A stretch of 64,000 nucleotides of DNA. Origin: Verrucomicrobiales bacterium (lineage in GTDB: Bacteria; Verrucomicrobiota; Verrucomicrobiia; Verrucomicrobiales; DEV007). This document shows, one piece after another, positions 1-64,000 of this stretch. The position numbers and the translations under genes are program-made. The stretch spans positions 85,155 through 149,154 of the forward strand of contig JANQVJ010000040.1 of assembly GCA_030730365.1 (NCBI GenBank), read 5' to 3'. Within the stretch, counting starts at the first letter, position 1. Each line of letters begins with the position of its first letter. Under the pieces are notes generated by a model. The model saw only the letters and a list, made by a program, of their open reading frames with translations, did not search any database and was not told the origin of the DNA.

Positions 1-546
1 CCTAAGGCTTTCACTAACGCGTGGGCTCTGCTTTCGGGAGTGGAAAACAATCTCGGCTCGGTCCGCATCGAGATGCCGGGTGCGGCGATCTCGTCCGAGC
101 AGGGCCGCGAGGGCGAGGTCCAGGTCTACGTGGAGAATGAGTCATTCCGACCTGAGAGTGATCTCGAGGTCGACCAAGTCGTCGCGGGCGAGTTCTCTGT
201 CGCCGAGGCCAATCCAGGGCAGCAACTCGAGGCTAAGGGTGAGCTGCGAAGTTATCTTCTTCAGCTCTGGCCGACCCGGGCAGGAGAGGGGGACGAGGTC
301 GAGACTTCGCTGACCTTTGACCACCCTGTCGTCGGAGTGATTTTTTCGTCGGATCGCCTCGTCGGTTCCGACTCCTCGGTGGGTGCGCCCATTTCCCTTG
401 CGGGTGATATCTACAACCGCAATCGTGGGATGGACTCGGGCAATGACGAGATTCTTCTCAGCCAGGATCGACGCACCCTTAATCTGCGATTCAAAGGTGG
501 CGGTGCTCAGGCCGAACAGGTGCGGGTGCTCGTGGCCTTGAATTAG
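1..546 (+). CDS. Hypothetical secreted/structural protein, 5' end outside window (partial)
   Basis: Open frame from base 1 (PKAFTNAWALLSGVENN...) to TAG at 544-546; the GTG at 40 in the ORF track is probably internal. Confidence 0.6.
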   Translation, partial: PKAFTNAWALLSGVENNLGSVRIEMPGAAISSEQGREGEVQVYVENESFRPESDLEVDQVVAGEFSVAEANPGQQLEAKGELRSYLLQLWPTRAGEGDEVETSLTFDHPVVGVIFSSDRLVGSDSSVGAPISLAGDIYNRNRGMDSGNDEILLSQDRRTLNLRFKGGGAQAEQVRVLVALN

Positions 547-571
547 GAAATCAGGTAGGAAATCTTTACAT

Positions 572-711
572 GTGGAACGGGTCTCCAGGCCCGTTCATCG
601 CCGGCCGGGCAACGCGGGAAAGGGCCTGGAGCCCCGTTCTACTTCCCCGACAGCGGCTTCAGCCGCTCGTTCGCTACGCGGAGAGGCTCCGTCCTCAAGG
701 GCTGAAGCCCT
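572..711. repeat. Mosaic of palindromic repeat units (REP-like)
   Basis: Inverted repeat gtggaacgggtctccaggcccgttc (572-596) vs agggcctggagccccgttctac (621-642), followed by agcggct-tc-agccgct (652-667) and agggct-ga-agccct (698-711). Confidence 0.6.
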
Positions 712-1519
712 CACTCCAGCTCTCATCAGCCGGGCCCACGATCACGCGGATTGCCTCGGCTGCCGCAGCGAAGCCGAAAGTCCCTGTGACGGGAGTCGCC
801 GAACCAAATCCGGTGTCGCAATTAATCCGTCGCGACGCCCCGGGCTCGGGGTCTCTGCGGACACTGCCGTCGGCCCAGGGGAAACGCGCATTTTCCTCGC
901 TGTAGACCGTGCGCACCTGAAAGGGCTCGCGTGTCGCTTCGGGCGGGTAGCCGTAGTGCCTGCGCAACTCTTTGCGGACGAGGCGCAGTAATTTATCATT
1001 GCTCGCACCCGCGAGGTCGGCGACCCGGACAGCGGCAGGATTGCTTTTACCTCCGGCACCGCCAGACACAATGAGCGGGAGTGAGCGGTCGCGGCACGAG
1101 GCGATCAGGAGCGCCTTGAGCCTGGCATCATCAATGCCGTCGACAACGCAGTCGTAGCTGCGCGAGAGGAGCCGCTCGGCTGTCGCCTCGGTGAAAAAAG
1201 CGATCTCCTCGTGTATGGCGAGTTCGGGATTGATGAGCCGCAGTCGTTCCGCCATCGCCGAGACTTTCAAGCGGCCAATGTGGCCCGCGAGGGCGGGGAG
1301 CTGACGATTGATGTTCGTCACGCAGATTTCGTCCAGATCGATTAGGGTGAGTTCGCCGACTCCGCTGCGCGCGAGAGCTTCCGCCGTCCAAGATCCGACC
1401 CCGCCGATCCCGATCACCGCGACGTGGGCGCGATGGAGCTTCGGCAGCGCTGCCGCCCCGTAGAGCCGGGCGAGACCGGAAAAGCGATCGAGGTAGTCGG
1501 TGGAGAGGGGGGCGTTCAC
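695..1519 (-). CDS. tcdA: tRNA threonylcarbamoyladenosine dehydratase / ThiF-MoeB-HesA family E1-like protein
   Basis: Motifs VAVIGIGGVGSWTAEALARSGVGELTLIDLDEICVTNINRQ and CVVDGIDDARLKALLI. The 446-aa ORF is over-extended; GTG at 1519 (VNAPLSTDYLDRFSGLARLYG) is the likelier start. Confidence 0.9.
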   Translation of the reverse strand: MNAPLSTDYLDRFSGLARLYGAAALPKLHRAHVAVIGIGGVGSWTAEALARSGVGELTLIDLDEICVTNINRQLPALAGHIGRLKVSAMAERLRLINPELAIHEEIAFFTEATAERLLSRSYDCVVDGIDDARLKALLIASCRDRSLPLIVSGGAGGKSNPAAVRVADLAGASNDKLLRLVRKELRRHYGYPPEATREPFQVRTVYSEENARFPWADGSVRRDPEPGASRRINCDTGFGSATPVTGTFGFAAAAEAIRVIVGPADESWSEGFSP

Positions 1520-1600
1520 AGTCGGAGAGTCGATGAGGAAGGGCCACCTTGCGTTGGAGCCCCGTCCGTTGCAAGTTGGTGCGATGAGAAAATTGATCGC

Positions 1601-2041
1601 ATGAAGTGGCAGATCCTCGCCATCGGGAAACCTTCGCTCCGCTACGCCAAGGGGGGAGTCGAGGAATATCAGAAGCGTCTCACCCGCTACACCACCCTCG
1701 AGTTGCAGACCGACTGGAAAGACGCCGGCCAGGTCAAAAACAGCGAGACCCTGCTCGCCGCGAGCGAGGGGGCGGTGCGCATCGTTCTCGACGAGCGCGG
1801 CGAGACCTGGACCACCGCTGATCTTGTGAGCCGGGTCGAGGGCTGGCAGATGAATGCGGTGAAACGGGTCGCCATTCTCATCGGCGGCGCCGACGGGCAT
1901 ACCCCCGAGCTGCGGAGCAGCGCCGATCATGTCATCGCCCTGAGCGGGTTCACCCTGCAACACGAACTCGCCCTCGTTGTTTTGCTCGAACAGATCTACC
2001 GCGTCCACACGGTCCTGCGCGGAGAACCGTATCATCGTTAG
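1601..2041 (+). CDS. rlmH: 23S rRNA (pseudouridine1915-N3)-methyltransferase RlmH
   Basis: MKWQILAIGKPSLRYAKGGVEEYQKRL...ILIGGADGHTPELRSSAD...SGFTLQHELALVVLLEQIYRVHTVLRGEPYHR is characteristic of the SPOUT protein RlmH; start chosen at 1601 inside ORF 1424..2041. Confidence 0.95.
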   Translation: MKWQILAIGKPSLRYAKGGVEEYQKRLTRYTTLELQTDWKDAGQVKNSETLLAASEGAVRIVLDERGETWTTADLVSRVEGWQMNAVKRVAILIGGADGHTPELRSSADHVIALSGFTLQHELALVVLLEQIYRVHTVLRGEPYHR

Positions 2042-2156
2042 ACCCTTCCGCGAAGGCGCGTCAGGCAGAGTGGTTTATTTGCTTCCCCAAATCGGGCAAA
2101 TGAGTTAATTTTATAATTCTGATAGTTGGAATAATTAACACTACTTAATAAACCCC

Positions 2157-3737
2157 ATGCGACTCGCTCTTTTTCCCCGGATTCTCCCGGCTCTTCTCCT
2201 GCTCTTCGCTCCGGCTCTGACTTTAGCGGAGTCGCCTCAGGTGAAACCTGCCGAAACTCCCGCCAAACCCAACGCGCCAAAGGTCGGGAAGGACGAAAAA
2301 CCCGCCGAGGCAAAACCCAGGCCAGAGTCAACTCCGGCGGCTCTGACCCACTCGGTGAAGACTGAGTCCTTCGTGCAGAAGGTGAAAGTCAGTGGCACCG
2401 TCGAGAGCAGCCGCGAGACGCCGGTAGAGTTGAACCTTTTACGCTGGGCCGACCTCACCGTGATCCGTGCGGTTCCCCACGGCACGCAGGTGAAGGCGGG
2501 CGATCCGCTCATCGAGCTCGAGACGAAGGATCTCAGAAAGAAGATCGAAGAGACGAAGCTCGCGATGCCCGGAAAAGAAATCGAGCTGTCCGCCGCCGAG
2601 CTCGAGCTCGAGAGCGCGGAAAAGTCGACCCCCATTTCGCTCGCGAAATCGCTCCGTGACAAGATGCAGGCCGAGCAGGACCTCGCCCATTTCGAAGACG
2701 AGAGCCGTCCCATGCGTGAGCGCGGCGCGAAGGAGGACGTCAAAGGGGTCGTCGAAGCGCTCGCCTACGCCGAGGAAGAGCTCAATCAGTTGAAGAAAAT
2801 GTATGAGCAGGACGACCTCACCGAAGAGACCGAAGAGATCATCCTGCGACGTTCCGAGAACACCGTCGCGCGCTACCGATGGACGCTCGAACAGACCGAG
2901 GCCCGCACCGAACGGACCCTGAATACCCTTATTCCCCGGGAGCACGAGAGTCTCAAGACGAATCTCGAGCTTCAGCAGATCAACTGGCGCGCCGGCGAGA
3001 AGTCGATGCGCGAGGGCCTCGAGAAAAAGCGACTCGATACCGCCGCGAAGCGACGCGAGATGGATGAAGCGAAAAAAGCCCTCGCCGAGATGGAGGAAGA
3101 CCTCGCTGCGATGCGGGTGACCGCCGCGCATGACGGCATCGTCTACTACGGCATGAGCCAGCGCGGCAAATGGACGACCGCCTCCCTCGTCGATCGCAAG
3201 CTCATCCCTGGTGGCAAGCTGTCGATGCGTGAGATCGTCATGACCGTGGTCGATCCCGCTAAGGTGCAGGTCCGCCTAGCCCTCACCGAAGACCAGCTCA
3301 AGGATCTCGCCGAGGGTCAGAGCGGACCCCTGCATTTGAAATGGAAGCCCGACTTCAAATTCGAAGCGAGGGTGACATCCATCCTCTACGTGCCCTACTC
3401 CGACAACACCTTCGATGCGATCCTCAGCGTGAAGACGCCCGCCGACGCGCCCGCCCTTTTCCCCGGCATGACCGCGGACGCGGAGATCACTGTCTATGAG
3501 AAGAAGGACGCTCTCGTCATTCCCAAAGCCGCGGTGAAAAAAGAGGGAGAGAAAGAAATCGTCACCGGCGCCGACGGCAAAGCCATCACCGTGAAGACCG
3601 GGCGCAGCCAGGGGGATAAAGTTGAGATCCTCGAAGGCCTCAAAGTCGGTGATACGATCCGCCTGCCTGAGGCGAAGCCCGAGGTCAAATCCGAGGCGAA
3701 GCCCGAGGTCAAATCCGAGGCAAAATCTGAGGCATGA
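2157..3737 (+). CDS. Periplasmic adaptor (HlyD/RND membrane-fusion-like) protein with signal peptide and coiled coil
   Basis: Signal peptide; VKVSGTVESSRETPVEL...VPHGTQVKAGDPLIELETKDL barrel/lipoyl half motif, long charged helical middle, ...LFPGMTADAEITVYEKKDALVIPKAAV...VEILEGLKVGDTI. Confidence 0.8.
   Translation: MRLALFPRILPALLLLFAPALTLAESPQVKPAETPAKPNAPKVGKDEKPAEAKPRPESTPAALTHSVKTESFVQKVKVSGTVESSRETPVELNLLRWADLTVIRAVPHGTQVKAGDPLIELETKDLRKKIEETKLAMPGKEIELSAAELELESAEKSTPISLAKSLRDKMQAEQDLAHFEDESRPMRERGAKEDVKGVVEALAYAEEELNQLKKMYEQDDLTEETEEIILRRSENTVARYRWTLEQTEARTERTLNTLIPREHESLKTNLELQQINWRAGEKSMREGLEKKRLDTAAKRREMDEAKKALAEMEEDLAAMRVTAAHDGIVYYGMSQRGKWTTASLVDRKLIPGGKLSMREIVMTVVDPAKVQVRLALTEDQLKDLAEGQSGPLHLKWKPDFKFEARVTSILYVPYSDNTFDAILSVKTPADAPALFPGMTADAEITVYEKKDALVIPKAAVKKEGEKEIVTGADGKAITVKTGRSQGDKVEILEGLKVGDTIRLPEAKPEVKSEAKPEVKSEAKSEA
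3669..3734 (+). repeat. 24-bp in-frame tandem repeat (EAKPEVKS x2 plus partial)
   Basis: gaggcgaagcccgaggtcaaatcc at 3669-3692 and 3693-3716, then a degenerate partial copy. Confidence 0.9.
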
Positions 3738-4900
3738 TCTGCTCTCCCCGGCTGTTGTTAGCACTCACCGCGACGGGCCTGCTCGCCGCCGCGATGACCT
3801 GTCCCGCCGAAGAGGCGCCGCCGGTGAAGTCCATCGACGAGGCGATCGCGGCCGGGATCGATTTTCTCATCGCCGATCAGAACCCCAACGGCAGCTGGGG
3901 CTCCGCGCGCCAGACGAAGGGGCTCAATATCTACGCGCCCGTCCCCGGAGCCCACGATGCCTTTCGCGTAGCCGTGACCGCGATGGCGATCTCGGCCCTG
4001 TGCGACTCGGACCTCGCCGAAAAAGAGGGCCCCGCCCGCGCCGCCCTGCTAAAGGGGGAGACCTACCTGCTCGAGTCTCTCCCGACGGTGCGACGTGCCA
4101 CTGCCGATGCGATCTACAATGTCTGGACCCACGCCTACGGCATTCAGGCGCTCGCCGATCTCTATGTGAGGACCAACGACACGGAAAAACGCGCCCGCTA
4201 TGTTTCCCTGATCAATAATCAGCTCGAGCGCCTCTCGCGCTACGAGTCCGTCGACGGTGGCTGGGGCTACTACGATTTCCGCGTTGGTACGGCGCGGCCG
4301 TCGTCGAGCTCGATCAGCTTCACCTCGGCCACCTGCCTCGTCGCCATGCACGAGGTAAGGGAAATCGAGGGCGTCGAGCTGTCGCAGCCTGTCATCGACC
4401 GCGCCATTGCCTCGATCAACCGCCAGCGGAAGTCCGATCACAGCTACCTCTATGGCGAATATCTCAACGCCCGCCCGCTCTATGGCATCAACCGGCCGGC
4501 CGGCAGCCTCGGCCGCACTCAGGCCTGCAATCTCGCCCTGCGCATCTGGGGAGACGAGACCATCTCCGACGGGATCATGCTCGAGTGGCTGCAGCGGCTC
4601 GAGGACCGCAACGGCTGGCTCGACATCGGGCGCAAACGTCCCGTCCCCCACGAGGCATGGTTCGCGGTGGCGGGCTACTTTTTCTATTACGGACACTACT
4701 ACGCCGCTTGCGGGATCCATCTCCTGCCCGAAGGCGAACGCGAGGCCTCGCGCCGTCTCGTCGCCGATCTCATCGTGCCGCTGCAGGAAAAAGACGGCTC
4801 GTGGTGGGACTTCCCTTTTTACTCCTATCACCAGCCTTACGGCACCGCCTTCGCCGTCATGACGCTGGCCCGCTGTCGGGAGAACGACCTTTCTTTTTGA
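3734..4900 (+). CDS. Secreted prenyltransferase/squalene-cyclase-repeat-like alpha-alpha barrel protein
   Basis: Signal peptide; repeated motifs AIAAGIDFLIADQNPNGSWGS, YESVDGGWGYYDF, LEDRNGWLDIGRK, LQEKDGSWWDFPFYSYHQPYGTAFAVMTL; ATGA overlap with upstream gene. Confidence 0.75.
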   Translation: MICSPRLLLALTATGLLAAAMTCPAEEAPPVKSIDEAIAAGIDFLIADQNPNGSWGSARQTKGLNIYAPVPGAHDAFRVAVTAMAISALCDSDLAEKEGPARAALLKGETYLLESLPTVRRATADAIYNVWTHAYGIQALADLYVRTNDTEKRARYVSLINNQLERLSRYESVDGGWGYYDFRVGTARPSSSSISFTSATCLVAMHEVREIEGVELSQPVIDRAIASINRQRKSDHSYLYGEYLNARPLYGINRPAGSLGRTQACNLALRIWGDETISDGIMLEWLQRLEDRNGWLDIGRKRPVPHEAWFAVAGYFFYYGHYYAACGIHLLPEGEREASRRLVADLIVPLQEKDGSWWDFPFYSYHQPYGTAFAVMTLARCRENDLSF

Positions 4901-4924
4901 AAAAAGCAGGGCATTGCTTGTGCG

Positions 4925-5905
4925 ATGCAGACGAGTGACTTCGACTACGAGCTCCCTGACGAGCTCATCGCCCAGCACCCGCCCGAACAGCGCGGCGACT
5001 CCCGCATGCTTGTGGTCGATCGTGAAGGGGGAACGATTGCGCACCGGCGTTTCAGCGATTTCCCGGAGTATGTCAGGGCCGACGATCTCATTGTCCTCAA
5101 TGACACCCGCGTCGTCGCGGCCCGCTTTTTCTCTAACGACGGCTCTCAGGAGATCCTGCGGGTCGAGGCCCTCGGGGAGCGGCTCTGGAAATGTCTCGTC
5201 AAACCCGGGAAAAAGTTCAGGCCAGGGCGCACCATCGCGATCGGCGAATGCACCGGGACCGTCACCGCGATCTGCGAAGAGGGCGGCGAGCGTCTCATCG
5301 AGTTCGACTGCGCCCCCGATGAATCCGTCCACGGTCACCTCGCCCTGCCGCCCTACATCCATCGTCCCGACGCCGTCACCGACAAGGATCGCTACCAGAC
5401 CGTCTACGCCCGCGAGGCCGGAGCGATCGCCGCCCCCACCGCCGGACTCCATTTTTCAAAGGAAATGCTCGCGACCCTGCCCCATACCTTCGTCACCCTG
5501 CACGTCGGGATCGGGACCTTCCGGCCCGTCTCGAGCGATACGCTCTCGGGCCACCACATGCACAGCGAGCGTTATCAGCTCGACGCCGTCGCCGCCGCCG
5601 CGATCCGCGCGAGCGGGCGGACCATCGCGATTGGAACGACCGTCGTTCGCGTCCTCGAGACCTGCGCGCGCAAGGGGGGAGGGGAGCTCGTCGCCGGTCG
5701 CGGCGGGACCGATATCTTTATCTACCCGCCCTACGAGTTCCGCGCCGTCGACGCGCTCCTCACGAATTTCCACCTTCCCAAATCGACCCTGCTCATGCTC
5801 GTGAGCGCCCTCGCGGGGCGCGACCTCATCCTCGAAGCCTACCGGGAGGCGGTCAGGGAAAGGTATCGCTTCTTCAGCTACGGGGATTGCATGCTGATAA
5901 TTTGA
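4925..5905 (+). CDS. queA: S-adenosylmethionine:tRNA ribosyltransferase-isomerase
   Basis: FDYELPDELIAQHPPEQRGDSRMLVVDR...DRYQTVYAREAGAIAAPTAGLHFSKEML...HVGIGTFRPV...NFHLPKSTLLMLVSALAG. Confidence 0.97.
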   Translation: MQTSDFDYELPDELIAQHPPEQRGDSRMLVVDREGGTIAHRRFSDFPEYVRADDLIVLNDTRVVAARFFSNDGSQEILRVEALGERLWKCLVKPGKKFRPGRTIAIGECTGTVTAICEEGGERLIEFDCAPDESVHGHLALPPYIHRPDAVTDKDRYQTVYAREAGAIAAPTAGLHFSKEMLATLPHTFVTLHVGIGTFRPVSSDTLSGHHMHSERYQLDAVAAAAIRASGRTIAIGTTVVRVLETCARKGGGELVAGRGGTDIFIYPPYEFRAVDALLTNFHLPKSTLLMLVSALAGRDLILEAYREAVRERYRFFSYGDCMLII

Positions 5906-6024
5906 ACAGCTTTGCTGTGCAATTCTTGTTGTTTCCGGCGTAAAGTGACGCAAGATACGATGCTCACGAAACCGTTCGCCGCCATCCGGGATAACCCGGG
6001 GCTGGAGAGCCGAGCTGACCGCTC

Positions 6025-7695
6025 ATGTTCCACTTCCTATCGCAGAAGCGTCTTCAGAGCCGCGGGTTTTCCAGCGGACAGAAGAGGCGTAAGCTGAACG
6101 AGACTGCGATGTCCGAGATGATGCGGTCTGGCTGGCAGGTGAGCGGGCTGCTCTTCGCCACCTTCGCCGCCCTCGTATCCTTCTGGATTATCTTTTCCTC
6201 GAGCAGCGGATCCATCTTTGCCGGGAACCACCTCCAGACCTTCGTGGTGGTCACCGTCATCTCGGCGACGTTGGTGGTGCACTGGCACGTCAGCCTGCCC
6301 CACACCTTTCATCAGAACTCGCGCATCACCCTGATCCTTGTCGTCGTCCTCGCGCAGCTCATGCTGGTGAAGCTGAGCGAGTACATCGCGACGACCTTTG
6401 CGCCCGAGGGAGGCTTTCGCTTCCTCGTCGAACCCTATATCTTTGCCCCCATCATCGTCTCGCTCCTCGTGGGTCGGCGGCACGGGACCTTTGCGGTGGT
6501 CTACTCCAGTCTCTTCGGTGGCATGACCGTGGCAAAGGAGGAGGCTTTCCCCTTCATTATCTTCTCGATGATTTGCGGTTTCGTCGCGATCTTTCTCACG
6601 AACAAGGTCCGTCGGCGGAGCCGACTCGTCATGGCCGGCGCCTACTCGGGAGTGGCCTGCGTCCTCCTCGCCACCACTCTAGGTCTCATCCAGTGGCCCG
6701 TTTTCACCGCCGAGTTGAGCCAGTGGGAGATGGTTGGGAAACAGGTTCTCTCCGCCATCCTCGTCTCCTCCCTCACCGCCGTGCTCGTGAGCGGGCTCCT
6801 GCCGCTCATCGAGGCGACCTTTCGCATCACCACCGATGTCTCATGGATCGAGCTGGCCGATCTCAATCATCCGCTCCTCAAGCAAATGACGATTGAGGCA
6901 CCCGGGACCTATCACCACAGCCTTGTCGTCGCGACCCTTGCCGAGACTGCCGCTGAGGCGATCGGGGCCAGGGCGATTATGTGCCGCGTCTGCTCCTACT
7001 TCCACGATATCGGAAAGATGAAGAAACCCGCTTATTTCATTGAGAATATCGGGGACGGGAACAATCCGCACGACGACCTCACGCCCAATATGAGTGCGCT
7101 CGTCGTCATGGCGCATGTGAAAGATGGGGTCGACATGGCCATCAAGCACAAGATGAATGCCGAGATCGTAAATGTGATCATGGAGCATCACGGCAACTCC
7201 CTGATCCGCTTTTTCTACCACCGCGCCCTCAAGCAGCGCGACGAGATCAAAAAGCAGTTCGAAGAAGGCAAGGCACACGAGGAGGATGTTCCCGTAGTCA
7301 AAGAGGAGAGCTTCCGCTATGTCGGTCCGCGGCCGCGGACACGGGAGAGTGCCATCATCAGCCTCGCTGATGCGGTCGAGAGCGCCTCGCGCAGCCTCCA
7401 GAAGCCGACTCCGAAAAAAATCGACGAACTCATCGACGAGCTGTTTAAAGAACGCCTCAATGACGGGCAGCTCGACGACGCCGCCCTCACCCTCGCGGAT
7501 CTTGCGACGATCAAGAAGAGCTTTTCCACCACCCTTCGCAGCATGATGCACAGCCGCATCGAGTATCCCAAGCTTGAGGAAGGCGGCGAGAAACCGAAGT
7601 CCAGGTCAAAGGCCCGGACCGCCCGTCTCACCGGCCCTGCTCCGGGTGGCGCGGGTTCGAGCGGGACTGGTCCGGTGCATCCGCCCGCCGGTTAA
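6025..7695 (+). CDS. 7TM-HD family membrane phosphohydrolase (PgpH-like c-di-AMP phosphodiesterase family)
   Basis: Multiple TM segments then HDIG-type domain: LKQMTIEAPGTYHHSLVVATLAETAAEAIGARAIMCRVCSYFHDIGKMKKPAYFIENI...NPHDDLTPNMSALVVMAHVKDGVDMA...IMEHHGNSLIRFFY. Confidence 0.88.
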   Translation: MFHFLSQKRLQSRGFSSGQKRRKLNETAMSEMMRSGWQVSGLLFATFAALVSFWIIFSSSSGSIFAGNHLQTFVVVTVISATLVVHWHVSLPHTFHQNSRITLILVVVLAQLMLVKLSEYIATTFAPEGGFRFLVEPYIFAPIIVSLLVGRRHGTFAVVYSSLFGGMTVAKEEAFPFIIFSMICGFVAIFLTNKVRRRSRLVMAGAYSGVACVLLATTLGLIQWPVFTAELSQWEMVGKQVLSAILVSSLTAVLVSGLLPLIEATFRITTDVSWIELADLNHPLLKQMTIEAPGTYHHSLVVATLAETAAEAIGARAIMCRVCSYFHDIGKMKKPAYFIENIGDGNNPHDDLTPNMSALVVMAHVKDGVDMAIKHKMNAEIVNVIMEHHGNSLIRFFYHRALKQRDEIKKQFEEGKAHEEDVPVVKEESFRYVGPRPRTRESAIISLADAVESASRSLQKPTPKKIDELIDELFKERLNDGQLDDAALTLADLATIKKSFSTTLRSMMHSRIEYPKLEEGGEKPKSRSKARTARLTGPAPGGAGSSGTGPVHPPAG

Positions 7696-7736
7696 CGCAT
7701 CCGCCTGTGCGACCGCGAATTTTCACCTCCGCTCCC

Positions 7737-8210
7737 ATGTCCGTTTCCGCCCTGCCAAGGATCGAGATTTTTCCTCACATTGAATGTGGTGAGATCTCCC
7801 TCGATCAGCTTACTGCGCAAGCTCTCGCGGCCTTACCCAAGTGCCTCGCCTCGCGCGGGGGAGAAGAACCAGTTCTCGCGACGCTCGAAGAGGTCGAGGT
7901 AAGTCTCGTTTCAGACGAGGTCATCGCCGGCGTTCACGGCGAATTCATGGACGACCTGACTCCCACGGATGTGATTACTTTTCACCACGGCGAGATCCTC
8001 ATCAGCGTCGACACCGCCCGTCGCGAAGCGCCTGTGCATGGCCACACCGTGGCGGAGGAAACGCTTCTCTACCTCATTCACGGTCTGCTGCATCTGAACG
8101 GGCATACCGACCTGAACGAGCCTGACCGCTCCGCGATGCATCGCGCGCAGGAGGGCATCCTGAGACAAGTTTTGGCCGGAACGACGGAGGCCGCGACCAC
8201 TAACCAGTAA
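7737..8210 (+). CDS. ybeY: Endoribonuclease YbeY
   Basis: TPTDVITFHHGEILIS...LLYLIHGLLHLNGHTDLNEPDRSAMHRAQEGIL, zinc-binding HGxLHLxGH-type motif; follows the PgpH-like gene as in many bacteria. Confidence 0.92.
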   Translation: MSVSALPRIEIFPHIECGEISLDQLTAQALAALPKCLASRGGEEPVLATLEEVEVSLVSDEVIAGVHGEFMDDLTPTDVITFHHGEILISVDTARREAPVHGHTVAEETLLYLIHGLLHLNGHTDLNEPDRSAMHRAQEGILRQVLAGTTEAATTNQ

Positions 8211-8222
8211 AAGACAAAGACG

Positions 8223-8783
8223 ATGGAATGGTACTACGCAAAAAATGGACAACAGCTCGGCCCGGTCTCGCAGGAGTCTCTCCTCGGGATGTGCCAGAGC
8301 GGTGAAATCAAAGGAACGGACCTGGTCTGGAATGAGACCATGTCGGAATGGATGCCCCTGAGCTCCGCCCCCGGACTCCCGGGCGCAACACCGCCGGCGA
8401 GCTTCGATGGCTCGGCTGATTCACCACCGCCCTACAGCGGGCCTGCGGGCAGCTACTCGTCACCAGTCGGAGCAGCGCCCGCGACGACAGTGCTTTCCTC
8501 GCCCATGTCCTCCGGACAGGCTATGCCCCCGAATTATCTCTGGCAGTCCATCGTTTGCCTAGTCCTCTGCTGCTGGCCATTCGCCATCCCGGCGATCATT
8601 TTTGCGACCAAGGTGAGACCGGCCTACGAGTCCGGCGACTATGCGGGAGCGGTCGAAGCTTCGAAGAAAGCGAAGACCTGGTTCCTCGTCTCGCTGATCG
8701 TGGGCTTCATCGTCAATTCACTCTTCATTGTTCTCTCGATCCTGGCGGGAATGGCAGAGGCCGCCGGGACCATTCCGCAGTGA
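8223..8783 (+). CDS. GYF_2 (DUF4339) domain + CD225/dispanin-like two-TM protein
   Basis: N-term MEWYYAKNGQQLGPVSQESLLGMCQSGEIKGTDLVWNETMSEWMPLSS; C-term PPNYLWQSIVCLVLCCWPFAIPAIIFATKVRPAYESGDYAGAVEASKKAKTWFLVSLIVGF. Confidence 0.8.
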   Translation: MEWYYAKNGQQLGPVSQESLLGMCQSGEIKGTDLVWNETMSEWMPLSSAPGLPGATPPASFDGSADSPPPYSGPAGSYSSPVGAAPATTVLSSPMSSGQAMPPNYLWQSIVCLVLCCWPFAIPAIIFATKVRPAYESGDYAGAVEASKKAKTWFLVSLIVGFIVNSLFIVLSILAGMAEAAGTIPQ

Positions 8784-8787
8784 TCCT

Positions 8788-9282
8788 ATGAGATCCGCCG
8801 GGGGAAAGTGGGCGGCGACCGTAGCGGCGCTGCTCGTCGGTCTGGTGTTGGCGCTCTACCTCCGTAGCGTCGACATCAGTTCGCCTCCGCGTTTTCTCCC
8901 GCGTTGCGGTTTTCACATGGTCACCGGTTTCCACTGTCCCGGATGCGGGAACACGCGGGCCTCCCACGCGCTCCTGCACGGAGACGTCGCCGGGGCGATG
9001 CGGCAAAATGCACTTTTTGTCATCGCGCTGCCTTTTCTGCTGTTCTGGGCGGGGCGGTCCTGGCTAGGCTGGGTCTACCCGCACCGGCTCGGGCTGCTCC
9101 CGTTTCAGTGGCGCTACTCCTACTCACTTGGCCTCATCGGGCTGGTCGTCGTCTTTGGCGTCGCCCGCAATCTGCCCTACGCGCCCTTCGACCGGCTCGC
9201 TCCCGTGACGATCACGGCGAGTCGGGCGTCTGCAGCGCCAGCAGGGCTGCTCCGAGATGTTCAGCCGCCATCGGAGCACTGA
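8788..9282 (+). CDS. DUF2752-like membrane protein
   Basis: RCGFHMVTGFHCPGCGNTRASHALLHGDVAGAMRQNALFVIALP; start ATG 8788. Confidence 0.75.
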   Translation: MRSAGGKWAATVAALLVGLVLALYLRSVDISSPPRFLPRCGFHMVTGFHCPGCGNTRASHALLHGDVAGAMRQNALFVIALPFLLFWAGRSWLGWVYPHRLGLLPFQWRYSYSLGLIGLVVVFGVARNLPYAPFDRLAPVTITASRASAAPAGLLRDVQPPSEH

Positions 9283-10687
9283 CCGCCTCGGGAGCGAGCC
9301 TGCCGCTCTGCACCGCGATCTCCGCCGCCCGACCGAGAAGCCAGCTCCCGAGACAGGCCGCGTCGTGGAGCGATAGCCCCTGACCTATGAGAGAGGCGGT
9401 GACTCCCGTTAGGACGTCCCCCATGCCGCCGCTGGCCATGCCGGGATGACCGGTCGTGTTGAACTCGAGCGGTGCGCCGGGCGAGGCGACGAGAGTCCGC
9501 GCGCCCTTGAAAAGCAGCGTCACTCCCCAGGCCGCGACCATGGCACGGGCGAGACTGGTGCGATCAGGGAAATGTGTTCCCCCCGTGAGTCGCTTCATTT
9601 CCCCGGGATGCGGCGTGAGGAGCCGGTTCGGCGGCAGTTCGACGAGACGCTCCCGATCCGCCGCGAGGGCATTGAGCGCATCGGCGTCGACCACCGCAGG
9701 GCGGGCGTCACGAAAGATGAGGTTGATGATCTCCCGCGGCACTTCAGCTCCGAGACCGGGGCCGATGGCCCAAACATCGCCGGGAATGTCCGCTAGCCCG
9801 CGATAGTCCGCGAGGGGTTTCACCATGATCTCGGGCGGGCACTGGCTCGCAACGATGGAGTAGAGAGAATCGGGCACGCAAACCGTCACGAGACCCGCCC
9901 CGCTGAGCGAGGCACCGAGTGCTGTCAATGTCGCTGCCCCTGCAAGACCGCGCGAACCTGCCAGGATCGTAACCCGCCCCGCCGTGCCTTTGTGAGTATC
10001 GAAAAGGCGGCGGCGCAGACGCGGTCGGAGATTCGAGGGAAAGAGAAAGTTTCGCGAAGTATCCCCCTCTGCAACAGGGATCTCAAGAGGGATCTCGACG
10101 AGCCGACCGACGTGATTGACGGCGGTGTCCGAGGCAAGCCCCGTCTTGGCTGCCGTGATCGAGAGAGTGTAGTCCGCGACCACCGTGCCCTCACCGGGGA
10201 CTCCCGTGTCGGCGTTGAGACCGGAAGGGATGTCGATCGCAAAGCAGGTGGCGAATGCCTCACGACGCAGGCGGTTCATCTCTTCTGCAAGCACGAGAAA
10301 ACTCCCGTGCAGGTCGCCCCTGGCCCCGATCCCAAGCAAACCGTCCACGAGGACGATTCGCTCGCTCGCTTCCCCCGAGGTAGGCTCCGGCGTGGCTTCA
10401 AACTGCGCCCGTTTTTTGGCCGGCAGATCGGGGAGGCTCGCGGGGTCTCCCGCGAAATGGAGTGAGACCAGCCAGCCCCGCGCCTTCAAGTGTCGCGCCA
10501 CGACGAGCGCGTCACCGCCATTGTTGCCCTTGCCGCAATAGACATGCGCTGTGGCCGGATCGGGAAAAAAATCGGAAATCGCTCCGGCGCAGCGGCGTCC
10601 CGCTTCATCCATATACAGCTCTGGTGAGATGCCGGTGGAAAAGAGGCGTCGCTCGGCCTCGGACATTTCTTCGCAGGTGACGAGCAT
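9212..10687 (-). CDS. nnr: Bifunctional NAD(P)H-hydrate epimerase / ADP-dependent NAD(P)H-hydrate dehydratase
   Basis: AHVYCGKGNNGGDALVVARHLKARGW (epimerase half) and FDTHKGTAGRVTILAGSRGLAGAATLTALGASLSGAGLVTV...LTPHPGEMKRL...NTTGHPGMASGGMGDVLTGVTASLIGQG (dehydratase half). Start MLVTCEEMSEAERRL. Confidence 0.95.
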   Translation of the reverse strand: MLVTCEEMSEAERRLFSTGISPELYMDEAGRRCAGAISDFFPDPATAHVYCGKGNNGGDALVVARHLKARGWLVSLHFAGDPASLPDLPAKKRAQFEATPEPTSGEASERIVLVDGLLGIGARGDLHGSFLVLAEEMNRLRREAFATCFAIDIPSGLNADTGVPGEGTVVADYTLSITAAKTGLASDTAVNHVGRLVEIPLEIPVAEGDTSRNFLFPSNLRPRLRRRLFDTHKGTAGRVTILAGSRGLAGAATLTALGASLSGAGLVTVCVPDSLYSIVASQCPPEIMVKPLADYRGLADIPGDVWAIGPGLGAEVPREIINLIFRDARPAVVDADALNALAADRERLVELPPNRLLTPHPGEMKRLTGGTHFPDRTSLARAMVAAWGVTLLFKGARTLVASPGAPLEFNTTGHPGMASGGMGDVLTGVTASLIGQGLSLHDAACLGSWLLGRAAEIAVQSGRLAPEAVSAPMAAEHLGAALLALQTPDSP

Positions 10688-10712
10688 GTCCGAAGGGCGG
10701 GCGGGTAAAGGC

Positions 10713-11315
10713 TTATCGGCTGAACTGCACGATGCCTCGCGCGATGCTGTCCGCAACGATCTGACGGTAAAGCGGATCCGTCATCGCGGCGCGTTCGTCC
10801 TTATTGCTGATGAACCCGCCTTCGACGAGCACGCAGGGGTGCTTTGTGTCGCGCAGCACCGCAAAGTTGGCCGTTTTAACCCCGCGATCGGTCGCCTTCA
10901 CATTTTTGATAAGTTCCCGCTGCACGAGTTGGGCCAGTTTCTCCGATGAGGAAGAGCGGTAAAAAGTTTCGATGCCGAGGGCGGCGGTGCGATAGCTCGA
11001 ATTGAAGTGCACACTGACAAAGATCGCGTTGCGGTGGCGGTTCGCGATCGAGGAACGCTCCGAGAGGGCGATGAACTCGTCGCGGGTCCGTGTCATGATT
11101 GTTTTGAATCCCGCTTCCTTGAGACTGCGCTCGAGGCGGCGCGAGACATCGAGATTGATGTGTTTCTCATACACGTAGGAGTCGGCCGCACCGAGATCTC
11201 TGCCCCCGTGACCTGGATCGATGATCACCGTCTGGAAAGCGAGGGCGGAACCCGCCGTCGCCAGAAGAGAGGCGAGAAGCAGACAGGAGAAGCGGATGAG
11301 TCGAAATGCGTGCAT
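10713..11315 (-). CDS. N-acetylmuramoyl-L-alanine amidase (Amidase_3), secreted
   Basis: Signal peptide; VIIDPGHGGRDLGAAD...FVSVHFNSS...VLRDTKHPCVLVEGGFISNKDE. Confidence 0.93.
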   Translation of the reverse strand: MHAFRLIRFSCLLLASLLATAGSALAFQTVIIDPGHGGRDLGAADSYVYEKHINLDVSRRLERSLKEAGFKTIMTRTRDEFIALSERSSIANRHRNAIFVSVHFNSSYRTAALGIETFYRSSSSEKLAQLVQRELIKNVKATDRGVKTANFAVLRDTKHPCVLVEGGFISNKDERAAMTDPLYRQIVADSIARGIVQFSR

Positions 11316-11609
11316 GATGAGGAAAATAAAGCTTTATAAAAATTTTTCAAATAATATGAAAGATATTTTAAAATTTCACTGTATTTGATTATCAATGTTG
11401 AAAAGAAATAACACCTTCAACGGGGATTTTTGCGAATCTATTTTCCGCACGGAGCGCCGCGGCGTTGATACAGGAACGCGAATCCGTGTGATTTCTTAGG
11501 GGCGGCTCCGTCTTGAACCTTTTTCATTCGGGTTTAGGTTCGCCGCCGCTGCGGTCGGTCTTTGAGGACTGAAATCATCCGCTCACCCGCTCACTTCGTT
11601 TTATTTCCC

Positions 11610-12323
11610 ATGCAAAAGACTCTGACCTCAATGACTGCGTGTCTCCTCGTCACGCTTTCGACCCTACTTATGACCGCCGATAACGCACGCGCCGAAGAGG
11701 CGAAAAAACCGGAATCCCTCACCGAGAGGATTAGTTATGCCTACGGGCTCATGATCTCACGTCAGCTCAAAGAGCGTGGCATCGAGATCGATCTCGCGCA
11801 GTTCTCGAGCGCTTTTAAAACCGTCGTAGCCGATGGCGAGCCCATCCTCACTGAAGACGAAGTCGCCGCCGCCTTCGCCGAGAATCAGAAGATCATCGAC
11901 GCCAAAAACATGAGCCCCGAAGACAAGGCCAACATGGAGGCCGGTGAAGCCTTCCTCGCCGGGAATGCGAAGAAAGAGGGTGTCAAGACCACCAAGAGCG
12001 GTCTCCAGTATGTAGTCATCAACGCCGGTGACGGCGCCAAGCCCAAGGACACCGACGAAGTGACCGTTCACTACCACGGCACGCTCATTGACGGCACCGT
12101 CTTCGACAGCAGTGTTGAGCGGGGTGAGCCCGCGACCTTCCCGCTTAACCGCGTGATCCCCGGCTGGACCGAGGGTGTCCAGCTCATGCCCCAGGGCGCG
12201 AAGTACAAATTCTTCATCCCCTACGACCTCGCCTACGCCGAGCGAGGCGCCGGTGCGGATATCAAGCCCTTCAGTGCCCTCGTTTTCGAAGTCGAACTCC
12301 TCAAGATCGCCGGAGCTGAGTGA
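11610..12323 (+). CDS. FKBP-type peptidyl-prolyl cis-trans isomerase (FkpA/Mip-like), exported
   Basis: Signal peptide; TKSGLQYVVINAGDGAKPKDTDEVTVHYHGTLIDGTVFDSSVERGEPATFPLNRVIPGWTEGVQLMPQGAKYKFFIP. Confidence 0.95.
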   Translation: MQKTLTSMTACLLVTLSTLLMTADNARAEEAKKPESLTERISYAYGLMISRQLKERGIEIDLAQFSSAFKTVVADGEPILTEDEVAAAFAENQKIIDAKNMSPEDKANMEAGEAFLAGNAKKEGVKTTKSGLQYVVINAGDGAKPKDTDEVTVHYHGTLIDGTVFDSSVERGEPATFPLNRVIPGWTEGVQLMPQGAKYKFFIPYDLAYAERGAGADIKPFSALVFEVELLKIAGAE

Positions 12324-12352
12324 GGTCGCCCGATTGAGATAATTTGAATCCG

Positions 12353-12383
12353 ACAGGGTCAGGCGTTTCGCCTGACCCTGTTT
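12353..12383 (+). terminator. Rho-independent-like terminator after FKBP gene
   Basis: acagggtcaggcg-ttt-cgcctgaccctgt, perfect 13-bp stem, followed by ttgcttt. Confidence 0.8.
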
Positions 12384-12579
12384 GCTTTGGGGGAGTGGGA
12401 GTGCGACGATCCCTTTGCAGTGATCAAACGCCAAACGGGACCCCGGGATGGAAGGGGAGATAGCGGAGAATCGAAGCGTAGCGAAGGTGGTGACACCTTC
12501 GGGCGATGGTTCTGCGAAGCCGAAACTCTCACCAGTCTCGCACCCCTTTCACTCCTCTCCCGCGATAAAGCAGTCTCCT

Positions 12580-13371
12580 CTAAATCTCCACCATCGCGGG
12601 GATAGCGCTTTCGAGCAGCACATACAGTTCGCCGGCGGCTTTTTGTCCGACGGCCATGACTTCTTCGTGACTGAGAGGATGAGCGGAGAGACCGGCACCG
12701 TAGTTGGTGAGACAGGAAAGGGCGACGACGCGCATCCCGAGGGCGCGGGCCTGGATCGCTTCGGGCACGGTCGACATGCCCACGGCATCGGCCCCAAGGG
12801 TGCGTAGCATCCAGATCTCGGCAGGGGTTTCATACTCGGGTCCGTTGACCCAGGCGTAAATGCCCTCGGGGAGGCGGACACCGGAGAGTTCGAGACTTTC
12901 GGCCCGAAGAAGTTCCCGGAGTGGCTTTGAATAGACTTCGGTCTGATCAACAAACTGCGCCGAGCCGGTCAGGGGAGACTGCCGGGCGAGGTTGAGGTGA
13001 TCCGAAATGAGCATCCAGCGTCCCGGCTTGAGGTTCGCGTTAACGATCCCGGCGGCGTTGGTGAGGACGACGGTGCCGATACCGAGTTCGTGGAAAAGTC
13101 GGATCGTGGCGGCGACTTCTTTCGCGCTCCAGCCTTCGTAAAGATGGACTCGTCCCTGGGCAACAGCCACTTCGACTCCGCCGAGTTGACCGAGGTGGAG
13201 GCGTCCGGCATGGCCCTCGACCCGGCTCACGGGCAATCCGGCTATGTCGGCGTAATCAAACGATTGCGCGCCTTTGAGTGCATCGGCGAAGCCACCCAGC
13301 CCGGATCCGAGGACCACTCCCACTGCCGGAGTTGAGGAACGGAGTGCGGCGGGTAGGGTGAACTCGGACAT
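12580..13371 (-). CDS. Purine nucleoside phosphorylase (PNP family)
   Basis: VGVVLGSGLGGFADAL...GRLHLGQLGGVEVAVAQGRVHLYEGWS...VVLTNAAGIVNANLKPGRWMLISDHLNLARQSPLTG...GPEYETPAEIWMLRTLGADAVGMSTVPEAIQARALGMRV. Confidence 0.95.
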   Translation of the reverse strand: MSEFTLPAALRSSTPAVGVVLGSGLGGFADALKGAQSFDYADIAGLPVSRVEGHAGRLHLGQLGGVEVAVAQGRVHLYEGWSAKEVAATIRLFHELGIGTVVLTNAAGIVNANLKPGRWMLISDHLNLARQSPLTGSAQFVDQTEVYSKPLRELLRAESLELSGVRLPEGIYAWVNGPEYETPAEIWMLRTLGADAVGMSTVPEAIQARALGMRVVALSCLTNYGAGLSAHPLSHEEVMAVGQKAAGELYVLLESAIPAMVEI

Positions 13372-13374
13372 GTT

Positions 13375-14295
13375 CTAAACTGCCCCGTTTCCCGTTGCCC
13401 TGCAAATTTCAAAGTAGAGCTTTTCGAGCTCGGGCGCGGGGACTCCCTGCTCCCGGGCATGGCGCAGCGGCTCGCCCCAGATCGCTTCGACCTCGACGGC
13501 ATTGCCCGCGAGGAAGTCGACGAGACTGGAGGGCTGGTAGGGGCCCATCTCCTGCGTCCCGCGAATGTTGCCCTCGGCAAAGGCGGGCTCGATGATGTGC
13601 CCGAGGGCCGCGGCGATGGCGATGATCTCTTGCATGAGCGCGCGGGTGCGGTCGAGCAGTTCGGGATGGGCGAGGATCTGTTGCGTGTCGATCCCGCCGG
13701 CGGCGATGGAGAGGCCGTTAAAAGGCACATTCCAGATCAGCTTGCGCCAGCGGGCGAGGCCGAGGTCGGGGAGGATACGGCAGTCGAGATCGCCATCGGT
13801 GAAGAGAGCGGCGACGGTAGTAATCACTCCGGTCGCGGTGAACTCGCCCATTTCCACACGGCCATGGGCGAGGTGGTGAATCACGCCGGGTTCGCCGCGA
13901 TTAATGCAGACAAAACACAGTCCGCCGAGGAGCGGGTGCCCGGGAAAGGCGGCATGGAGATATTCTTCATTGCCGAGGCCGTTCTGCAGGGTCAGCAGAA
14001 TCGTGCCGGGTTTCAGGAGTGGGCCGATCAGGCCGGGAAGGGCGGCATTGGCTGTCGTCTTGAGGGCGATGATGACGAGATCAACGGGACCGATCTCCTC
14101 TGTCGAGCCGTAGGCCGCGACTTCGTCGAGGCGGAAGTCGCCCGCGACGCTGTGGACCGTGAGCCCTTTTGCCCGCACTGCTTCGAGGTCCCGCCGCATC
14201 AGAAATGCGACGTCATTTTTCCGCGCAAGACGTGCGCCGTAGTAGCAGCCGACGGAGCCCGATCCGACGACGGCGATAGTGGAGAGGAGAGACAT
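13375..14295 (-). CDS. 2-dehydropantoate 2-reductase family (PanE/ApbA)
   Basis: IAVVGSGSVGCYYGARLARKNDVAFLMRRDLEAVRAKGLTV...LVIIALKTTANAALPGLIGPLL...LLTLQNGLGNEEYLHAAFP. Confidence 0.9.
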   Translation of the reverse strand: MSLLSTIAVVGSGSVGCYYGARLARKNDVAFLMRRDLEAVRAKGLTVHSVAGDFRLDEVAAYGSTEEIGPVDLVIIALKTTANAALPGLIGPLLKPGTILLTLQNGLGNEEYLHAAFPGHPLLGGLCFVCINRGEPGVIHHLAHGRVEMGEFTATGVITTVAALFTDGDLDCRILPDLGLARWRKLIWNVPFNGLSIAAGGIDTQQILAHPELLDRTRALMQEIIAIAAALGHIIEPAFAEGNIRGTQEMGPYQPSSLVDFLAGNAVEVEAIWGEPLRHAREQGVPAPELEKLYFEICRATGNGAV

Positions 14296-14325
14296 GCTCA
14301 GAGATACTACCGGGACGGGCCCGGA

Positions 14326-15348
14326 TCAATCTCCAGAACTCCGGGGCGGCTGCACGGTGAGTTGCACGATGGCTTCGAGGGCGCGAGCCTGTTCGACGGC
14401 GGTCATGGTGAGAAAGCGATCGCGTTTCCTCCCGGTCGCGTCTTTGCCCGGCGGGGTGAAGCGGGTGAATCCATCGTCAGCGACACTGACCCTGCCATTG
14501 AGGGAGAGCCCGAAGTAGCCGCGGTCAGGATAGACGGCATAGAGGACACTGCTCTGGTCCCAGCAGGGGCGGTCGTGTTCGGGACCACTGTGGAGGAGGT
14601 AGGCCTCTTTGACGAGGTGAGGGGTGCGATAGCCGAAATCTTCCGCCACGCTGCGCCGGGGAAAGGGGAGGGCTTCGCCGATCTCATAGCCGCTCCAGAC
14701 GACGGGGACTTCGTCAGGCCACTGATTGGCGACGGTCTGCATGAAAGCGATGCCGTTGATGACGTTCGCTTCGAGGTGGTAGTTCGTGCGATTGGTGAAG
14801 GCAAAAGCCCCGGCCATGATAGAGAGCAGCTTCATTTTTTGCCGGATCAGGGCGGGGCCGTCGAGCGGGGAGTGGGCGTCGCCTTTTGATTTCAGCAGGT
14901 TCGCCAGGTTCGAGGCGATCCCAACACTGACGAGGCTGACACTGCCGTCGGGCGAGGCGGCGAGGAGTTCGCGCAGCAGATCGACGGCCTCGCGGGCGTC
15001 GTCGTTGCGGAGGAGGTCGTGCGGGTAATCGGTCGACCCGGCGAGCGGGAGAAAGCGGCTCTCGCGCTTCTGCGCCGCCGGGTCTCGGGTCACGCCGATG
15101 GGGAGATCGGGACGACCGTAAAAGGTATTCTGCGCATCGACGAAGCTGGCGGAGAGGGGATTGTCCTTCGAAATGGTGACCCCGAGCAGCTCGCAAGCAC
15201 CCCGGTCGGCAAGGGTGTGGCACATCGCGAGCGCGAGAACATCATCGACGTCGCCGGTGATGTCGGTGTCAAAGATGATCCTGACCGGCCCGGCTGCAGC
15301 GGTCGTCGCGGCGAGGGCGATCATGAGGAAAAGGGAGGGGAGTTTCAT
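14326..15348 (-). CDS. Secreted inosine-uridine-type nucleoside hydrolase
   Basis: Signal peptide (MKLPSLFLMIALAATTAAA) then VRIIFDTDITGDVDDVLALAMCHTLADRGACELLGVTIS, the DTDxxxDxDDxxAL motif. Start 15348 rather than 15474. Confidence 0.88.
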   Translation of the reverse strand: MKLPSLFLMIALAATTAAAGPVRIIFDTDITGDVDDVLALAMCHTLADRGACELLGVTISKDNPLSASFVDAQNTFYGRPDLPIGVTRDPAAQKRESRFLPLAGSTDYPHDLLRNDDAREAVDLLRELLAASPDGSVSLVSVGIASNLANLLKSKGDAHSPLDGPALIRQKMKLLSIMAGAFAFTNRTNYHLEANVINGIAFMQTVANQWPDEVPVVWSGYEIGEALPFPRRSVAEDFGYRTPHLVKEAYLLHSGPEHDRPCWDQSSVLYAVYPDRGYFGLSLNGRVSVADDGFTRFTPPGKDATGRKRDRFLTMTAVEQARALEAIVQLTVQPPRSSGD

Positions 15349-15421
15349 GCTGGAAATGGATAGGAAAATCTGCGGCAGGGCAAGGCTCGAATGTGGCGCG
15401 TCTCTGCCGGACTCCGCGGGT

Positions 15422-15457
15422 GGACAATAAATGTCGCGGCCGCGACATTTATTGTCC
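15422..15457. repeat. 36-bp perfect palindrome, copy A of a dispersed repeat
   Basis: ggacaataaatgtcgcgg|ccgcgacatttattgtcc, 18-bp arms, no mismatch; second copy at 33084-33123. Confidence 0.95.
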
Positions 15458-15534
15458 GGGGTTAGGCTCACCATTTTCCTTCCCTCTGTCGGACCTGACA
15501 GGGTATGGTGCCCGACTCAACCCTGTTTAGTGCC

Positions 15535-17046
15535 ATGCTGCGTCTTCTTTTTCATTTTCTAGCGCTCTCCGTCCCGCTCGCAGCGGCGGACCGTCCGCGT
15601 GACATCATTTTCATTCTTGCCGATGATCATCGCCACGACGCGATGGGATTCCTCGGGCATCCGTGGCTCGAGACTCCGGGCTTTGACCGTCTCGCGAAAG
15701 GCGGCGCCCATTTCCCGAAGGCGATGGTGACGACTTCGCTCTGCTCGCCCAGTCGGGCCAGTATCCTGACCGGTCTCTACGCGCACAACCATCGGGTCGT
15801 CGACAACTACAATCCGGTCTCGCCGACGCTCGTCTTTTTCCCGCAACTGCTGCAGGAGGCCGGCTACACGACCGCTTTCATCGGCAAATGGCACATGGGC
15901 GAGACCGACGAACCGCAGCGGGGCTTCGATCACTGGGCCGTCTTCAAAGGGCAGGGGACCTACTGGCCGGACGGGCGCGGCACATCTCGGGTCGTGCCGC
16001 AGACGGCCTACGATGGATTCAACATCAACGGAGAACGCAAGCCGCAGGCCGGATACATCACTGACGAGCTGACCGACATGTCCCTCGAATGGCTGGAGAA
16101 GCAGGGTTCTGACAAACCACTCTTTCTTTACCTCTCGCATAAGGCGGTGCACTCGGACTTTGTACCGCACGAGCGACATCTGGGACGATATGCGGACAAG
16201 CCCTTTCCCGAGCCGACTACGTTTGCCAACACACCGGAGAATTGGGCGGGCAAGCCCCGCTGGGTGCTGGATCAGCGGAACAGTCGCCACGGGGCGGACT
16301 TCGGATACAATCTTCAGGATTTCGATCCCGCTTTTTATTATCGCCGCTACATGGAGGCGCTCCTCGCGGTCGATGAAAATGTGACGCGTCTCCTCGACTG
16401 GCTTGAGATGAAAGGCCGGCTGGAGGACACGGTCGTCGTCTACATGGGGGATAATGGATTCCAGTTCGGCGAGCAGGGGCTCATCGACAAACGAACCGCC
16501 TACGAGGCCTCGATTCGCGTGCCCTTGCTGATGCACTGTCCCGATTTGATCGAGGCGGGAACCACGGTGACGCGCACGGTCGCGAACATCGACATCGCTC
16601 CGACCCTTCTGGAAATCGCGGGCGCGCTGCCGGCCGATGCGTCGGAGCGCTTTGACGGGCGCAGTTTTCTGGGCTTGTTAGATGGAAAGACGGACGGCTG
16701 GCGCGAGGAGATTCTCTACGAGTATTACTGGGAGCAGAATTACCCGCAGACGCCGACGATGCACGCGCTCGTCGGGGATAAGTGGAAGTATGTTCGCTAC
16801 CACGGGCTCTGGGATGTGAACGAGCTCTACGATCTCGAGAACGACCCGCACGAGCAGCGCAATCTCATCCTCGATCCCGCGCAGCAGGAGCGCATTGCGG
16901 AAATGAACGAGCGTCTTTTCGACGTCCTCGAAGCGACCGGCGGCGAAAATCTGCCACTGCTGAGAGACAGAGGCGAGGTCTTTCCGTGGCGCAAGAAAAA
17001 CGGTTCACCGCAGGCACCGTTTCCCGGTCATATGATTAGGGAGTAG
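15535..17046 (+). CDS. Secreted sulfatase (arylsulfatase family)
   Basis: Signal peptide; IIFILADDHRHDAMG, formylglycine motif CSPSRASILTG, GYTTAFIGKWHMGE, VVYMGDNGFQFGEQGLIDKRTAYEASIRVPLL. Confidence 0.95.
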   Translation: MLRLLFHFLALSVPLAAADRPRDIIFILADDHRHDAMGFLGHPWLETPGFDRLAKGGAHFPKAMVTTSLCSPSRASILTGLYAHNHRVVDNYNPVSPTLVFFPQLLQEAGYTTAFIGKWHMGETDEPQRGFDHWAVFKGQGTYWPDGRGTSRVVPQTAYDGFNINGERKPQAGYITDELTDMSLEWLEKQGSDKPLFLYLSHKAVHSDFVPHERHLGRYADKPFPEPTTFANTPENWAGKPRWVLDQRNSRHGADFGYNLQDFDPAFYYRRYMEALLAVDENVTRLLDWLEMKGRLEDTVVVYMGDNGFQFGEQGLIDKRTAYEASIRVPLLMHCPDLIEAGTTVTRTVANIDIAPTLLEIAGALPADASERFDGRSFLGLLDGKTDGWREEILYEYYWEQNYPQTPTMHALVGDKWKYVRYHGLWDVNELYDLENDPHEQRNLILDPAQQERIAEMNERLFDVLEATGGENLPLLRDRGEVFPWRKKNGSPQAPFPGHMIRE

Positions 17047-17049
17047 TCG

Positions 17050-17336
17050 CGGTTAGAGCAATCGGGATAGCAGAATCCGGGCGGAGACCGCTGCGGAGAC
17101 CGCGAGAGGAGTGGTTTTTTCGAAGGGATTAACCTCCACGAAAGGGAGATCTCTCAGCATTTGAAAAGCATGAGAGGCGCCCGCTTGGGTCTGGAAATGA
17201 GGTAGGGCTGATTCCAGCCCTCGACCGCCTCGCGCAGTTCGTAGTGGTCGAGAATGAGGGAGGGGGCGAGTTTGGCGTCCGGAGAGGAAAAAGTCGGCGG
17301 GGAAGTCCCCCGAGACGATGAGCGTCACGGGGGGCT
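17050..17336 (-). pseudogene. Possible decayed gene remnant, family not identified
   Basis: Minus strand shows coding-like segments in shifting frames: PPVTLIVSGDFPADFFLSG, then (shifted) DAKLAPSLILDHYELREAVEGWNQPYLISRPKRAPLMLFKC, then MLRDLPFVEVNPFEKTTPLAVSAAVSARILLSRLL*. Confidence 0.45.
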
Positions 17337-18910
17337 TACTCTTTCGCTTTTCCTTTTCCCTTGGCTTTCGCCTTCGCTTCCCCTTTGCTCTTTCCGCTGC
17401 CGGCACGCGAAGAGGAGTCGGGAGCGTCAATCGCCGGCACTCTCAGCTCACTGCGGAGCCGGGTGAGTTCGGCGTGCAGGTCCGCCTGGATCTTCGCGTA
17501 GTCTCCGCTGCCGTAGACGTTTGTCATTTCGTCAGGGTCCTCTTCGCGATCAATGAGGGTCCAGTAGTTCGTGTCGGGTTCGTAAAAGTGGAAGAGTTTG
17601 TATCGGTCCGTCACAACGCCGTAGTGTTTGCGCACGCTGTGCGGGCCGGGATATTCGTAGTAGTGGTAGTAGAAGCTGGTGCGCCAGTCATCGGGCGTCC
17701 CGCCTTTGAAAATGGGCATAAGGCTGCGGCCCTGCATGTCGTCGGGGACGGGTTCGCCGGCGGCCTCGAGGAAGGTCTCGGGAAAGTCGAGGATGGAGAC
17801 CATCGCGTCGCTGCGGGTCCCCGGTTTGATCACCGCCGGCCAGCGGACGAGGAAAGGTGTCGTGAGCGATTCCTCGTAGATCCATCGTTTGTCGAACCAG
17901 CCGTGCTCGCCGAGGTAAAAGCCCTGATCCGAGGAGAGAATGACGAGAGTGTTTTCAGCAATGCCCTCAGCTTTGAGCGCATCGAGCATCGCGCCGACTG
18001 CCTCGTCGACCGCTTTTACCGTGCCGAGATAATCGTGCATGTATCGCTGATAGCGCCAGCGGACGAGATCCTCGCCGCTGAGCTCGGGGATGACTTTGTT
18101 GAGTGGTTCGTAGTAGCCGTCCCAGATTTTTTTCTGCTCTTCGTTGAGGTAGGGTGGGGCCGTCTCTTTGGAATCACGCGGAGTGAAGGTTTTTGCGAGG
18201 GTCATGTCCTGCTCGAGCTCGGCGATCCCGCGACCGGAGTAGTCGTCGAAGAGGGTGGCGGGCTCGGGGAAGACGCGGTCGCTGTGCCAGCCCAGATGGC
18301 GCAGGGCCGGGGCCCACTCGCGGTGGGGAGCTTTGTGCTGACTCATCAGGACGAAGGGCTTCGTTTTGTCCCGTGACTTGAGCCACTCGATCGAGAATTC
18401 ACTGATGAGATCGGTCGTGTAACCGGTGTGCTGCACCTTTTTGCCGTCGCGAATCATCGGCGGATTGTAGTAGATGCCCTGACCGGGGAGGATATGCCAG
18501 TGATCAAAGCCGACCGGATCACTCACGAGATGCCATTTCCCGATCACGGCAGTCTGGTAGCCGGCCGCCTGGAGAAGTTTGGGGAAAGTCTGCTGAGAGG
18601 AGTCGAAGGTGCTCCCATTGTGGTAAAAGCCGTTGAGGTGGCTGTATTTACCCGTCATGATGACCGCCCGACTCGGACCGCAGATGGAGTTCGGGACGAC
18701 GCAGCGTTCGAAGAGCATGCCCTCTTTCGCGATGCGGTCCATGTTCGGGGTTTCGAGTAGCTTCAGCTCATGTCCGTAGGCGCTGATCGCCTGGACGGTG
18801 AGATCGTCGCAGAAGATGAAGACGATGTTGGGCTTTGTCTGTTCTTCCGCGGTGAAGGCGGGCGTGACTAAGGCGAGAAAGAGAGCGGAAAGAAAATGGC
18901 GGGACTTCAT
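17336..18910 (-). CDS. Secreted sulfatase with Lys/Ala/Gly-rich C-terminal tail
   Basis: Signal peptide; IVFIFCDDLTVQAISAYG, CGPSRAVIMTGKYSHLNGFYHNGSTF, GYQTAVIGKWHL, DQGFYLGEHGWFDKRWIYEESLTTPFLVRWP. Confidence 0.95.
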   Translation of the reverse strand: MKSRHFLSALFLALVTPAFTAEEQTKPNIVFIFCDDLTVQAISAYGHELKLLETPNMDRIAKEGMLFERCVVPNSICGPSRAVIMTGKYSHLNGFYHNGSTFDSSQQTFPKLLQAAGYQTAVIGKWHLVSDPVGFDHWHILPGQGIYYNPPMIRDGKKVQHTGYTTDLISEFSIEWLKSRDKTKPFVLMSQHKAPHREWAPALRHLGWHSDRVFPEPATLFDDYSGRGIAELEQDMTLAKTFTPRDSKETAPPYLNEEQKKIWDGYYEPLNKVIPELSGEDLVRWRYQRYMHDYLGTVKAVDEAVGAMLDALKAEGIAENTLVILSSDQGFYLGEHGWFDKRWIYEESLTTPFLVRWPAVIKPGTRSDAMVSILDFPETFLEAAGEPVPDDMQGRSLMPIFKGGTPDDWRTSFYYHYYEYPGPHSVRKHYGVVTDRYKLFHFYEPDTNYWTLIDREEDPDEMTNVYGSGDYAKIQADLHAELTRLRSELRVPAIDAPDSSSRAGSGKSKGEAKAKAKGKGKAKE

Positions 18911-19210
18911 AGGAATGTTCCCGCCAGAGTGGAGAAGGACGGCACGCCAGTCAAGCCCGCCATGCCATTTCGCCGGTGAGCTTACTTGTCGAGATTACCC
19001 CGGATGCGCCAGAAATGTCATTGTAGGACACGCCGGAGTAGCGGGAACGAATCGTCATGCGGCGTCCTTTCCCTCGGGGGGCGGAATGATTGAGGAAAAA
19101 TTGAAAATCACGTTTGGGATTCCGCATTGAATATTCCGTGATCGCCCGTCAAACGTTAGCAGCAGCGTCGACGGCATTGCAAAAATCCATCTTTCATCGT
19201 ATCGGGCAGT

Positions 19211-20221
19211 ATGTTCGGAGGAGCCTTTTTTCAGTCCACCCTATTTAAAATCGCCGCCTTTCTCCTCGGCACCGTTATCCTCGGAGCGACTTTTGCCCCA
19301 GGCCTCTATATTGGCGGCAAGCATGTCGTCGCCGAAGGCTGGCTCGAGGGGACCTGGCTGGAGAGCATCAACGATTCGATGCGGCGCGCCCATTTCTCGC
19401 GCTATTTCAACCGTGCCATTCTCCTGGGCGCTCTGCTCATGCTGTGGCCGACGCTGCGCTGGCTCAATGCGGGCCGGGAAAAAAAGGCCATGACCCGACC
19501 CACCGGGGAGGCGATGCGCGAGCAACTCCTCCTCGAAGCGAATCCGGTCTGGTGGCGGCATCTTCTCATCGGCTTTGTCCTCGCCGGTGGCACCCTGCTG
19601 CTGCTCGGTTCCTTCTACGTGGGACTCGGCTGGTATGAGGCCGTCGACACGCCAAAGCCGCTCGTGCGGGTGCTCTTTAGCGCGCTGGGAACGGCGGTAG
19701 CGGTCGGGCTGCTCGAGGAGTTTGTCTTCCGTGGGGCCTTCCACGCCGTCCTCGCGAAGCTCCTAAAGCCGAAGACGCTCTTCTGGGTCATCGCGATTTT
19801 TTTTGCCGTGATTCACTTTTTCAATGCGCCTAAATCGCTCGAGGTCGAAGCGGTTCACTACGGATCCGGTTTCTGGATGGTGGGAAAGATCTTCGAGCAT
19901 TTCATTTCCCAGTTTGCCAATCCCTATTTCCTCTTCGCCGAGTTTGCGGTTCTACTCTCGATCGGCCTCGTCCTCGGCTACACGCGGATGAAGACCGGCT
20001 CGCTCTGGCTCGGGGTCGGGCTCCACGCCGGATGGGTTTTCGGGGTGAAAACCCTCAGCCCCCTGACCCGGCGGGCTTTCGACCCCGGCGAGATGATGCC
20101 CTGGCTGGGTGATAACCTGCGGGTCGGTGCGATATCCTGTCTCGTCGTCTCCTTCACCGGCTTACTCCTCTGGCTCTGGCTCAGGAAAAAATACAGTTCA
20201 CCCTTTCTCCCTCGTGAATGA
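19211..20221 (+). CDS. CPBP-family intramembrane metalloprotease (Abi/CaaX-like)
   Basis: Multi-TM; GLLEEFVFRGAFHAVLAKLLKPKT, FFAVIHFFNAPKSL, SLWLGVGLHAGWVFGVK. Confidence 0.85.
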   Translation: MFGGAFFQSTLFKIAAFLLGTVILGATFAPGLYIGGKHVVAEGWLEGTWLESINDSMRRAHFSRYFNRAILLGALLMLWPTLRWLNAGREKKAMTRPTGEAMREQLLLEANPVWWRHLLIGFVLAGGTLLLLGSFYVGLGWYEAVDTPKPLVRVLFSALGTAVAVGLLEEFVFRGAFHAVLAKLLKPKTLFWVIAIFFAVIHFFNAPKSLEVEAVHYGSGFWMVGKIFEHFISQFANPYFLFAEFAVLLSIGLVLGYTRMKTGSLWLGVGLHAGWVFGVKTLSPLTRRAFDPGEMMPWLGDNLRVGAISCLVVSFTGLLLWLWLRKKYSSPFLPRE

Positions 20222-20979
20222 GCACCTGGGTCTCACGCATGCGTCAGGCGGTCATCGGGTGGCTCTACCCTCCCGCCTGCGGCGCGTGTGATCTACCTCT
20301 TGAGGCGGCGCGGCAGCTCGTGAAACCCTTTCTTTGCGAATCCTGCGAGGGCACGCTCGTCCCCATCGGGGCGCATTACTGTCGCATCTGCGGACAGGGA
20401 TTCGAGTCGGCAAGCGCCACCCCTTTTCGGTGTGGGAATTGCGGCGATCGTGAACTCGCGATCGACTTCGCCGTCAGTGTCTACCGCGGGAGCGGGGCGG
20501 GAAAGCGACTGATGCATCATTTCAAATATGGGAAACAGCGCCATCTTGGTCGTCTCTTCGGCGTCATGCTCGATGACGTATGGAGGGATGAGCGGCTCCA
20601 CGGGGGCCCCTGGTGGGTCGTGCCGGTGCCTCTGCACCCCCGACGACTGCGCGAGCGGGGCTTCAATCAGTCCCGTGAACTCGCCCTCGAACTCATCCGT
20701 CGGGCTCCCGAGGGGATGGACCTCACCTACCAGCCCCTCCTCGAGCGGGTCAAACAAACCACCCGTCAGGCCCAACTCGACCGCCGCGAGCGACTTACGA
20801 ATCTGTCCGACGTCTTCGAGGCGTGTGAAAAGCTCCCCTCGGCCCCGTCCGGCGGCGCACGAATCCTCCTCGTTGATGACGTCATCACCACCGGAACGAC
20901 CGTTTCCGAGTGCGCCGCGGTCCTTTACGAACGGCTCGAAATCGGGCAAATTGCCGCCATTTCCGTCCTCCGCGGGTAG
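20218..20979 (+). CDS. ComF family phosphoribosyltransferase-like protein
   Basis: Zn-ribbon CGACDLPL...CESCEG...CRICGQGF...CGNCGDR; FKYGKQRHLGRLFG; RLRERGFNQSRELALE; ILLVDDVITTGTTVSECA. ATGA overlap with upstream gene. Confidence 0.93.
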   Translation: MSTWVSRMRQAVIGWLYPPACGACDLPLEAARQLVKPFLCESCEGTLVPIGAHYCRICGQGFESASATPFRCGNCGDRELAIDFAVSVYRGSGAGKRLMHHFKYGKQRHLGRLFGVMLDDVWRDERLHGGPWWVVPVPLHPRRLRERGFNQSRELALELIRRAPEGMDLTYQPLLERVKQTTRQAQLDRRERLTNLSDVFEACEKLPSAPSGGARILLVDDVITTGTTVSECAAVLYERLEIGQIAAISVLRG

Positions 20980-21080
20980 CCCTTCAGGTTGGAAATCTGG
21001 TTGTGATCCCGCCATAACCCGCTATTTTCCCGATGCGGCCCAGGTCGTGAAACACCCCAAACACACACTAAATTCCTCCT

Positions 21081-21917
21081 ATGGGCATCTTCAAAAAGCG
21101 CTCCATTGCTTCCCTCGGGAAGAAAAAATCCGACATGCCCGAAGGGCTGTGGAACAAGTGTCCGTCCTGCGGAGCGATCATCGATGAGATCACGCTGAAA
21201 CAGCGCAACCGCGTCTGCACCAAGTGTGATCACCATTTTACGCTGACCTCGCAAGAGCGCGTCGCGATGCTTCTCGATCCCGATTCCTTCGAGGAAATGG
21301 ATGCGACGATCGAGTCGAGCGATGCCCTCGGATTCAAAGGCTACTCTGACAAGGTCAAAGGCTATCAGAAAAAGACCGGGCTCAAGGACGCCGTTCTTTC
21401 CGGCAGAGGTTCCATCCTCGGTCATCCGGTCACTCTCGGAGTGATGGACTTCCGCTTCCTCGGTGCAAGCATGGGCTCGGCCGCCGGCGAGAAACTGACG
21501 CGTGCGATCGAAGCCGCAACGGCCGAGCGACGAGCCTCCATCATCGTCTGTGCTTCGGGCGGGGCGCGGATGCACGAGGGCATCCTCAGCCTTATGCAAA
21601 TGGCCAAGACAAGCGGCGCCCTCGCTCGTCATCACGCCGCCGGTCTGCCCTACATTTCCATTCTTACACACCCCACCACGGGTGGGGTCACGGCGAGTTT
21701 TGCGACCCTCGGCGACATCATCATGGCGGAGCCGAACTGCATGATCGGGTTCGCCGGTCCCCGCGTCATCAAAGAGACGACCCACCAGAATCTGCCCCCC
21801 GGATTCCAGACCGCGGAGTTCCTCCTCGATCACGGTCTCGTCGACATGATCGTGCCGAGGTCGGTGATGCGTGAGCGTATTGGGCAACTGCTCGAGTTTA
21901 TGCTGCCGAGACGGTAG
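21081..21917 (+). CDS. accD: Acetyl-CoA carboxylase carboxyltransferase subunit beta
   Basis: PEGLWNKCPSCGAIIDEITLKQRNRVCTKCDHHFTLTSQERV...IVCASGGARMHEGILSLMQMAKTSGAL...SILTHPTTGGVTASFATLGDIIMAEPNCMIGFAGPRVI. Confidence 0.97.
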   Translation: MGIFKKRSIASLGKKKSDMPEGLWNKCPSCGAIIDEITLKQRNRVCTKCDHHFTLTSQERVAMLLDPDSFEEMDATIESSDALGFKGYSDKVKGYQKKTGLKDAVLSGRGSILGHPVTLGVMDFRFLGASMGSAAGEKLTRAIEAATAERRASIIVCASGGARMHEGILSLMQMAKTSGALARHHAAGLPYISILTHPTTGGVTASFATLGDIIMAEPNCMIGFAGPRVIKETTHQNLPPGFQTAEFLLDHGLVDMIVPRSVMRERIGQLLEFMLPRR

Positions 21918-21921
21918 TTGG

Positions 21922-21956
21922 AGCTGTTAGCTGTTAGCTGTTAGCTGTTAGCTGTT
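21922..21956. repeat. Heptanucleotide tandem repeat (AGCTGTT)5
   Basis: Five exact AGCTGTT copies between accD and pyrD; pyrD ends inside the array. Confidence 0.97.
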
Positions 21957-23001
21957 TACCGGGTAGACCGGCGATCTCCGTCACCAGCCTTGGGCCTTTG
22001 TAGACGAGGCCGGTGTAGACCTGGACGAGGGCAGCACCGGCGTCGAATTTGGCTTTGGCATCGTCGGCGCTCATGACCCCGCCGGATCCGATGATGGGAA
22101 TGGTGGCATTCATTTCCTGCCGCAGGAGTCGCAGGACGGCAGTCGATTTGGTCGTAAGCGGGGCGCCGCTGAGACCGCCGGCTTCTCCCGCGAGAGAATG
22201 CCCGGCGACGGCCTCGCGTTCTATCGTGGTGTTCGTGGTGATGACGCCGTCGATCCCAGTCTCGTTAAAAACACCAGCCAGAGCGATGACCGCTTCGTCC
22301 GAAAGATCGGGCGCGATCTTGATCACGATGGGCACATATTTGCCGCCCTGAGCGGCCTGCAGCTCGACTCGTTTTGCCTGGAGTTGCCGGATGAGGTCGC
22401 CACAGGTCTCCGCATTCTGCAAGTCGCGCAGTCCCTTGGTGTTCGGTGAGGAAAGGTTCGCGGTCACATAGTCGGCGGCGGCATAGACACCCTCGAAGCA
22501 AATCAGGTAGTCGCGGATGGCTTCCTCGTTGGGGGTGTCAAAGTTTTTACCGATATTGATCCCGAGGACGCCGTTGAAATCTTTTCGGGAATGCGCCAGA
22601 TTCTCCAGCATGCCTTCGATCCCGGGGTTGTTAAAACCCATGCGGTTGATGATGGCCTCGTGCTCCTTGAGACGGAAAAGGCGCGGCTTTTCGTTCCCGG
22701 GCTGGGGGCGGGGAGTGATAGTGCCGATCTCAACGTGGCCGAAGCCAAGTTCTCCGAAGGCGTGGACGGCGCTGCCGGTCTTGTCGAGTCCGGCCGCGAG
22801 GCCGACGCGATTGGGAAAGCTCAGACCCATCAGCTCGACTGCCGATGCCCCGACAGGGTTGCTTGCGTGGCCTGCCCCTGTTAACCCGCGCAGGATCCCC
22901 AGTGTATCGGCAAACCGCATCATCGAGAGGGTGGCGTGGTGGGCCGATTCCGCGTCCATAGCGAAAAGGAGACGTCGGGCGAGCGGGTAGAGGTCTGGCA
23001 T
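21934..23001 (-). CDS. pyrD: Dihydroorotate dehydrogenase (quinone), class 2
   Basis: MGLSFPNRVGLAAGLDKTGSAVHAFGELGFGHVEIGTITPRPQPGNEKPRLFRL...INRMGFNNPG...GINIGKNFDTPNE...YVTANLSSPNTKGLRDLQ...GVITTNTTI. Start 23001 preferred. Confidence 0.95.
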   Translation of the reverse strand: MPDLYPLARRLLFAMDAESAHHATLSMMRFADTLGILRGLTGAGHASNPVGASAVELMGLSFPNRVGLAAGLDKTGSAVHAFGELGFGHVEIGTITPRPQPGNEKPRLFRLKEHEAIINRMGFNNPGIEGMLENLAHSRKDFNGVLGINIGKNFDTPNEEAIRDYLICFEGVYAAADYVTANLSSPNTKGLRDLQNAETCGDLIRQLQAKRVELQAAQGGKYVPIVIKIAPDLSDEAVIALAGVFNETGIDGVITTNTTIEREAVAGHSLAGEAGGLSGAPLTTKSTAVLRLLRQEMNATIPIIGSGGVMSADDAKAKFDAGAALVQVYTGLVYKGPRLVTEIAGLPGKQLTANS

Positions 23002-23109
23002 GGAGACGAATAGACCGGACCGGCACGTCGGGCAACTCTCGCGGAAGGGAAAACTCTGCATTGCCCCGGCTCGTAAGTTGAAGGAAACTATCGCTCGAAC
23101 CCACCCTCT

Positions 23110-25071
23110 ATGAACCGCATCGTTGCCGGGGCTGCCGCCCTCAATCAGACTCCTCTCGACTGGTCGGGCAACACACGTCGCGCTGTCGCAGCGGTCGTGG
23201 CGGCGAGGGAGCAGGGTGTCGGCTGGCTCTGTCTGCCCGAGCTCGGCCTGACTGGCTATGGCTGCGAGGATATGTTTCTCTCACCCGAGGTCGGGGAGCG
23301 CGCGCTCGCCTCGCTGCTCGACTTTGCTCCGCAATGCGCGGGCCTCGTTGTGGCGGTCGGCCTGCCGCTCTGGTTTGAGAGTTCGGTTTTCAATGTGGTG
23401 GCCGTGATCATCGATGGCGAACTCGCCGGTTTCGTGGCGAAGCAGAATCTCGCGGGCGACGGACTGCACTACGAACCGCGCTGGTTCAAAGCCTGGCCCG
23501 AGGGCTGCGTCGAGCGGATCACGGTGGGTGGGCGTGAGGTGCCGCTCGGGGATCTTGTCTTCAAAATCGGCGGTGTGCGACTGGGATTCGAGATCTGTGA
23601 GGACGCCTGGGTCGCCGATCGTCCCGGGACAAGACTCGCCCGGCGCGGGGTGGATCTGATTTTCAACCCCAGCGCGAGCCATTTTGCCTTCGGTAAACAG
23701 CTCGTGCGGGAACGTTTCGTGCTCGAGGGATCGCGGGCCTTTGCCTGCGGGTATGTCTACGCGAACCTGCTCGGGAATGAGGCAGGCCGTGTTATCTACG
23801 ACGGTGGCACGGTGATCGCCTGCGGGGGCGAGTATGTCGCGGAAGGGCGTCGTTTTTCTTTTCAGGATCATGTCGTGACCGCTGCGACGATCGATCTCAA
23901 CCGCACACGCCTCCATCGGGCACGTCAGGTGAGCCATCGTCCGCTCATGGGCGAGGCGGCCGAGCTCACGGTAAAATCGGCCTTTTCTCCCGAATGGCGC
24001 GGACCCTACGCGACAGCTTTCAGCGAGGCTGATCACGCTGCAGATTTGAAGGAAGAGGAATTTGCGCGGGTCATGGCCCTGGGACTTTTTGATTACCTGC
24101 GCAAGAGCTACTCGGGCGGCTTTGTGGTCTCGCTGAGCGGCGGGGCCGACTCGGCGGCTGTCTCCGTGCTCGTGAAGCTGATGGTGGATCTAGCGGTCAA
24201 CGATCTCGGGGAAGAAGGATTCCGGAAAAAGCTCGGTCATATCCCCTTGGCGGGTAAGCCCGTGATGGAGGAGCTTCTTTCCTGCGTCTATCAGAGCACA
24301 CGAAACAGTTCCGAAACGACGAGAAAGGCGGCGGAAACCGTCGCTGGCGCCATCGGGGCTTCGTATCAGGAATGGGACGTCGATTCCCTCGTCGCGGGTT
24401 ACCGCACCATGGTCGAGGAGGGGATAGGGCGCGATCTGACCTGGGAAGACGACGACGTCACTCTGCAGAACATCCAGGCACGTGTCCGGGCTCCGGGAGT
24501 GTGGATGCTGACGAATATTCGCAATGCCTTGCTCCTCTCCACCAGCAATCGGTCCGAGGCGGCGGTTGGCTACGCGACGATGGACGGGGACACCGCCGGG
24601 GGGCTCAGCCCCATCTCGGGGATCGATAAGGCCTTTTTGCGCCAATGGTTGCGTTGGATGGAGACGACCGGCGCCATGCCTGAGATCGCGCCCATTCCTG
24701 AACTGAGCGTCATCAATGTGCAGGCCCCCACCGCCGAGCTGCGTCCGAGCGAGGAGAAACAGACCGACGAGTCGGATCTGATGCCTTATCCCATCCTCGA
24801 TGCGATCGAGAAGCACGCCATCCGCGATAAGAAGCTGCCGGCCGAGGTCTGGGAACTGATGGTCGAGACGCATCCCGAGTACGATAGCGAAGTGCTCTGT
24901 GCGTGGGTCATTAAGTTCTTCCGCCTCTGGAGCCGCAGCCAGTGGAAGCGCGAACGCTACGCCCCGGGTTTCCACGTCGATGATAAGAATCTCGACCCCA
25001 AGACCTGGTGCCGCTTTCCAATTCTCAGCGCCGGTTTCCGCGACGAGATCGCCGAGTTGGAACAGCGGTAA
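23110..25071 (+). CDS. nadE: Glutamine-dependent NAD+ synthetase
   Basis: Nitrilase-like N-terminal domain (LCLPELGLTGYGCEDMF) and VVSLSGGADSAAVSVLVKLMV...LLSTSNRSEAAVGYATMDGDTAGGLSPISGIDKAFLRQWL. Confidence 0.95.
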   Translation: MNRIVAGAAALNQTPLDWSGNTRRAVAAVVAAREQGVGWLCLPELGLTGYGCEDMFLSPEVGERALASLLDFAPQCAGLVVAVGLPLWFESSVFNVVAVIIDGELAGFVAKQNLAGDGLHYEPRWFKAWPEGCVERITVGGREVPLGDLVFKIGGVRLGFEICEDAWVADRPGTRLARRGVDLIFNPSASHFAFGKQLVRERFVLEGSRAFACGYVYANLLGNEAGRVIYDGGTVIACGGEYVAEGRRFSFQDHVVTAATIDLNRTRLHRARQVSHRPLMGEAAELTVKSAFSPEWRGPYATAFSEADHAADLKEEEFARVMALGLFDYLRKSYSGGFVVSLSGGADSAAVSVLVKLMVDLAVNDLGEEGFRKKLGHIPLAGKPVMEELLSCVYQSTRNSSETTRKAAETVAGAIGASYQEWDVDSLVAGYRTMVEEGIGRDLTWEDDDVTLQNIQARVRAPGVWMLTNIRNALLLSTSNRSEAAVGYATMDGDTAGGLSPISGIDKAFLRQWLRWMETTGAMPEIAPIPELSVINVQAPTAELRPSEEKQTDESDLMPYPILDAIEKHAIRDKKLPAEVWELMVETHPEYDSEVLCAWVIKFFRLWSRSQWKRERYAPGFHVDDKNLDPKTWCRFPILSAGFRDEIAELEQR

Positions 25072-25115
25072 AGCAAGATTTTCCATAAGCTCTGGAATAT
25101 TTCTTTGTATTTCTT

Positions 25116-25139
25116 AAAAATTAGAATAGTCTAATTTTT
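25116..25139. promoter_or_regulatory. Perfect AT-rich inverted repeat abutting a start codon
   Basis: aaaaattaga-atag-tctaattttt (10-bp arms, 4-nt loop) ends one base before ATG at 25140. Confidence 0.75.
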
Positions 25140-26759
25140 ATGATATTTGACCAACATGCCTCGGGATATGGTTGGATTGACTATTTACGACTATTGCGGT
25201 CACGTTGGCCAATAGCCGTGCTTAGCTGTTTGCTCTTCCTCCTCGGGGGAATGGCTCTGCAAAAGGGAGTTCCGTGTCTTCATGAGTCGATGGTCCGGCT
25301 CGAGCTCGAGCCGAAAAAAGAATTCGGTCAGGCGGCACCTTCGCTAAGCGAGTTTCGGCCGAGTCAGTTAAATGATTTTTCATCCCACATCGCGGAGCTG
25401 CGGAGCCACAACCTGCTCTCCGAGGTCGTCGTCACGTGTGATCTCGTGAAACGCTGGGGTAGTGCCCACGAGGCCGAAGCCACCCGCCTTCTGGAAGAGC
25501 GCACTGAGCTCGTGGCCCTGCCTCACGATCGCGCAATCGTCTTGCGGGCGCGTGACCTGAACCCGGCCGCATCAGCCGAGCTGGTCAATGCGATCGCTGA
25601 TCAGTTCCTTTCCCGAAAAGAGTCCGAGATCCGGGGCGAGGCAAATTCCCGGGTGGAAAGGCTCGAGCGCGAGGTCGGAGAGCGACACCGCGCCATTGGG
25701 AGGATTGAGGCGAGACTTCTCGAGCTGGGTGCCGACGCCACCGCCAGTGAGGAGGAAAAAACCGATCTGCGGCGCCAACTCGTCAGCGAGGGATATCTGC
25801 TGCGGTCGCTCGAGGCAAAACACCAACTCGCCGCGATCGAAGCGGGTGAGGCAAAGTCGCAGGTGCGCCTCGTCGAGCGGGCCGCAGAGAGCTCGGCGAG
25901 GCCCTTTGTTCCGATTTTTTTCACAATGCCTGCGCTGCTCTTTCTCGGGCTCCTCTCGGGCGTGGTCGTCACCATTCTCGCAGAGCGTGGTGACATCCGG
26001 CTGAACGCCCTCGCAAACCTGATGCAGCGGGCGGAGCTGCCGCTCGGTGGCTTCGTTCCCACCTGCGGGGCGTCGCTCCTCAACGGCGGACTCCTGCCAC
26101 CCCGTCTCATCGAATCCTACCGGGATCTACGGACAAAATTGCAGCGACTCCCCGCCGGCGACTGCCTGCTCTTGACTCTGATGCCTCTGCGCGGACGCGA
26201 CGGGCTCGCCGAGGCGACGACCAATCTGGCCTGTGTCCTCGCCGATGGCGGCTCGACTGTGCTCGTGATCGATGCCGACTTCCGAAATCCGCAGTTGCAC
26301 CGCCATTTCGAGGCAGCGAATCACCCCGGGCTTTCTGATTTCCTTAGCGGGGAAATGCGGATCGAAGAGACGGTCATCAAAACGCTCCGTCCGAATCTCT
26401 GGTTCATGCCGAGCGGCCCCCTTCATCAGGATCCCGCGGGGCTCATCGCCGGCCGGCGCATGGGCGATCTGCTCTGGGACATGCGCAGTCGTTTTGACTA
26501 TCTCCTCATCGCGGCGCCTTCGATCCACGAAGTCTCCGACGCGGGAGCCCTCGCCGCCCTGGGCGATTACACGGCGGTGGTGGCGCCCTATCGTGACTGC
26601 TCCGTGCCGCAATTGAAAAAGGCTAAACTCGCCATCGAGGCCGCCTCGGCCCAGCTCACCGCCGTTTTTCTGACGGTGAATCTGGAAGGCGCCGCCCCTG
26701 ATCTCCCGCCGCTCACGGCTCCTGTCCCGATACCGGAGAAGCAGTTCCAGGCGCGCTGA
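25140..26759 (+). CDS. Wzz/Wzc-like chain-length determinant with degenerate BY-kinase ATPase domain
   Basis: N-terminal TM with Wzz-like region, coiled coil, second TM, then VLVIDADFRNPQLHRHFEAANHPGLSDFLSGE (Walker A'); Walker A replaced by RDGLAEATTNLA. Confidence 0.8.
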   Translation: MIFDQHASGYGWIDYLRLLRSRWPIAVLSCLLFLLGGMALQKGVPCLHESMVRLELEPKKEFGQAAPSLSEFRPSQLNDFSSHIAELRSHNLLSEVVVTCDLVKRWGSAHEAEATRLLEERTELVALPHDRAIVLRARDLNPAASAELVNAIADQFLSRKESEIRGEANSRVERLEREVGERHRAIGRIEARLLELGADATASEEEKTDLRRQLVSEGYLLRSLEAKHQLAAIEAGEAKSQVRLVERAAESSARPFVPIFFTMPALLFLGLLSGVVVTILAERGDIRLNALANLMQRAELPLGGFVPTCGASLLNGGLLPPRLIESYRDLRTKLQRLPAGDCLLLTLMPLRGRDGLAEATTNLACVLADGGSTVLVIDADFRNPQLHRHFEAANHPGLSDFLSGEMRIEETVIKTLRPNLWFMPSGPLHQDPAGLIAGRRMGDLLWDMRSRFDYLLIAAPSIHEVSDAGALAALGDYTAVVAPYRDCSVPQLKKAKLAIEAASAQLTAVFLTVNLEGAAPDLPPLTAPVPIPEKQFQAR

Positions 26760-26772
26760 GCCGGACACTGAG

Positions 26773-28755
26773 TCACGGCCCGAAGACCATCCTGACCCCA
26801 CCGAAGACGCCGAATCCGGCTGCTTCGAACCCGCTCGTGTTTTCGTAGTCGAGGTCGAAGACGTTCTCGAGACGACCGCAGAGTTCCACATTGTCCGTCA
26901 GCGCGACGCTGCCGAAGAGGCGGGCCACGGTGTAGTCATCGAGAGAGAAGTTCGGGGCATCGAGTCGCTCGTAGGCACCGCGGATCTCGGCTCCCAGCTT
27001 CCAGGTGTCCCCGCTCACGATGACTCCGCCGGCGAGGCTGTACTCGGGTCGGCGGGTGAGCCGGTCGCCGGGATTCCCGCCGAAACCACCGAGGTACTGA
27101 CCGTCGGTGATGATGGCGTCGAGCCAAGTGGCGTTGGTGTAAAAGCGCAGATTTTCCACCGGCGAATAGACGAACTCGAGCTCGAGTCCGCTGGTCTCGG
27201 TGTCGACGATGGCGGGATCGACGAAGGTGAAGGGATCGACGTCGATGAGGTTGTCCACGTCGGCCTGGAAGTAGGTAAGGGCGACGGAACTGCGTTCGTT
27301 GAAGAAAGTCTGGCGCGCTCCGATTTCCCAGGTCAAACTTTCCTCGGGTTGAAGCGTGGTTGGGTCAATGTTAGGTGCGAGAAAGATGAAATCCTGTCCC
27401 GAGGGAGCCTTGTAGCCGGTCGAGCTTTTAGCAAAAAGAGTCGTCCCGGTAGCCTCGATCTCGCGGCTCAGTTGCGCGGAGTAAGTGCCTTTACTGGTGA
27501 AGGAGTCGTGCTCGTCAAATCGACCGGAAGTGAGGAGCTGGAAGTTTCCCGGCAACTTGAGGTCAGCCTGGGCGAAGACGCTCGCGTAGCTGAATTTGAA
27601 CTCGCTGGGCAGATTGAACGGCCCGGGAATGATTGGGGTGCGCTCGAACTCATAGCCGTAGTAGCCGGCCCCGAGTGTCCAGGTAGCCTCGTCGGTGGGG
27701 CGGTAGTTAAAGACGGCTTCAAGTTCGTGGCCGGTCTGCTCGAGAAGGTTGTCACTGAAGAAAGCGTCCTTTGTCGCCTCGAGTTCGTTGGTGGTGTGAC
27801 TGTAAGAAGTCGAGAAGTCCCAGTCGTCGCGCGTCATGGTGAAGCGGGGTGAGAAAAGGGTGGAGAGATTTTTATTGATCTGCTCTTCGGGAAAGCCTGC
27901 GCTTAGCGATGAACCGGGGACTTCGAGGAAGGAGTCCTGAATGTAGCCGAGGACATCGAAATGAACGCCGTCGCCCAGTTCAATCGCGACATTGCCCCGG
28001 ATGAGACCGTTTTCAAAATCGGACGAGAGGCGGTCGTTCGCTGTCTCAAGGATGCTCGTGTCGAGGGCGATGGCAACGGGGCCGTCCTTGAGGGTAAGCT
28101 TATGACCGGTCCGGAAGGTGGAGAAAGAACCCGCTTCAATGAATGAGGAAAGGGTATTCTCCTCAATGTAGCGCGCGTCGGTCGAGCGCATGTCGATGAC
28201 ACCGGCGAGCGCATCTGAACCATACAGCGAACTCGCGGCACCCTTCGTTATCTGAACCGACTCGAGCGTGGAGACGTCGAGATACTCGAGTTGGTAGATA
28301 CCCGCGAGACCGGGCGGGAGACGGCGACCGTTGAGGAGGACGACGGTGTGGTTGCTCTCCATCCCGCGGATAAAGAGAGAGGTCTGTGCGCCCATTTGCC
28401 CCGCCTCGACGAGGCTAACCCCTGCGGTCTGGCTGAGGATGTCTCCGAGGTCGTAGCGCTGGAAGGTGCGGATCTCCGCCCCGGAGATGGTATCGACGGC
28501 GGGTAGGAGAGTCGTCTCGGTCTTTTCCACGGGGAGGAGGGTCTTGGTGGCGATCGAAGGCGTGTAGAACTGCTGCACGGCCTCCTGCCGGATGATGAGG
28601 GAGCGGACCGGACCGGATGATTCAATCGTGGTGACGTCGAGGGTCGCTACTTCGTCGACAAGGGTGGAGGTGACCTGCTCCTGCGCCCGGATCGCGGGGG
28701 TAAAGGGGAGTAAAGCGGCGGAGAAAATAAAACAAATCAACAAATCACGATTCAT
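26773..28755 (-). CDS. TonB-dependent outer-membrane receptor (BtuB/CirA-like)
   Basis: Signal peptide at MNRDLLICFIFSAALLPFTPAIRAQ; plug domain GAEIRTFQRYDLGDILSQTAGVSLVEAGQMGAQTSLFIRGMESNHTVVLLNGRRLPPGLAG; C-terminal beta strand ending ...FGVFGGVRMVFGP. Start 28755 rather than 29115. Confidence 0.92.
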   Translation of the reverse strand: MNRDLLICFIFSAALLPFTPAIRAQEQVTSTLVDEVATLDVTTIESSGPVRSLIIRQEAVQQFYTPSIATKTLLPVEKTETTLLPAVDTISGAEIRTFQRYDLGDILSQTAGVSLVEAGQMGAQTSLFIRGMESNHTVVLLNGRRLPPGLAGIYQLEYLDVSTLESVQITKGAASSLYGSDALAGVIDMRSTDARYIEENTLSSFIEAGSFSTFRTGHKLTLKDGPVAIALDTSILETANDRLSSDFENGLIRGNVAIELGDGVHFDVLGYIQDSFLEVPGSSLSAGFPEEQINKNLSTLFSPRFTMTRDDWDFSTSYSHTTNELEATKDAFFSDNLLEQTGHELEAVFNYRPTDEATWTLGAGYYGYEFERTPIIPGPFNLPSEFKFSYASVFAQADLKLPGNFQLLTSGRFDEHDSFTSKGTYSAQLSREIEATGTTLFAKSSTGYKAPSGQDFIFLAPNIDPTTLQPEESLTWEIGARQTFFNERSSVALTYFQADVDNLIDVDPFTFVDPAIVDTETSGLELEFVYSPVENLRFYTNATWLDAIITDGQYLGGFGGNPGDRLTRRPEYSLAGGVIVSGDTWKLGAEIRGAYERLDAPNFSLDDYTVARLFGSVALTDNVELCGRLENVFDLDYENTSGFEAAGFGVFGGVRMVFGP

Positions 28756-28782
28756 GAATATGATATAGAAGGTATGGCACGA

Positions 28783-29099
28783 CGATGCAAATCTTTTTCG
28801 CGCATCGCGACCTGGGGTTTTCGCCCGAATTTCGTTCCGTGTATGACACAAGACCCGCTTGCGAACGTGGCCATGGTGAAGGAAACTCTTCCAAGCATCA
28901 GGAGTGGCCCGATGAAAATCGAGTCCGGCAACCTGGTTTGGAGAAGCCAAGGTGCCTTGGATGCTGCGACGGTCATGACCGTGGCAGCATCCGATGTGCG
29001 GACGATTGCGTCCGAACAGAATTTCTCCGGGAAACGCTCGGGAGGACCGGGTCCTCCCAAGTCCTGATGCGGTAACTGAATCCCACGGAAACTGCATCA
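28783..29099 (+). ncRNA. Candidate structured RNA/leader: cluster of hairpins upstream of ORF 29104-29373
   Basis: ccaagg-tg-ccttgg (28947-28960); ggatgctgc-g-acggtcatgaccgt-g-gcagcatcc (28959-28992); cggacg-attg-cgtccg (28999-29014); ggaggacc-g-ggtcctcc (29041-29057); tgatgc...gcatca (29065-29099); cgatgc...gcatcg (28783-28807). No known RNA family recognised. Confidence 0.4.
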
Positions 29100-29103
29100 A
29101 GAA

Positions 29104-29373
29104 ATGACCTATCAAGACTACCTTAACGAGTCCGCCGGCGGCACGAATTCCGCCGTCACGGGAACCCTCTCCGCCTGTGTCCGCGCTTCGCGGTCGGGCT
29201 TGGAATCAAATCCCGATCATCACCTCTGGAACAACCGGGGGACCTGGTGGTGCCACTTCACCCTGCACCGGGCTGACTACACTGCGGAACGAATCCGCGT
29301 CTCGCTGAAGACCCGTGATGTCGAGGTGGCGCGCTCTCGCCGCGATGAACTGCTAGGGTCGCTCGCCCGCTAA
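29104..29373 (+). CDS. Small protein resembling a free-standing integrase N-terminal (arm-type/AP2-like) DNA-binding domain
   Basis: NPDHHLWNNRGTWWCHFTLHRADYTAERIRVSLKTRDVEVARSRRDELLGSLAR has the W-x-f-x...R-x-S-L-x-T-R-D-x-x-x-A-R pattern of tyrosine-recombinase N-termini; no catalytic domain follows. Confidence 0.5.
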   Translation: MTYQDYLNESAGGTNSAVTGTLSACVRASRSGLESNPDHHLWNNRGTWWCHFTLHRADYTAERIRVSLKTRDVEVARSRRDELLGSLAR

Positions 29374-29542
29374 GCCGATTACCCTTTTCCACGATGAAAG
29401 AATATTCATCTACGATTACTTCCGTGCGGCCGCTGCCGCTCCCGAACAACTTCGCCGTCTGGCCGGGCTGCATGCAGCGACGCTACGGTGAACACGCCGG
29501 CACGCTGGCAGGCTCACGACCGCAGCCGCAGCCGCAGCGGTC

Positions 29543-31423
29543 TCACTCGACTTCCGCCGCAGGGTAGGACATCCCGAGGATTGCTCCCAGATCCTGGTAT
29601 TTGGCGCGGGCCTCTCTCGCTTCGCGGAGACGTTGCTGGGCGATGGAGGAGTCTTTGTTTGTGAGGCCGAGGTAGAGCTCGGCGGCTTCGATGTAGTCCT
29701 CGGCGGCGGAGTGAAAATCACGCACCTCGACTGCGACTTCGGTCCGCATGCGGGAGAGCTCAAGTGTGGCGGCATCCGTCCGGCCAAGGAGTTCAGGCAG
29801 ATTGACCCCCGGATCGTCCACGCCGAAGAGGGGGGTGATGAGATCGTTGATGCGATTGGCTGACAGGGAAATGCGCAACTCCGGTGACTCAGGGCGACGG
29901 CCGAACTCGAGCATGGCGCGCGCCGAGAGGTGACCGGGCATGCCTTCGAGGATGGTCTCGAGCCGCTCTATCACTTTCGCATTTCTCGCGAGGTCGGTCA
30001 GAGGCATGCGCTCGGCAACCGCCTCGATCTCCCGAAAAACAACCGTGGCGGCGGCGAGTGCCTCGGGCGTCGGTGAAGTGGCGAAGGCGATAGCTTCGTC
30101 GAGAGTTGCGTAGGTGACGAGTTCGTTGTGGAACAGAATCCCGAGCTGGCCGGACTTCACGAGATAGTCAATCAGTTCCTCTGCCGCAGAGGCGGGGACG
30201 AGGAGGTATTTGCCCCTCATGACCGAGGCGGCGGCCTCGATCGTGGCGAGGGTTTCTCCCGGCAGGTTGATCTGCATCGTCGCCGGATCGAGCTCGCCCG
30301 AGAGGATCATCTGCTCGTTAATCGGTGCTTTTCGCAGGATGCTGTCGATGAGGATCACGCCCGGGAGAAAAGCGTCAGCGCGGATAAGGCTGCGGGGCCC
30401 GGGCGGCTTGACCGCGGCAGTGAAAGCTACTTCCCCGAGAGTGCCGACCGGCCAGACCCACGACCGGGTAGCGGCCAAGGCGGCGGGAATCTCGAGGCCT
30501 TCGACGGGGATGTCGTCGTCCGAAGGGATCAATGGCACGGTCATGTTCCCGGAAACGGCTCGCAGCTCGAGATGATCGCGTTCGGCGCTCCCCGAAGGAT
30601 TGCGTTGCGTCAGCTTGACCGTCCCTGCGACAGGTTTGGACTCGATCGCCTTGACCTGACGCACCGTATTGAGGGAGACAATGACGGGTTCGATCGGTTC
30701 GAGCTGAACGGGTGCGGGCACTTCGGCAATCCCGGACGTTCCCGCAGGGGCGACCATCGTCTCGGTAGCGGGGCGGGTCGGTCGATCGACACGGTTTTCA
30801 TTTTTCTCCCGTTGGGCGAGGATGGCGCTGCCCTCCTGAGGGAAAATCTGGGCCCGATCGGTGGAGCGATTGGCATCGCGTTGCAGGGTGAGGAATCTTT
30901 CCCACGGCAGGTTTCCCCCTTCTACCGCGACGGTAAAGGCGGCGATTCGCTCATCGGTGGGCTCGGGATGGGTGAGGAGCGAGAGCTCCATCAGGAAGGG
31001 GGAGAGGCGACGGTGCTCGGGCTCTAGTGGGGGCGAGGCGAGCTGGTTTGCGATCGTCCAGAGGGTCTCGGAGACGACGCTGATACTGTCAAAATAGCTA
31101 GTCGCAACTGGAAGCTCCCCGTTTTCGAGGGCGCGATGAGCGAGCCGTGAATGATAATGCATCGGATCGATGCGAAGGGCAATGCCGAGGGCCTTCTCGC
31201 GGAGGTCGTCGTCGATCCGGCTGCTCGTAGAGAAGTTCGAAGCGATTGCGGAGAGTGCCTCAAGCAGGCTCGTCTTCTGATCTTCAGGGAGGAAAATGCC
31301 GTCGCCGGAGAAGATCAGGGCGTCAAAGTCCGGGCTATCGTAAGCTCCGGCACGGTCCGGCGCGGCCAGCAGGAGGACTGCCCCAAGGAGCAGAAGGATG
31401 GCCGGTTGACGTGGATTTTTCAT
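29543..31423 (-). CDS. Secreted protein with helical repeats and a Lon (S16)-like domain lacking catalytic residues
   Basis: Signal peptide; LIRADAFLPGVILIDSILRKAPINEQMILSGELDPATMQINLPGETLATIEAAASVMRGKYLLVPASAAEELIDYLVKSGQLGILFHNELVTYATLDEAIAFA follows the Lon proteolytic-domain layout; C-terminal TPR-like helices. Confidence 0.6.
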   Translation of the reverse strand: MKNPRQPAILLLLGAVLLLAAPDRAGAYDSPDFDALIFSGDGIFLPEDQKTSLLEALSAIASNFSTSSRIDDDLREKALGIALRIDPMHYHSRLAHRALENGELPVATSYFDSISVVSETLWTIANQLASPPLEPEHRRLSPFLMELSLLTHPEPTDERIAAFTVAVEGGNLPWERFLTLQRDANRSTDRAQIFPQEGSAILAQREKNENRVDRPTRPATETMVAPAGTSGIAEVPAPVQLEPIEPVIVSLNTVRQVKAIESKPVAGTVKLTQRNPSGSAERDHLELRAVSGNMTVPLIPSDDDIPVEGLEIPAALAATRSWVWPVGTLGEVAFTAAVKPPGPRSLIRADAFLPGVILIDSILRKAPINEQMILSGELDPATMQINLPGETLATIEAAASVMRGKYLLVPASAAEELIDYLVKSGQLGILFHNELVTYATLDEAIAFATSPTPEALAAATVVFREIEAVAERMPLTDLARNAKVIERLETILEGMPGHLSARAMLEFGRRPESPELRISLSANRINDLITPLFGVDDPGVNLPELLGRTDAATLELSRMRTEVAVEVRDFHSAAEDYIEAAELYLGLTNKDSSIAQQRLREAREARAKYQDLGAILGMSYPAAEVE

Positions 31424-31497
31424 TCTCTCAATAACGGGTGGATGCTATCATTCCGCGAGGGGCATGTCTACGCCACTCTGCTATTGCTGTCTTATTT

Positions 31498-31905
31498 ATG
31501 AAAAAGATCACGATCAGGGAGACGGTGCTTTTTTACGACACCGACTGTGGAGGGGTCGTCTCAAACATTGCCTACCTGCGCTTCGTCGAAAAGGCGCGGG
31601 CCGCGCTCTTCAGCGAGTTGGGGATGGATCTGCTCTCGATGACAGAGACCGGGCTATTCCCTGTCGTGATCCGGACCGAAATCGACTACCGCACGCCCGC
31701 CCGACTCGGGCACGAGATCACCGTGACAGCGTGCCTCGCTGCGGTCGACAAAGTGCGAGCGACCTGCGACTTCACTCTGACGATCACCGGCTCCGACGGA
31801 ACGACAAAGACCATAGCCGGGGCCCGCCAGATCGTCGCTCTCGTCCAGATGCCGGAAGGACGTCCGAAGCGCCTTCCTGCGGAGTGGTTCATTTTCACCG
31901 GGTGA
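31498..31905 (+). CDS. Acyl-CoA thioesterase, YbgC/FadM hotdog family
   Basis: RETVLFYDTDCGGVVSNIAYLRFVEKARAALFSELGMDL...IRTEIDYRTPARLGHEITVTA; start ATG 31498. Confidence 0.9.
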   Translation: MKKITIRETVLFYDTDCGGVVSNIAYLRFVEKARAALFSELGMDLLSMTETGLFPVVIRTEIDYRTPARLGHEITVTACLAAVDKVRATCDFTLTITGSDGTTKTIAGARQIVALVQMPEGRPKRLPAEWFIFTG

Positions 31906-31977
31906 GTGACTCTTTTATTCTTGCTGTGCCTGATGATATAACTCACCTTGTAAAAGCAAACGGAACGCGCAAAACAC

Positions 31978-32571
31978 ATGAGCATTGCAGAAGGCGAAGA
32001 AGCGGCATCCGGGATTCTTTTTTCCATCCTGAAACGGGGCGAACGGGACCCGATCGGGCCATTTACCGAGACCGACTTGCTGAAGCTCTTCAATGACGGG
32101 CAGGTCCGACAGGACGACATGGTCTACTACGACGGCATTGGCGAGTGGAAGCCCATTCACGAGGTCTTCGATGTGCAGGAGCAAATCAGCCACTTCGTCG
32201 ATGACGGGCAGGATACTCAGAAAGTCGGCATTGCCTTCCGCGAGGTCGCCAATGTGGTCGGTGCGGGCGAGAGTATTTATTATATCGCGGTCCAGGCGAA
32301 GGCGGGCCTTCTCAGTAAGACGAAGCAGTGTGTCATCATCACCGATCGGCATCTTTTCCTGATGATGGACAAGCGAGTCGGCTATGAGCTGGAGGCGCAC
32401 CCCTGGAAAGCCGTCACGAATACCCTCATGCGCGATGAAGGCCGCGGGCTCGGGACTTTTTCCATCCTCCTCGGTGGGGAAAAGCGGTCCGACGTCTGCC
32501 ACATCCCGCTGAAGCAGGTTCAGCGTCTCTTCCAACTCTCGCAGGAAATGAAAGAGGGCGTCGATTACTGA
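31978..32571 (+). CDS. GYF_2-like domain + bacterial PH-like domain protein
   Basis: ILKRGERDPIGPFTETDLLKLFNDGQVRQDDMVYYDGIGEWKPIHEVF, then a membrane-free C-terminal domain IYYIAVQAKAGLLSKTKQCVIITDRHLFLMMDKRVGYELEAHPWKAVTNTLMRDEGRGLGTFSILLGGEKRSDVCHIPLKQVQRLFQL. Confidence 0.65.
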   Translation: MSIAEGEEAASGILFSILKRGERDPIGPFTETDLLKLFNDGQVRQDDMVYYDGIGEWKPIHEVFDVQEQISHFVDDGQDTQKVGIAFREVANVVGAGESIYYIAVQAKAGLLSKTKQCVIITDRHLFLMMDKRVGYELEAHPWKAVTNTLMRDEGRGLGTFSILLGGEKRSDVCHIPLKQVQRLFQLSQEMKEGVDY

Positions 32572-32589
32572 GTGACAGGCACTCAGCGC

Positions 32590-32997
32590 TCACCGCCGTC
32601 TCAGATACTTCGCCATCGAGCGCAGGAAAGCCTCGGCGAGGTCGGGGTGATTTTCTATGGCGTCATGGAGGTCGCCGTGGGGGACGGAGAGCGCTTTTCC
32701 CGCTGTGGCCATGCGAACGGTAGCGGTGGCGAGGGTGAAAGAGACCGCACTGATCTGGCCGACGACTTCCCCGGCTGAGCTGACGCGATTGACGATCTCT
32801 CCATCGACAAGCGCTTCTAGTTCACCCTCGATGAGGATCCAGATGCGCTGACCCGATTCCCCCTGGCGGATGAGTTCCTCCCCGGCAGCAAGGTCATAAT
32901 GCTCCCCCGACTGAATCAACGCCGCCAGAGCGGTGTCCGAGACGCCGGAAAAATCCGCGTTTTCTCTTAGTGCAGCAGACAGCATGGTTTTGTTCAT
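32590..32997 (-). CDS. Cyclic nucleotide-binding domain (Crp-like cNMP-binding) protein, no DNA-binding domain
   Basis: DLAAGEELIRQGESGQRIWILIEGELEALVDGEIVNRVSSAGEVVGQISAVSFTLATATVRMATAGKALSVPHGDLHDAIENHPDLAEAFLRSMAKYL. Confidence 0.85.
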   Translation of the reverse strand: MNKTMLSAALRENADFSGVSDTALAALIQSGEHYDLAAGEELIRQGESGQRIWILIEGELEALVDGEIVNRVSSAGEVVGQISAVSFTLATATVRMATAGKALSVPHGDLHDAIENHPDLAEAFLRSMAKYLRRR

Positions 32998-33083
32998 GGA
33001 CAGAACCTTCTATCACATAAGCCGGGCGGCGGGCAAGCAGGGTTTGTCCGGCCTTCCCCCGCTTCTGTGTCAAAGATCGCCTC

Positions 33084-33123
33084 GTGGACAATAAATGTCT
33101 CGGCCGCGACATTTATTGTCCAC
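33084..33123. repeat. 40-bp near-perfect palindrome, copy B of a dispersed repeat
   Basis: gtggacaataaatgtctcgg|ccgcgacatttattgtccac, one mismatch between the 20-bp arms; same unit as 15422-15457. Confidence 0.95.
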
Positions 33124-33253
33124 GGTTTTCGATAATGTGGCGGTAGCGATGGCGCCCGCGCCGGGACTTAAGGTGAATTTGTCATCCCCAAATCCCCGTT
33201 CGCGAATCGGGAAAAAAGCCGTAATCTTGCCCCTCAAAATTGTCGACCACATT

Positions 33254-34063
33254 ATGCTGAACGATCCCTCCAAAGAAGCGGAAAACGAGCCCATCGAGGT
33301 CCGCTGCTACTTCGTGCGCGAGCGCAATGCCCTGCTCGTGAGGGGAGATTTTTCCCCGCTCTACACGGATTATTACCTCCACCTCATGCAGCACGGAATC
33401 AAGCACGAGCGGGCGCAGGATGATCTGCTCAAAGACGGGCTCGCCGCGCTGACCCTGCACCTCTCCTCGCGGCCGCGCAATGAGGCCGCCGCGTGGACCC
33501 TGAGCTGGCAGGATCCGCTCCAGAATTTGTTTGTGACAGGTAGCAACCGCAGCGGCAATGTCGTCGGCCGCGTCTTCACTGAGGATGTCCGCGAGCGGGA
33601 TACAAATCTTTTCATTGCCCAGGTCATGGTTGCCGGACAGGAGTCGCGGCAGAGCATGATCAAGGCGGAAACGCTTGACATGTTCAAGGTGGCGGAGGCT
33701 TTTTACCACCAGAGCGAACAGCGCCCGGGGCGATACTTCCGTCACAGTGAAGAGGACTTCGTGATGGTCTCGGCCCAGCCTGACTGCGATCTCGCGTGGC
33801 TCGAGGCGCTTGATGATGAGGGGATCCGGGCGATCGACGAGGCTGAGATGCTCAGTCTTCTCGAGACGCGGGTTTTTCGATTTGACTGCGGTTGCAGTCC
33901 CGGGAGAATCTTTCCCATCATTGCCGGCATGACGGAAGAGGCACTCGAGGTGGTCTTCGGCGAAGGTGAGGTTCTCGCGGCCGGTTGCCCGCGATGCGCG
34001 GCGCGCTACGTCATCACCCGTGAATCGCTCGAGGCCTTCAAACGCGAACGGGCATCCTCATGA
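33254..34063 (+). CDS. hslO: Hsp33-like redox-regulated chaperone
   Basis: Cysteine arrangement FDCGCSPGRIFPIIAGMTEEALEVVFGEGEVLAAGCPRCAARYVITRESLEAF (CxC...CxxC) plus N-terminal Hsp33-like layout. Start 33254. Confidence 0.82.
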   Translation: MLNDPSKEAENEPIEVRCYFVRERNALLVRGDFSPLYTDYYLHLMQHGIKHERAQDDLLKDGLAALTLHLSSRPRNEAAAWTLSWQDPLQNLFVTGSNRSGNVVGRVFTEDVRERDTNLFIAQVMVAGQESRQSMIKAETLDMFKVAEAFYHQSEQRPGRYFRHSEEDFVMVSAQPDCDLAWLEALDDEGIRAIDEAEMLSLLETRVFRFDCGCSPGRIFPIIAGMTEEALEVVFGEGEVLAAGCPRCAARYVITRESLEAFKRERASS

Positions 34064-34356
34064 AAGGGACAAAAAAAGACGAAGCGAAAAGGCGGGAGCA
34101 GGAGCTCGCCTGGATCGGCGACACCATCCTCGATCTCTACGCCCGCACGTGGATTCTGAGAGAGCGCCGAACCGTCTGCGGGGAGACCCTGCGGCGTATG
34201 ACCTGCAATCAATTCCTCGCCTGTGTCGGCAATCCGACCTCGGTCGAGGCGAAGATCGGGACGATCTACCGTGAGTCAGGGATGGAGTCCGCTTTTTCGT
34301 GGATTGAGGCCGAATTACTTCCCCTGTTTGAAAAGCAGGAACGGAAACGGCGCTGA
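34060..34356 (+). CDS. Minimal RNase III/Mini-III-like domain protein
   Basis: QELAWIGDTILDLYARTWIL...TCNQFLACVGNPTSVEAKIGTIYRESGMESAFSWIEAELLP resembles Mini-III LAYIGDAIxxxYxR...FEALIGxxxxxxxxERL; ATGA overlap with hslO. Confidence 0.65.
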   Translation: MKGTKKDEAKRREQELAWIGDTILDLYARTWILRERRTVCGETLRRMTCNQFLACVGNPTSVEAKIGTIYRESGMESAFSWIEAELLPLFEKQERKRR

Positions 34357-34452
34357 TATTCGCCTTTTTGATCGAAACTCCGAGTTTTACTAATTTCTCT
34401 CAGAGACCTATCGTTACGCTTCTGCCCTCCTGGGCTTTTGTTGGCACATTAT

Positions 34453-35040
34453 ATGAAACATCTCTCGAACCGCGTCGGGGACCATGATGGGTCCGCTTTG
34501 CAAAAACTGGTTATGGGACTTGCGGCGCTCGTGACTGCCGCACTTTTTTCCTCGTGCAGCACAACGGGAGCAGGCTCGAATACCAACAGTGCGACTGGGC
34601 AGCTCACTCCCTCGCAGCTGAATCACCCGCAGGTGCGCGCCCGCAACGGGATCATCGCGACGGAAGCACCGGGGAACTACTACATTGGTCGGCGCTGGTG
34701 GACCGACGGGACGCGCTTCTGGGGCTATCTCCGCGAGCCCGGCAAACCATGGTCGACGGCAAAACTCGTCATCATGAACGAAAGCATCATTAAGCAGCCC
34801 GATCGCGTCCCCGAAGAAGGTTCGCTCCAGGTGCACGGTTACGATCACAACTACGAGTATCGCATCTGGGGCAGCTACACCGGTGTGATGGTTTATGATC
34901 CGAACTCCAACTTCAAGATCCCCGAGTTCCGTCTCTCGAAGTATGAGCTGATTGCCGAGAATCCCGGATTTCTCTTCTACCCCGGCGAGACCTACAATCC
35001 GCGTCAACTCCCCTCGGTCCACCCGCCGTTCCCTAACTGA
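34453..35040 (+). CDS. Putative lipoprotein, unknown function
   Basis: N-terminal hydrophobic segment ending in lipobox-like ALFSSCSTTG; remainder YYIGRRWWTDGTRFWGYLREPGKPWSTAKLVIMNE... not recognised. Confidence 0.7.
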   Translation: MKHLSNRVGDHDGSALQKLVMGLAALVTAALFSSCSTTGAGSNTNSATGQLTPSQLNHPQVRARNGIIATEAPGNYYIGRRWWTDGTRFWGYLREPGKPWSTAKLVIMNESIIKQPDRVPEEGSLQVHGYDHNYEYRIWGSYTGVMVYDPNSNFKIPEFRLSKYELIAENPGFLFYPGETYNPRQLPSVHPPFPN

Positions 35041-35102
35041 GCTCGTTCAACCGGGTCACCTGCGACACCGGATCCTCTCAGGTCTACGCTACCCTGAATA
35101 CC

Positions 35103-35813
35103 GTGAGCAAAACTCTCGTGCTAGTGGTGGAGGACGAACCGGCGATCGCCGAGACGATCGTCTATGCGCTTGAGACGGCGGGCTACGAAGCGGTGCATGC
35201 GGAAACCGGGACGGACGCACTCGGGATTTTCGCGGAGCGTTCCCCGGGATTTATCATCCTCGATGTCGGCCTGCCCGATCGAAGTGGCTTCGACGTCTGT
35301 CGCGAGATCCGGCGACTCTCCGAGGTGCCGATCCTGTTTCTCACGGCGCGGGAGCACGAGATCGACCGGGTCGTCGGGCTCGAGCTCGGTGCCGATGACT
35401 ATGTCGTGAAGCCTTTCAGTCCGCGTGAGCTGACGGCCCGGGTCCAGGCGATCCTGCGTCGGACGCAAGGCTCTGCAGCCGAGGTGCCCGTCTCGGCGAC
35501 ACCGGAAGGAAGGGTGAAACGAGGTCGACTCGAGCTTTTCCCGCATCGGTATCAGGCTCATTGCGATGGCACTGATCTGGGTCTCTCGCGTTATGAATAC
35601 GGGATGTTGAAAGTCTTCATTTCCCATCCCGGTCGGGTCTTTTCACGTGATCAGCTCATGGAAATGGTCTGGGACGAGCCCGAGGCGGCTCTCGATCGTA
35701 CAGTCGATGCGCATATCAAGACCCTGCGGCGAAAGATGCACGGGATCGACGACGCTTTTGATCCGGTAAAGACCCATCGCGGTCTCGGCTACAGCTTTGA
35801 CGACGGGATCTGA
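35103..35813 (+). CDS. creB: OmpR/CreB-family response regulator
   Basis: VLVVEDEPAIAETIVYALETAGYEAVHA...IILDVGLPDRSGFDVCREIRR...LELGADDYVVKPFSPRELTARV plus winged helix GRVFSRDQLMEMVWDEPEAALDRTVDAHIKTLRRKM. GTG start. Confidence 0.85.
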   Translation: MSKTLVLVVEDEPAIAETIVYALETAGYEAVHAETGTDALGIFAERSPGFIILDVGLPDRSGFDVCREIRRLSEVPILFLTAREHEIDRVVGLELGADDYVVKPFSPRELTARVQAILRRTQGSAAEVPVSATPEGRVKRGRLELFPHRYQAHCDGTDLGLSRYEYGMLKVFISHPGRVFSRDQLMEMVWDEPEAALDRTVDAHIKTLRRKMHGIDDAFDPVKTHRGLGYSFDDGI

Positions 35814-35819
35814 AAGGAA

Positions 35820-37250
35820 ATGAAGGTCACTCTTCTCATCGTCGCCGGATTTCTCGTCATTGCCGGGGGAGGATTTTTCATGCTGATGCGGACGCTGAGC
35901 GAGGATATCGAGCGTCAGTATTCACAGGCTTCGGAAGAGCCGCTCGTGGACTTTGCTCATCTTTTCGCCGGTCTGCTTGAACAGGAGGTACGGAACGGGC
36001 TGCTTGAAGTCGGGGAATTCCGCCGGGGATTTGCCGATGCCTACGGTCGGGAATTTGTTGCGAAGATTTACCAGCTCGAGAAGACGAAGATTCACACACA
36101 GGTCTACGTGACTAACGAGAAGGGAATCGTGATCTTTGATTCCGAAGGCGGTGGGCGGGAAGGCGAGGACTACTCGCGCTACAACGACGTCTTTCTCGCC
36201 CGACAGGGCAAATACGGGGCCCGCGCCTCGCGGTCGGACCCGGAGGACTCGAGGACGACGGTCTTCTACGTGGCTGCGCCGGTCACACACGAAGGGCGCA
36301 CGATCGGGACGGTGACGGTCTCCCGTCCCGAGACGGCGATGGCACCCTTTGCGATGGAATCGCGCTCCCGGGTGGTGCGATCGAGCATCATCATGGCGGT
36401 GGCGGTCTTTCTTCAGGCGGCGCTGTGGGCCTACTGGGTGCTCTATCCGATCCGTCATCTCACCAATCACGCGCGCCGCATCGCGGCGGGAGAGCAATCA
36501 GTAATGCCCATTACCGGTGTGGCGGAGCTGCGCTCGCTCAGCGCCGCGCTCGAGGAAATGCGGGCGGAGCTCGAAGGCCGCCACTACGTCGAAAACTACG
36601 TGCAGGCGCTCACTCACGAGCTCAAAAGTCCCCTCGCGGCGATACGCGGGGCCGCCGAGTTGATCGATGAGAACATGCCCGAGGAACGCCGTCGCCGCTT
36701 CCTCGACAACATTCTCGCCGAGACCAATCGTTGCGAGGACATGGTGCGTCGTCTCGTCCAACTCGCCGCGATCGAGAGCCGTACGAAGCTTGCCACGCGC
36801 GAGTCCGTCCAGCTGGGCGCGCTCGTGAGAGAAGAGCTCGCCGGCCTCCATGCGGCGTTGGAAAATCGCGGGCTGGAGGTGGTTTTGTCGGGTCTTAACG
36901 AAGGGGGGCGTCTCGACGGTGACCCGCTCATGTTGCGCATCGCGTTGCGGAATGTGCTCAATAACGCCTTCGACTTTTCTCCGTCCGGTGGACAGGTCAT
37001 GATCAGCCTCACGAATGAGGGGAGTCGTCTGCAGCTCGTCGTCATCGACGAGGGGCCCGGCATTCCGGATTACGCCGGGGGCCGCGTCTTTGATCGATTT
37101 TATTCCCTTAAGAACGAATTCACCGGACGGAAGGGATCGGGCATAGGACTAAGCTTCGTGAAGGCTGCGATGGACCTGCATGGCGGAACTGCGACTCTGA
37201 AAAATCGTGCCGAAGGCGGGGCGGAGATGACGCTGCGCTTCGGTGCGTAA
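35820..37250 (+). CDS. creC: CreC-like sensor histidine kinase
   Basis: Two TM segments, HAMP, YVQALTHELKSPLAAIRGAAELI (H box), NVLNNAFDFSPSGG, DEGPGIPDYAGGRVFDRFYSL, GSGIGLSFVKAAMDLHGGT. Confidence 0.87.
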   Translation: MKVTLLIVAGFLVIAGGGFFMLMRTLSEDIERQYSQASEEPLVDFAHLFAGLLEQEVRNGLLEVGEFRRGFADAYGREFVAKIYQLEKTKIHTQVYVTNEKGIVIFDSEGGGREGEDYSRYNDVFLARQGKYGARASRSDPEDSRTTVFYVAAPVTHEGRTIGTVTVSRPETAMAPFAMESRSRVVRSSIIMAVAVFLQAALWAYWVLYPIRHLTNHARRIAAGEQSVMPITGVAELRSLSAALEEMRAELEGRHYVENYVQALTHELKSPLAAIRGAAELIDENMPEERRRRFLDNILAETNRCEDMVRRLVQLAAIESRTKLATRESVQLGALVREELAGLHAALENRGLEVVLSGLNEGGRLDGDPLMLRIALRNVLNNAFDFSPSGGQVMISLTNEGSRLQLVVIDEGPGIPDYAGGRVFDRFYSLKNEFTGRKGSGIGLSFVKAAMDLHGGTATLKNRAEGGAEMTLRFGA

Positions 37251-37260
37251 TCCACAAAAA

Positions 37261-37284
37261 AGGGCAGCCGTTACCGACTGCCCT
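37261..37284. terminator. Bidirectional terminator between convergent genes
   Basis: agggcag-ccgttaccga-ctgccct, T-run on the minus strand (cttttttgtgg) and cgtttt on the plus strand. Confidence 0.75.
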
Positions 37285-37310
37285 CGTTTTGTTAAAAGAA
37301 CGAAGTTCGA

Positions 37311-39155
37311 TTAGCTGAGGTAGGGCTTGATCGAGGTGATGCGGTAGCTCTTCATCTCGCCGTCACCGAGGGGAAACTCGACTTCGGTGCCGACGGGCTT
37401 GTCGAGGATCGCATTGCCGCGCTCGGAGAGGTAGGCGATGATGCCATTGTCAGGATCGGAATCCCAGGCCCCGAGGACGGTGTAGGTGAGCGCGTCGCCG
37501 CCCCCGACGGCATCGAGTGTCACGATGGTTCCGATAGAGACCTTGGAGGTGTCGGGGTCTTTGAAGTCGGTGGGCTGGGCCAGCTTGAGATCGCGCTCCC
37601 AGTCTCCCTGGCGCTTCATGAGGACTCGCTGGTATTCCTTGGAGGACTTGTACTCGAAATTCTCGCGAAGGTCACCGTAGGACCGGGCGATCTTGATGTC
37701 TTCGCGGTTCTGCGGGATCTCCTCTTTGATGAGCTTGTCGTAGGCTGCCTTCTTCTCGTTGAGGCTGGACTCGGAGACGATGAGGGTTTCCTCCTGCACC
37801 TTCTCACGGCCATTCATGAGGTCCTGAATCTCGGGATGGAGCTTGATGATTCGGGCCATCAGCGATTTGCGGGTCAGTTCATCGAAGGAGGCTGAGGTGA
37901 CGAGGCGGCTCGCGAAGTTGCGGATCGTATTGATGTTCGCACCGGTGATGAAGTCGGGGATGAGCCCATTGTCGTCGGCGACGAGATCACGGAGTCGGTT
38001 CGCCGCGCGCACAGAGCCCTCGTCATTGAGTTGGTCGGCCTCGAGGGAGCTCATCACGGAAAGACAGAGCGTTGGGGTGAAGACGGACTGGGAGAGTCCC
38101 TTACGCTCGCGACAGATCCAGGCGAGGGAGTCGGAGGTGATGGTACGTTGCTGCAGACCGTTTTCCATGTAGCCGATGAGGTCGGCTTTCTTCTCGGCAG
38201 AGTCCAGGTAGCTGGCGATCTCGGCGATGGAACGCAGGTTGCAGGAGGGGATCAGTCCGAGCATTTTCTCGACCCACGCGTCTTCGCCGAAGGCATCGGG
38301 GAAACTCTTCAGAACCTGACGCAGGCGGGTGAGGGAGAGCTCCTCAAAAAGACCGGGGATGGCGCTTTCGTCTGCGGCGAGGATCTCGGCGGTGGAGATC
38401 TGACCATTATCCGAGTCGAAGCCCTTGAGCTTGGTCTGGAGCTCTTCGCGGATGAGGATGAGCTCGACGGCGGGAGCATACTGCAGCTTCACCCCTTTCC
38501 GGGCGATCTCGCTGATCTCGGCGACGAGTTCGACGAGATTATCCTGATGGTCTTTAAAGGCGTTGATCTCCTTGATGATGGACTCGACCGCTTTCACCTT
38601 GGCGCGCAGATCGCGGGCCTCGCGGAAGTCGGCGATGAGCCCCTGCGAGGGATCGAAGTCTTCTTCACGCAGTTCGAGCGGGTCGGTGCGCTTGGCCGGA
38701 ACGATGAACTGCATGTTCTCGCGGAGCTTTTTCTTCGTCGCCTCCCACCAGCTCTTGTATTTGCCTTCAGGGATGATGTAGCCCTTGAGCAATTCCTCGA
38801 GTTTGTCGAGAAAGAGACGGTCACCGTGGCTGCTGAGGACTAGCTTCACGAGTTCGACCGGGTCGGAGTTCGCGAGGGCCTTCAGTTCGTCGGACGCGGC
38901 GTAACGTTTCGCGAGGAAAGAACCCTCCGCTATCGGAGTCAGGGACATCGCGGCGAACTTCATCCCGAGCTCGTGGCCGGACTTATCTTCGAAGTCGACG
39001 ACGACTTTTACTCCCAGACGGTCCCAGTCGACCACCTTGCCGGCGCCCCAGCTTTTATGTTGGCAAAAAGTTCCCGGAGGAAGCAGTTCGAGTTGTTCTG
39101 CGGTGAGGGAGTCGATTTTGCCTCGTGAGACTAGCTTTTCAAGATCGGGATGCAT
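37311..39155 (-). CDS. greA: Long GreA/GreB-family transcript cleavage factor with ~450-aa N-terminal extension
   Basis: C-terminal GreA: IKEEIPQNREDIKIARSYGDLRENFEYKSSKEYQRVLMKRQGDWERDLKLAQPTDF...VSIGTIVTLDAVGGGDALTYTVLGAWDSDPDNGIIAYLSERGNAILDKPVGTEVEFPLGDGEMKSYRITSI. Confidence 0.9.
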   Translation of the reverse strand: MHPDLEKLVSRGKIDSLTAEQLELLPPGTFCQHKSWGAGKVVDWDRLGVKVVVDFEDKSGHELGMKFAAMSLTPIAEGSFLAKRYAASDELKALANSDPVELVKLVLSSHGDRLFLDKLEELLKGYIIPEGKYKSWWEATKKKLRENMQFIVPAKRTDPLELREEDFDPSQGLIADFREARDLRAKVKAVESIIKEINAFKDHQDNLVELVAEISEIARKGVKLQYAPAVELILIREELQTKLKGFDSDNGQISTAEILAADESAIPGLFEELSLTRLRQVLKSFPDAFGEDAWVEKMLGLIPSCNLRSIAEIASYLDSAEKKADLIGYMENGLQQRTITSDSLAWICRERKGLSQSVFTPTLCLSVMSSLEADQLNDEGSVRAANRLRDLVADDNGLIPDFITGANINTIRNFASRLVTSASFDELTRKSLMARIIKLHPEIQDLMNGREKVQEETLIVSESSLNEKKAAYDKLIKEEIPQNREDIKIARSYGDLRENFEYKSSKEYQRVLMKRQGDWERDLKLAQPTDFKDPDTSKVSIGTIVTLDAVGGGDALTYTVLGAWDSDPDNGIIAYLSERGNAILDKPVGTEVEFPLGDGEMKSYRITSIKPYLS

Positions 39156-39247
39156 TGTCCCTCAACATAGGAAGAAGCAGCCCTGAGCCAAGTGAAAAAA
39201 AATTTTGGTTGCCAATATTGTGACGTCTGTCTAATCTTCGCTCAAGT

Positions 39248-39664
39248 ATGAGAAGTATTTTGGCAGCTTTTGTTCTCCTCGCGTTCGCATCGGTTTCCTT
39301 CGCGGACATCCACGAACCACCCAAAACGAAATACACCAAGTCCCGTAAACTCGGTCGTGGGGTGGCAAATATCGTCTACGGCTGGACCGAGATTCCCATG
39401 ACCATGCACCGCTGGAGCGAGCTCCACACCGAGCAGGCGGCAGGAATCTTCACCGCCGGCTTCATGCAGGGCGCGCAGCGGGCAGGGGCTCGTCTCAAGT
39501 ATGGTTTCTACGAAGTGATCAACTTTCAGCGCCCTCTCTACAAGGACAGTTACCGTCCCGCAATGGCCGATATCGATTATCTCCCGATTCGCGGTTATGA
39601 AGAGTTTCCCCCGCAAATCGGATACATGACCACCGCCGGTTATACTCGCGGACGGACCTGGTAA
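39248..39664 (+). CDS. TIGR04073-like exosortase system-associated secreted protein
   Basis: Signal peptide then KYTKSRKLGRGVANIVYGWTEIPMTMHRWSELHTEQAAGIFTAGFMQGAQRAGARLKYGFYEVINFQRP. Confidence 0.65.
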   Translation: MRSILAAFVLLAFASVSFADIHEPPKTKYTKSRKLGRGVANIVYGWTEIPMTMHRWSELHTEQAAGIFTAGFMQGAQRAGARLKYGFYEVINFQRPLYKDSYRPAMADIDYLPIRGYEEFPPQIGYMTTAGYTRGRTW

Positions 39665-39696
39665 GCTCTTTTCTTATCGGATCTCCCCTTCGAAAA

Positions 39697-39720
39697 GGCT
39701 GCCTCAGGGCAGTCTTTTTT
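39697..39720 (+). terminator. Rho-independent terminator
   Basis: ggctgcc-tcag-ggcagtc followed by tttttt. Confidence 0.8.
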
Positions 39721-39747
39721 CGTTTCAGGGGCATCAATCGCGAATTT

Positions 39748-40887
39748 TCACCGGTAAGTCTCGAGGAAGCGACGGTAAAAATCCGCTCCTGCCTCCAGAT
39801 CGACGATGGTGAGGTATTCGTCCTTTGTATGGGCCTGGGCAATGCTGCCGGGGCCACAGGCGACCGATGGTATGCCGCCTCCGGCGAGGCGACCGGCGTC
39901 ACAAAACCACGGGGCAGTGGTGAGACGGGAGCCGATCGACTGGAGCCTCCGGATGCCGTCGGTGGCCGGATCGGTGAGAAGGGGGCAGGAATCGCCGATG
40001 ACCTCGATGGTGATCAGGTCATGCAAATGGCGCGATTCGAGGAATTCAAGAACGAGCTTTCGTGCTCCGCCTGATTCGAAAAGAGCCGGCGTTTCGCGAA
40101 AGTCGAGAGTCGCGTGGCAGTCCGAAGGAACAATGTTCGGGCTGCTACCGCCTTTGATCATGCCGAGATTGACCGTGGGAGAGCCGAGAATCGTGTCGGT
40201 GAAATCGGGGAGACGGGCCTCGAGCCAGGGCAGGAGAGCCTCGAGGACGGGGAGCAGGTGACGGATCGCGTTTTCGCCCTGTTCGGGCGTCGAGCCGTGG
40301 CATGAGCGGCCCCGTGCTGAAAGCTTCAGCCAGACGCAGCCCTTGTGAGCGTAAACGGTCTCGAGCGATGTGGGTTCACCGACGAGGGCAAAAGAAAATT
40401 CGGAGCCGTAGCGTTCCGCGAAATGCTGCGACCCGGGCTGGCCGGCTTCTTCACCCATCAGGCCGACGAAGGTGACCGCGCAGGAGAGCGAGCCGATCTC
40501 GTCGCCCATTTCGCGAAGCGCCCAGAGCATCGCAGCCATCGTCCCCTTGGTGTCAGAGGAACCGCGGCCGTAGATTCTTCCGTCCTGAATTTCCGCCGCA
40601 AAAGGATCGACCGTCATGCCCATTACGCTGACCGTATCGACGTGGGGAGCGAGGAGTAGCCCCGGTTTCCCTTCCGCATCTGAAGGAAAACGACCGATCA
40701 CATTGGGACGGCCGGGGTTGACTTCGTCAAAGGAAACCTTGGCACCGCAAGCCTCAAGGATCTCGCCGACGTAGGTAGCGCAGGCCAGTTCACCGGTCGC
40801 CCCCTGGCCGGGGGCACAGTCGGGATTCACACTCGGGATACGAACCAATTCCTGCAAGAGGGCGGCGGGTGAGTCGGGAAAACGCAT
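39748..40887 (-). CDS. argE: M20-family deacylase, acetylornithine deacetylase-like
   Basis: LLLAPHVDTVSV, IYGRGSSDTKGTMAAMLWALREM, VTFVGLMGEEAGQPGSQHF, LVGEPTSLETVYAHKGCVWLKLSARGRSCHGSTPEQGENAI. Confidence 0.82.
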   Translation of the reverse strand: MRFPDSPAALLQELVRIPSVNPDCAPGQGATGELACATYVGEILEACGAKVSFDEVNPGRPNVIGRFPSDAEGKPGLLLAPHVDTVSVMGMTVDPFAAEIQDGRIYGRGSSDTKGTMAAMLWALREMGDEIGSLSCAVTFVGLMGEEAGQPGSQHFAERYGSEFSFALVGEPTSLETVYAHKGCVWLKLSARGRSCHGSTPEQGENAIRHLLPVLEALLPWLEARLPDFTDTILGSPTVNLGMIKGGSSPNIVPSDCHATLDFRETPALFESGGARKLVLEFLESRHLHDLITIEVIGDSCPLLTDPATDGIRRLQSIGSRLTTAPWFCDAGRLAGGGIPSVACGPGSIAQAHTKDEYLTIVDLEAGADFYRRFLETYR

Positions 40888-41039
40888 GGGCGGAACAGTA
40901 TCACCTCGATATTTCCGAATTCCAGTGCTCGGAATTGCGAAAAAGACTGGATTCCGAAGTCGTAATTGATTATGAGTTTGACATTGTTACGCTTTCGATG
41001 CCTTAATCAAGGCTCGAACTTTTTAAAAGTTATTCCTTT

Positions 41040-41813
41040 ATGAGTGATCAAGATCCGCCCAAGCCTTCCTCCAGCACTTCGACGGTGCCATTGAAGAAGG
41101 AAACGGTTAGAATCAGTCTAAGAGCCCAACCTGACGAGTCGGGACCGGTAGCTCCTAAAGCATCCACTGCACCGATTCCTGCCGGTAGTCCATCCCCCGC
41201 CCCCATCGGCGGTGCCTCGGCCCCGATTTCCCCGAACGCTCCTCCGGCTCCTCCGGCTCCTTCTCCTGTCGGGGCACCGACTCCGCCGCCGGCCCCGCGC
41301 CCGCCCGCCGCTCCTCCGGCCCCCGGAACCGCGCCCTCCCCTCCAGCCCCGGCCGCTCTTGTCCCGCCATCCGGCGCGAAAACTATTCCTCTCGCGAAAG
41401 GGCCGGATCCGCTCGGACCGACCCGCCCTGTGCCGACCGCCGGTGCAGCGGCTCCCCCGTCCGCAGTTGCTCCGGTTGCTGCTGCTCAATCCCCGATCGG
41501 TGCCAAAACCATCCCTCTTGCCAAAGCTCCCGTCAGCGGTGGCCCGGGCCCGGTGGGACGGGTCACGACGCCCCTCCAGCCCGGTGGTGCCAAGCCGCTC
41601 CCCCAGGCCACGGTGAAAATGGGCTCGCTCGGCACACCGACCAGAACTATCCCGAAACAGCCCAACATCCAGTCCACTGCCGAGGAGGTAGGGGAAGAGT
41701 GGGAAGAAGAATACGAAGAATCCGGACTTATGCCATTTGCAATCATCGTTCTGATCCTCGCCCTCGCGGTTCTGGCCATCGAGCTGGTCACCAAGATGGG
41801 TGCAGGTAGCTGA
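41040..41813 (+). CDS. Pro/Ala-rich low-complexity protein with a C-terminal TM segment
   Basis: ~180 residues of P/A/G-rich sequence with GAKTIPLAKGP and GAKTIPLAKAP repeats, acidic EEVGEEWEEEYEE, then LMPFAIIVLILALAVLAIELVTKMGAGS. Confidence 0.75.
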   Translation: MSDQDPPKPSSSTSTVPLKKETVRISLRAQPDESGPVAPKASTAPIPAGSPSPAPIGGASAPISPNAPPAPPAPSPVGAPTPPPAPRPPAAPPAPGTAPSPPAPAALVPPSGAKTIPLAKGPDPLGPTRPVPTAGAAAPPSAVAPVAAAQSPIGAKTIPLAKAPVSGGPGPVGRVTTPLQPGGAKPLPQATVKMGSLGTPTRTIPKQPNIQSTAEEVGEEWEEEYEESGLMPFAIIVLILALAVLAIELVTKMGAGS

Positions 41814-41874
41814 CCCCGCGCCGCCTCAGGGACTGCCGCTCCGGCGGTAGTTTCAGTCGGCCGGGCAATAAAAG

Positions 41875-41919
41875 ACCCTCCCGGGTTTCCCTTTCGAGGT
41901 GAATCCGGAGGGTTTTTTT
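41875..41919 (+). terminator. Rho-independent terminator
   Basis: accctcc...ggagggt stem followed by ttttttt. Confidence 0.75.
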
Positions 41920-42060
41920 GTGCCTTCCTTTTGAGTGTACTTATGCCGGAAGCATCGTTCTTTCGCTATTTCCTGCTTGCCCGGCCTCTCATCTTGGAGG
42001 AAATAGTCCTCCGCCCCTTGTTGGGGTGAAGACTCAACCCACTATTCCCCACACTGCACC

Positions 42061-42390
42061 ATGGCACACGAATCCATCGTCAATCTCACCAGCGACAATT
42101 TTGCGACTGAGGCCGAGCAGGCTACCGTCCCCGTGATCATCGACTTCTGGTCCGAGCATTGCGGACCCTGCAAGATGCTCTCGCCTGTCCTCGACGAGGT
42201 CGCTGCTGTCCTCGGTGATACTGCGAAAGTGACCAAGGTCGACGTCATGGCTCACCGCGATCTCGCCATGCGCTTCGGCATCCGCGCCGTCCCGACCCTC
42301 ATTTTCATGAAAGACGGCGAAGTGAAAGAAACGAAGACCGGGATCATGATGAAAGATGCGATTGTGCAAAAGCTCCAGTCACTCGCCTGA
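42061..42390 (+). CDS. trxA: Thioredoxin with HCGPC active site
   Basis: VPVIIDFWSEHCGPCKMLSPVLDEVA...VDVMAHRDLAMRFGIRAVPTLIFMKDGEV. Confidence 0.93.
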   Translation: MAHESIVNLTSDNFATEAEQATVPVIIDFWSEHCGPCKMLSPVLDEVAAVLGDTAKVTKVDVMAHRDLAMRFGIRAVPTLIFMKDGEVKETKTGIMMKDAIVQKLQSLA

Positions 42391-42420
42391 TTTTTCTCCG
42401 GTCTATCCTCTCTCCCCGTT

Positions 42421-43017
42421 TTGAATCCGGCTCTCACCTCGCGCCCCTCACTGAAGTGGTTGCTCCCGCTCCTCCTTCTCACGGTCGGGTATCGCGTTGT
42501 GGCTTCCTCGTTCGACTTTCTGGGAAACACGGCGCCGCTCATGGCCATCACCTTTGGTGGCGCGATGCTGCTCGGGGTGCGGTTCTGGTGGCTTCCGGTG
42601 GTGCTCCTCGTGGCGAGTGACCTGGCTCTCGGGTTCATTCACGGCGGCGGCAGTGGGGTAGGATCCTACACCCTGATGTCGTCGGTTTTTTACTTGTTCG
42701 TCGCCTTTCTCGGAGGCAAGGCCGGGCGCCTCGAGAAGATCTGGCCGATGATGTGGTGTGGCACACTGCTCTGTGGCGTCCTCTTTTATGTTGTCGCCAA
42801 CACTTACAGCTGGCTCGCCTGGCCGGGTTATGCGATGACGCCGGCCGGTTGGATGCAGGCGCAGACGACGGGACTCCCGGGGATCAATCCTCCTGCCTGG
42901 ATGTTCCTACGCAACGCCCTCATCGCCGACTCGATCTGGTGCGCCGCGGCCGGCCTGCTCTACCTCGCGCAACGTCGCGCTGAGACTCTGTCTGTCGCTC
43001 CCTCTGCTGCTCGCTGA
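42421..43017 (+). CDS. DUF6580-like small integral membrane protein
   Basis: Multi-TM; SFDFLGNTAPLMAITFGGAMLLGVRFWWLPVVLLVASDLALGF...VLFYVVANTYSWLAWPGYAMTPAGWMQAQTTGLPG. TTG start. Confidence 0.65.
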   Translation: MNPALTSRPSLKWLLPLLLLTVGYRVVASSFDFLGNTAPLMAITFGGAMLLGVRFWWLPVVLLVASDLALGFIHGGGSGVGSYTLMSSVFYLFVAFLGGKAGRLEKIWPMMWCGTLLCGVLFYVVANTYSWLAWPGYAMTPAGWMQAQTTGLPGINPPAWMFLRNALIADSIWCAAAGLLYLAQRRAETLSVAPSAAR

Positions 43018-43098
43018 GCTTCCCGCCTGCCGCCGGAAAAAATCTCGATTTGCTCCGCTATTGCTTTACGTCGCGGCGCAGGGATTTATCGTCCGTGC

Positions 43099-45216
43099 AT
43101 GTCAAAAACGGCCCACCCTTTTCTCGAGAACGAATTTCATATCCGCTGGTCAAAACTCGTCCCCGAGGCGATCGAGCCCGACATTCGCGAGGCCCTCGTG
43201 CGGGCGCAGGAGCATATTAATCGACTTTCCTCCCCCTTCGAGGCGTCGGAGCTGACTTTTGAAAATACCCTCGTCGAACTCGAGCGGGCCACTGAAGAAC
43301 TCTCCATGGCCTGGGGCCGCGTCGGCCATCTCGACTCGGTGCGCAATTGCGAGGCACTGCGCACCGCACAAAATGCAATGCTGCCCGAGGTGACCCAGTT
43401 TTACTCGCGCATCCCGCTGAATGCCGCGCTCTGGGGTCGCCTTAAAGCCTACTCCCAAACCGCCGAAGCCGCCGCCCTCACCGGCGTGCGGAAGCGGTTT
43501 CTCGATGAGACGATGAAAGACTTCATCAGCAGCGGGGCCGACCTCCCCGGGGAGAAGAAAACGCGGCTCGAGGAGGTGCAGTCCGAACTCGCCCGCATCA
43601 CGCAGAAGTTTTCCGAGAACGTTCTCGATTCCACGAACGCGTGGGAGCTCGTCCTCGAAGACGACTCTCGCCTCGCCGGCCTGCCCGAGACCTCGCGCGC
43701 CGTGCTCCGCAGCGAAGCCTCGGCCAAGGGGCTCAGCACTGACGAAGCGCCTGTCTACCGTATCACCCTGAAAGCGCCGGTTTATTTTCCCGTCCTCGAG
43801 TATGCCGAAGACGCGACCCTGCGCGAGCAAGTCTGGCGCGGTAGTATCACCGTTGGCCATCGTGGCGACTACGATAACACCGACCTCGTCTGGGAGATTC
43901 TGAAGCTGCGCCACGAACGTGCGGAGATCCTCGGCAAGGCGAACTTCGCTGACCAGGTCCTCGAAGAGCGCATGGCCGGCACTGGAGCGGCCGCGCTGCG
44001 TTTTGTCGAAGATCTTGCCGAGCGGACCAAACCCTATTTTGCCCGTGATATCGGGGAGCTCGAGAATTTCCGTCGCCAGCACGAGCCTGACTGGGCTGGC
44101 AAGTTCGAACCCTGGGATGTCGCCTACTGGGCAGAAAAGCTGCGCAAGGAAAACTACGCTTTTGATGAGGAAGAGCTGCGGCCCTACTTCGCGATCGGGA
44201 ATGTCATCGAAGGCATGTTCCGGCTCACCGAGGAAATTTTCGGATTCAAAATCGTCGAGGGCAGTTCGACCTACACCAAACCGGGCGAGACGCCCGCGGG
44301 CGATGGTGTCGAAGTGTGGCATCCCGAGGTGAAGTTTTACGAACTGCGCGATGCGGCGAGCGGCGAACTGCTCGGCTCGTTTTACGCCGACTGGCATCCG
44401 CGTGAAGAAAAACGCGGCGGAGCCTGGATGAACTACCTGCGCACGGGGTCGCCCGCGATCGAGGGGCAGACCCGTGAGCCGCACCTCGGGCTCATCTGCG
44501 GTAATCTCACGCCATCGTCGAAGGACAGACCTGCGCTTCTCACCCATCGTGAGGTCGAGACGGTCTTTCATGAGTTCGGGCACCTTCTGCATCACCTCCT
44601 CGGCGAGGTCGAGATCAAATCGCTTAACGGCGTCAAGGTCGTCTGGGATTTTGTTGAGCTGCCTTCACAGATCATGGAGAACTTCTGCTGGTCGCGGGTC
44701 AGTCTCGACTTTTTCGCGAAGCACTACGAGACCGGCGAGCCTATCCCCGAAGCGCTCTTCCAGAAAATGATCGGAGCCCGGAATTTCCAGTCCGCCATGG
44801 TCATGATGCGCCAGCTCGCCTTTGGCAAGATGGATCTCGATCTCCACATCAAGCATTATCAAAAGCCAGCAAGCGGCGACCTCGACCAGCTCGTGCGCGA
44901 CATCCTCGACGGCTACACCATGCCACTTGCGACGCACCCGCCGACAATGGCGCGTCGTTTTACCCACTTATTCGCGAGTTCGACGGGATACGCTGCCGGT
45001 TATTACTCCTACAAGTGGGCCGAAGTCCTTGATGCCGACGCTTTTACCCGCTTCGCCGGAGCCGGCGTCATCAGCCCCGAAGTCGGACGCGAGTTCCGCG
45101 ACAAGATCCTCAGCCGCGGTAACTCCGTCGAGGCCGCCGAGCTTTTCCGCGACTTCATGGGAAGGGATCCGGAGCTCAATGCGCTGCTCGAGAGATGCGG
45201 GCTGGTGGCGGATTGA
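43099..45216 (+). CDS. prlC: M3-family oligopeptidase A-like metallopeptidase
   Basis: VETVFHEFGHLLHHLL zinc site; FASSTGYAAGYYSYKWAEVLDADAFTRF; typical M3A length (705 aa). Confidence 0.9.
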   Translation: MSKTAHPFLENEFHIRWSKLVPEAIEPDIREALVRAQEHINRLSSPFEASELTFENTLVELERATEELSMAWGRVGHLDSVRNCEALRTAQNAMLPEVTQFYSRIPLNAALWGRLKAYSQTAEAAALTGVRKRFLDETMKDFISSGADLPGEKKTRLEEVQSELARITQKFSENVLDSTNAWELVLEDDSRLAGLPETSRAVLRSEASAKGLSTDEAPVYRITLKAPVYFPVLEYAEDATLREQVWRGSITVGHRGDYDNTDLVWEILKLRHERAEILGKANFADQVLEERMAGTGAAALRFVEDLAERTKPYFARDIGELENFRRQHEPDWAGKFEPWDVAYWAEKLRKENYAFDEEELRPYFAIGNVIEGMFRLTEEIFGFKIVEGSSTYTKPGETPAGDGVEVWHPEVKFYELRDAASGELLGSFYADWHPREEKRGGAWMNYLRTGSPAIEGQTREPHLGLICGNLTPSSKDRPALLTHREVETVFHEFGHLLHHLLGEVEIKSLNGVKVVWDFVELPSQIMENFCWSRVSLDFFAKHYETGEPIPEALFQKMIGARNFQSAMVMMRQLAFGKMDLDLHIKHYQKPASGDLDQLVRDILDGYTMPLATHPPTMARRFTHLFASSTGYAAGYYSYKWAEVLDADAFTRFAGAGVISPEVGREFRDKILSRGNSVEAAELFRDFMGRDPELNALLERCGLVAD

Positions 45217-45320
45217 GGGATATTGGGCGCGTCTTTCAATAGTTTACTACGGCTCTATAGCGGTCCACAGGGAGCGTTTCCCCATGCACCCCTCTTAATG
45301 GTTGCTAAAACAATCAAAAA

Positions 45321-45677
45321 ATGGAATTGTTGGCTGCTTTAGGAAACGTTATGGGAAGGAAATCAACACTGCTTTTACCTAAGCATGCCCGCCTCCTGGA
45401 AGAAGTGGGCGAGAATCTTCGCCTTGCCCGGCTGCGTCGAAAACTCAGTGCTGAACAGGTGGCTGAACGGGCCGGGATCAGTCGATCAACTCTGCAGAAG
45501 GTGGAAAAAGGGGACCCGAGCACGGCTTTCGGGAACATCCTTCAAGTTCTCATGATCCTCGGTTTGGAGAAGGACATTCTTCACCTCGCCGCGCAGGATC
45601 CACTAGGTCGCAAGCTACAGGACGCGGGTCTCGCGGTTCCGCGTCGTCGTGCTCCGAAGCGGACAAGCTCCCCATAA
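45321..45677 (+). CDS. hipB: HipB-like Xre-family antitoxin/regulator
   Basis: LLEEVGENLRLARLRRKLSAEQVAERAGISRSTLQKVEKGDPSTAFGNILQVLMILGLEKDI; immediately upstream of the HipA-like gene. Confidence 0.8.
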   Translation: MELLAALGNVMGRKSTLLLPKHARLLEEVGENLRLARLRRKLSAEQVAERAGISRSTLQKVEKGDPSTAFGNILQVLMILGLEKDILHLAAQDPLGRKLQDAGLAVPRRRAPKRTSSP

Positions 45678-45682
45678 AGTAA

Positions 45683-46960
45683 ATGATGAGCCGGGAAATC
45701 GAAGTGTGGGGAGACTGGATCGAGCTGGGTGGACCCGTTTGCATGGGAACCCTGCGGGCAATCGAGACGCGGGGTAAAGAAGTATTCTCCTTTGAGTATG
45801 AAAAGTCGTGGCTGGATCGTGGTATCGCTACGGGATTGGATCCTGACCTCCGATTTCTGGATGGTCCGCAATACCTCGATGCCGGAGAACGGCCGAATTT
45901 CGGGATTTTTCTCGATTCGTCGCCGGATCGCTGGGGGCGGGTGCTGATGCAGCGTCGCGAGGCGGCCCGCGCACGTGAAGAATCACGACCCGAACGTCGG
46001 CTCCGTGAACTCGATTTCCTCGTCGGCGTTCACGACGAACAACGTTCCGGGGGCCTTCGATTCAGGGACGTTGCCTCCCAAGGGAAGTGGCTGAATGACG
46101 ATCCGTCTATGGCCACTCCGCCGTGGACCTCGCTGAGAGAGCTTGAGCATGCGAGTTGGCAACTGCAGCGAACCGATTTGCGCGAGAACGCCGAATCGCT
46201 GAAGTGGCTGCGCCTGATAATTGCGCCGGGATCGTCTCTGGGTGGGGCTAGGCCCAAAGCCGGAGTGAGCGATGAAAGCGGACAACTCTGGATCGCGAAA
46301 TTCCCCGGACGAAATGACTCCCGCGATATCGGGGCTTGGGAGATGCTTGCCCATCGACTCGCGAAAGAATCCGGTGTACTGGTATCGAATGCTCGCCTGG
46401 AGCAGTTTGGCGGTGAGCATCGAACTTTTTTATCGGAGCGCTTTGACCGACGGGTCGTTGATGGTGAAAGGCGCCGCCTGCACTTCGCCTCGGCCATGAC
46501 CCTGCTCGGTCACTCGGATGGAGCGGGGGCGGAAACGGGAGCCAGCTATCTCGATCTGGCCGAAATCTTACTGCAATTCGGCGCCGCTCCCGAGTTCGAT
46601 CTGAGGCAACTGTGGCTCCGCATCATCTTCTCAATCGCTGTCGGCAATACGGATGACCATTTGCGAAATCACGGCTTTCTTCTGACTCCGGCGGGATGGC
46701 GACTCTCCCCTGCTTATGACATCAATCCATCCCCTGACGGAGCCGGTCTCAGTCTGAATATTTCCGAGACGGATAATGCACTATCCTTCGACTTGGCTGT
46801 CGAGATGGCGCCTTTTTTTCGTGTCGAAAAAAAAGAAGCTAATCAGCTCGTGAAGTCCGTCCGGGCGATCACCGGTCGATGGAGAACGGTCGCTCGGGAT
46901 CTCAGCATCACCCGATCCGATCAGGATGCGATGGAAGTGGCTTTTGTCAGGTTCGAGTGA
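45683..46960 (+). CDS. hipA: HipA-family Ser/Thr kinase (toxin-like)
   Basis: SSLGGARPKAGVSDESGQLWIAKFPGRND, IIFSIAVGNTDDHLRNHGFLLTPAGWRLSPAYDINPSPDG. Confidence 0.88.
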   Translation: MMSREIEVWGDWIELGGPVCMGTLRAIETRGKEVFSFEYEKSWLDRGIATGLDPDLRFLDGPQYLDAGERPNFGIFLDSSPDRWGRVLMQRREAARAREESRPERRLRELDFLVGVHDEQRSGGLRFRDVASQGKWLNDDPSMATPPWTSLRELEHASWQLQRTDLRENAESLKWLRLIIAPGSSLGGARPKAGVSDESGQLWIAKFPGRNDSRDIGAWEMLAHRLAKESGVLVSNARLEQFGGEHRTFLSERFDRRVVDGERRRLHFASAMTLLGHSDGAGAETGASYLDLAEILLQFGAAPEFDLRQLWLRIIFSIAVGNTDDHLRNHGFLLTPAGWRLSPAYDINPSPDGAGLSLNISETDNALSFDLAVEMAPFFRVEKKEANQLVKSVRAITGRWRTVARDLSITRSDQDAMEVAFVRFE

Positions 46961-46988
46961 TTACGCGCCCCCCCGACTCCCCACTTCC

Positions 46989-48590
46989 TCACCGCCGGTT
47001 CTCCAGCGCCGCCGCGATGAACCCTTTGAAGAGAGGGTGCGGAGCGGTTGGCTTGCTTTTGAATTCGGGGTGAAACTGCACCGCGACGTAAAAGGGATGC
47101 TCCGGGATCTCGATGATCTCGCCGAGAGTGCCGTCGGGTGAGGTGCCGACGAGCTGAAGCCCTTTTTCGTTATATAGAGTGAGGTAATTCTGGTTCAGCT
47201 CGTAGCGGTGGCGGTGGCGTTCGTTGACGGATTGGCTGCCGTAAAGTGCGGCTGAGCGGCTTCCGGCGGTCATCCTTGTCTCCCAGGTGCCGAGACGCAT
47301 CGTTCCGCCCTTGCTGTTGACTTCTTTCTGGTCTTCGAGCAGGCAGATGACGGGATGGGGGGTGCCTTCGTCGAACTCGGTGCTGTGGGCATGCTCAAGT
47401 CCGCAGGCGTTGCGGGCAAACTCGATCGTCGCGATCTGCATCCCGAGACAGATCCCAAAGTAGGGAATGTTGTTCTCACGGGCGTAGCGGGCCGCTGCGA
47501 TTTTGCCCTCGATACCACGGTCGCCGAAGCCACCTGGAATCAGGATGCCGGAGACTTCGCTGAGGTATTTTTCCGCTCCATCGGCTTCGATGTCGCTGGA
47601 GTCGATCCGCACGACGTCTACGTGGGTGTCGTTCGCCGCTCCGGCGTGGGTGAGCGACTCGTAGATGGATTTGTAGGCGTCCTGATGGTCGATGTATTTG
47701 CCGACGACTCCGACCTTGATGTTGTGGCTCGGGTTGACGATACGATCGACCATGTTGCGCCACTCGATGAGGTCGGGTTCGGGAGTCTCGAGGCCCAGCC
47801 TCGCGCAAATGATGGTGTCGAGCTGTTGATCGTGGAGTTTCAAGGGCGCCTTGTAGATTGTGCCTTTGATGTCGAGGAAGGGGATCACCGCCTCGGGGCG
47901 CACGTTACAGAACATCGAGATTTTCCGACGGACCTCGTTGTCGAGCGGGTATTCGGAGCGGCAGATGATGACGTCAGGGGTGATTCCGATCTCGCGCAAT
48001 TTGGCAACGCTCTGCTGGGTGGGCTTGGTCTTGAGCTCCTCGGCCGCCTTGATGTAGGGGATAAGGGTGGCGTGCATGAAGGCCACATTTTCATGGCCGA
48101 CCTCGTCCTTGAACTGACGGAGTGCCTCGAGAAAGGGGAGTCCCTCGATGTCACCGGTGGTGCCGCCGATCTCGGTGATGATGACGTCGACGTCGGACTT
48201 CTCGACCACTTCGTAAATGCGATTTTTGATGACGTCGGTGACGTGGGGGATCACCTGCACGGTTGCGCCGAGGTAGAGGCCGCGACGTTCGTTCTTGATG
48301 ACGGTCTCGTAGACCTGGCCGCTCGTGATGTTGTTGAGCTTGGAAAGGCGACCGCTCGTGAAGCGCTCGTAGTGCCCGAGATCGAGGTCGGTCTCGGCGC
48401 CGTCGTCGAGCACGTAGACCTCTCCGTGCTGAAAGGGGCTCATCGTTCCGGGGTCGACGTTCAGATAAGGGTCGAACTTCTGCATGAGAACGCGCAGACC
48501 GCGACGCTCCAGCAGGGTTCCGAGGGCGGCTGCCGCGAGACCTTTTCCGAGCGAGCTGACCACGCCTCCTGTGACAAAAATGTACTTCAT
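46989..48590 (-). CDS. pyrG: CTP synthase
   Basis: [77 protein letters not shown]...[33 protein letters not shown]. Confidence 0.99.
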
Positions 48591-49342
48591 TGACTCAATA
48601 ATTGCTGGAGTATCGCAGCCTGCTCGGGAGTGTCAACGCCGGGCGAGGTGTCGTCGGTTAAAACGACCCTGATCCTTGCTCCATTTTCCATGGCGCGCAG
48701 TTGCTCAAGGCCTTCGGTGCGCTCGAGGAGGGACGGCTCCCAGCGCACAAAGTCGAAGAGAAAGTCCCGACGGAAGCCGTAGATGCCCTTGTGACGGTAA
48801 TAAAGGAGGTCATCCGGAACACTCCGCGGATGCGGGATGGGGCTGCGGGAAAAATAAAGGGCGTGGCCGTCGCGGGTGAGGGTGACTTTGACGACATTCG
48901 GGTCGTTCACGAGGGGATCGTCGGCGGCGAGGGGATTGGCTGCAGTGATCATGGGCAGCGCCGGATCTGCTAGAAGGGCGGAGGCGAGGGAATCAATCAG
49001 ACCGGGGTCGATGAGGGGTTCGTCGCCCTGGATGTTGATGATGTGCGACATTTCGGGGAAGGCCCGTGCGACCTCGGCGGCCCGGTCGGTGCCGCTCGGG
49101 TGGTCGGGACTGGTCATGGTGACATGCCCGCCGAAGGCCTCGACCGCCGCGGCGATGCGCTCGTCGTCGGTCGCGACGGTCACGACGGAGAGCTCGCGGC
49201 ACTCGTGGCAGCGGTCCCAGACGTGCTGGATGAGCGGCTTTCCTGCGATGTGATGAAGCGGTTTTCCGGGAAAGCGGGTCGATCCCCAGCGGGCCGGGAT
49301 CACTCCGAGGACTCCCGGAACTTGAGAGGGTTGAGTCGACAT
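48587..49342 (-). CDS. kdsB: 3-deoxy-manno-octulosonate cytidylyltransferase
   Basis: [33 protein letters not shown]...[19 protein letters not shown]...[16 protein letters not shown]...[36 protein letters not shown]; 4-bp overlap with pyrG. Confidence 0.97.
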
Positions 49343-49431
49343 CTTGAGAGGGTTGAGTCCTTCTGATGAACTCGCAGATTAGCAATTAATCAAGGGAATC
49401 CGATTGAATTACGGGCGGAACCGGTGAAAAC

Positions 49432-50076
49432 GTGCTCTCTGAACCAACCCTCTCTGACCCCGTGGAAATAGCCTGCCTGGATCTCGAAGGTGTCCTTGTT
49501 CCGGAAATCTGGATCAATGTGGCGCAAAAAACCGGAATCGACGCCCTTCTTGCGACGACGCGCGACATTCCGGACTACGACGTGCTGATGACACAGCGCC
49601 TCCGCATCCTCGACGAGCACGGGCTGAAAATTGGGGATGTGCAGGAGGTCATCGACAGTCTCGGGCCGCTCGACGGGGCGCTCGATTTCCTCGAATGGCT
49701 CAAGTCCGAGTTTCAGGTCGTGATTTTGTCCGACACTTTTTACGAATTTGCCAAGCCCCTGATGAGGCAGCTCGGGTATCCGACACTCTTCTGCCACCGC
49801 CTCGGGATCACTGCGGACGGTCGCATCGAGGCCTATCACCTCCGCATGCCCGATCAGAAGCGTGAGGCGGTAAAGCGCTTTCACGAATTGAAGTTTAAGG
49901 TCATCGCCGCCGGGGATTCCTACAACGACACCAGCATGCTCGGGGAAGCGGATCGCGGGATTCTTTTCTGCCCTCCGCAAAATGTTATCGCCGAGTTTCC
50001 GCAGTTCCCGGTCGCGATGGATTATGCGCAGCTCAAAGCCGAATTTCTGGAGGGTCGGGCGGCGGTGAGGAGGTGA
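49432..50076 (+). CDS. thrH: HAD-family phosphatase, ThrH-like
   Basis: EIACLDLEGVLVPEIWINVAQKTGIDALLATTRDIPDYDVLMTQRLRILDEHGL...VVILSDTFYEFAKPLMRQLGYPTLFCH...VIAAGDSYNDTSMLGEAD. GTG start. Confidence 0.88.
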   Translation: MLSEPTLSDPVEIACLDLEGVLVPEIWINVAQKTGIDALLATTRDIPDYDVLMTQRLRILDEHGLKIGDVQEVIDSLGPLDGALDFLEWLKSEFQVVILSDTFYEFAKPLMRQLGYPTLFCHRLGITADGRIEAYHLRMPDQKREAVKRFHELKFKVIAAGDSYNDTSMLGEADRGILFCPPQNVIAEFPQFPVAMDYAQLKAEFLEGRAAVRR

Positions 50077-50091
50077 GGAGACTTGCGACTA

Positions 50092-50374
50092 ACCCGCATT
50101 TCTCTCACCCGTTCTACTGCGACTGGCTGCGGCCCGCTCCTGCTTCGATCCGGCCCGAATTGTCCTTGGGCAGAATGTATTCATACAGCCCTTCGGAAAA
50201 TCCGGCCCGCGCGTTGATGCCTTGGGCACCCTTCGGGCGACTCTGCGAGTCGTCTCTCTCCGCTTAACTTCACTTCGTTCCGTCGATCTTCGCTTCGCTT
50301 CGCTTCGATTCGCTCCGGCTGCAAGAGCAGGTCCTCGCGGCGTCTCGTGACGAAAGGGTGTGAGAAATGCGGGC
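50092..50374. mobile_element. MITE-like non-coding element (283 bp) with terminal inverted repeats
   Basis: Left end ACCCGCATTTCTCTCACCCGTTC; reverse complement of right end GCCCGCATTTCTCACACCCTTTC; both ends flanked by TA (50090-50091, 50375-50376); no credible ORF inside; (CTTCG)4 at 50288-50307. Confidence 0.65.
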
Positions 50375-50451
50375 TAAAGCCGAAGGAGGCGCTTTATTCA
50401 CCATAGATCGGACCTCTCTCTCACGAGCTCTCATCAGGGAAAAGGTTTCCC

Positions 50452-51732
50452 TCACCGCATCCCCACCGCGCTCGTGACCATCGCGCCGCGCTCGTCGGTT
50501 ACCGTCATCAGCCAGGTGTTGGCGTCGGCGGGGAGACCATCGGCGATGGCCTTGCCGTCTTCGATCCGGGTGGCGAGGCTTTTCCATTCGCGTTCCGAGC
50601 GCTTGCCGGTGGCGGAGGTGTAATACAGTTCCGCTTTCACCACTTTCGTTTTGGCTGTGAAGGCAACACTGACGGTCTCCGCGTGGAGGTTCATTCCCCC
50701 GACGGTCGGCAGTGGATCTCCGCCCTTGAGAATTGAATCCACAAAGATCCCGATCTCCGCCGGAGCCCACCCCGGCTGGTGCCCGTGAGGCATGCGCGGT
50801 TGGATGCGGTAGGTGCGTGGTCCTTTTACGAGAGCGGTCGATTTCGTGTAGCTGTCCAGAGGGTAGTGGACATCGTGGGTGCCGTTGACCCAGAAGGTGG
50901 GCACGATACATTTGCCAAGGTGGCTGGAGGGGTCGTAGGCGGCGATCCAGTCGGCGCGCCTATCCCCGAGCTTGTCGATGGACGGTTTCTGGACTGACTC
51001 GCCCTCGTGGAGAAATCCGCACCCGTAGACGGGGACGGCGGCCTTGAACCTGTCGTCGAGTGAGGCGGCGAGGCAGGTCGTGTAACCACCCCAACTGATC
51101 CCCGTGACGGCGGTGCGTTCGGGGTCGACGCCCCGCATCTGGCGCAGGAGAGTGTGGGCTTTCATCACATTCGCGACGGCGTGGTAGGGCCAGTCGTCCT
51201 CGACGGAGCCTCCGATGCAATCGAACTTTTGTCCATGGCCGTGGTCGGGACCGCCGTCCGTAAGTCGTGTCCGGGTGGTCGGGTTATGTCCATGGTCGGA
51301 GATCTTTTCGTCTTTTTCATCGTATTTGGGCGCAGGCGGACGGTGCCCCGAGAGATCCATCGCGATGGCCGCGTAACCGCGCTTTGCCCAGAGCCAGACC
51401 CAATCGGAAAATGCGGTACCGCCGCCCCCGTGGATGAGGACGATCCCGGGAAAGGTCTCGCCTTCCTTTGCAAGGCCGAGGGTGACAGGTGAGGCGTAAA
51501 AAGCGAAGACCGAGGAAGGTTTGCCGCCGAATTTTTCACCTTCGTAAATGAGTGACTGGATTTTGGCCTGAGGATCCTCGACCCGGAAAGAGGGAATTTC
51601 GGACTGGAGTCGTTCGATGGGCCAGACTCCGGCGAGAGAGTCTTTCACGGGATCGGCGGCGAAAGCGGGAGAGGACAAGGTGGCAGGGAGCCAGAGGCAG
51701 GCGAGGAGGGCACGGTGGATTGCAGTATTCAT
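50452..51732 (-). CDS. Secreted alpha/beta hydrolase (acetyl-xylan-esterase / dienelactone-hydrolase-like)
   Basis: Signal peptide MNTAIHRALLACLWLPATLSSPAFA; FPGIVLIHGGGGTAFSDWVWLWAKRGYAAIAMDLSGH; TAVTGISWGGYTTCLAASLDDRFKAAVPVYGC. ORF start 52029 is over-extended. Confidence 0.85.
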   Translation of the reverse strand: MNTAIHRALLACLWLPATLSSPAFAADPVKDSLAGVWPIERLQSEIPSFRVEDPQAKIQSLIYEGEKFGGKPSSVFAFYASPVTLGLAKEGETFPGIVLIHGGGGTAFSDWVWLWAKRGYAAIAMDLSGHRPPAPKYDEKDEKISDHGHNPTTRTRLTDGGPDHGHGQKFDCIGGSVEDDWPYHAVANVMKAHTLLRQMRGVDPERTAVTGISWGGYTTCLAASLDDRFKAAVPVYGCGFLHEGESVQKPSIDKLGDRRADWIAAYDPSSHLGKCIVPTFWVNGTHDVHYPLDSYTKSTALVKGPRTYRIQPRMPHGHQPGWAPAEIGIFVDSILKGGDPLPTVGGMNLHAETVSVAFTAKTKVVKAELYYTSATGKRSEREWKSLATRIEDGKAIADGLPADANTWLMTVTDERGAMVTSAVGMR

Positions 51733-52031
51733 TTTACTAGAAAGGCTCAAAACAAGCCGTTGTGCCAGATTTTTCAGCGGGCGGCGAAATGTCCGTGTTG
51801 AAAGTGATGCCTCGAGGAGCCGGAAAAGGGCCTTCATCGGGTCGAATGAACGATTTTTCTCCTGAATGGAACCCTCCCTGCTATCTCTGGTCGTGGCGGA
51901 GGCAGGAGGCCTTGCCGCTGAACCGATTGCATTTATCCAGAACGAACTTATCAACCCTCGGGGCGAATTTCTGTCCTGATACCCCATTCTACCTGAACGG
52001 GACGCCGAAACCCACGTAAAAAACTTCAACT

Positions 52032-54482
52032 ATGGAAATTTCCGATGAAAAACGCCGCGAGATCGAGACCCTCAAAGAGGAGATCCTGAACCACCTCGTC
52101 CGCGACCAGGCCCATGACGCCGAGACTGCTACCCGGGGCGACTGGTGGCGTGCCGTCAGTCTCACCGCTCGCGGGCGCATGATGGAGCTCGCCTGCGACG
52201 TTCGCAAAACCCGGAATCTGCGCAACGTAAAACGCGCTTATTACCTTTCTCTCGAATACCTCATGGGACGTCTCCTCGTGAACAACCTGGTCAACCTCCT
52301 CATGCTCGATGAGTGCCGCATCGCTCTCGCCGAACTGGGTCAGGACCTCGAGGATATTGTCGAAGAAGGGCCCGATCTTGGGCTCGGCAATGGCGGCCTC
52401 GGTCGACTCGCGGCCTGCTTCATGGACTCGCTTGCGACCCTCGATTACCCTGCGGTCGGTTACGGGATCAACTACGAGTTCGGGCTTTTCCGGCAGAAAT
52501 TCATCGACGGGCAGCAGGCTGAGTCGCCCGACGAGTGGCGTCGTTTCGGGAGCCCGTGGCAGATCTGCCGGCCCGAGTATGCGGTCGAGGTCCCGCTTTT
52601 TGGTCAAGTCGAGATGCAGTTCGACGAGCTCGGGCATGGTCGTCCGGTCTGGACCGGGACGCGCTCCATCCTCGGAGTACCGTGGGATCTCGCGGCGGTC
52701 GGCTACGGCGGGAAGTCGGTGAACTACCTGCGACTCTGGGAGAGCAAGGCCTCGCGCGATTTCGATCTCGATATCTTCAACCGCGGCGGCTACGTCGAGG
52801 CCGTGCGCGAGAAATCGATGAGCGAGTCGGTCTCCAAAGTTCTTTACCCGAACGACTCGACCGAGGCCGGAAAAGAGCTCCGTCTCGTGCAGCAGTATTT
52901 CTTCGTGACCTGCTCATTGCGCGACATCGTGCGCCGCTATCGGACCTACAATGACACCTGGGACAATCTCCCTGACAAGGCCGCGATCCAGCTCAACGAC
53001 ACGCATCCGTCCATCGCCGTGGCTGAGCTGATGCGTCTCCTCGTCGATGATGAGAATGTGGAGTGGGATAAGGCCTGGGGGATCTGTCAGAAGACCTTCG
53101 CCTATACGAATCATACCCTCCTCCCCGAAGCGCTCGAGAAGTGGAGCGTGCCGCTCTTTGAAAGAGTGCTGCCCCGCCATCTCCAGATCATCTACGAGAT
53201 TAACCGCCGTTTCCTCGACGAGCACGTCGCGAAAAAGTGGCCGGGTGATAATAGTAAGCTCGCGGCGATGTCCATCATCGAAGAAGGTTCGCCGAAGATG
53301 ATCCGCATGGCCTACCTCTCCGTCGTCGGCAGTCACACGACCAATGGTGTCGCAGCCCTCCATACCGACCTGCTGAAGCGCCATCTTCTCAAAGATTTCT
53401 ACGAGCTCTTCCCCGGCCGTTTCCAGAACAAGACCAACGGGATTACCCCTCGTCGCTGGCTCAAGGCGTGTAATCTCGAGCTCTCGGCTTTGATCGACCG
53501 CTCCATCGGGACGGAGTGGCCCGCGAATCTTGACCTGCTCCGCGGACTCGAGGCCTTCGCCGATGATCCGTCCTTTCAGGCCGAGTTCATGGCGATCAAA
53601 TTCCGCAACAAGCAGCGTCTCGCCAAGCTCATCGAGAACCGATGTGGCATCACTGTCGATCCGTCGGCACTCTTCGATGTGCAGATCAAGCGGCTCCACG
53701 AGTACAAACGACAGCATCTCAATCTGCTGAACATCCTCATGCAGTATCGACGGCTCCTCCAGAATCCCCAGCTCGATGTCGTGCCGCGCGTGTTTGTCTT
53801 CGGGGCAAAGGCGGCACCCGGCTATGTCCTTGCGAAGGAGATCATTCACGCGATCAACGCGATCGGCGAGGTCATCAATAATGACGAGCGTATCGGCGGA
53901 AAGCTGAAAGTGGCGTTCATCCCGAACTACGGCGTCACCGCCGCCGAGATCATCATCCCGGCAGCGGACCTCTCCGAGCAGATCTCCACGGCGGGCAAAG
54001 AAGCCTCGGGCACAGGGAACATGAAGCTCGCCCTCAACGGCGCGCTCACCATCGGGACTCTTGACGGAGCCAACGTTGAAATTAAGGAAGAGGTGGGCGA
54101 TGAGAACATCTTCATTTTCGGACTCACCGTCGAAGAGGTGGATGGTCTCCTCGCGAATGGTTATTGCTCCGTCGATCAGTATTGGGCCGATGAAGAGTTG
54201 AAGGAAGTGATCGACTGGCTCTGCTCGGCGACCTTCGCGCCGAAGGGATCCTTCGACACGATTCGCCGCAGTCTCCTGGATGGAGGCGATCCATATCTCG
54301 TGCTTGCGGATTTCCGCTCCTATGTCGAGGCACAGGCGCAGGTCGATGAGGCTTACCGCGATCCGCAGCGGTGGGCGAAAATGGCGATTCTCAACACCGC
54401 GCGGGTTGGCAAATTCTCCAGTGACCGCACCATCCACGAGTATGCTCGGGACATTTGGCGGTTGTCACCCGTCCATGTTTAG
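52032..54482 (+). CDS. glgP: Glycogen/starch/alpha-glucan phosphorylase
   Basis: [22 protein letters not shown]...[37 protein letters not shown]...[28 protein letters not shown] (PLP site). Confidence 0.98.
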
Positions 54483-54498
54483 GCGAGCGGTTCTCTGA

Positions 54499-55344
54499 AT
54501 GGACGAACTGGCCGCCAAGCAGGTGCTGCTTGATTTTGAATTGATTACCCTCATCGCGATGGCGCTTGGGGTCGCTTTTTATGTCCTCCTCCGTCGTATG
54601 CGGAGGCAGGGGGAGTCACTCGAGCTGATCGACTACGACATGTTCGACCTCGTCCTCATGTTCTTCCCGGCGATTCTTTTTCTGATGAATCCTATTGTCG
54701 AAGCGGTCATGGCCGCGTCGGGGACCGCGAAGCCGGTCGAGCCGCCGAAGAACGACCTATTAAGCATCTTCGTAAACATCGGCTACTTCGCTTTCGTGGG
54801 GATCATGACCTGCGGCATCATCGAGTGGATCCGCAATCGTCGCGTAGTTGATCTCTTCGGCCTGCGCGAACTCAGTTTCCCTAAGATCGTCGTCATCTCC
54901 ATCCTCGGTGGCGTTGCTTCGCTGCTGATCTGCGCCTGGGCGGTGGGAGAAATCTCCAATTCGTATCTCGAGGGGATCTTTGGCGATCTCAAGGTGCAGG
55001 AGCCCGTGAGGATGTTTCAGGAATCAAAATCCATCGCGCACTTCTCTCTCTCCATTCTCATGGCCTGCATCGCTGCGCCAGTGGTCGAGGAGTTCCTCTT
55101 TCGCGGTTACATGTACGGAACCCTGCGACGGCTCACGAATCCCGTCTTCGCCGCCGTCATCATCGGCGGGCTCTTCGCGGTGGTGCACGGGAATCTCCCC
55201 GCCCTGCTCCCGCTCTGGGTTTTTTCCATCCTCCTCTGTCTCGCCTACGAGTTTACCCGTTGCCTCTGGGTGCCGGTGGGGATGCACGTCTTTTTCAACG
55301 CCGCTAATATCGTCCTGATGCTGATGCCTGAATCGGCGGAATAA
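54499..55344 (+). CDS. CPBP-family intramembrane metalloprotease
   Basis: IAAPVVEEFLFRGYMYGTLRRLTNPVFAAVIIGGLFAVVHGNLPALLPLWVFSILLCLAYEFTRCLWVPVGMHVFFNAANIV. Confidence 0.9.
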   Translation: MDELAAKQVLLDFELITLIAMALGVAFYVLLRRMRRQGESLELIDYDMFDLVLMFFPAILFLMNPIVEAVMAASGTAKPVEPPKNDLLSIFVNIGYFAFVGIMTCGIIEWIRNRRVVDLFGLRELSFPKIVVISILGGVASLLICAWAVGEISNSYLEGIFGDLKVQEPVRMFQESKSIAHFSLSILMACIAAPVVEEFLFRGYMYGTLRRLTNPVFAAVIIGGLFAVVHGNLPALLPLWVFSILLCLAYEFTRCLWVPVGMHVFFNAANIVLMLMPESAE

Positions 55345-55351
55345 AATCGCC

Positions 55352-56260
55352 ATGGCCGAAGAACAAATGACGCAGCGACTCGGGGACCTCGGCGAAGAAG
55401 CGGTCGTCGCTCATCTCATCGGCCTTATTCCGCCGGACGCGACTCTCATCGCCGGGCCCGGAGATGACTGCGCTGTTGTCCCGATGAGCAACGGCTTGTG
55501 GCAACTGCTGAAAACGGATTGTCTCGTCGAAGGCGTCCATTTTCTACCCGGGACGGCCCCCTCGCTCGTCGGGCGCAAGGCGATGAACCGGGTCATCAGT
55601 GATATCGCGGCGATGGGCGGCGAACCGCAACACGCCCTCGTCACTCTCACTGTCGATGCAGATCGCGAGCTCGGGGAAGTCGAGGGCTGGTACCGCGGTA
55701 TACTAGAGGCTGCGGGCGCCGCCGGATGCGGCATCGTCGGAGGCGAGACTTCCCGTCTTCCGGAAAAAGGCGCCGTGATCTCCATCGCGATGACCGGTCT
55801 CGTCGCGCCGCAGCATTGTGTCCTCCGCAGCGGCGCTGCCCCCGGCGATATTATTGCCGTGACCGGACGACTCGGCGGATCATTTTCGAGCGGGCGGCAT
55901 CTCACCTTTACCCCCCGGCTGAATGAGGCCCGCTGGCTCGTCGAGCACGCCCGGCCCAGTGCGATGATGGATCTCAGCGATGGGCTCGGATCCGACTTGC
56001 CGCGATTAGCTCGCGCCAGCGGCAGAGGCTACAGGGTCGAGGCATCGAGCGTCCCCTGTTACCCCGGCATCAGCGTCGAGCAGGCCATCAGGGAAGGCGA
56101 GGACTACGAGCTGCTCCTGACCTTTTCCCCGACGTCCTTTTCATCTCTCCTCGGGCGGTGGGAGGCGGTCTTTCACGATACCCCGATCACCGCGATCGGA
56201 GAAATCACCGATGAGACGGCCGAACCGCTCGCGCGCGGGTGGGAGCACTACCGAAAATGA
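55352..56260 (+). CDS. thiL: Thiamine-monophosphate kinase
   Basis: LIAGPGDDCAVVPM...LLKTDCLVEGVHF...VGRKAMNRVISDIAAMGGEPQHALVTL...AMMDLSDGLGSDLPRLARASGRGYRV. Confidence 0.95.
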   Translation: MAEEQMTQRLGDLGEEAVVAHLIGLIPPDATLIAGPGDDCAVVPMSNGLWQLLKTDCLVEGVHFLPGTAPSLVGRKAMNRVISDIAAMGGEPQHALVTLTVDADRELGEVEGWYRGILEAAGAAGCGIVGGETSRLPEKGAVISIAMTGLVAPQHCVLRSGAAPGDIIAVTGRLGGSFSSGRHLTFTPRLNEARWLVEHARPSAMMDLSDGLGSDLPRLARASGRGYRVEASSVPCYPGISVEQAIREGEDYELLLTFSPTSFSSLLGRWEAVFHDTPITAIGEITDETAEPLARGWEHYRK

Positions 56261-56679
56261 GTGAGCCTTTTGCCATCACGACAAATTCCGCCGAAGAGAT
56301 GATCGCCGCGGGGGAGCGGTTCGCCGCGAAATTGCGGGCCGGCGATGTCGTCGCGCTCAATGGTGATCTAGGGGCGGGCAAGACTCATTTTTCCAAAGGA
56401 CTCGTCGCTGGTCTCGGGGCGGACGAGGACGTCACCAGTCCAACCTTTCCCCTTGTGCAGGAGTATCTCTCGGGGCGCATTTCCATTTATCACTTTGATT
56501 TTTACCGGCTCGAATCGACCGCTGAACTTATCTCACTGGGGTGGGATGACTACCTCGACGAAGGCGGAATCATCCTCGCCGAATGGGCCGACAAGTTCCC
56601 CGAAGTCCTCCCTGACACTACGATCCGGCTTGATTTCGTGATCGAAGGGGCCGGCCGCCACAGCGTGAAAATCCGATGA
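56257..56679 (+). CDS. tsaE: tRNA threonylcarbamoyladenosine biosynthesis ATPase TsaE
   Basis: GDVVALNGDLGAGKTHFSKGLVAGLGADEDVTSPTFPLVQEYLSGRISIYHFDFYRLES...LGWDDYLDEGGIILAEWADKF; ATGA overlap with thiL. Confidence 0.96.
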   Translation: MSEPFAITTNSAEEMIAAGERFAAKLRAGDVVALNGDLGAGKTHFSKGLVAGLGADEDVTSPTFPLVQEYLSGRISIYHFDFYRLESTAELISLGWDDYLDEGGIILAEWADKFPEVLPDTTIRLDFVIEGAGRHSVKIR

Positions 56680-57299
56680 TCCTCGCCCTCGAAACATCCA
56701 CCCGGGATGCCTCCCTTGCGGTGCGGGATCGCGCAACGGGCGCCCTCGTCCACGAGTCTGTCTTCACGACCGAGCGAGCGCACAACGCCGTCATCTTCGG
56801 TCCGGTCGAGACGATCGTAAAGGAGTACCGCGACCGCCTCACTGGCATCGTCGTCGGGCTCGGTCCCGGTTCCTATGGTGGGGTCCGTGTCGGCATCGCG
56901 GTGGCAAACGGGCTCAGCATCGCAATGGGACTGCCTCTCGCGGGACGATCCTCGCTCGAGGCGTGGGACACGGAGTCGGATTCCTACCTCGTCATCGGGG
57001 ACGCGCGGCGCGGGACTTTTTTTGTCGCCGAAGTGCTCGATCGTCAGTTGCAGAACGAACCCGCCCTGATCGACGCGGCAGAGATCAACGCTTATCTGGC
57101 GCCTCTGCGCGAGAGAGGGCTGTATCTTTACACGCCCGATCCAAAAGTGACCATGATCCTGCCGGATGCGCGGCTCTCTTTCCCGTCTGCGGCGAGGCTG
57201 GCAGTTCTCTTTGGCGACGGGGATTTTGAGAGCGGGACGGTCGTCCTCGAGCCCCACTATTTGCGAGCGCCTTTTATTACGATGCCAAAGGCGAAGTGA
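56676..57299 (+). CDS. tsaB: tRNA threonylcarbamoyladenosine biosynthesis protein TsaB
   Basis: MILALETSTRDASLAVRD...GIVVGLGPGSYGGVRVGIAVANGLSIAMGLPLAGRSSLEA; ATGA overlap with tsaE. Confidence 0.95.
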   Translation: MILALETSTRDASLAVRDRATGALVHESVFTTERAHNAVIFGPVETIVKEYRDRLTGIVVGLGPGSYGGVRVGIAVANGLSIAMGLPLAGRSSLEAWDTESDSYLVIGDARRGTFFVAEVLDRQLQNEPALIDAAEINAYLAPLRERGLYLYTPDPKVTMILPDARLSFPSAARLAVLFGDGDFESGTVVLEPHYLRAPFITMPKAK

Positions 57300-57329
57300 G
57301 GGGGCGGGGGAACGCCTCGTCGCGGAGAG

Positions 57330-57426
57330 GAAGGCGACGGCATCGTCGCCTTCGAGGCCCCGACATGCCGCTTGCCCCTAAGCTTCGCTGTCCCGGTATC
57401 GATAGCGCCATACCGGTGGAGCGGCA
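57330..57426 (+). promoter_or_regulatory. Structured intergenic element upstream of carB
   Basis: gaaggcgacg-gcat-cgtcgccttc (57330-57353, perfect 10-bp stem); nested tgccgct...ccggtat...ataccgg...agcggca (57366-57426). Confidence 0.4.
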
Positions 57427-57733
57427 GACATGACCCCTCGCGCTACTCCATGCACCGATCCTGCCGTGACGGGAAGGAGTCATCCGCGTGAGTGATTTGA
57501 CCCTTTGCGGGCGAGATGTCATATTTTGTTAAATTGGGAACAGTATTGCTATTGATTATCCAGTGGGGAAAAATCAAGTTTCCCGCGCAACTAATTGCCG
57601 GAGGGAGGCCCGTTGCGGGGCGAAGACCTTGAGGAGGAGGTCATTCGGGCGATTCATCGGGTGAAAAACAGGTTTCGCGATTGCGATTTCCCTCGCCTCA
57701 TGCAAGGGGTGACAGATTTTAGCTTTCTGGGAA

Positions 57734-60700
57734 ATGCCGCGAGACACATCGATTCAAAAAATTCTACTGATCGGTTCAGGGCCCATCGTCATCGGACAGG
57801 GTTGCGAGTTTGACTATTCGGGCGTTCAGGCCTGCAAGGCGCTGCGCGAAGAGGGATACTCTGTCATCCTCGTGAACTCGAACCCGGCCACGATCATGAC
57901 CGATCCCGAGTTCGCGGACCGCACCTACATCGAGCCCATCACTGCTGCGGTGGTCGAGAAGATCATCGAAAAGGAAAAGCCCGACGCGCTCCTTCCCACG
58001 CTGGGAGGTCAGACCGCTCTCAACACGGCCATGGAGCTGGTGCGCTCGGGCTTTCTGGAAAAGGCGGGCGTCCGTCTTATCGGTGCGAATGCCGAGGCGA
58101 TCGAGAAAGGGGAGGACAGACTTCTTTTCAAAGAGGCGATGATTCGCATCGGCCTCGACATGCCACACTCGGGCGTCGCCCACACCCTCGAGGAAGCGCA
58201 TGCCATTGCCCTTGAGATCGGCTCTTTTCCTCTCATCATCCGTCCGGCCTACACCCTCGGCGGTAGCGGCGGCGGGATCGCCTACAACCGCGAAGAATTC
58301 GAAACCATTGTCGCCCGCGGGCTCGATCTTTCCCCCGTGACCGAAGTCCTCGTCGAGGAATCGCTCCTCGGATGGAAGGAATATGAGATGGAGGTCATGC
58401 GCGACAAGGCCGACAACTGCGTCATCATCTGCTCGATCGAGAACCTCGATCCCATGGGCGTGCACACGGGTGACTCTATCACCGTGGCCCCGGCGCAGAC
58501 CCTGACAGATCGCGAATACCAGATCATGCGCGACGCCTCTTTTGCCGTTATCCGCGAGATCGGAGTCGAGACGGGGGGGTCAAATATTCAGTTTTCCATC
58601 AATCCGGACAACGGTCGTATGATCGTCATCGAGATGAACCCGCGTGTCTCGCGCAGCTCGGCCCTCGCCTCGAAAGCGACCGGATTCCCCATCGCGAAGA
58701 TCGCCGCCAAGCTCGCGGTCGGCTACACCCTCGACGAGATCCGCAACGACATCACCCGCGAGACCCCGGCGAGCTTCGAGCCCACGATCGATTATGTGGT
58801 GACGAAGTTGCCGCGCTTCACCTTCGAGAAATTCCCGGGCGCCAACGAGACGCTCACCACGCAGATGAAGTCGGTTGGTGAAGCCATGGCGATCGGCCGG
58901 ACTTTCAAGGAGAGCCTGCAAAAGGCTCTGCGTAGTCTTGAGATCAAACGCTTCGGTCTCATCGGAGACGGCGCCGACGTCCAAGTAGACGACGAGACCC
59001 TCACCACCAAGCTCAGTGTGCCGAACGCCGAGCGCATTTTCTACCTCGCCCAGGCCTTCGCGCGCGGGTGGGAAATCGAGAAGGTCTTTTCTCTCACGAA
59101 GATCGACCGCTGGTTCCTGCGTCAGATCGAGGAGATCGTGAAAGAGCAGCAGCAACTCGCCTCCACGGACCTCCGCAAGGCGAAGAAACTCGGCTTTTCC
59201 GATCGCCAAATCGCGATTTCCAAAGGCATCACCGAGGCTGCGGTCCGTGCCGAACGCAAGGCAGCCGGAGTCATCCCGACCTACCGCCTCGTCGACACCT
59301 GTGCGGCGGAGTTCGAGGCCTTCACGCCCTACTACTATTCCACCTACGGAATCGAGGACGAAGTCCGCGAGAGTGATCGCAAGAAGGTCATCATCCTCGG
59401 TGGCGGTCCGAACCGCATCGGGCAGGGGATCGAGTTTGATTACTGCTGTGTCCACGCCAGCTTCGCGCTGCGCGAACTCGGCTTCGAGACGATCATGGTC
59501 AACTCGAATCCCGAGACCGTCTCAACCGACTACGACACTTCGGATAAACTTTATTTCGAGCCTCTCACCCTCGAAGATGTGCTCAACATCTACGAACGTG
59601 AGAATCACGATGACCAGGTCCTCGGGGTCATCGTGCAGTTCGGCGGCCAGACCCCGCTGAACCTCGCCAAAGGCCTTGAGGAAAACGGCGTCCGTATCAT
59701 CGGCACCTCGCCCAAGAGCATCGAGCTCGCCGAGGACCGCAAAATGTTCGCCAAACTTCTCGATGACCTCGGTCTGCACCAGGCCCCCAGTGGCACCGCG
59801 ACCTGCCTTGAAGAGGCCCTCGCCATCACCGCGGTGATCGGCTACCCCAGCCTGGTGCGTCCGAGTTTCGTCCTCGGCGGTCGCGCCATGCAGATCGTTT
59901 ACAGCGACGCCGAGCTGACCCATTACATGCGGAACGCAGTCGATGCCACGCCCGACCGTCCCGTTCTCGTCGATCGCTTCCTCGAAGACGCGACCGAGGT
60001 CGATGTCGATTGCATCAGTGACGGCGAGACCACCGTGATCGGTGCAATCATGGAGCACATCGAGGAAGCCGGGATCCACTCGGGCGACTCGGCCTGTGTC
60101 ATCCCGCCCTTCTCTCTCAGTGCCGCGATGCAGGATCGCATCCGCGACGCTGCCAAGAAACTCGCCGTTGCCCTCGAGGTGCGCGGACTCATGAACATGC
60201 AGCTCGCCGTGAAAGGCGACGACCTCTATGTCATCGAGGTCAATCCTCGCGCCAGCCGCACCGCGCCTTTCGTCAGCAAGGCTATCGGCGTGCCGCTTCC
60301 GAAACTTGCCGCCAAGATCATGGCCGGGAAGACTCTCAAAGAACTCGGATTCACCGAGGAAGTGCATCCGGCCCATTACAGCGTGAAGGAGGCGGTTTTC
60401 CCCTTTAGCAAGTTCACCGGCGTCGACATCATCCTCGGCCCCGAGATGAAGAGCACCGGCGAAGTCATGGGCATCGACGCGGACTTCGGACTCGCCTTTG
60501 CCAAGAGCCAGATGGCCGCCGGAGGAACGCTCCCGACTCAGGGTAATGTTTTCATCAGTGTCAAAGAAACCGATAGGCCCAACGTCGTCCGTCTCGCGAG
60601 AGGATACGCCGAACTGGGCTTTACGATCTTTGCGACGAGTGGAACCGGCAGCGAGATCAGCGCTGCCGGCATCGAGGTGAACATTCTCCCCAAGCTCGCG

Positions 60701-60940
60701 AGTGGCCAGCGACCCAACGTCATCGACCTGATGAAAAATGAAGACATGGCGCTCATCATCAACACTCCCAGCGGCAAAAACCCGCGGGCCGACGAGGTCA
60801 AGATCCGCACCGCCGCGATGCAGAACCGCATCCCCATCATGACGACCCTGCGCGGCGCCGACGCCGCCTTGCGAGCGATCAAGTCCTTGCAGGGTAGTAA
60901 AGTGGAAGTGCGGGCGTTGCAGGAGTATCACTCGATCTGA
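57734..60940 (+). CDS. carB: Carbamoyl-phosphate synthase large subunit
   Basis: [61 protein letters not shown]...[16 protein letters not shown]...second half [62 protein letters not shown]. Confidence 0.99.
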
Positions 60941-61008
60941 GGGGCGGTCGGTTTGCCGTAAAAGAGGAATTTTTCAGGAAGAAGATTTTTCCCCTTGGAT
61001 TCTGCCTT

Positions 61009-61464
61009 TTGCGGCGTAGGGTAAATGTGTTCAAACGATTACTTATGTTTTGCGATCAAAGCGAATCTGAAGACGGGAGGTGGTCGGGGCTCGAGGGCTT
61101 CGAAGAGGTGACGTCGTCAGGCTCATCCGGACACCGCGGTGTTACACCTCATCCGGCAGAATCGGCCGAATCTGTTAAAGAGGGTGCGTCCGGGACGGCC
61201 CACGCCCTCATCCATCGTGGCTACGAGCGCGAGTTGATTCAGAGCGTTTGGGAATTTGCCGAAATCGTCCCGGGAAATGATCCCGAGATCTGGCGCAAGG
61301 ATGAGTTCGGTGACTGGATTTACCGCTTCGATTACGGACGTCGCTCGTCCGAACTCGGCTGGGAGATTTTCGATCCCGGTGTCGGTCGCCACGCCCAGGG
61401 CGTCTACGCGATGCGACCGATGCAGTGGCAGAGCTACATCCGCCAATACGAGACCTTCGCTTGA
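61009..61464 (+). CDS. Small protein with degenerate HNH-endonuclease-like domain
   Basis: VWEFAEIVPGNDPEIWRKDEFGDWIYRFDYGRRSSELGWEIFDPGVGRHAQGVYAMRPMQWQSYIRQYETFA aligns by eye to WRKDxxGxWIxxxxYGxxxSxxGWEIDHxxP...NLxPMxWxxN of an HNH family, with the DH and N positions changed. Confidence 0.55.
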   Translation: MRRRVNVFKRLLMFCDQSESEDGRWSGLEGFEEVTSSGSSGHRGVTPHPAESAESVKEGASGTAHALIHRGYERELIQSVWEFAEIVPGNDPEIWRKDEFGDWIYRFDYGRRSSELGWEIFDPGVGRHAQGVYAMRPMQWQSYIRQYETFA

Positions 61465-61581
61465 GCGAATTGCTCCGCACTGCCTCCGCGACCGACAGAC
61501 TGCTGGGCCGACGGGGGAATGTTGGTAAATTCCGCTACGGAAGGGATTGCCCTCTGAAGCTTTCTCGCCCGGCATCGTTCC

Positions 61582-62646
61582 TCACCTTCGACCCGGCAGG
61601 GGAGGCGGCAGCCGCCTTGTCGGCGGGAGAGGCGGGGGGAGGAGTTTTCCCGGGGTGATCTTCCCGGAGAGCACGAGCGGATCCTGCCGGCTCAGGGTGC
61701 GGACGATTTCCCGCAGTTCGGTGATGCGCATTTCCCGCGCGGGATCGGACCCGAGACGCTGCCGCTTCTGCTTTTGATAGGCGAGCTCGGTCGCTTCGTG
61801 GAGGAGTCGTTTACGCTTCAAGACAAGTCCGAAGCCCTTTGAGAATCCGCTCAGACTGCTGCGGGTGCGGAAGGTCGCAGCGTCGAGGGCTTGCTCTGCA
61901 CAGAGGACACCGCGGGCGACTTCATCGGAAAGATGGATGCGGATCCAGCGGTTCTCATGGCGCAAGCAAACGACGATCATGGCGATGAACCAGATCATCC
62001 CGATCATGACGCCGAGAACGGCGTAGAGAAGATAGTGACCGCCTAGGGTGGCGAAATAATTGTGGAGGGCGTGGGTGAACATGGCAAGCCCGAGCCCCGT
62101 CGCGGGCCAGAGGAACTTCATTAGCGGGCTCGCCGAGAATTTTCCCAGCGCGAGTCCGACACCAAAAAGTCCGGTGAAAAGAGCATGGAGCATCCCAAAG
62201 ATAAAAGCGCGCAGGAAGAAAAGGAAGATGAGGCTGCCTGCATCAGGCTGACTCGAGAAGTAGAAGATATTTTCCACCGCCGAGAAGCCGAAACCGACCA
62301 TGGTGCCGTAAATGAGACCATCGAGGACCGAGTCGATTTCATCCCGATAACGACGGAAGAGGATGATCAGCCCCAGCCCCTTGAAAATCTCTTCAGTGAG
62401 CGGCGCGAGAAAGCTCGCCGCGTAGAGTTCGCCCATCAGAGAAATCTCACCGCCCTCTCCCGGAGTGGCTCCGAAGACGGTTTGGGCAATGAGGGCGAAG
62501 AAGATCGATGGAACCGCACCCCAGAGAAAAGCGGCGAGCATCAGGGACAAGGGCTCCTTTTCCCAGCGATCAATCCGCCAGACGATGAGGGCGTAGACCG
62601 CCATGGGAATAATGCCGAGAAAGACCGAGGCGAGAAGAAGATCCAT
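61582..62646 (-). CDS. prsW: PrsW-family intramembrane metalloprotease
   Basis: YALIVWRIDRWEKEPLSLMLAAFLWGAVPSIFFALI...LYAASFLAPLTEEIFKGLGLIILF...DSVLDGLIYGTMVGFGFSAVENIFYF...ALFTGLFGVGLAL...ATGLGLAMFTHALHNYFA. Confidence 0.92.
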   Translation of the reverse strand: MDLLLASVFLGIIPMAVYALIVWRIDRWEKEPLSLMLAAFLWGAVPSIFFALIAQTVFGATPGEGGEISLMGELYAASFLAPLTEEIFKGLGLIILFRRYRDEIDSVLDGLIYGTMVGFGFSAVENIFYFSSQPDAGSLIFLFFLRAFIFGMLHALFTGLFGVGLALGKFSASPLMKFLWPATGLGLAMFTHALHNYFATLGGHYLLYAVLGVMIGMIWFIAMIVVCLRHENRWIRIHLSDEVARGVLCAEQALDAATFRTRSSLSGFSKGFGLVLKRKRLLHEATELAYQKQKRQRLGSDPAREMRITELREIVRTLSRQDPLVLSGKITPGKLLPPPLPPTRRLPPPLPGRR

Positions 62647-62701
62647 TTAGGGTTGAGGCTAAGGTCGGGCTTCACGGAAGGCGATGGCTTTACCTGGCAC
62701 G

Positions 62702-62731
62702 AAAAAAGGCGGCCTGTGGGGACCGCCTTTT
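62702..62731 (-). terminator. Rho-independent terminator downstream of nrdA
   Basis: Minus strand aaaaggcgg-tccccacagg-ccgccttttttc. Confidence 0.8.
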
Positions 62732-62764
62732 CGGAAGGACTAAATAACCATTTTTAAACCCGGA

Positions 62765-64000
62765 TCACTGGCAGGCTTCGCATTCGCCTCCGTTAAGGAG
62801 GGCATCGAGGGAGCAGGCCTGTTTCTCGGCATCGGTGAACTCGCGGGGAGCATCGGCGGCGTAGATACGCACTTCCTTGTTCACCTTGGTCGTGGCCTTC
62901 TCGATGTTTGAGGCCTGTTGGGTGCGTAGGTAGTAGGTGGTTTTTAGCCCTTTGTGCCAGGCCGCGCGATACATGTGGGAGAGGGTCTTCAGGTCCGGTG
63001 TCGCAAGGAAGAGGTTCACCGACTGGGACTGGTCGATCCATTTCTGACGACGGGCGGCGGCTTCGATGAACCACTCGTAATCGATCGAGAAGGCGGTCGC
63101 GTATTTCTTCTTCAAATCAGCGGGGATCTCCTCGATGTCGGCTAGTTCACCGTCGTAGTACTTCAGTCGTTCGACCATGTCCTCGCCCCACAGACCGAGG
63201 GCCTTGAGATCGCGGACAAGGTAGGTATTGAGTACGATGAAGTCTCCCGAGAGGTTGCCTTTCACGAAGAGGTTCTTGAAGGTCGGCTCGATACACGGGG
63301 TGCTACCCATGATGTTCGAGATCGTCGCGGTCGGGGCGATCGCGAGGACGTTGCTGTTGCGCATACCCTGACGCTGGATCTTCGCGCGGAGGACGTCCCA
63401 GTCCATGCGACCGCCGCGGGGGACGTCGATGGATTCGCCGCGCTCTTCCTCGAGCATGTCGATGGTGTCGGCAGGCATGATCCCGCGATCCCATTTCGAT
63501 CCTTTAAAGGTCGAGTAACTGCCGCGCTCGGCCGCGAGATCGCTCGAGGCTTCATAGGCGAAATAAGCGATCGCCTCCATGAACTCATCGTTGAACTCTA
63601 CTGCCTCTTCACTCGCGAAGGAGATATTGCGGGCGAAGAGAGCATTCTGCACGCCCATGACACCGAGCCCGACGGGGCGGTGTCGGCTGTTGGCATTCTT
63701 CGCCGCATCGGTCGGGTAGAAGTTGATGTCGATGACGTTGTCGAGGGCACGAACGGCGACGCGGACGGTCTCGCGCAGTTTCACGAGGTCGAGGGTGCCG
63801 TCTTCTTTGATGTGCGTGTCGAGAACAATGGATCCGAGGTTACACACCGCAGTCTCATCGGCTGAGGTATTAAGGGTGATCTCGGTGCAGAGGTTCGAGC
63901 TGTGGATGACACCGACGTGGTCCTGTGGGCTGCGGACGTTGCAGGGATCTTTGAAGGTGATCCAGGGATGACCGGTTTCAAAAATCATCTTCAGCATCTG
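62765..64000 (-). CDS. nrdA: Ribonucleoside-diphosphate reductase subunit alpha, partial (5' end beyond window)
   Basis: [48 protein letters not shown]...[17 protein letters not shown]...[29 protein letters not shown]; redox tail CEACQ. Confidence 0.97.

Follow-up and report, generated by a model that had tools for sequence, protein, structure and literature searches.

A probable SAM-I/IV riboswitch upstream of a conserved small protein gene in Verrucomicrobiota

The locus and its leader RNA

The window, a stretch of 64,000 nucleotides from a Verrucomicrobiales bacterium, contains a small open reading frame (ORF) directly preceded by a cluster of inverted repeats (Table 1). The ORF at 29104-29373, originally predicted to encode 90 aa, is present and codes for 89 aa plus the stop codon. 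On one side lies a gene for a TonB-dependent receptor (26773-28755, minus strand), divergent from the leader and kept beside it in the genus, and on the other a gene for a 626-aa protein without a Pfam match (29543-31423, minus strand), which is also kept beside the locus. Synteny of the locus is conserved within the genus.

All inverted repeats named in the original prediction were located where it had placed them. The repeat at 28959-28992 has 17-nt arms with 94% complementarity; further repeats lie at 28995-29018, 29037-29061 and 28942-28965, and 29062-29073 pairs with 29091-29102. Folding of 28900-29110 yielded −103 kcal/mol versus a mean of −69.7 kcal/mol for 200 dinucleotide shuffles (z −6.7), none of which was as low. 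Folding of the opposite strand was also strong (z −5.9), as expected for palindromes, and because both strands fold well the strand of the leader RNA was assigned by homology. Most of the clustered hairpins proved to be parts of one conserved leader RNA, but the pairing at ccaaggTGccttgg is coincidental and ggaggaccGggtcctcc, located within the linker, is not conserved in the alignment of relatives. A separate hairpin at ccaaggTGccttgg (28947-28960) was rejected, since most of its bases form the 3′ side of P3, whose partner is the GGCAACCUGGU strand.

A search of 28850-29110 with a permissive E-value gave a full-length match to the SAM-I/IV riboswitch model RF01725. The score is 1.9 bits under the Rfam cut-off of 41.1 bits, which was counted against the best explanation, and the whole window had no Rfam match at the gathering threshold. 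At the same place upstream of the homologous gene, many relatives have RF01725 matches of 41-46 bits, above the cut-off. The match in the window is the sole SAM-I-clan riboswitch detected in the genome, and a genome search for SAM-I (RF00162) found none. The leader RNA is very probably a diverged member of this known class. The proposed cmscan comparison with Rfam thus identified the RNA once matches below the cut-off were allowed; of the "something undescribed" that had been suspected, the protein family, which lacks a curated name, is left, while the RNA is of a known riboswitch class just under the cut-off. SAM-I/IV riboswitches detect S-adenosylmethionine (SAM), the cell's methyl donor.

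Covariation was counted in an alignment of 29 leaders (A1). The proposed structure has 92.5% of cells paired, versus 34-44% with partners slid by 1-3 columns. Double-sided changes occur in 27 pairs (shuffled mean 18.9), and none of the five observed covariation measures was reached by any of 500 shuffles. The leader stems for which such a check had been suggested therefore covary far above the controls, with support coming from P2, the inserted stem at 28959-28992 and the hairpin at 28999-29014. P1 and the start-blocking hairpin are nearly invariant; hence, they fit the structure, yet are unproven by covariation. The only irregularities of P2 are one bulged U and one C.A mismatch.

Table 1. 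Features of the riboswitch locus in window coordinates
Feature	Position	Strand	Basis
TATGACA promoter element, candidate operator	28842..28848	+	conserved upstream of RNA
Probable promoter: TTGCGA (28859-28864) as −35, weak −10 at about 28882-28887	28859..28887	+	CTTGC conserved in relatives; −10 inferred
SAM-I/IV riboswitch aptamer (very probable)	28890..29030	+	RF01725 39.2 bits, E 3.5e-5, full-length; covariation
P1 5′ strand, partner 28993-28997	28895..28899	+	100% of cells paired in 29 relatives, nearly invariant
P2 hairpin	28904..28926	+	five double-sided-change pairs in its two helix segments
P3 with GGCAACC / GGUGCC core	28927..28956	+	98.1% of cells paired, mostly invariant
Pseudoknot strand GGAGAA in P3 loop, partner UUCUCC 29023-29028	28940..28945	+	98.3% of cells paired, one double-sided-change pair
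Extra stem of variable sequence, inserted between P3 and P1 3′ strand	28959..28992	+	14/15 counted outer pairs change both sides
P1 3′ strand GAUGU	28993..28997	+	RF01725 match, covariation alignment
Hairpin 3′ of P1	28999..29014	+	5/6 pairs change both sides
Pseudoknot 3′ strand UUCUCC	29023..29028	+	covariation alignment
Linker hairpin, not conserved	29041..29057	+	inverted repeat ggaggaccGggtcctcc
Anti-P1 strand UCCUGAUGC, complementary to 28895-28903	29062..29070	+	95.8% of cells paired versus 20-56% slid
Putative start-blocking hairpin UGAUGCGGU (29065-29073) / ACUGCAUCA (29091-29099)	29065..29099	+	98.1% of cells paired, nearly invariant; end 4 nt before ATG
89-aa small protein, probably riboswitch-controlled gene	29104..29373	+	homologues in order and phylum; pN/pS about 0.1
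Beta-beta-beta-alpha domain, residues 35-89	29206..29370	+	AlphaFold2 pLDDT 92.9, pTM 0.72; weak DUF6538

In SAM-I/IV riboswitches (RF01725, clan CL00012), P2 is without the internal loop of SAM-I and SAM-IV (PMC2864571, Weinberg et al. 2010). The RNA of the window shares with this class the P1-P2-P3 core, the GGCAACC/GGUG motifs, the uninterrupted P2, the hairpin after P1 and the 3′ tail (PMC2864571). It differs from RF01725 by a large additional stem that covaries and precedes the P1 3′ strand, by its score under the cut-off, by the small stand-alone protein as probable target, and by a P1 5′ strand that also pairs with a distal anti-P1 strand adjoining the start-blocking hairpin. As in SAM-IV (PMC6890682), the P3 loop pairs with the tail 3′ to the hairpin in a pseudoknot of PK-2 topology, and the ligand core is common to both; unlike SAM-IV, the RNA is assigned by Rfam to SAM-I/IV, and PK-1 was not identified in it. 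The pocket residues listed for SAM-I are 6-8, 11-12, 44-47, 57-59 and 87 (PMC6890682). The putative SAM-pocket positions of the leader, for which the correspondence was set by eye, are invariant or at least 90% conserved in the 29 sequences. We take them to be positions 5-7, 10-11, 37-40, 61-63 and 102/103 of the first A1 sequence. From sequence conservation, the leader RNA would be expected to bind SAM.

Promoter region and expression platform

An RNA family model (R1) was built from the genus of the window and nearby genomes. Of the 46 loci across the phylum that R1 matches, 32 have TATGACA upstream of the RNA, at a distance of 50-54 or 59-64 nt, and in many loci of the alignment it is followed by a −35-like CTTGC element. 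The difference of roughly ten bases between the two spacings points to a protein bound to one face of the helix, and it is an attractive guess that the small protein itself binds TATGACA. The element is absent in five riboswitch loci without the small protein (L127, L128, L129, L130, L241) but present in L294, which is also without it; due to this exception, TATGACA is only suggestive as a mark of the small protein, and the p value of 0.006 for their association was computed without L130 and L294. Upstream of metK and metF in relatives, TATGACA had one distant match each and no regulon was found; this was a rough test because at some loci the target gene may differ from the ORF that was picked. 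In the genome itself, the other six GTATGACAMA sites are inside predicted ORFs, again giving no regulon, and the combination TATGACA-spacer-CTTG occurs at this promoter only.

The transcript would begin shortly upstream of about 28893. The 5′ strand GCAUCAGGA (28895-28903) is perfectly complementary to UCCUGAUGC, which overlaps the 5′ arm of the start-blocking hairpin, and both alternative helices are kept in relatives. The stem of this hairpin, described before as ending 5 nt before the ATG, ends at 29099, 4 nt ahead of the ATG at 29104. When SAM is scarce, GCAUCAGGA would pair with UCCUGAUGC, so that ACUGCAUCA would remain unpaired and the start codon open. With ample SAM, the ligand would bind the P1/P3 core, P1 would form, and the released UGAUGCGGU would pair with ACUGCAUCA into a hairpin that stops initiation. 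With the start blocked when SAM is bound, the small protein would be made at low SAM, i.e., SAM would be a translational OFF signal.

Constrained folding of the 29 leaders without ligand gave the ON state (anti-P1) a mean advantage of 2.7 ± 1.6 kcal/mol, with OFF favoured in one leader and a tie in another; pseudoknot, ligand and co-transcriptional folding do not enter into these energies. For the leader in the window, the unconstrained minimum (−103.0 kcal/mol) corresponds to neither state, as it has the start hairpin without P1, and is slightly below ON (−100.3 kcal/mol). Altogether, we regard control of translation of the small ORF by the riboswitch as likely.

The small protein and its linkage to the riboswitch

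The gene for the 89-aa protein is single-copy in the genome. Within the order, 72 of 142 genomes have a homologue, mostly a single one, and so do 79 of the 338 genomes that were sampled from the phylum. The original prediction had considered that a full-length integrase at orthologous loci could expose the ORF as a truncation; strong homologues are almost all short open frames, with long frames mainly among weak matches. Values of pN/pS were 0.08-0.19 versus same-genus homologues and 0.21-0.28 versus homologues of family f2, which is Akkermansia-like as judged from its proteins. These comparisons indicate that the protein family is under strong purifying selection, phylum-wide in Verrucomicrobiota and mostly stand-alone.

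With the integrase N-terminal arm domains DUF6538 (PF20172) and Arm-DNA-bind_3 (PF13356), the protein shares the beta-beta-beta-alpha order of its model and a weak profile similarity over strands 2-3 and the helix. Unlike them, the family consists of stand-alone proteins of 75-90 aa with no catalytic domain and with their own conserved motif (N-x-x-HHLWNN-x-G-x-W), and the DUF6538 score (17.9 bits for the whole protein, 19.8 bits for the domain) is under the curated cut-off of 27 bits. DUF6538 is the only recurrent Pfam family (55 of 66 members at E ≤ 0.01), while Arm-DNA-bind_3 is matched weakly in two members. Sequence and fold searches of the PDB gave no meaningful relative and no fold match at E ≤ 0.001, and the same holds for relatives in NCBIfam and PHROGs; no homologue was found in phages and plasmids. 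Matches in a viral library were weak (E 0.1-1.9) and included a 51-aa protein and two phage integrases. The noted likeness to an integrase arm thus stands as a weak DUF6538 similarity in an ORF without the catalytic domain of a tyrosine recombinase or integrase, but not as an integrase remnant, given the stand-alone conserved family. With weak Pfam matches and no significant PDB fold match, it is a reasonable inference that the protein may bind DNA or RNA.

In a coordinate comparison of 57 relatives, 27 of 31 RF01725 matches were directly upstream of the small protein gene. With R1, this was the case for 39 of 41 riboswitches in the order (including L240, where the protein was confirmed) and for 13 of 15 in the phylum sample, or 13 of 14 evaluable ones, as one exception is at a contig end. 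R1 detects the RNA upstream of many homologues without an above-cut-off Rfam match, and since it was built from the genus and nearby genomes, distant matches are probably undercounted. The idea of a structured leader next to a small DNA/RNA-binding-like protein is supported in that homologues keep the leader, which covaries, directly upstream of the ORF. Homologues without the upstream RNA, which would have spoken against it, occur in family f2, in which the protein is kept and no riboswitch was found; the pairing is therefore not obligatory, which was counted against the best explanation. In the f2 loci, among them L107, L109 and L113, the protein is 74 aa long and at times encoded twice, and both riboswitch and TATGACA are missing. 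The L109 gene follows an ORF resembling ribosomal protein bL28.

In four loci from two families (L124, L069, L240, L238), the small ORF runs into metK, encoding SAM synthetase. The overlap is by ATGA in L124 and by TAATG in L238, which belongs to another family, and metK follows directly in L069 and L240, both apparently from the same record. In the genus of the window, the small gene stands alone with no metK nearby. The proximity of metF in L055 was rejected as a link, since tilS lies between.

Competing explanations and related loci

Considering the computed aptamer identity, covariation, competing helices, phylum-wide linkage and metK operons in some lineages, the best explanation as a whole is that a SAM-I/IV-class riboswitch controls translation of a small stand-alone protein, and we consider it probable. 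The beta-beta-beta-alpha protein would then bind DNA or RNA and pass the SAM signal on to other targets, of which its own TATGACA promoter element may be one; such binding and relay are suggested by the domain and by the weak integrase-arm similarity. For a regulatory role of the protein in general, we see the chances as evenly balanced. The most extended version is doubtful, namely that one SAM riboswitch acts via this protein in trans on SAM/methionine-related genes and on its own promoter, replacing separate riboswitches per gene.

Slightly easier to credit than this version, though still short of even, is that the same riboswitch serves an accessory partner of SAM metabolism, e.g., of MetK or of nearby MoxR-type ATPases, with an incidental integrase-arm resemblance. 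In two families the gene overlaps metK or directly adjoins it, in other lineages MoxR-type AAA genes are close by, and neither a regulon nor a significant structural match to a DNA-binding domain was found, all of which agrees with this, whereas the solitary gene in this genus, with metK not nearby, and DUF6538 as the only recurrent family match argue against it. It is improbable that the ligand has changed by drift or that the RNA is an autoregulatory leader to which the small protein itself binds. In favour are the sequence conservation of the expression platform in A1, which goes beyond pairing, the large stem inserted ahead of the P1 3′ strand and the score under the family cut-off. Against it, the pocket positions are kept, metK is downstream in some lineages, and in L127-L130 riboswitches of the same family precede other genes, with the protein missing. 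A decayed or non-autonomous mobile element, with a truncated integrase as ORF and the hairpins as element ends, can be dismissed almost entirely despite the weak DUF6538 similarity, the strong palindromes and two neighbouring copies in L063 and L113, because the gene is single-copy here and mostly so in relatives, synteny in the genus, pN/pS and the phylum-wide stand-alone family speak against a truncated integrase, phages and plasmids gave no match, and the riboswitch accounts for the hairpins.

SAM riboswitches are familiar as elements that directly control genes for methionine and SAM. Under the preferred explanation, of a riboswitch controlling the small protein, the SAM sensor sits here, instead of on the usual methionine enzymes, on a small protein that is conserved, has no name and is predicted to have a DNA-binding-like fold, and other members of this phylum of gut and environmental bacteria show the same pairing. 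Riboswitches can also control regulators, such as c-di-GMP-I riboswitches on tfoX-like genes. The present case is similar in having a metabolite sensor on a regulatory-type gene, not on a metabolic enzyme, and differs in ligand and protein. The open-access literature searched contained no description of a SAM-clan riboswitch that controls a small protein of DNA-binding-like type, and as far as this search shows, the target gene family and the phylum-wide pairing appear to be undescribed. Should the protein act as a regulator, a single testable gene would account for the adjustment of these bacteria to the supply of SAM; should it be a MetK partner, it would represent a new way of controlling SAM synthesis. 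R1 also detects riboswitches missed by the Rfam cut-off.

Several further loci had other genes near the riboswitch. MoxR-type AAA ATPase genes are near or just downstream of it in L072, L117, L122, L123, L129, L220 and L235, which represent several families, and the small protein is present in most of them. In L127 (2054-2163, minus strand, 61 bits), L128 (1880-1988, plus strand, 59 bits) and L130 (1547-1657, plus strand, 44 bits), SAM-I/IV riboswitches with neither the small protein nor the TATGACA element precede a gene for a DUF2637 membrane protein with a helix-turn-helix end, followed by a RadC-like gene (Pfam check in L128). In L294 (1153-1443 and 830-1102, both minus strand), TATGACA and the riboswitch precede a 96-aa ORF and an ORF which we take by eye to be MoaD/ThiS-like, with no small protein; a target in sulfur metabolism is possible there.
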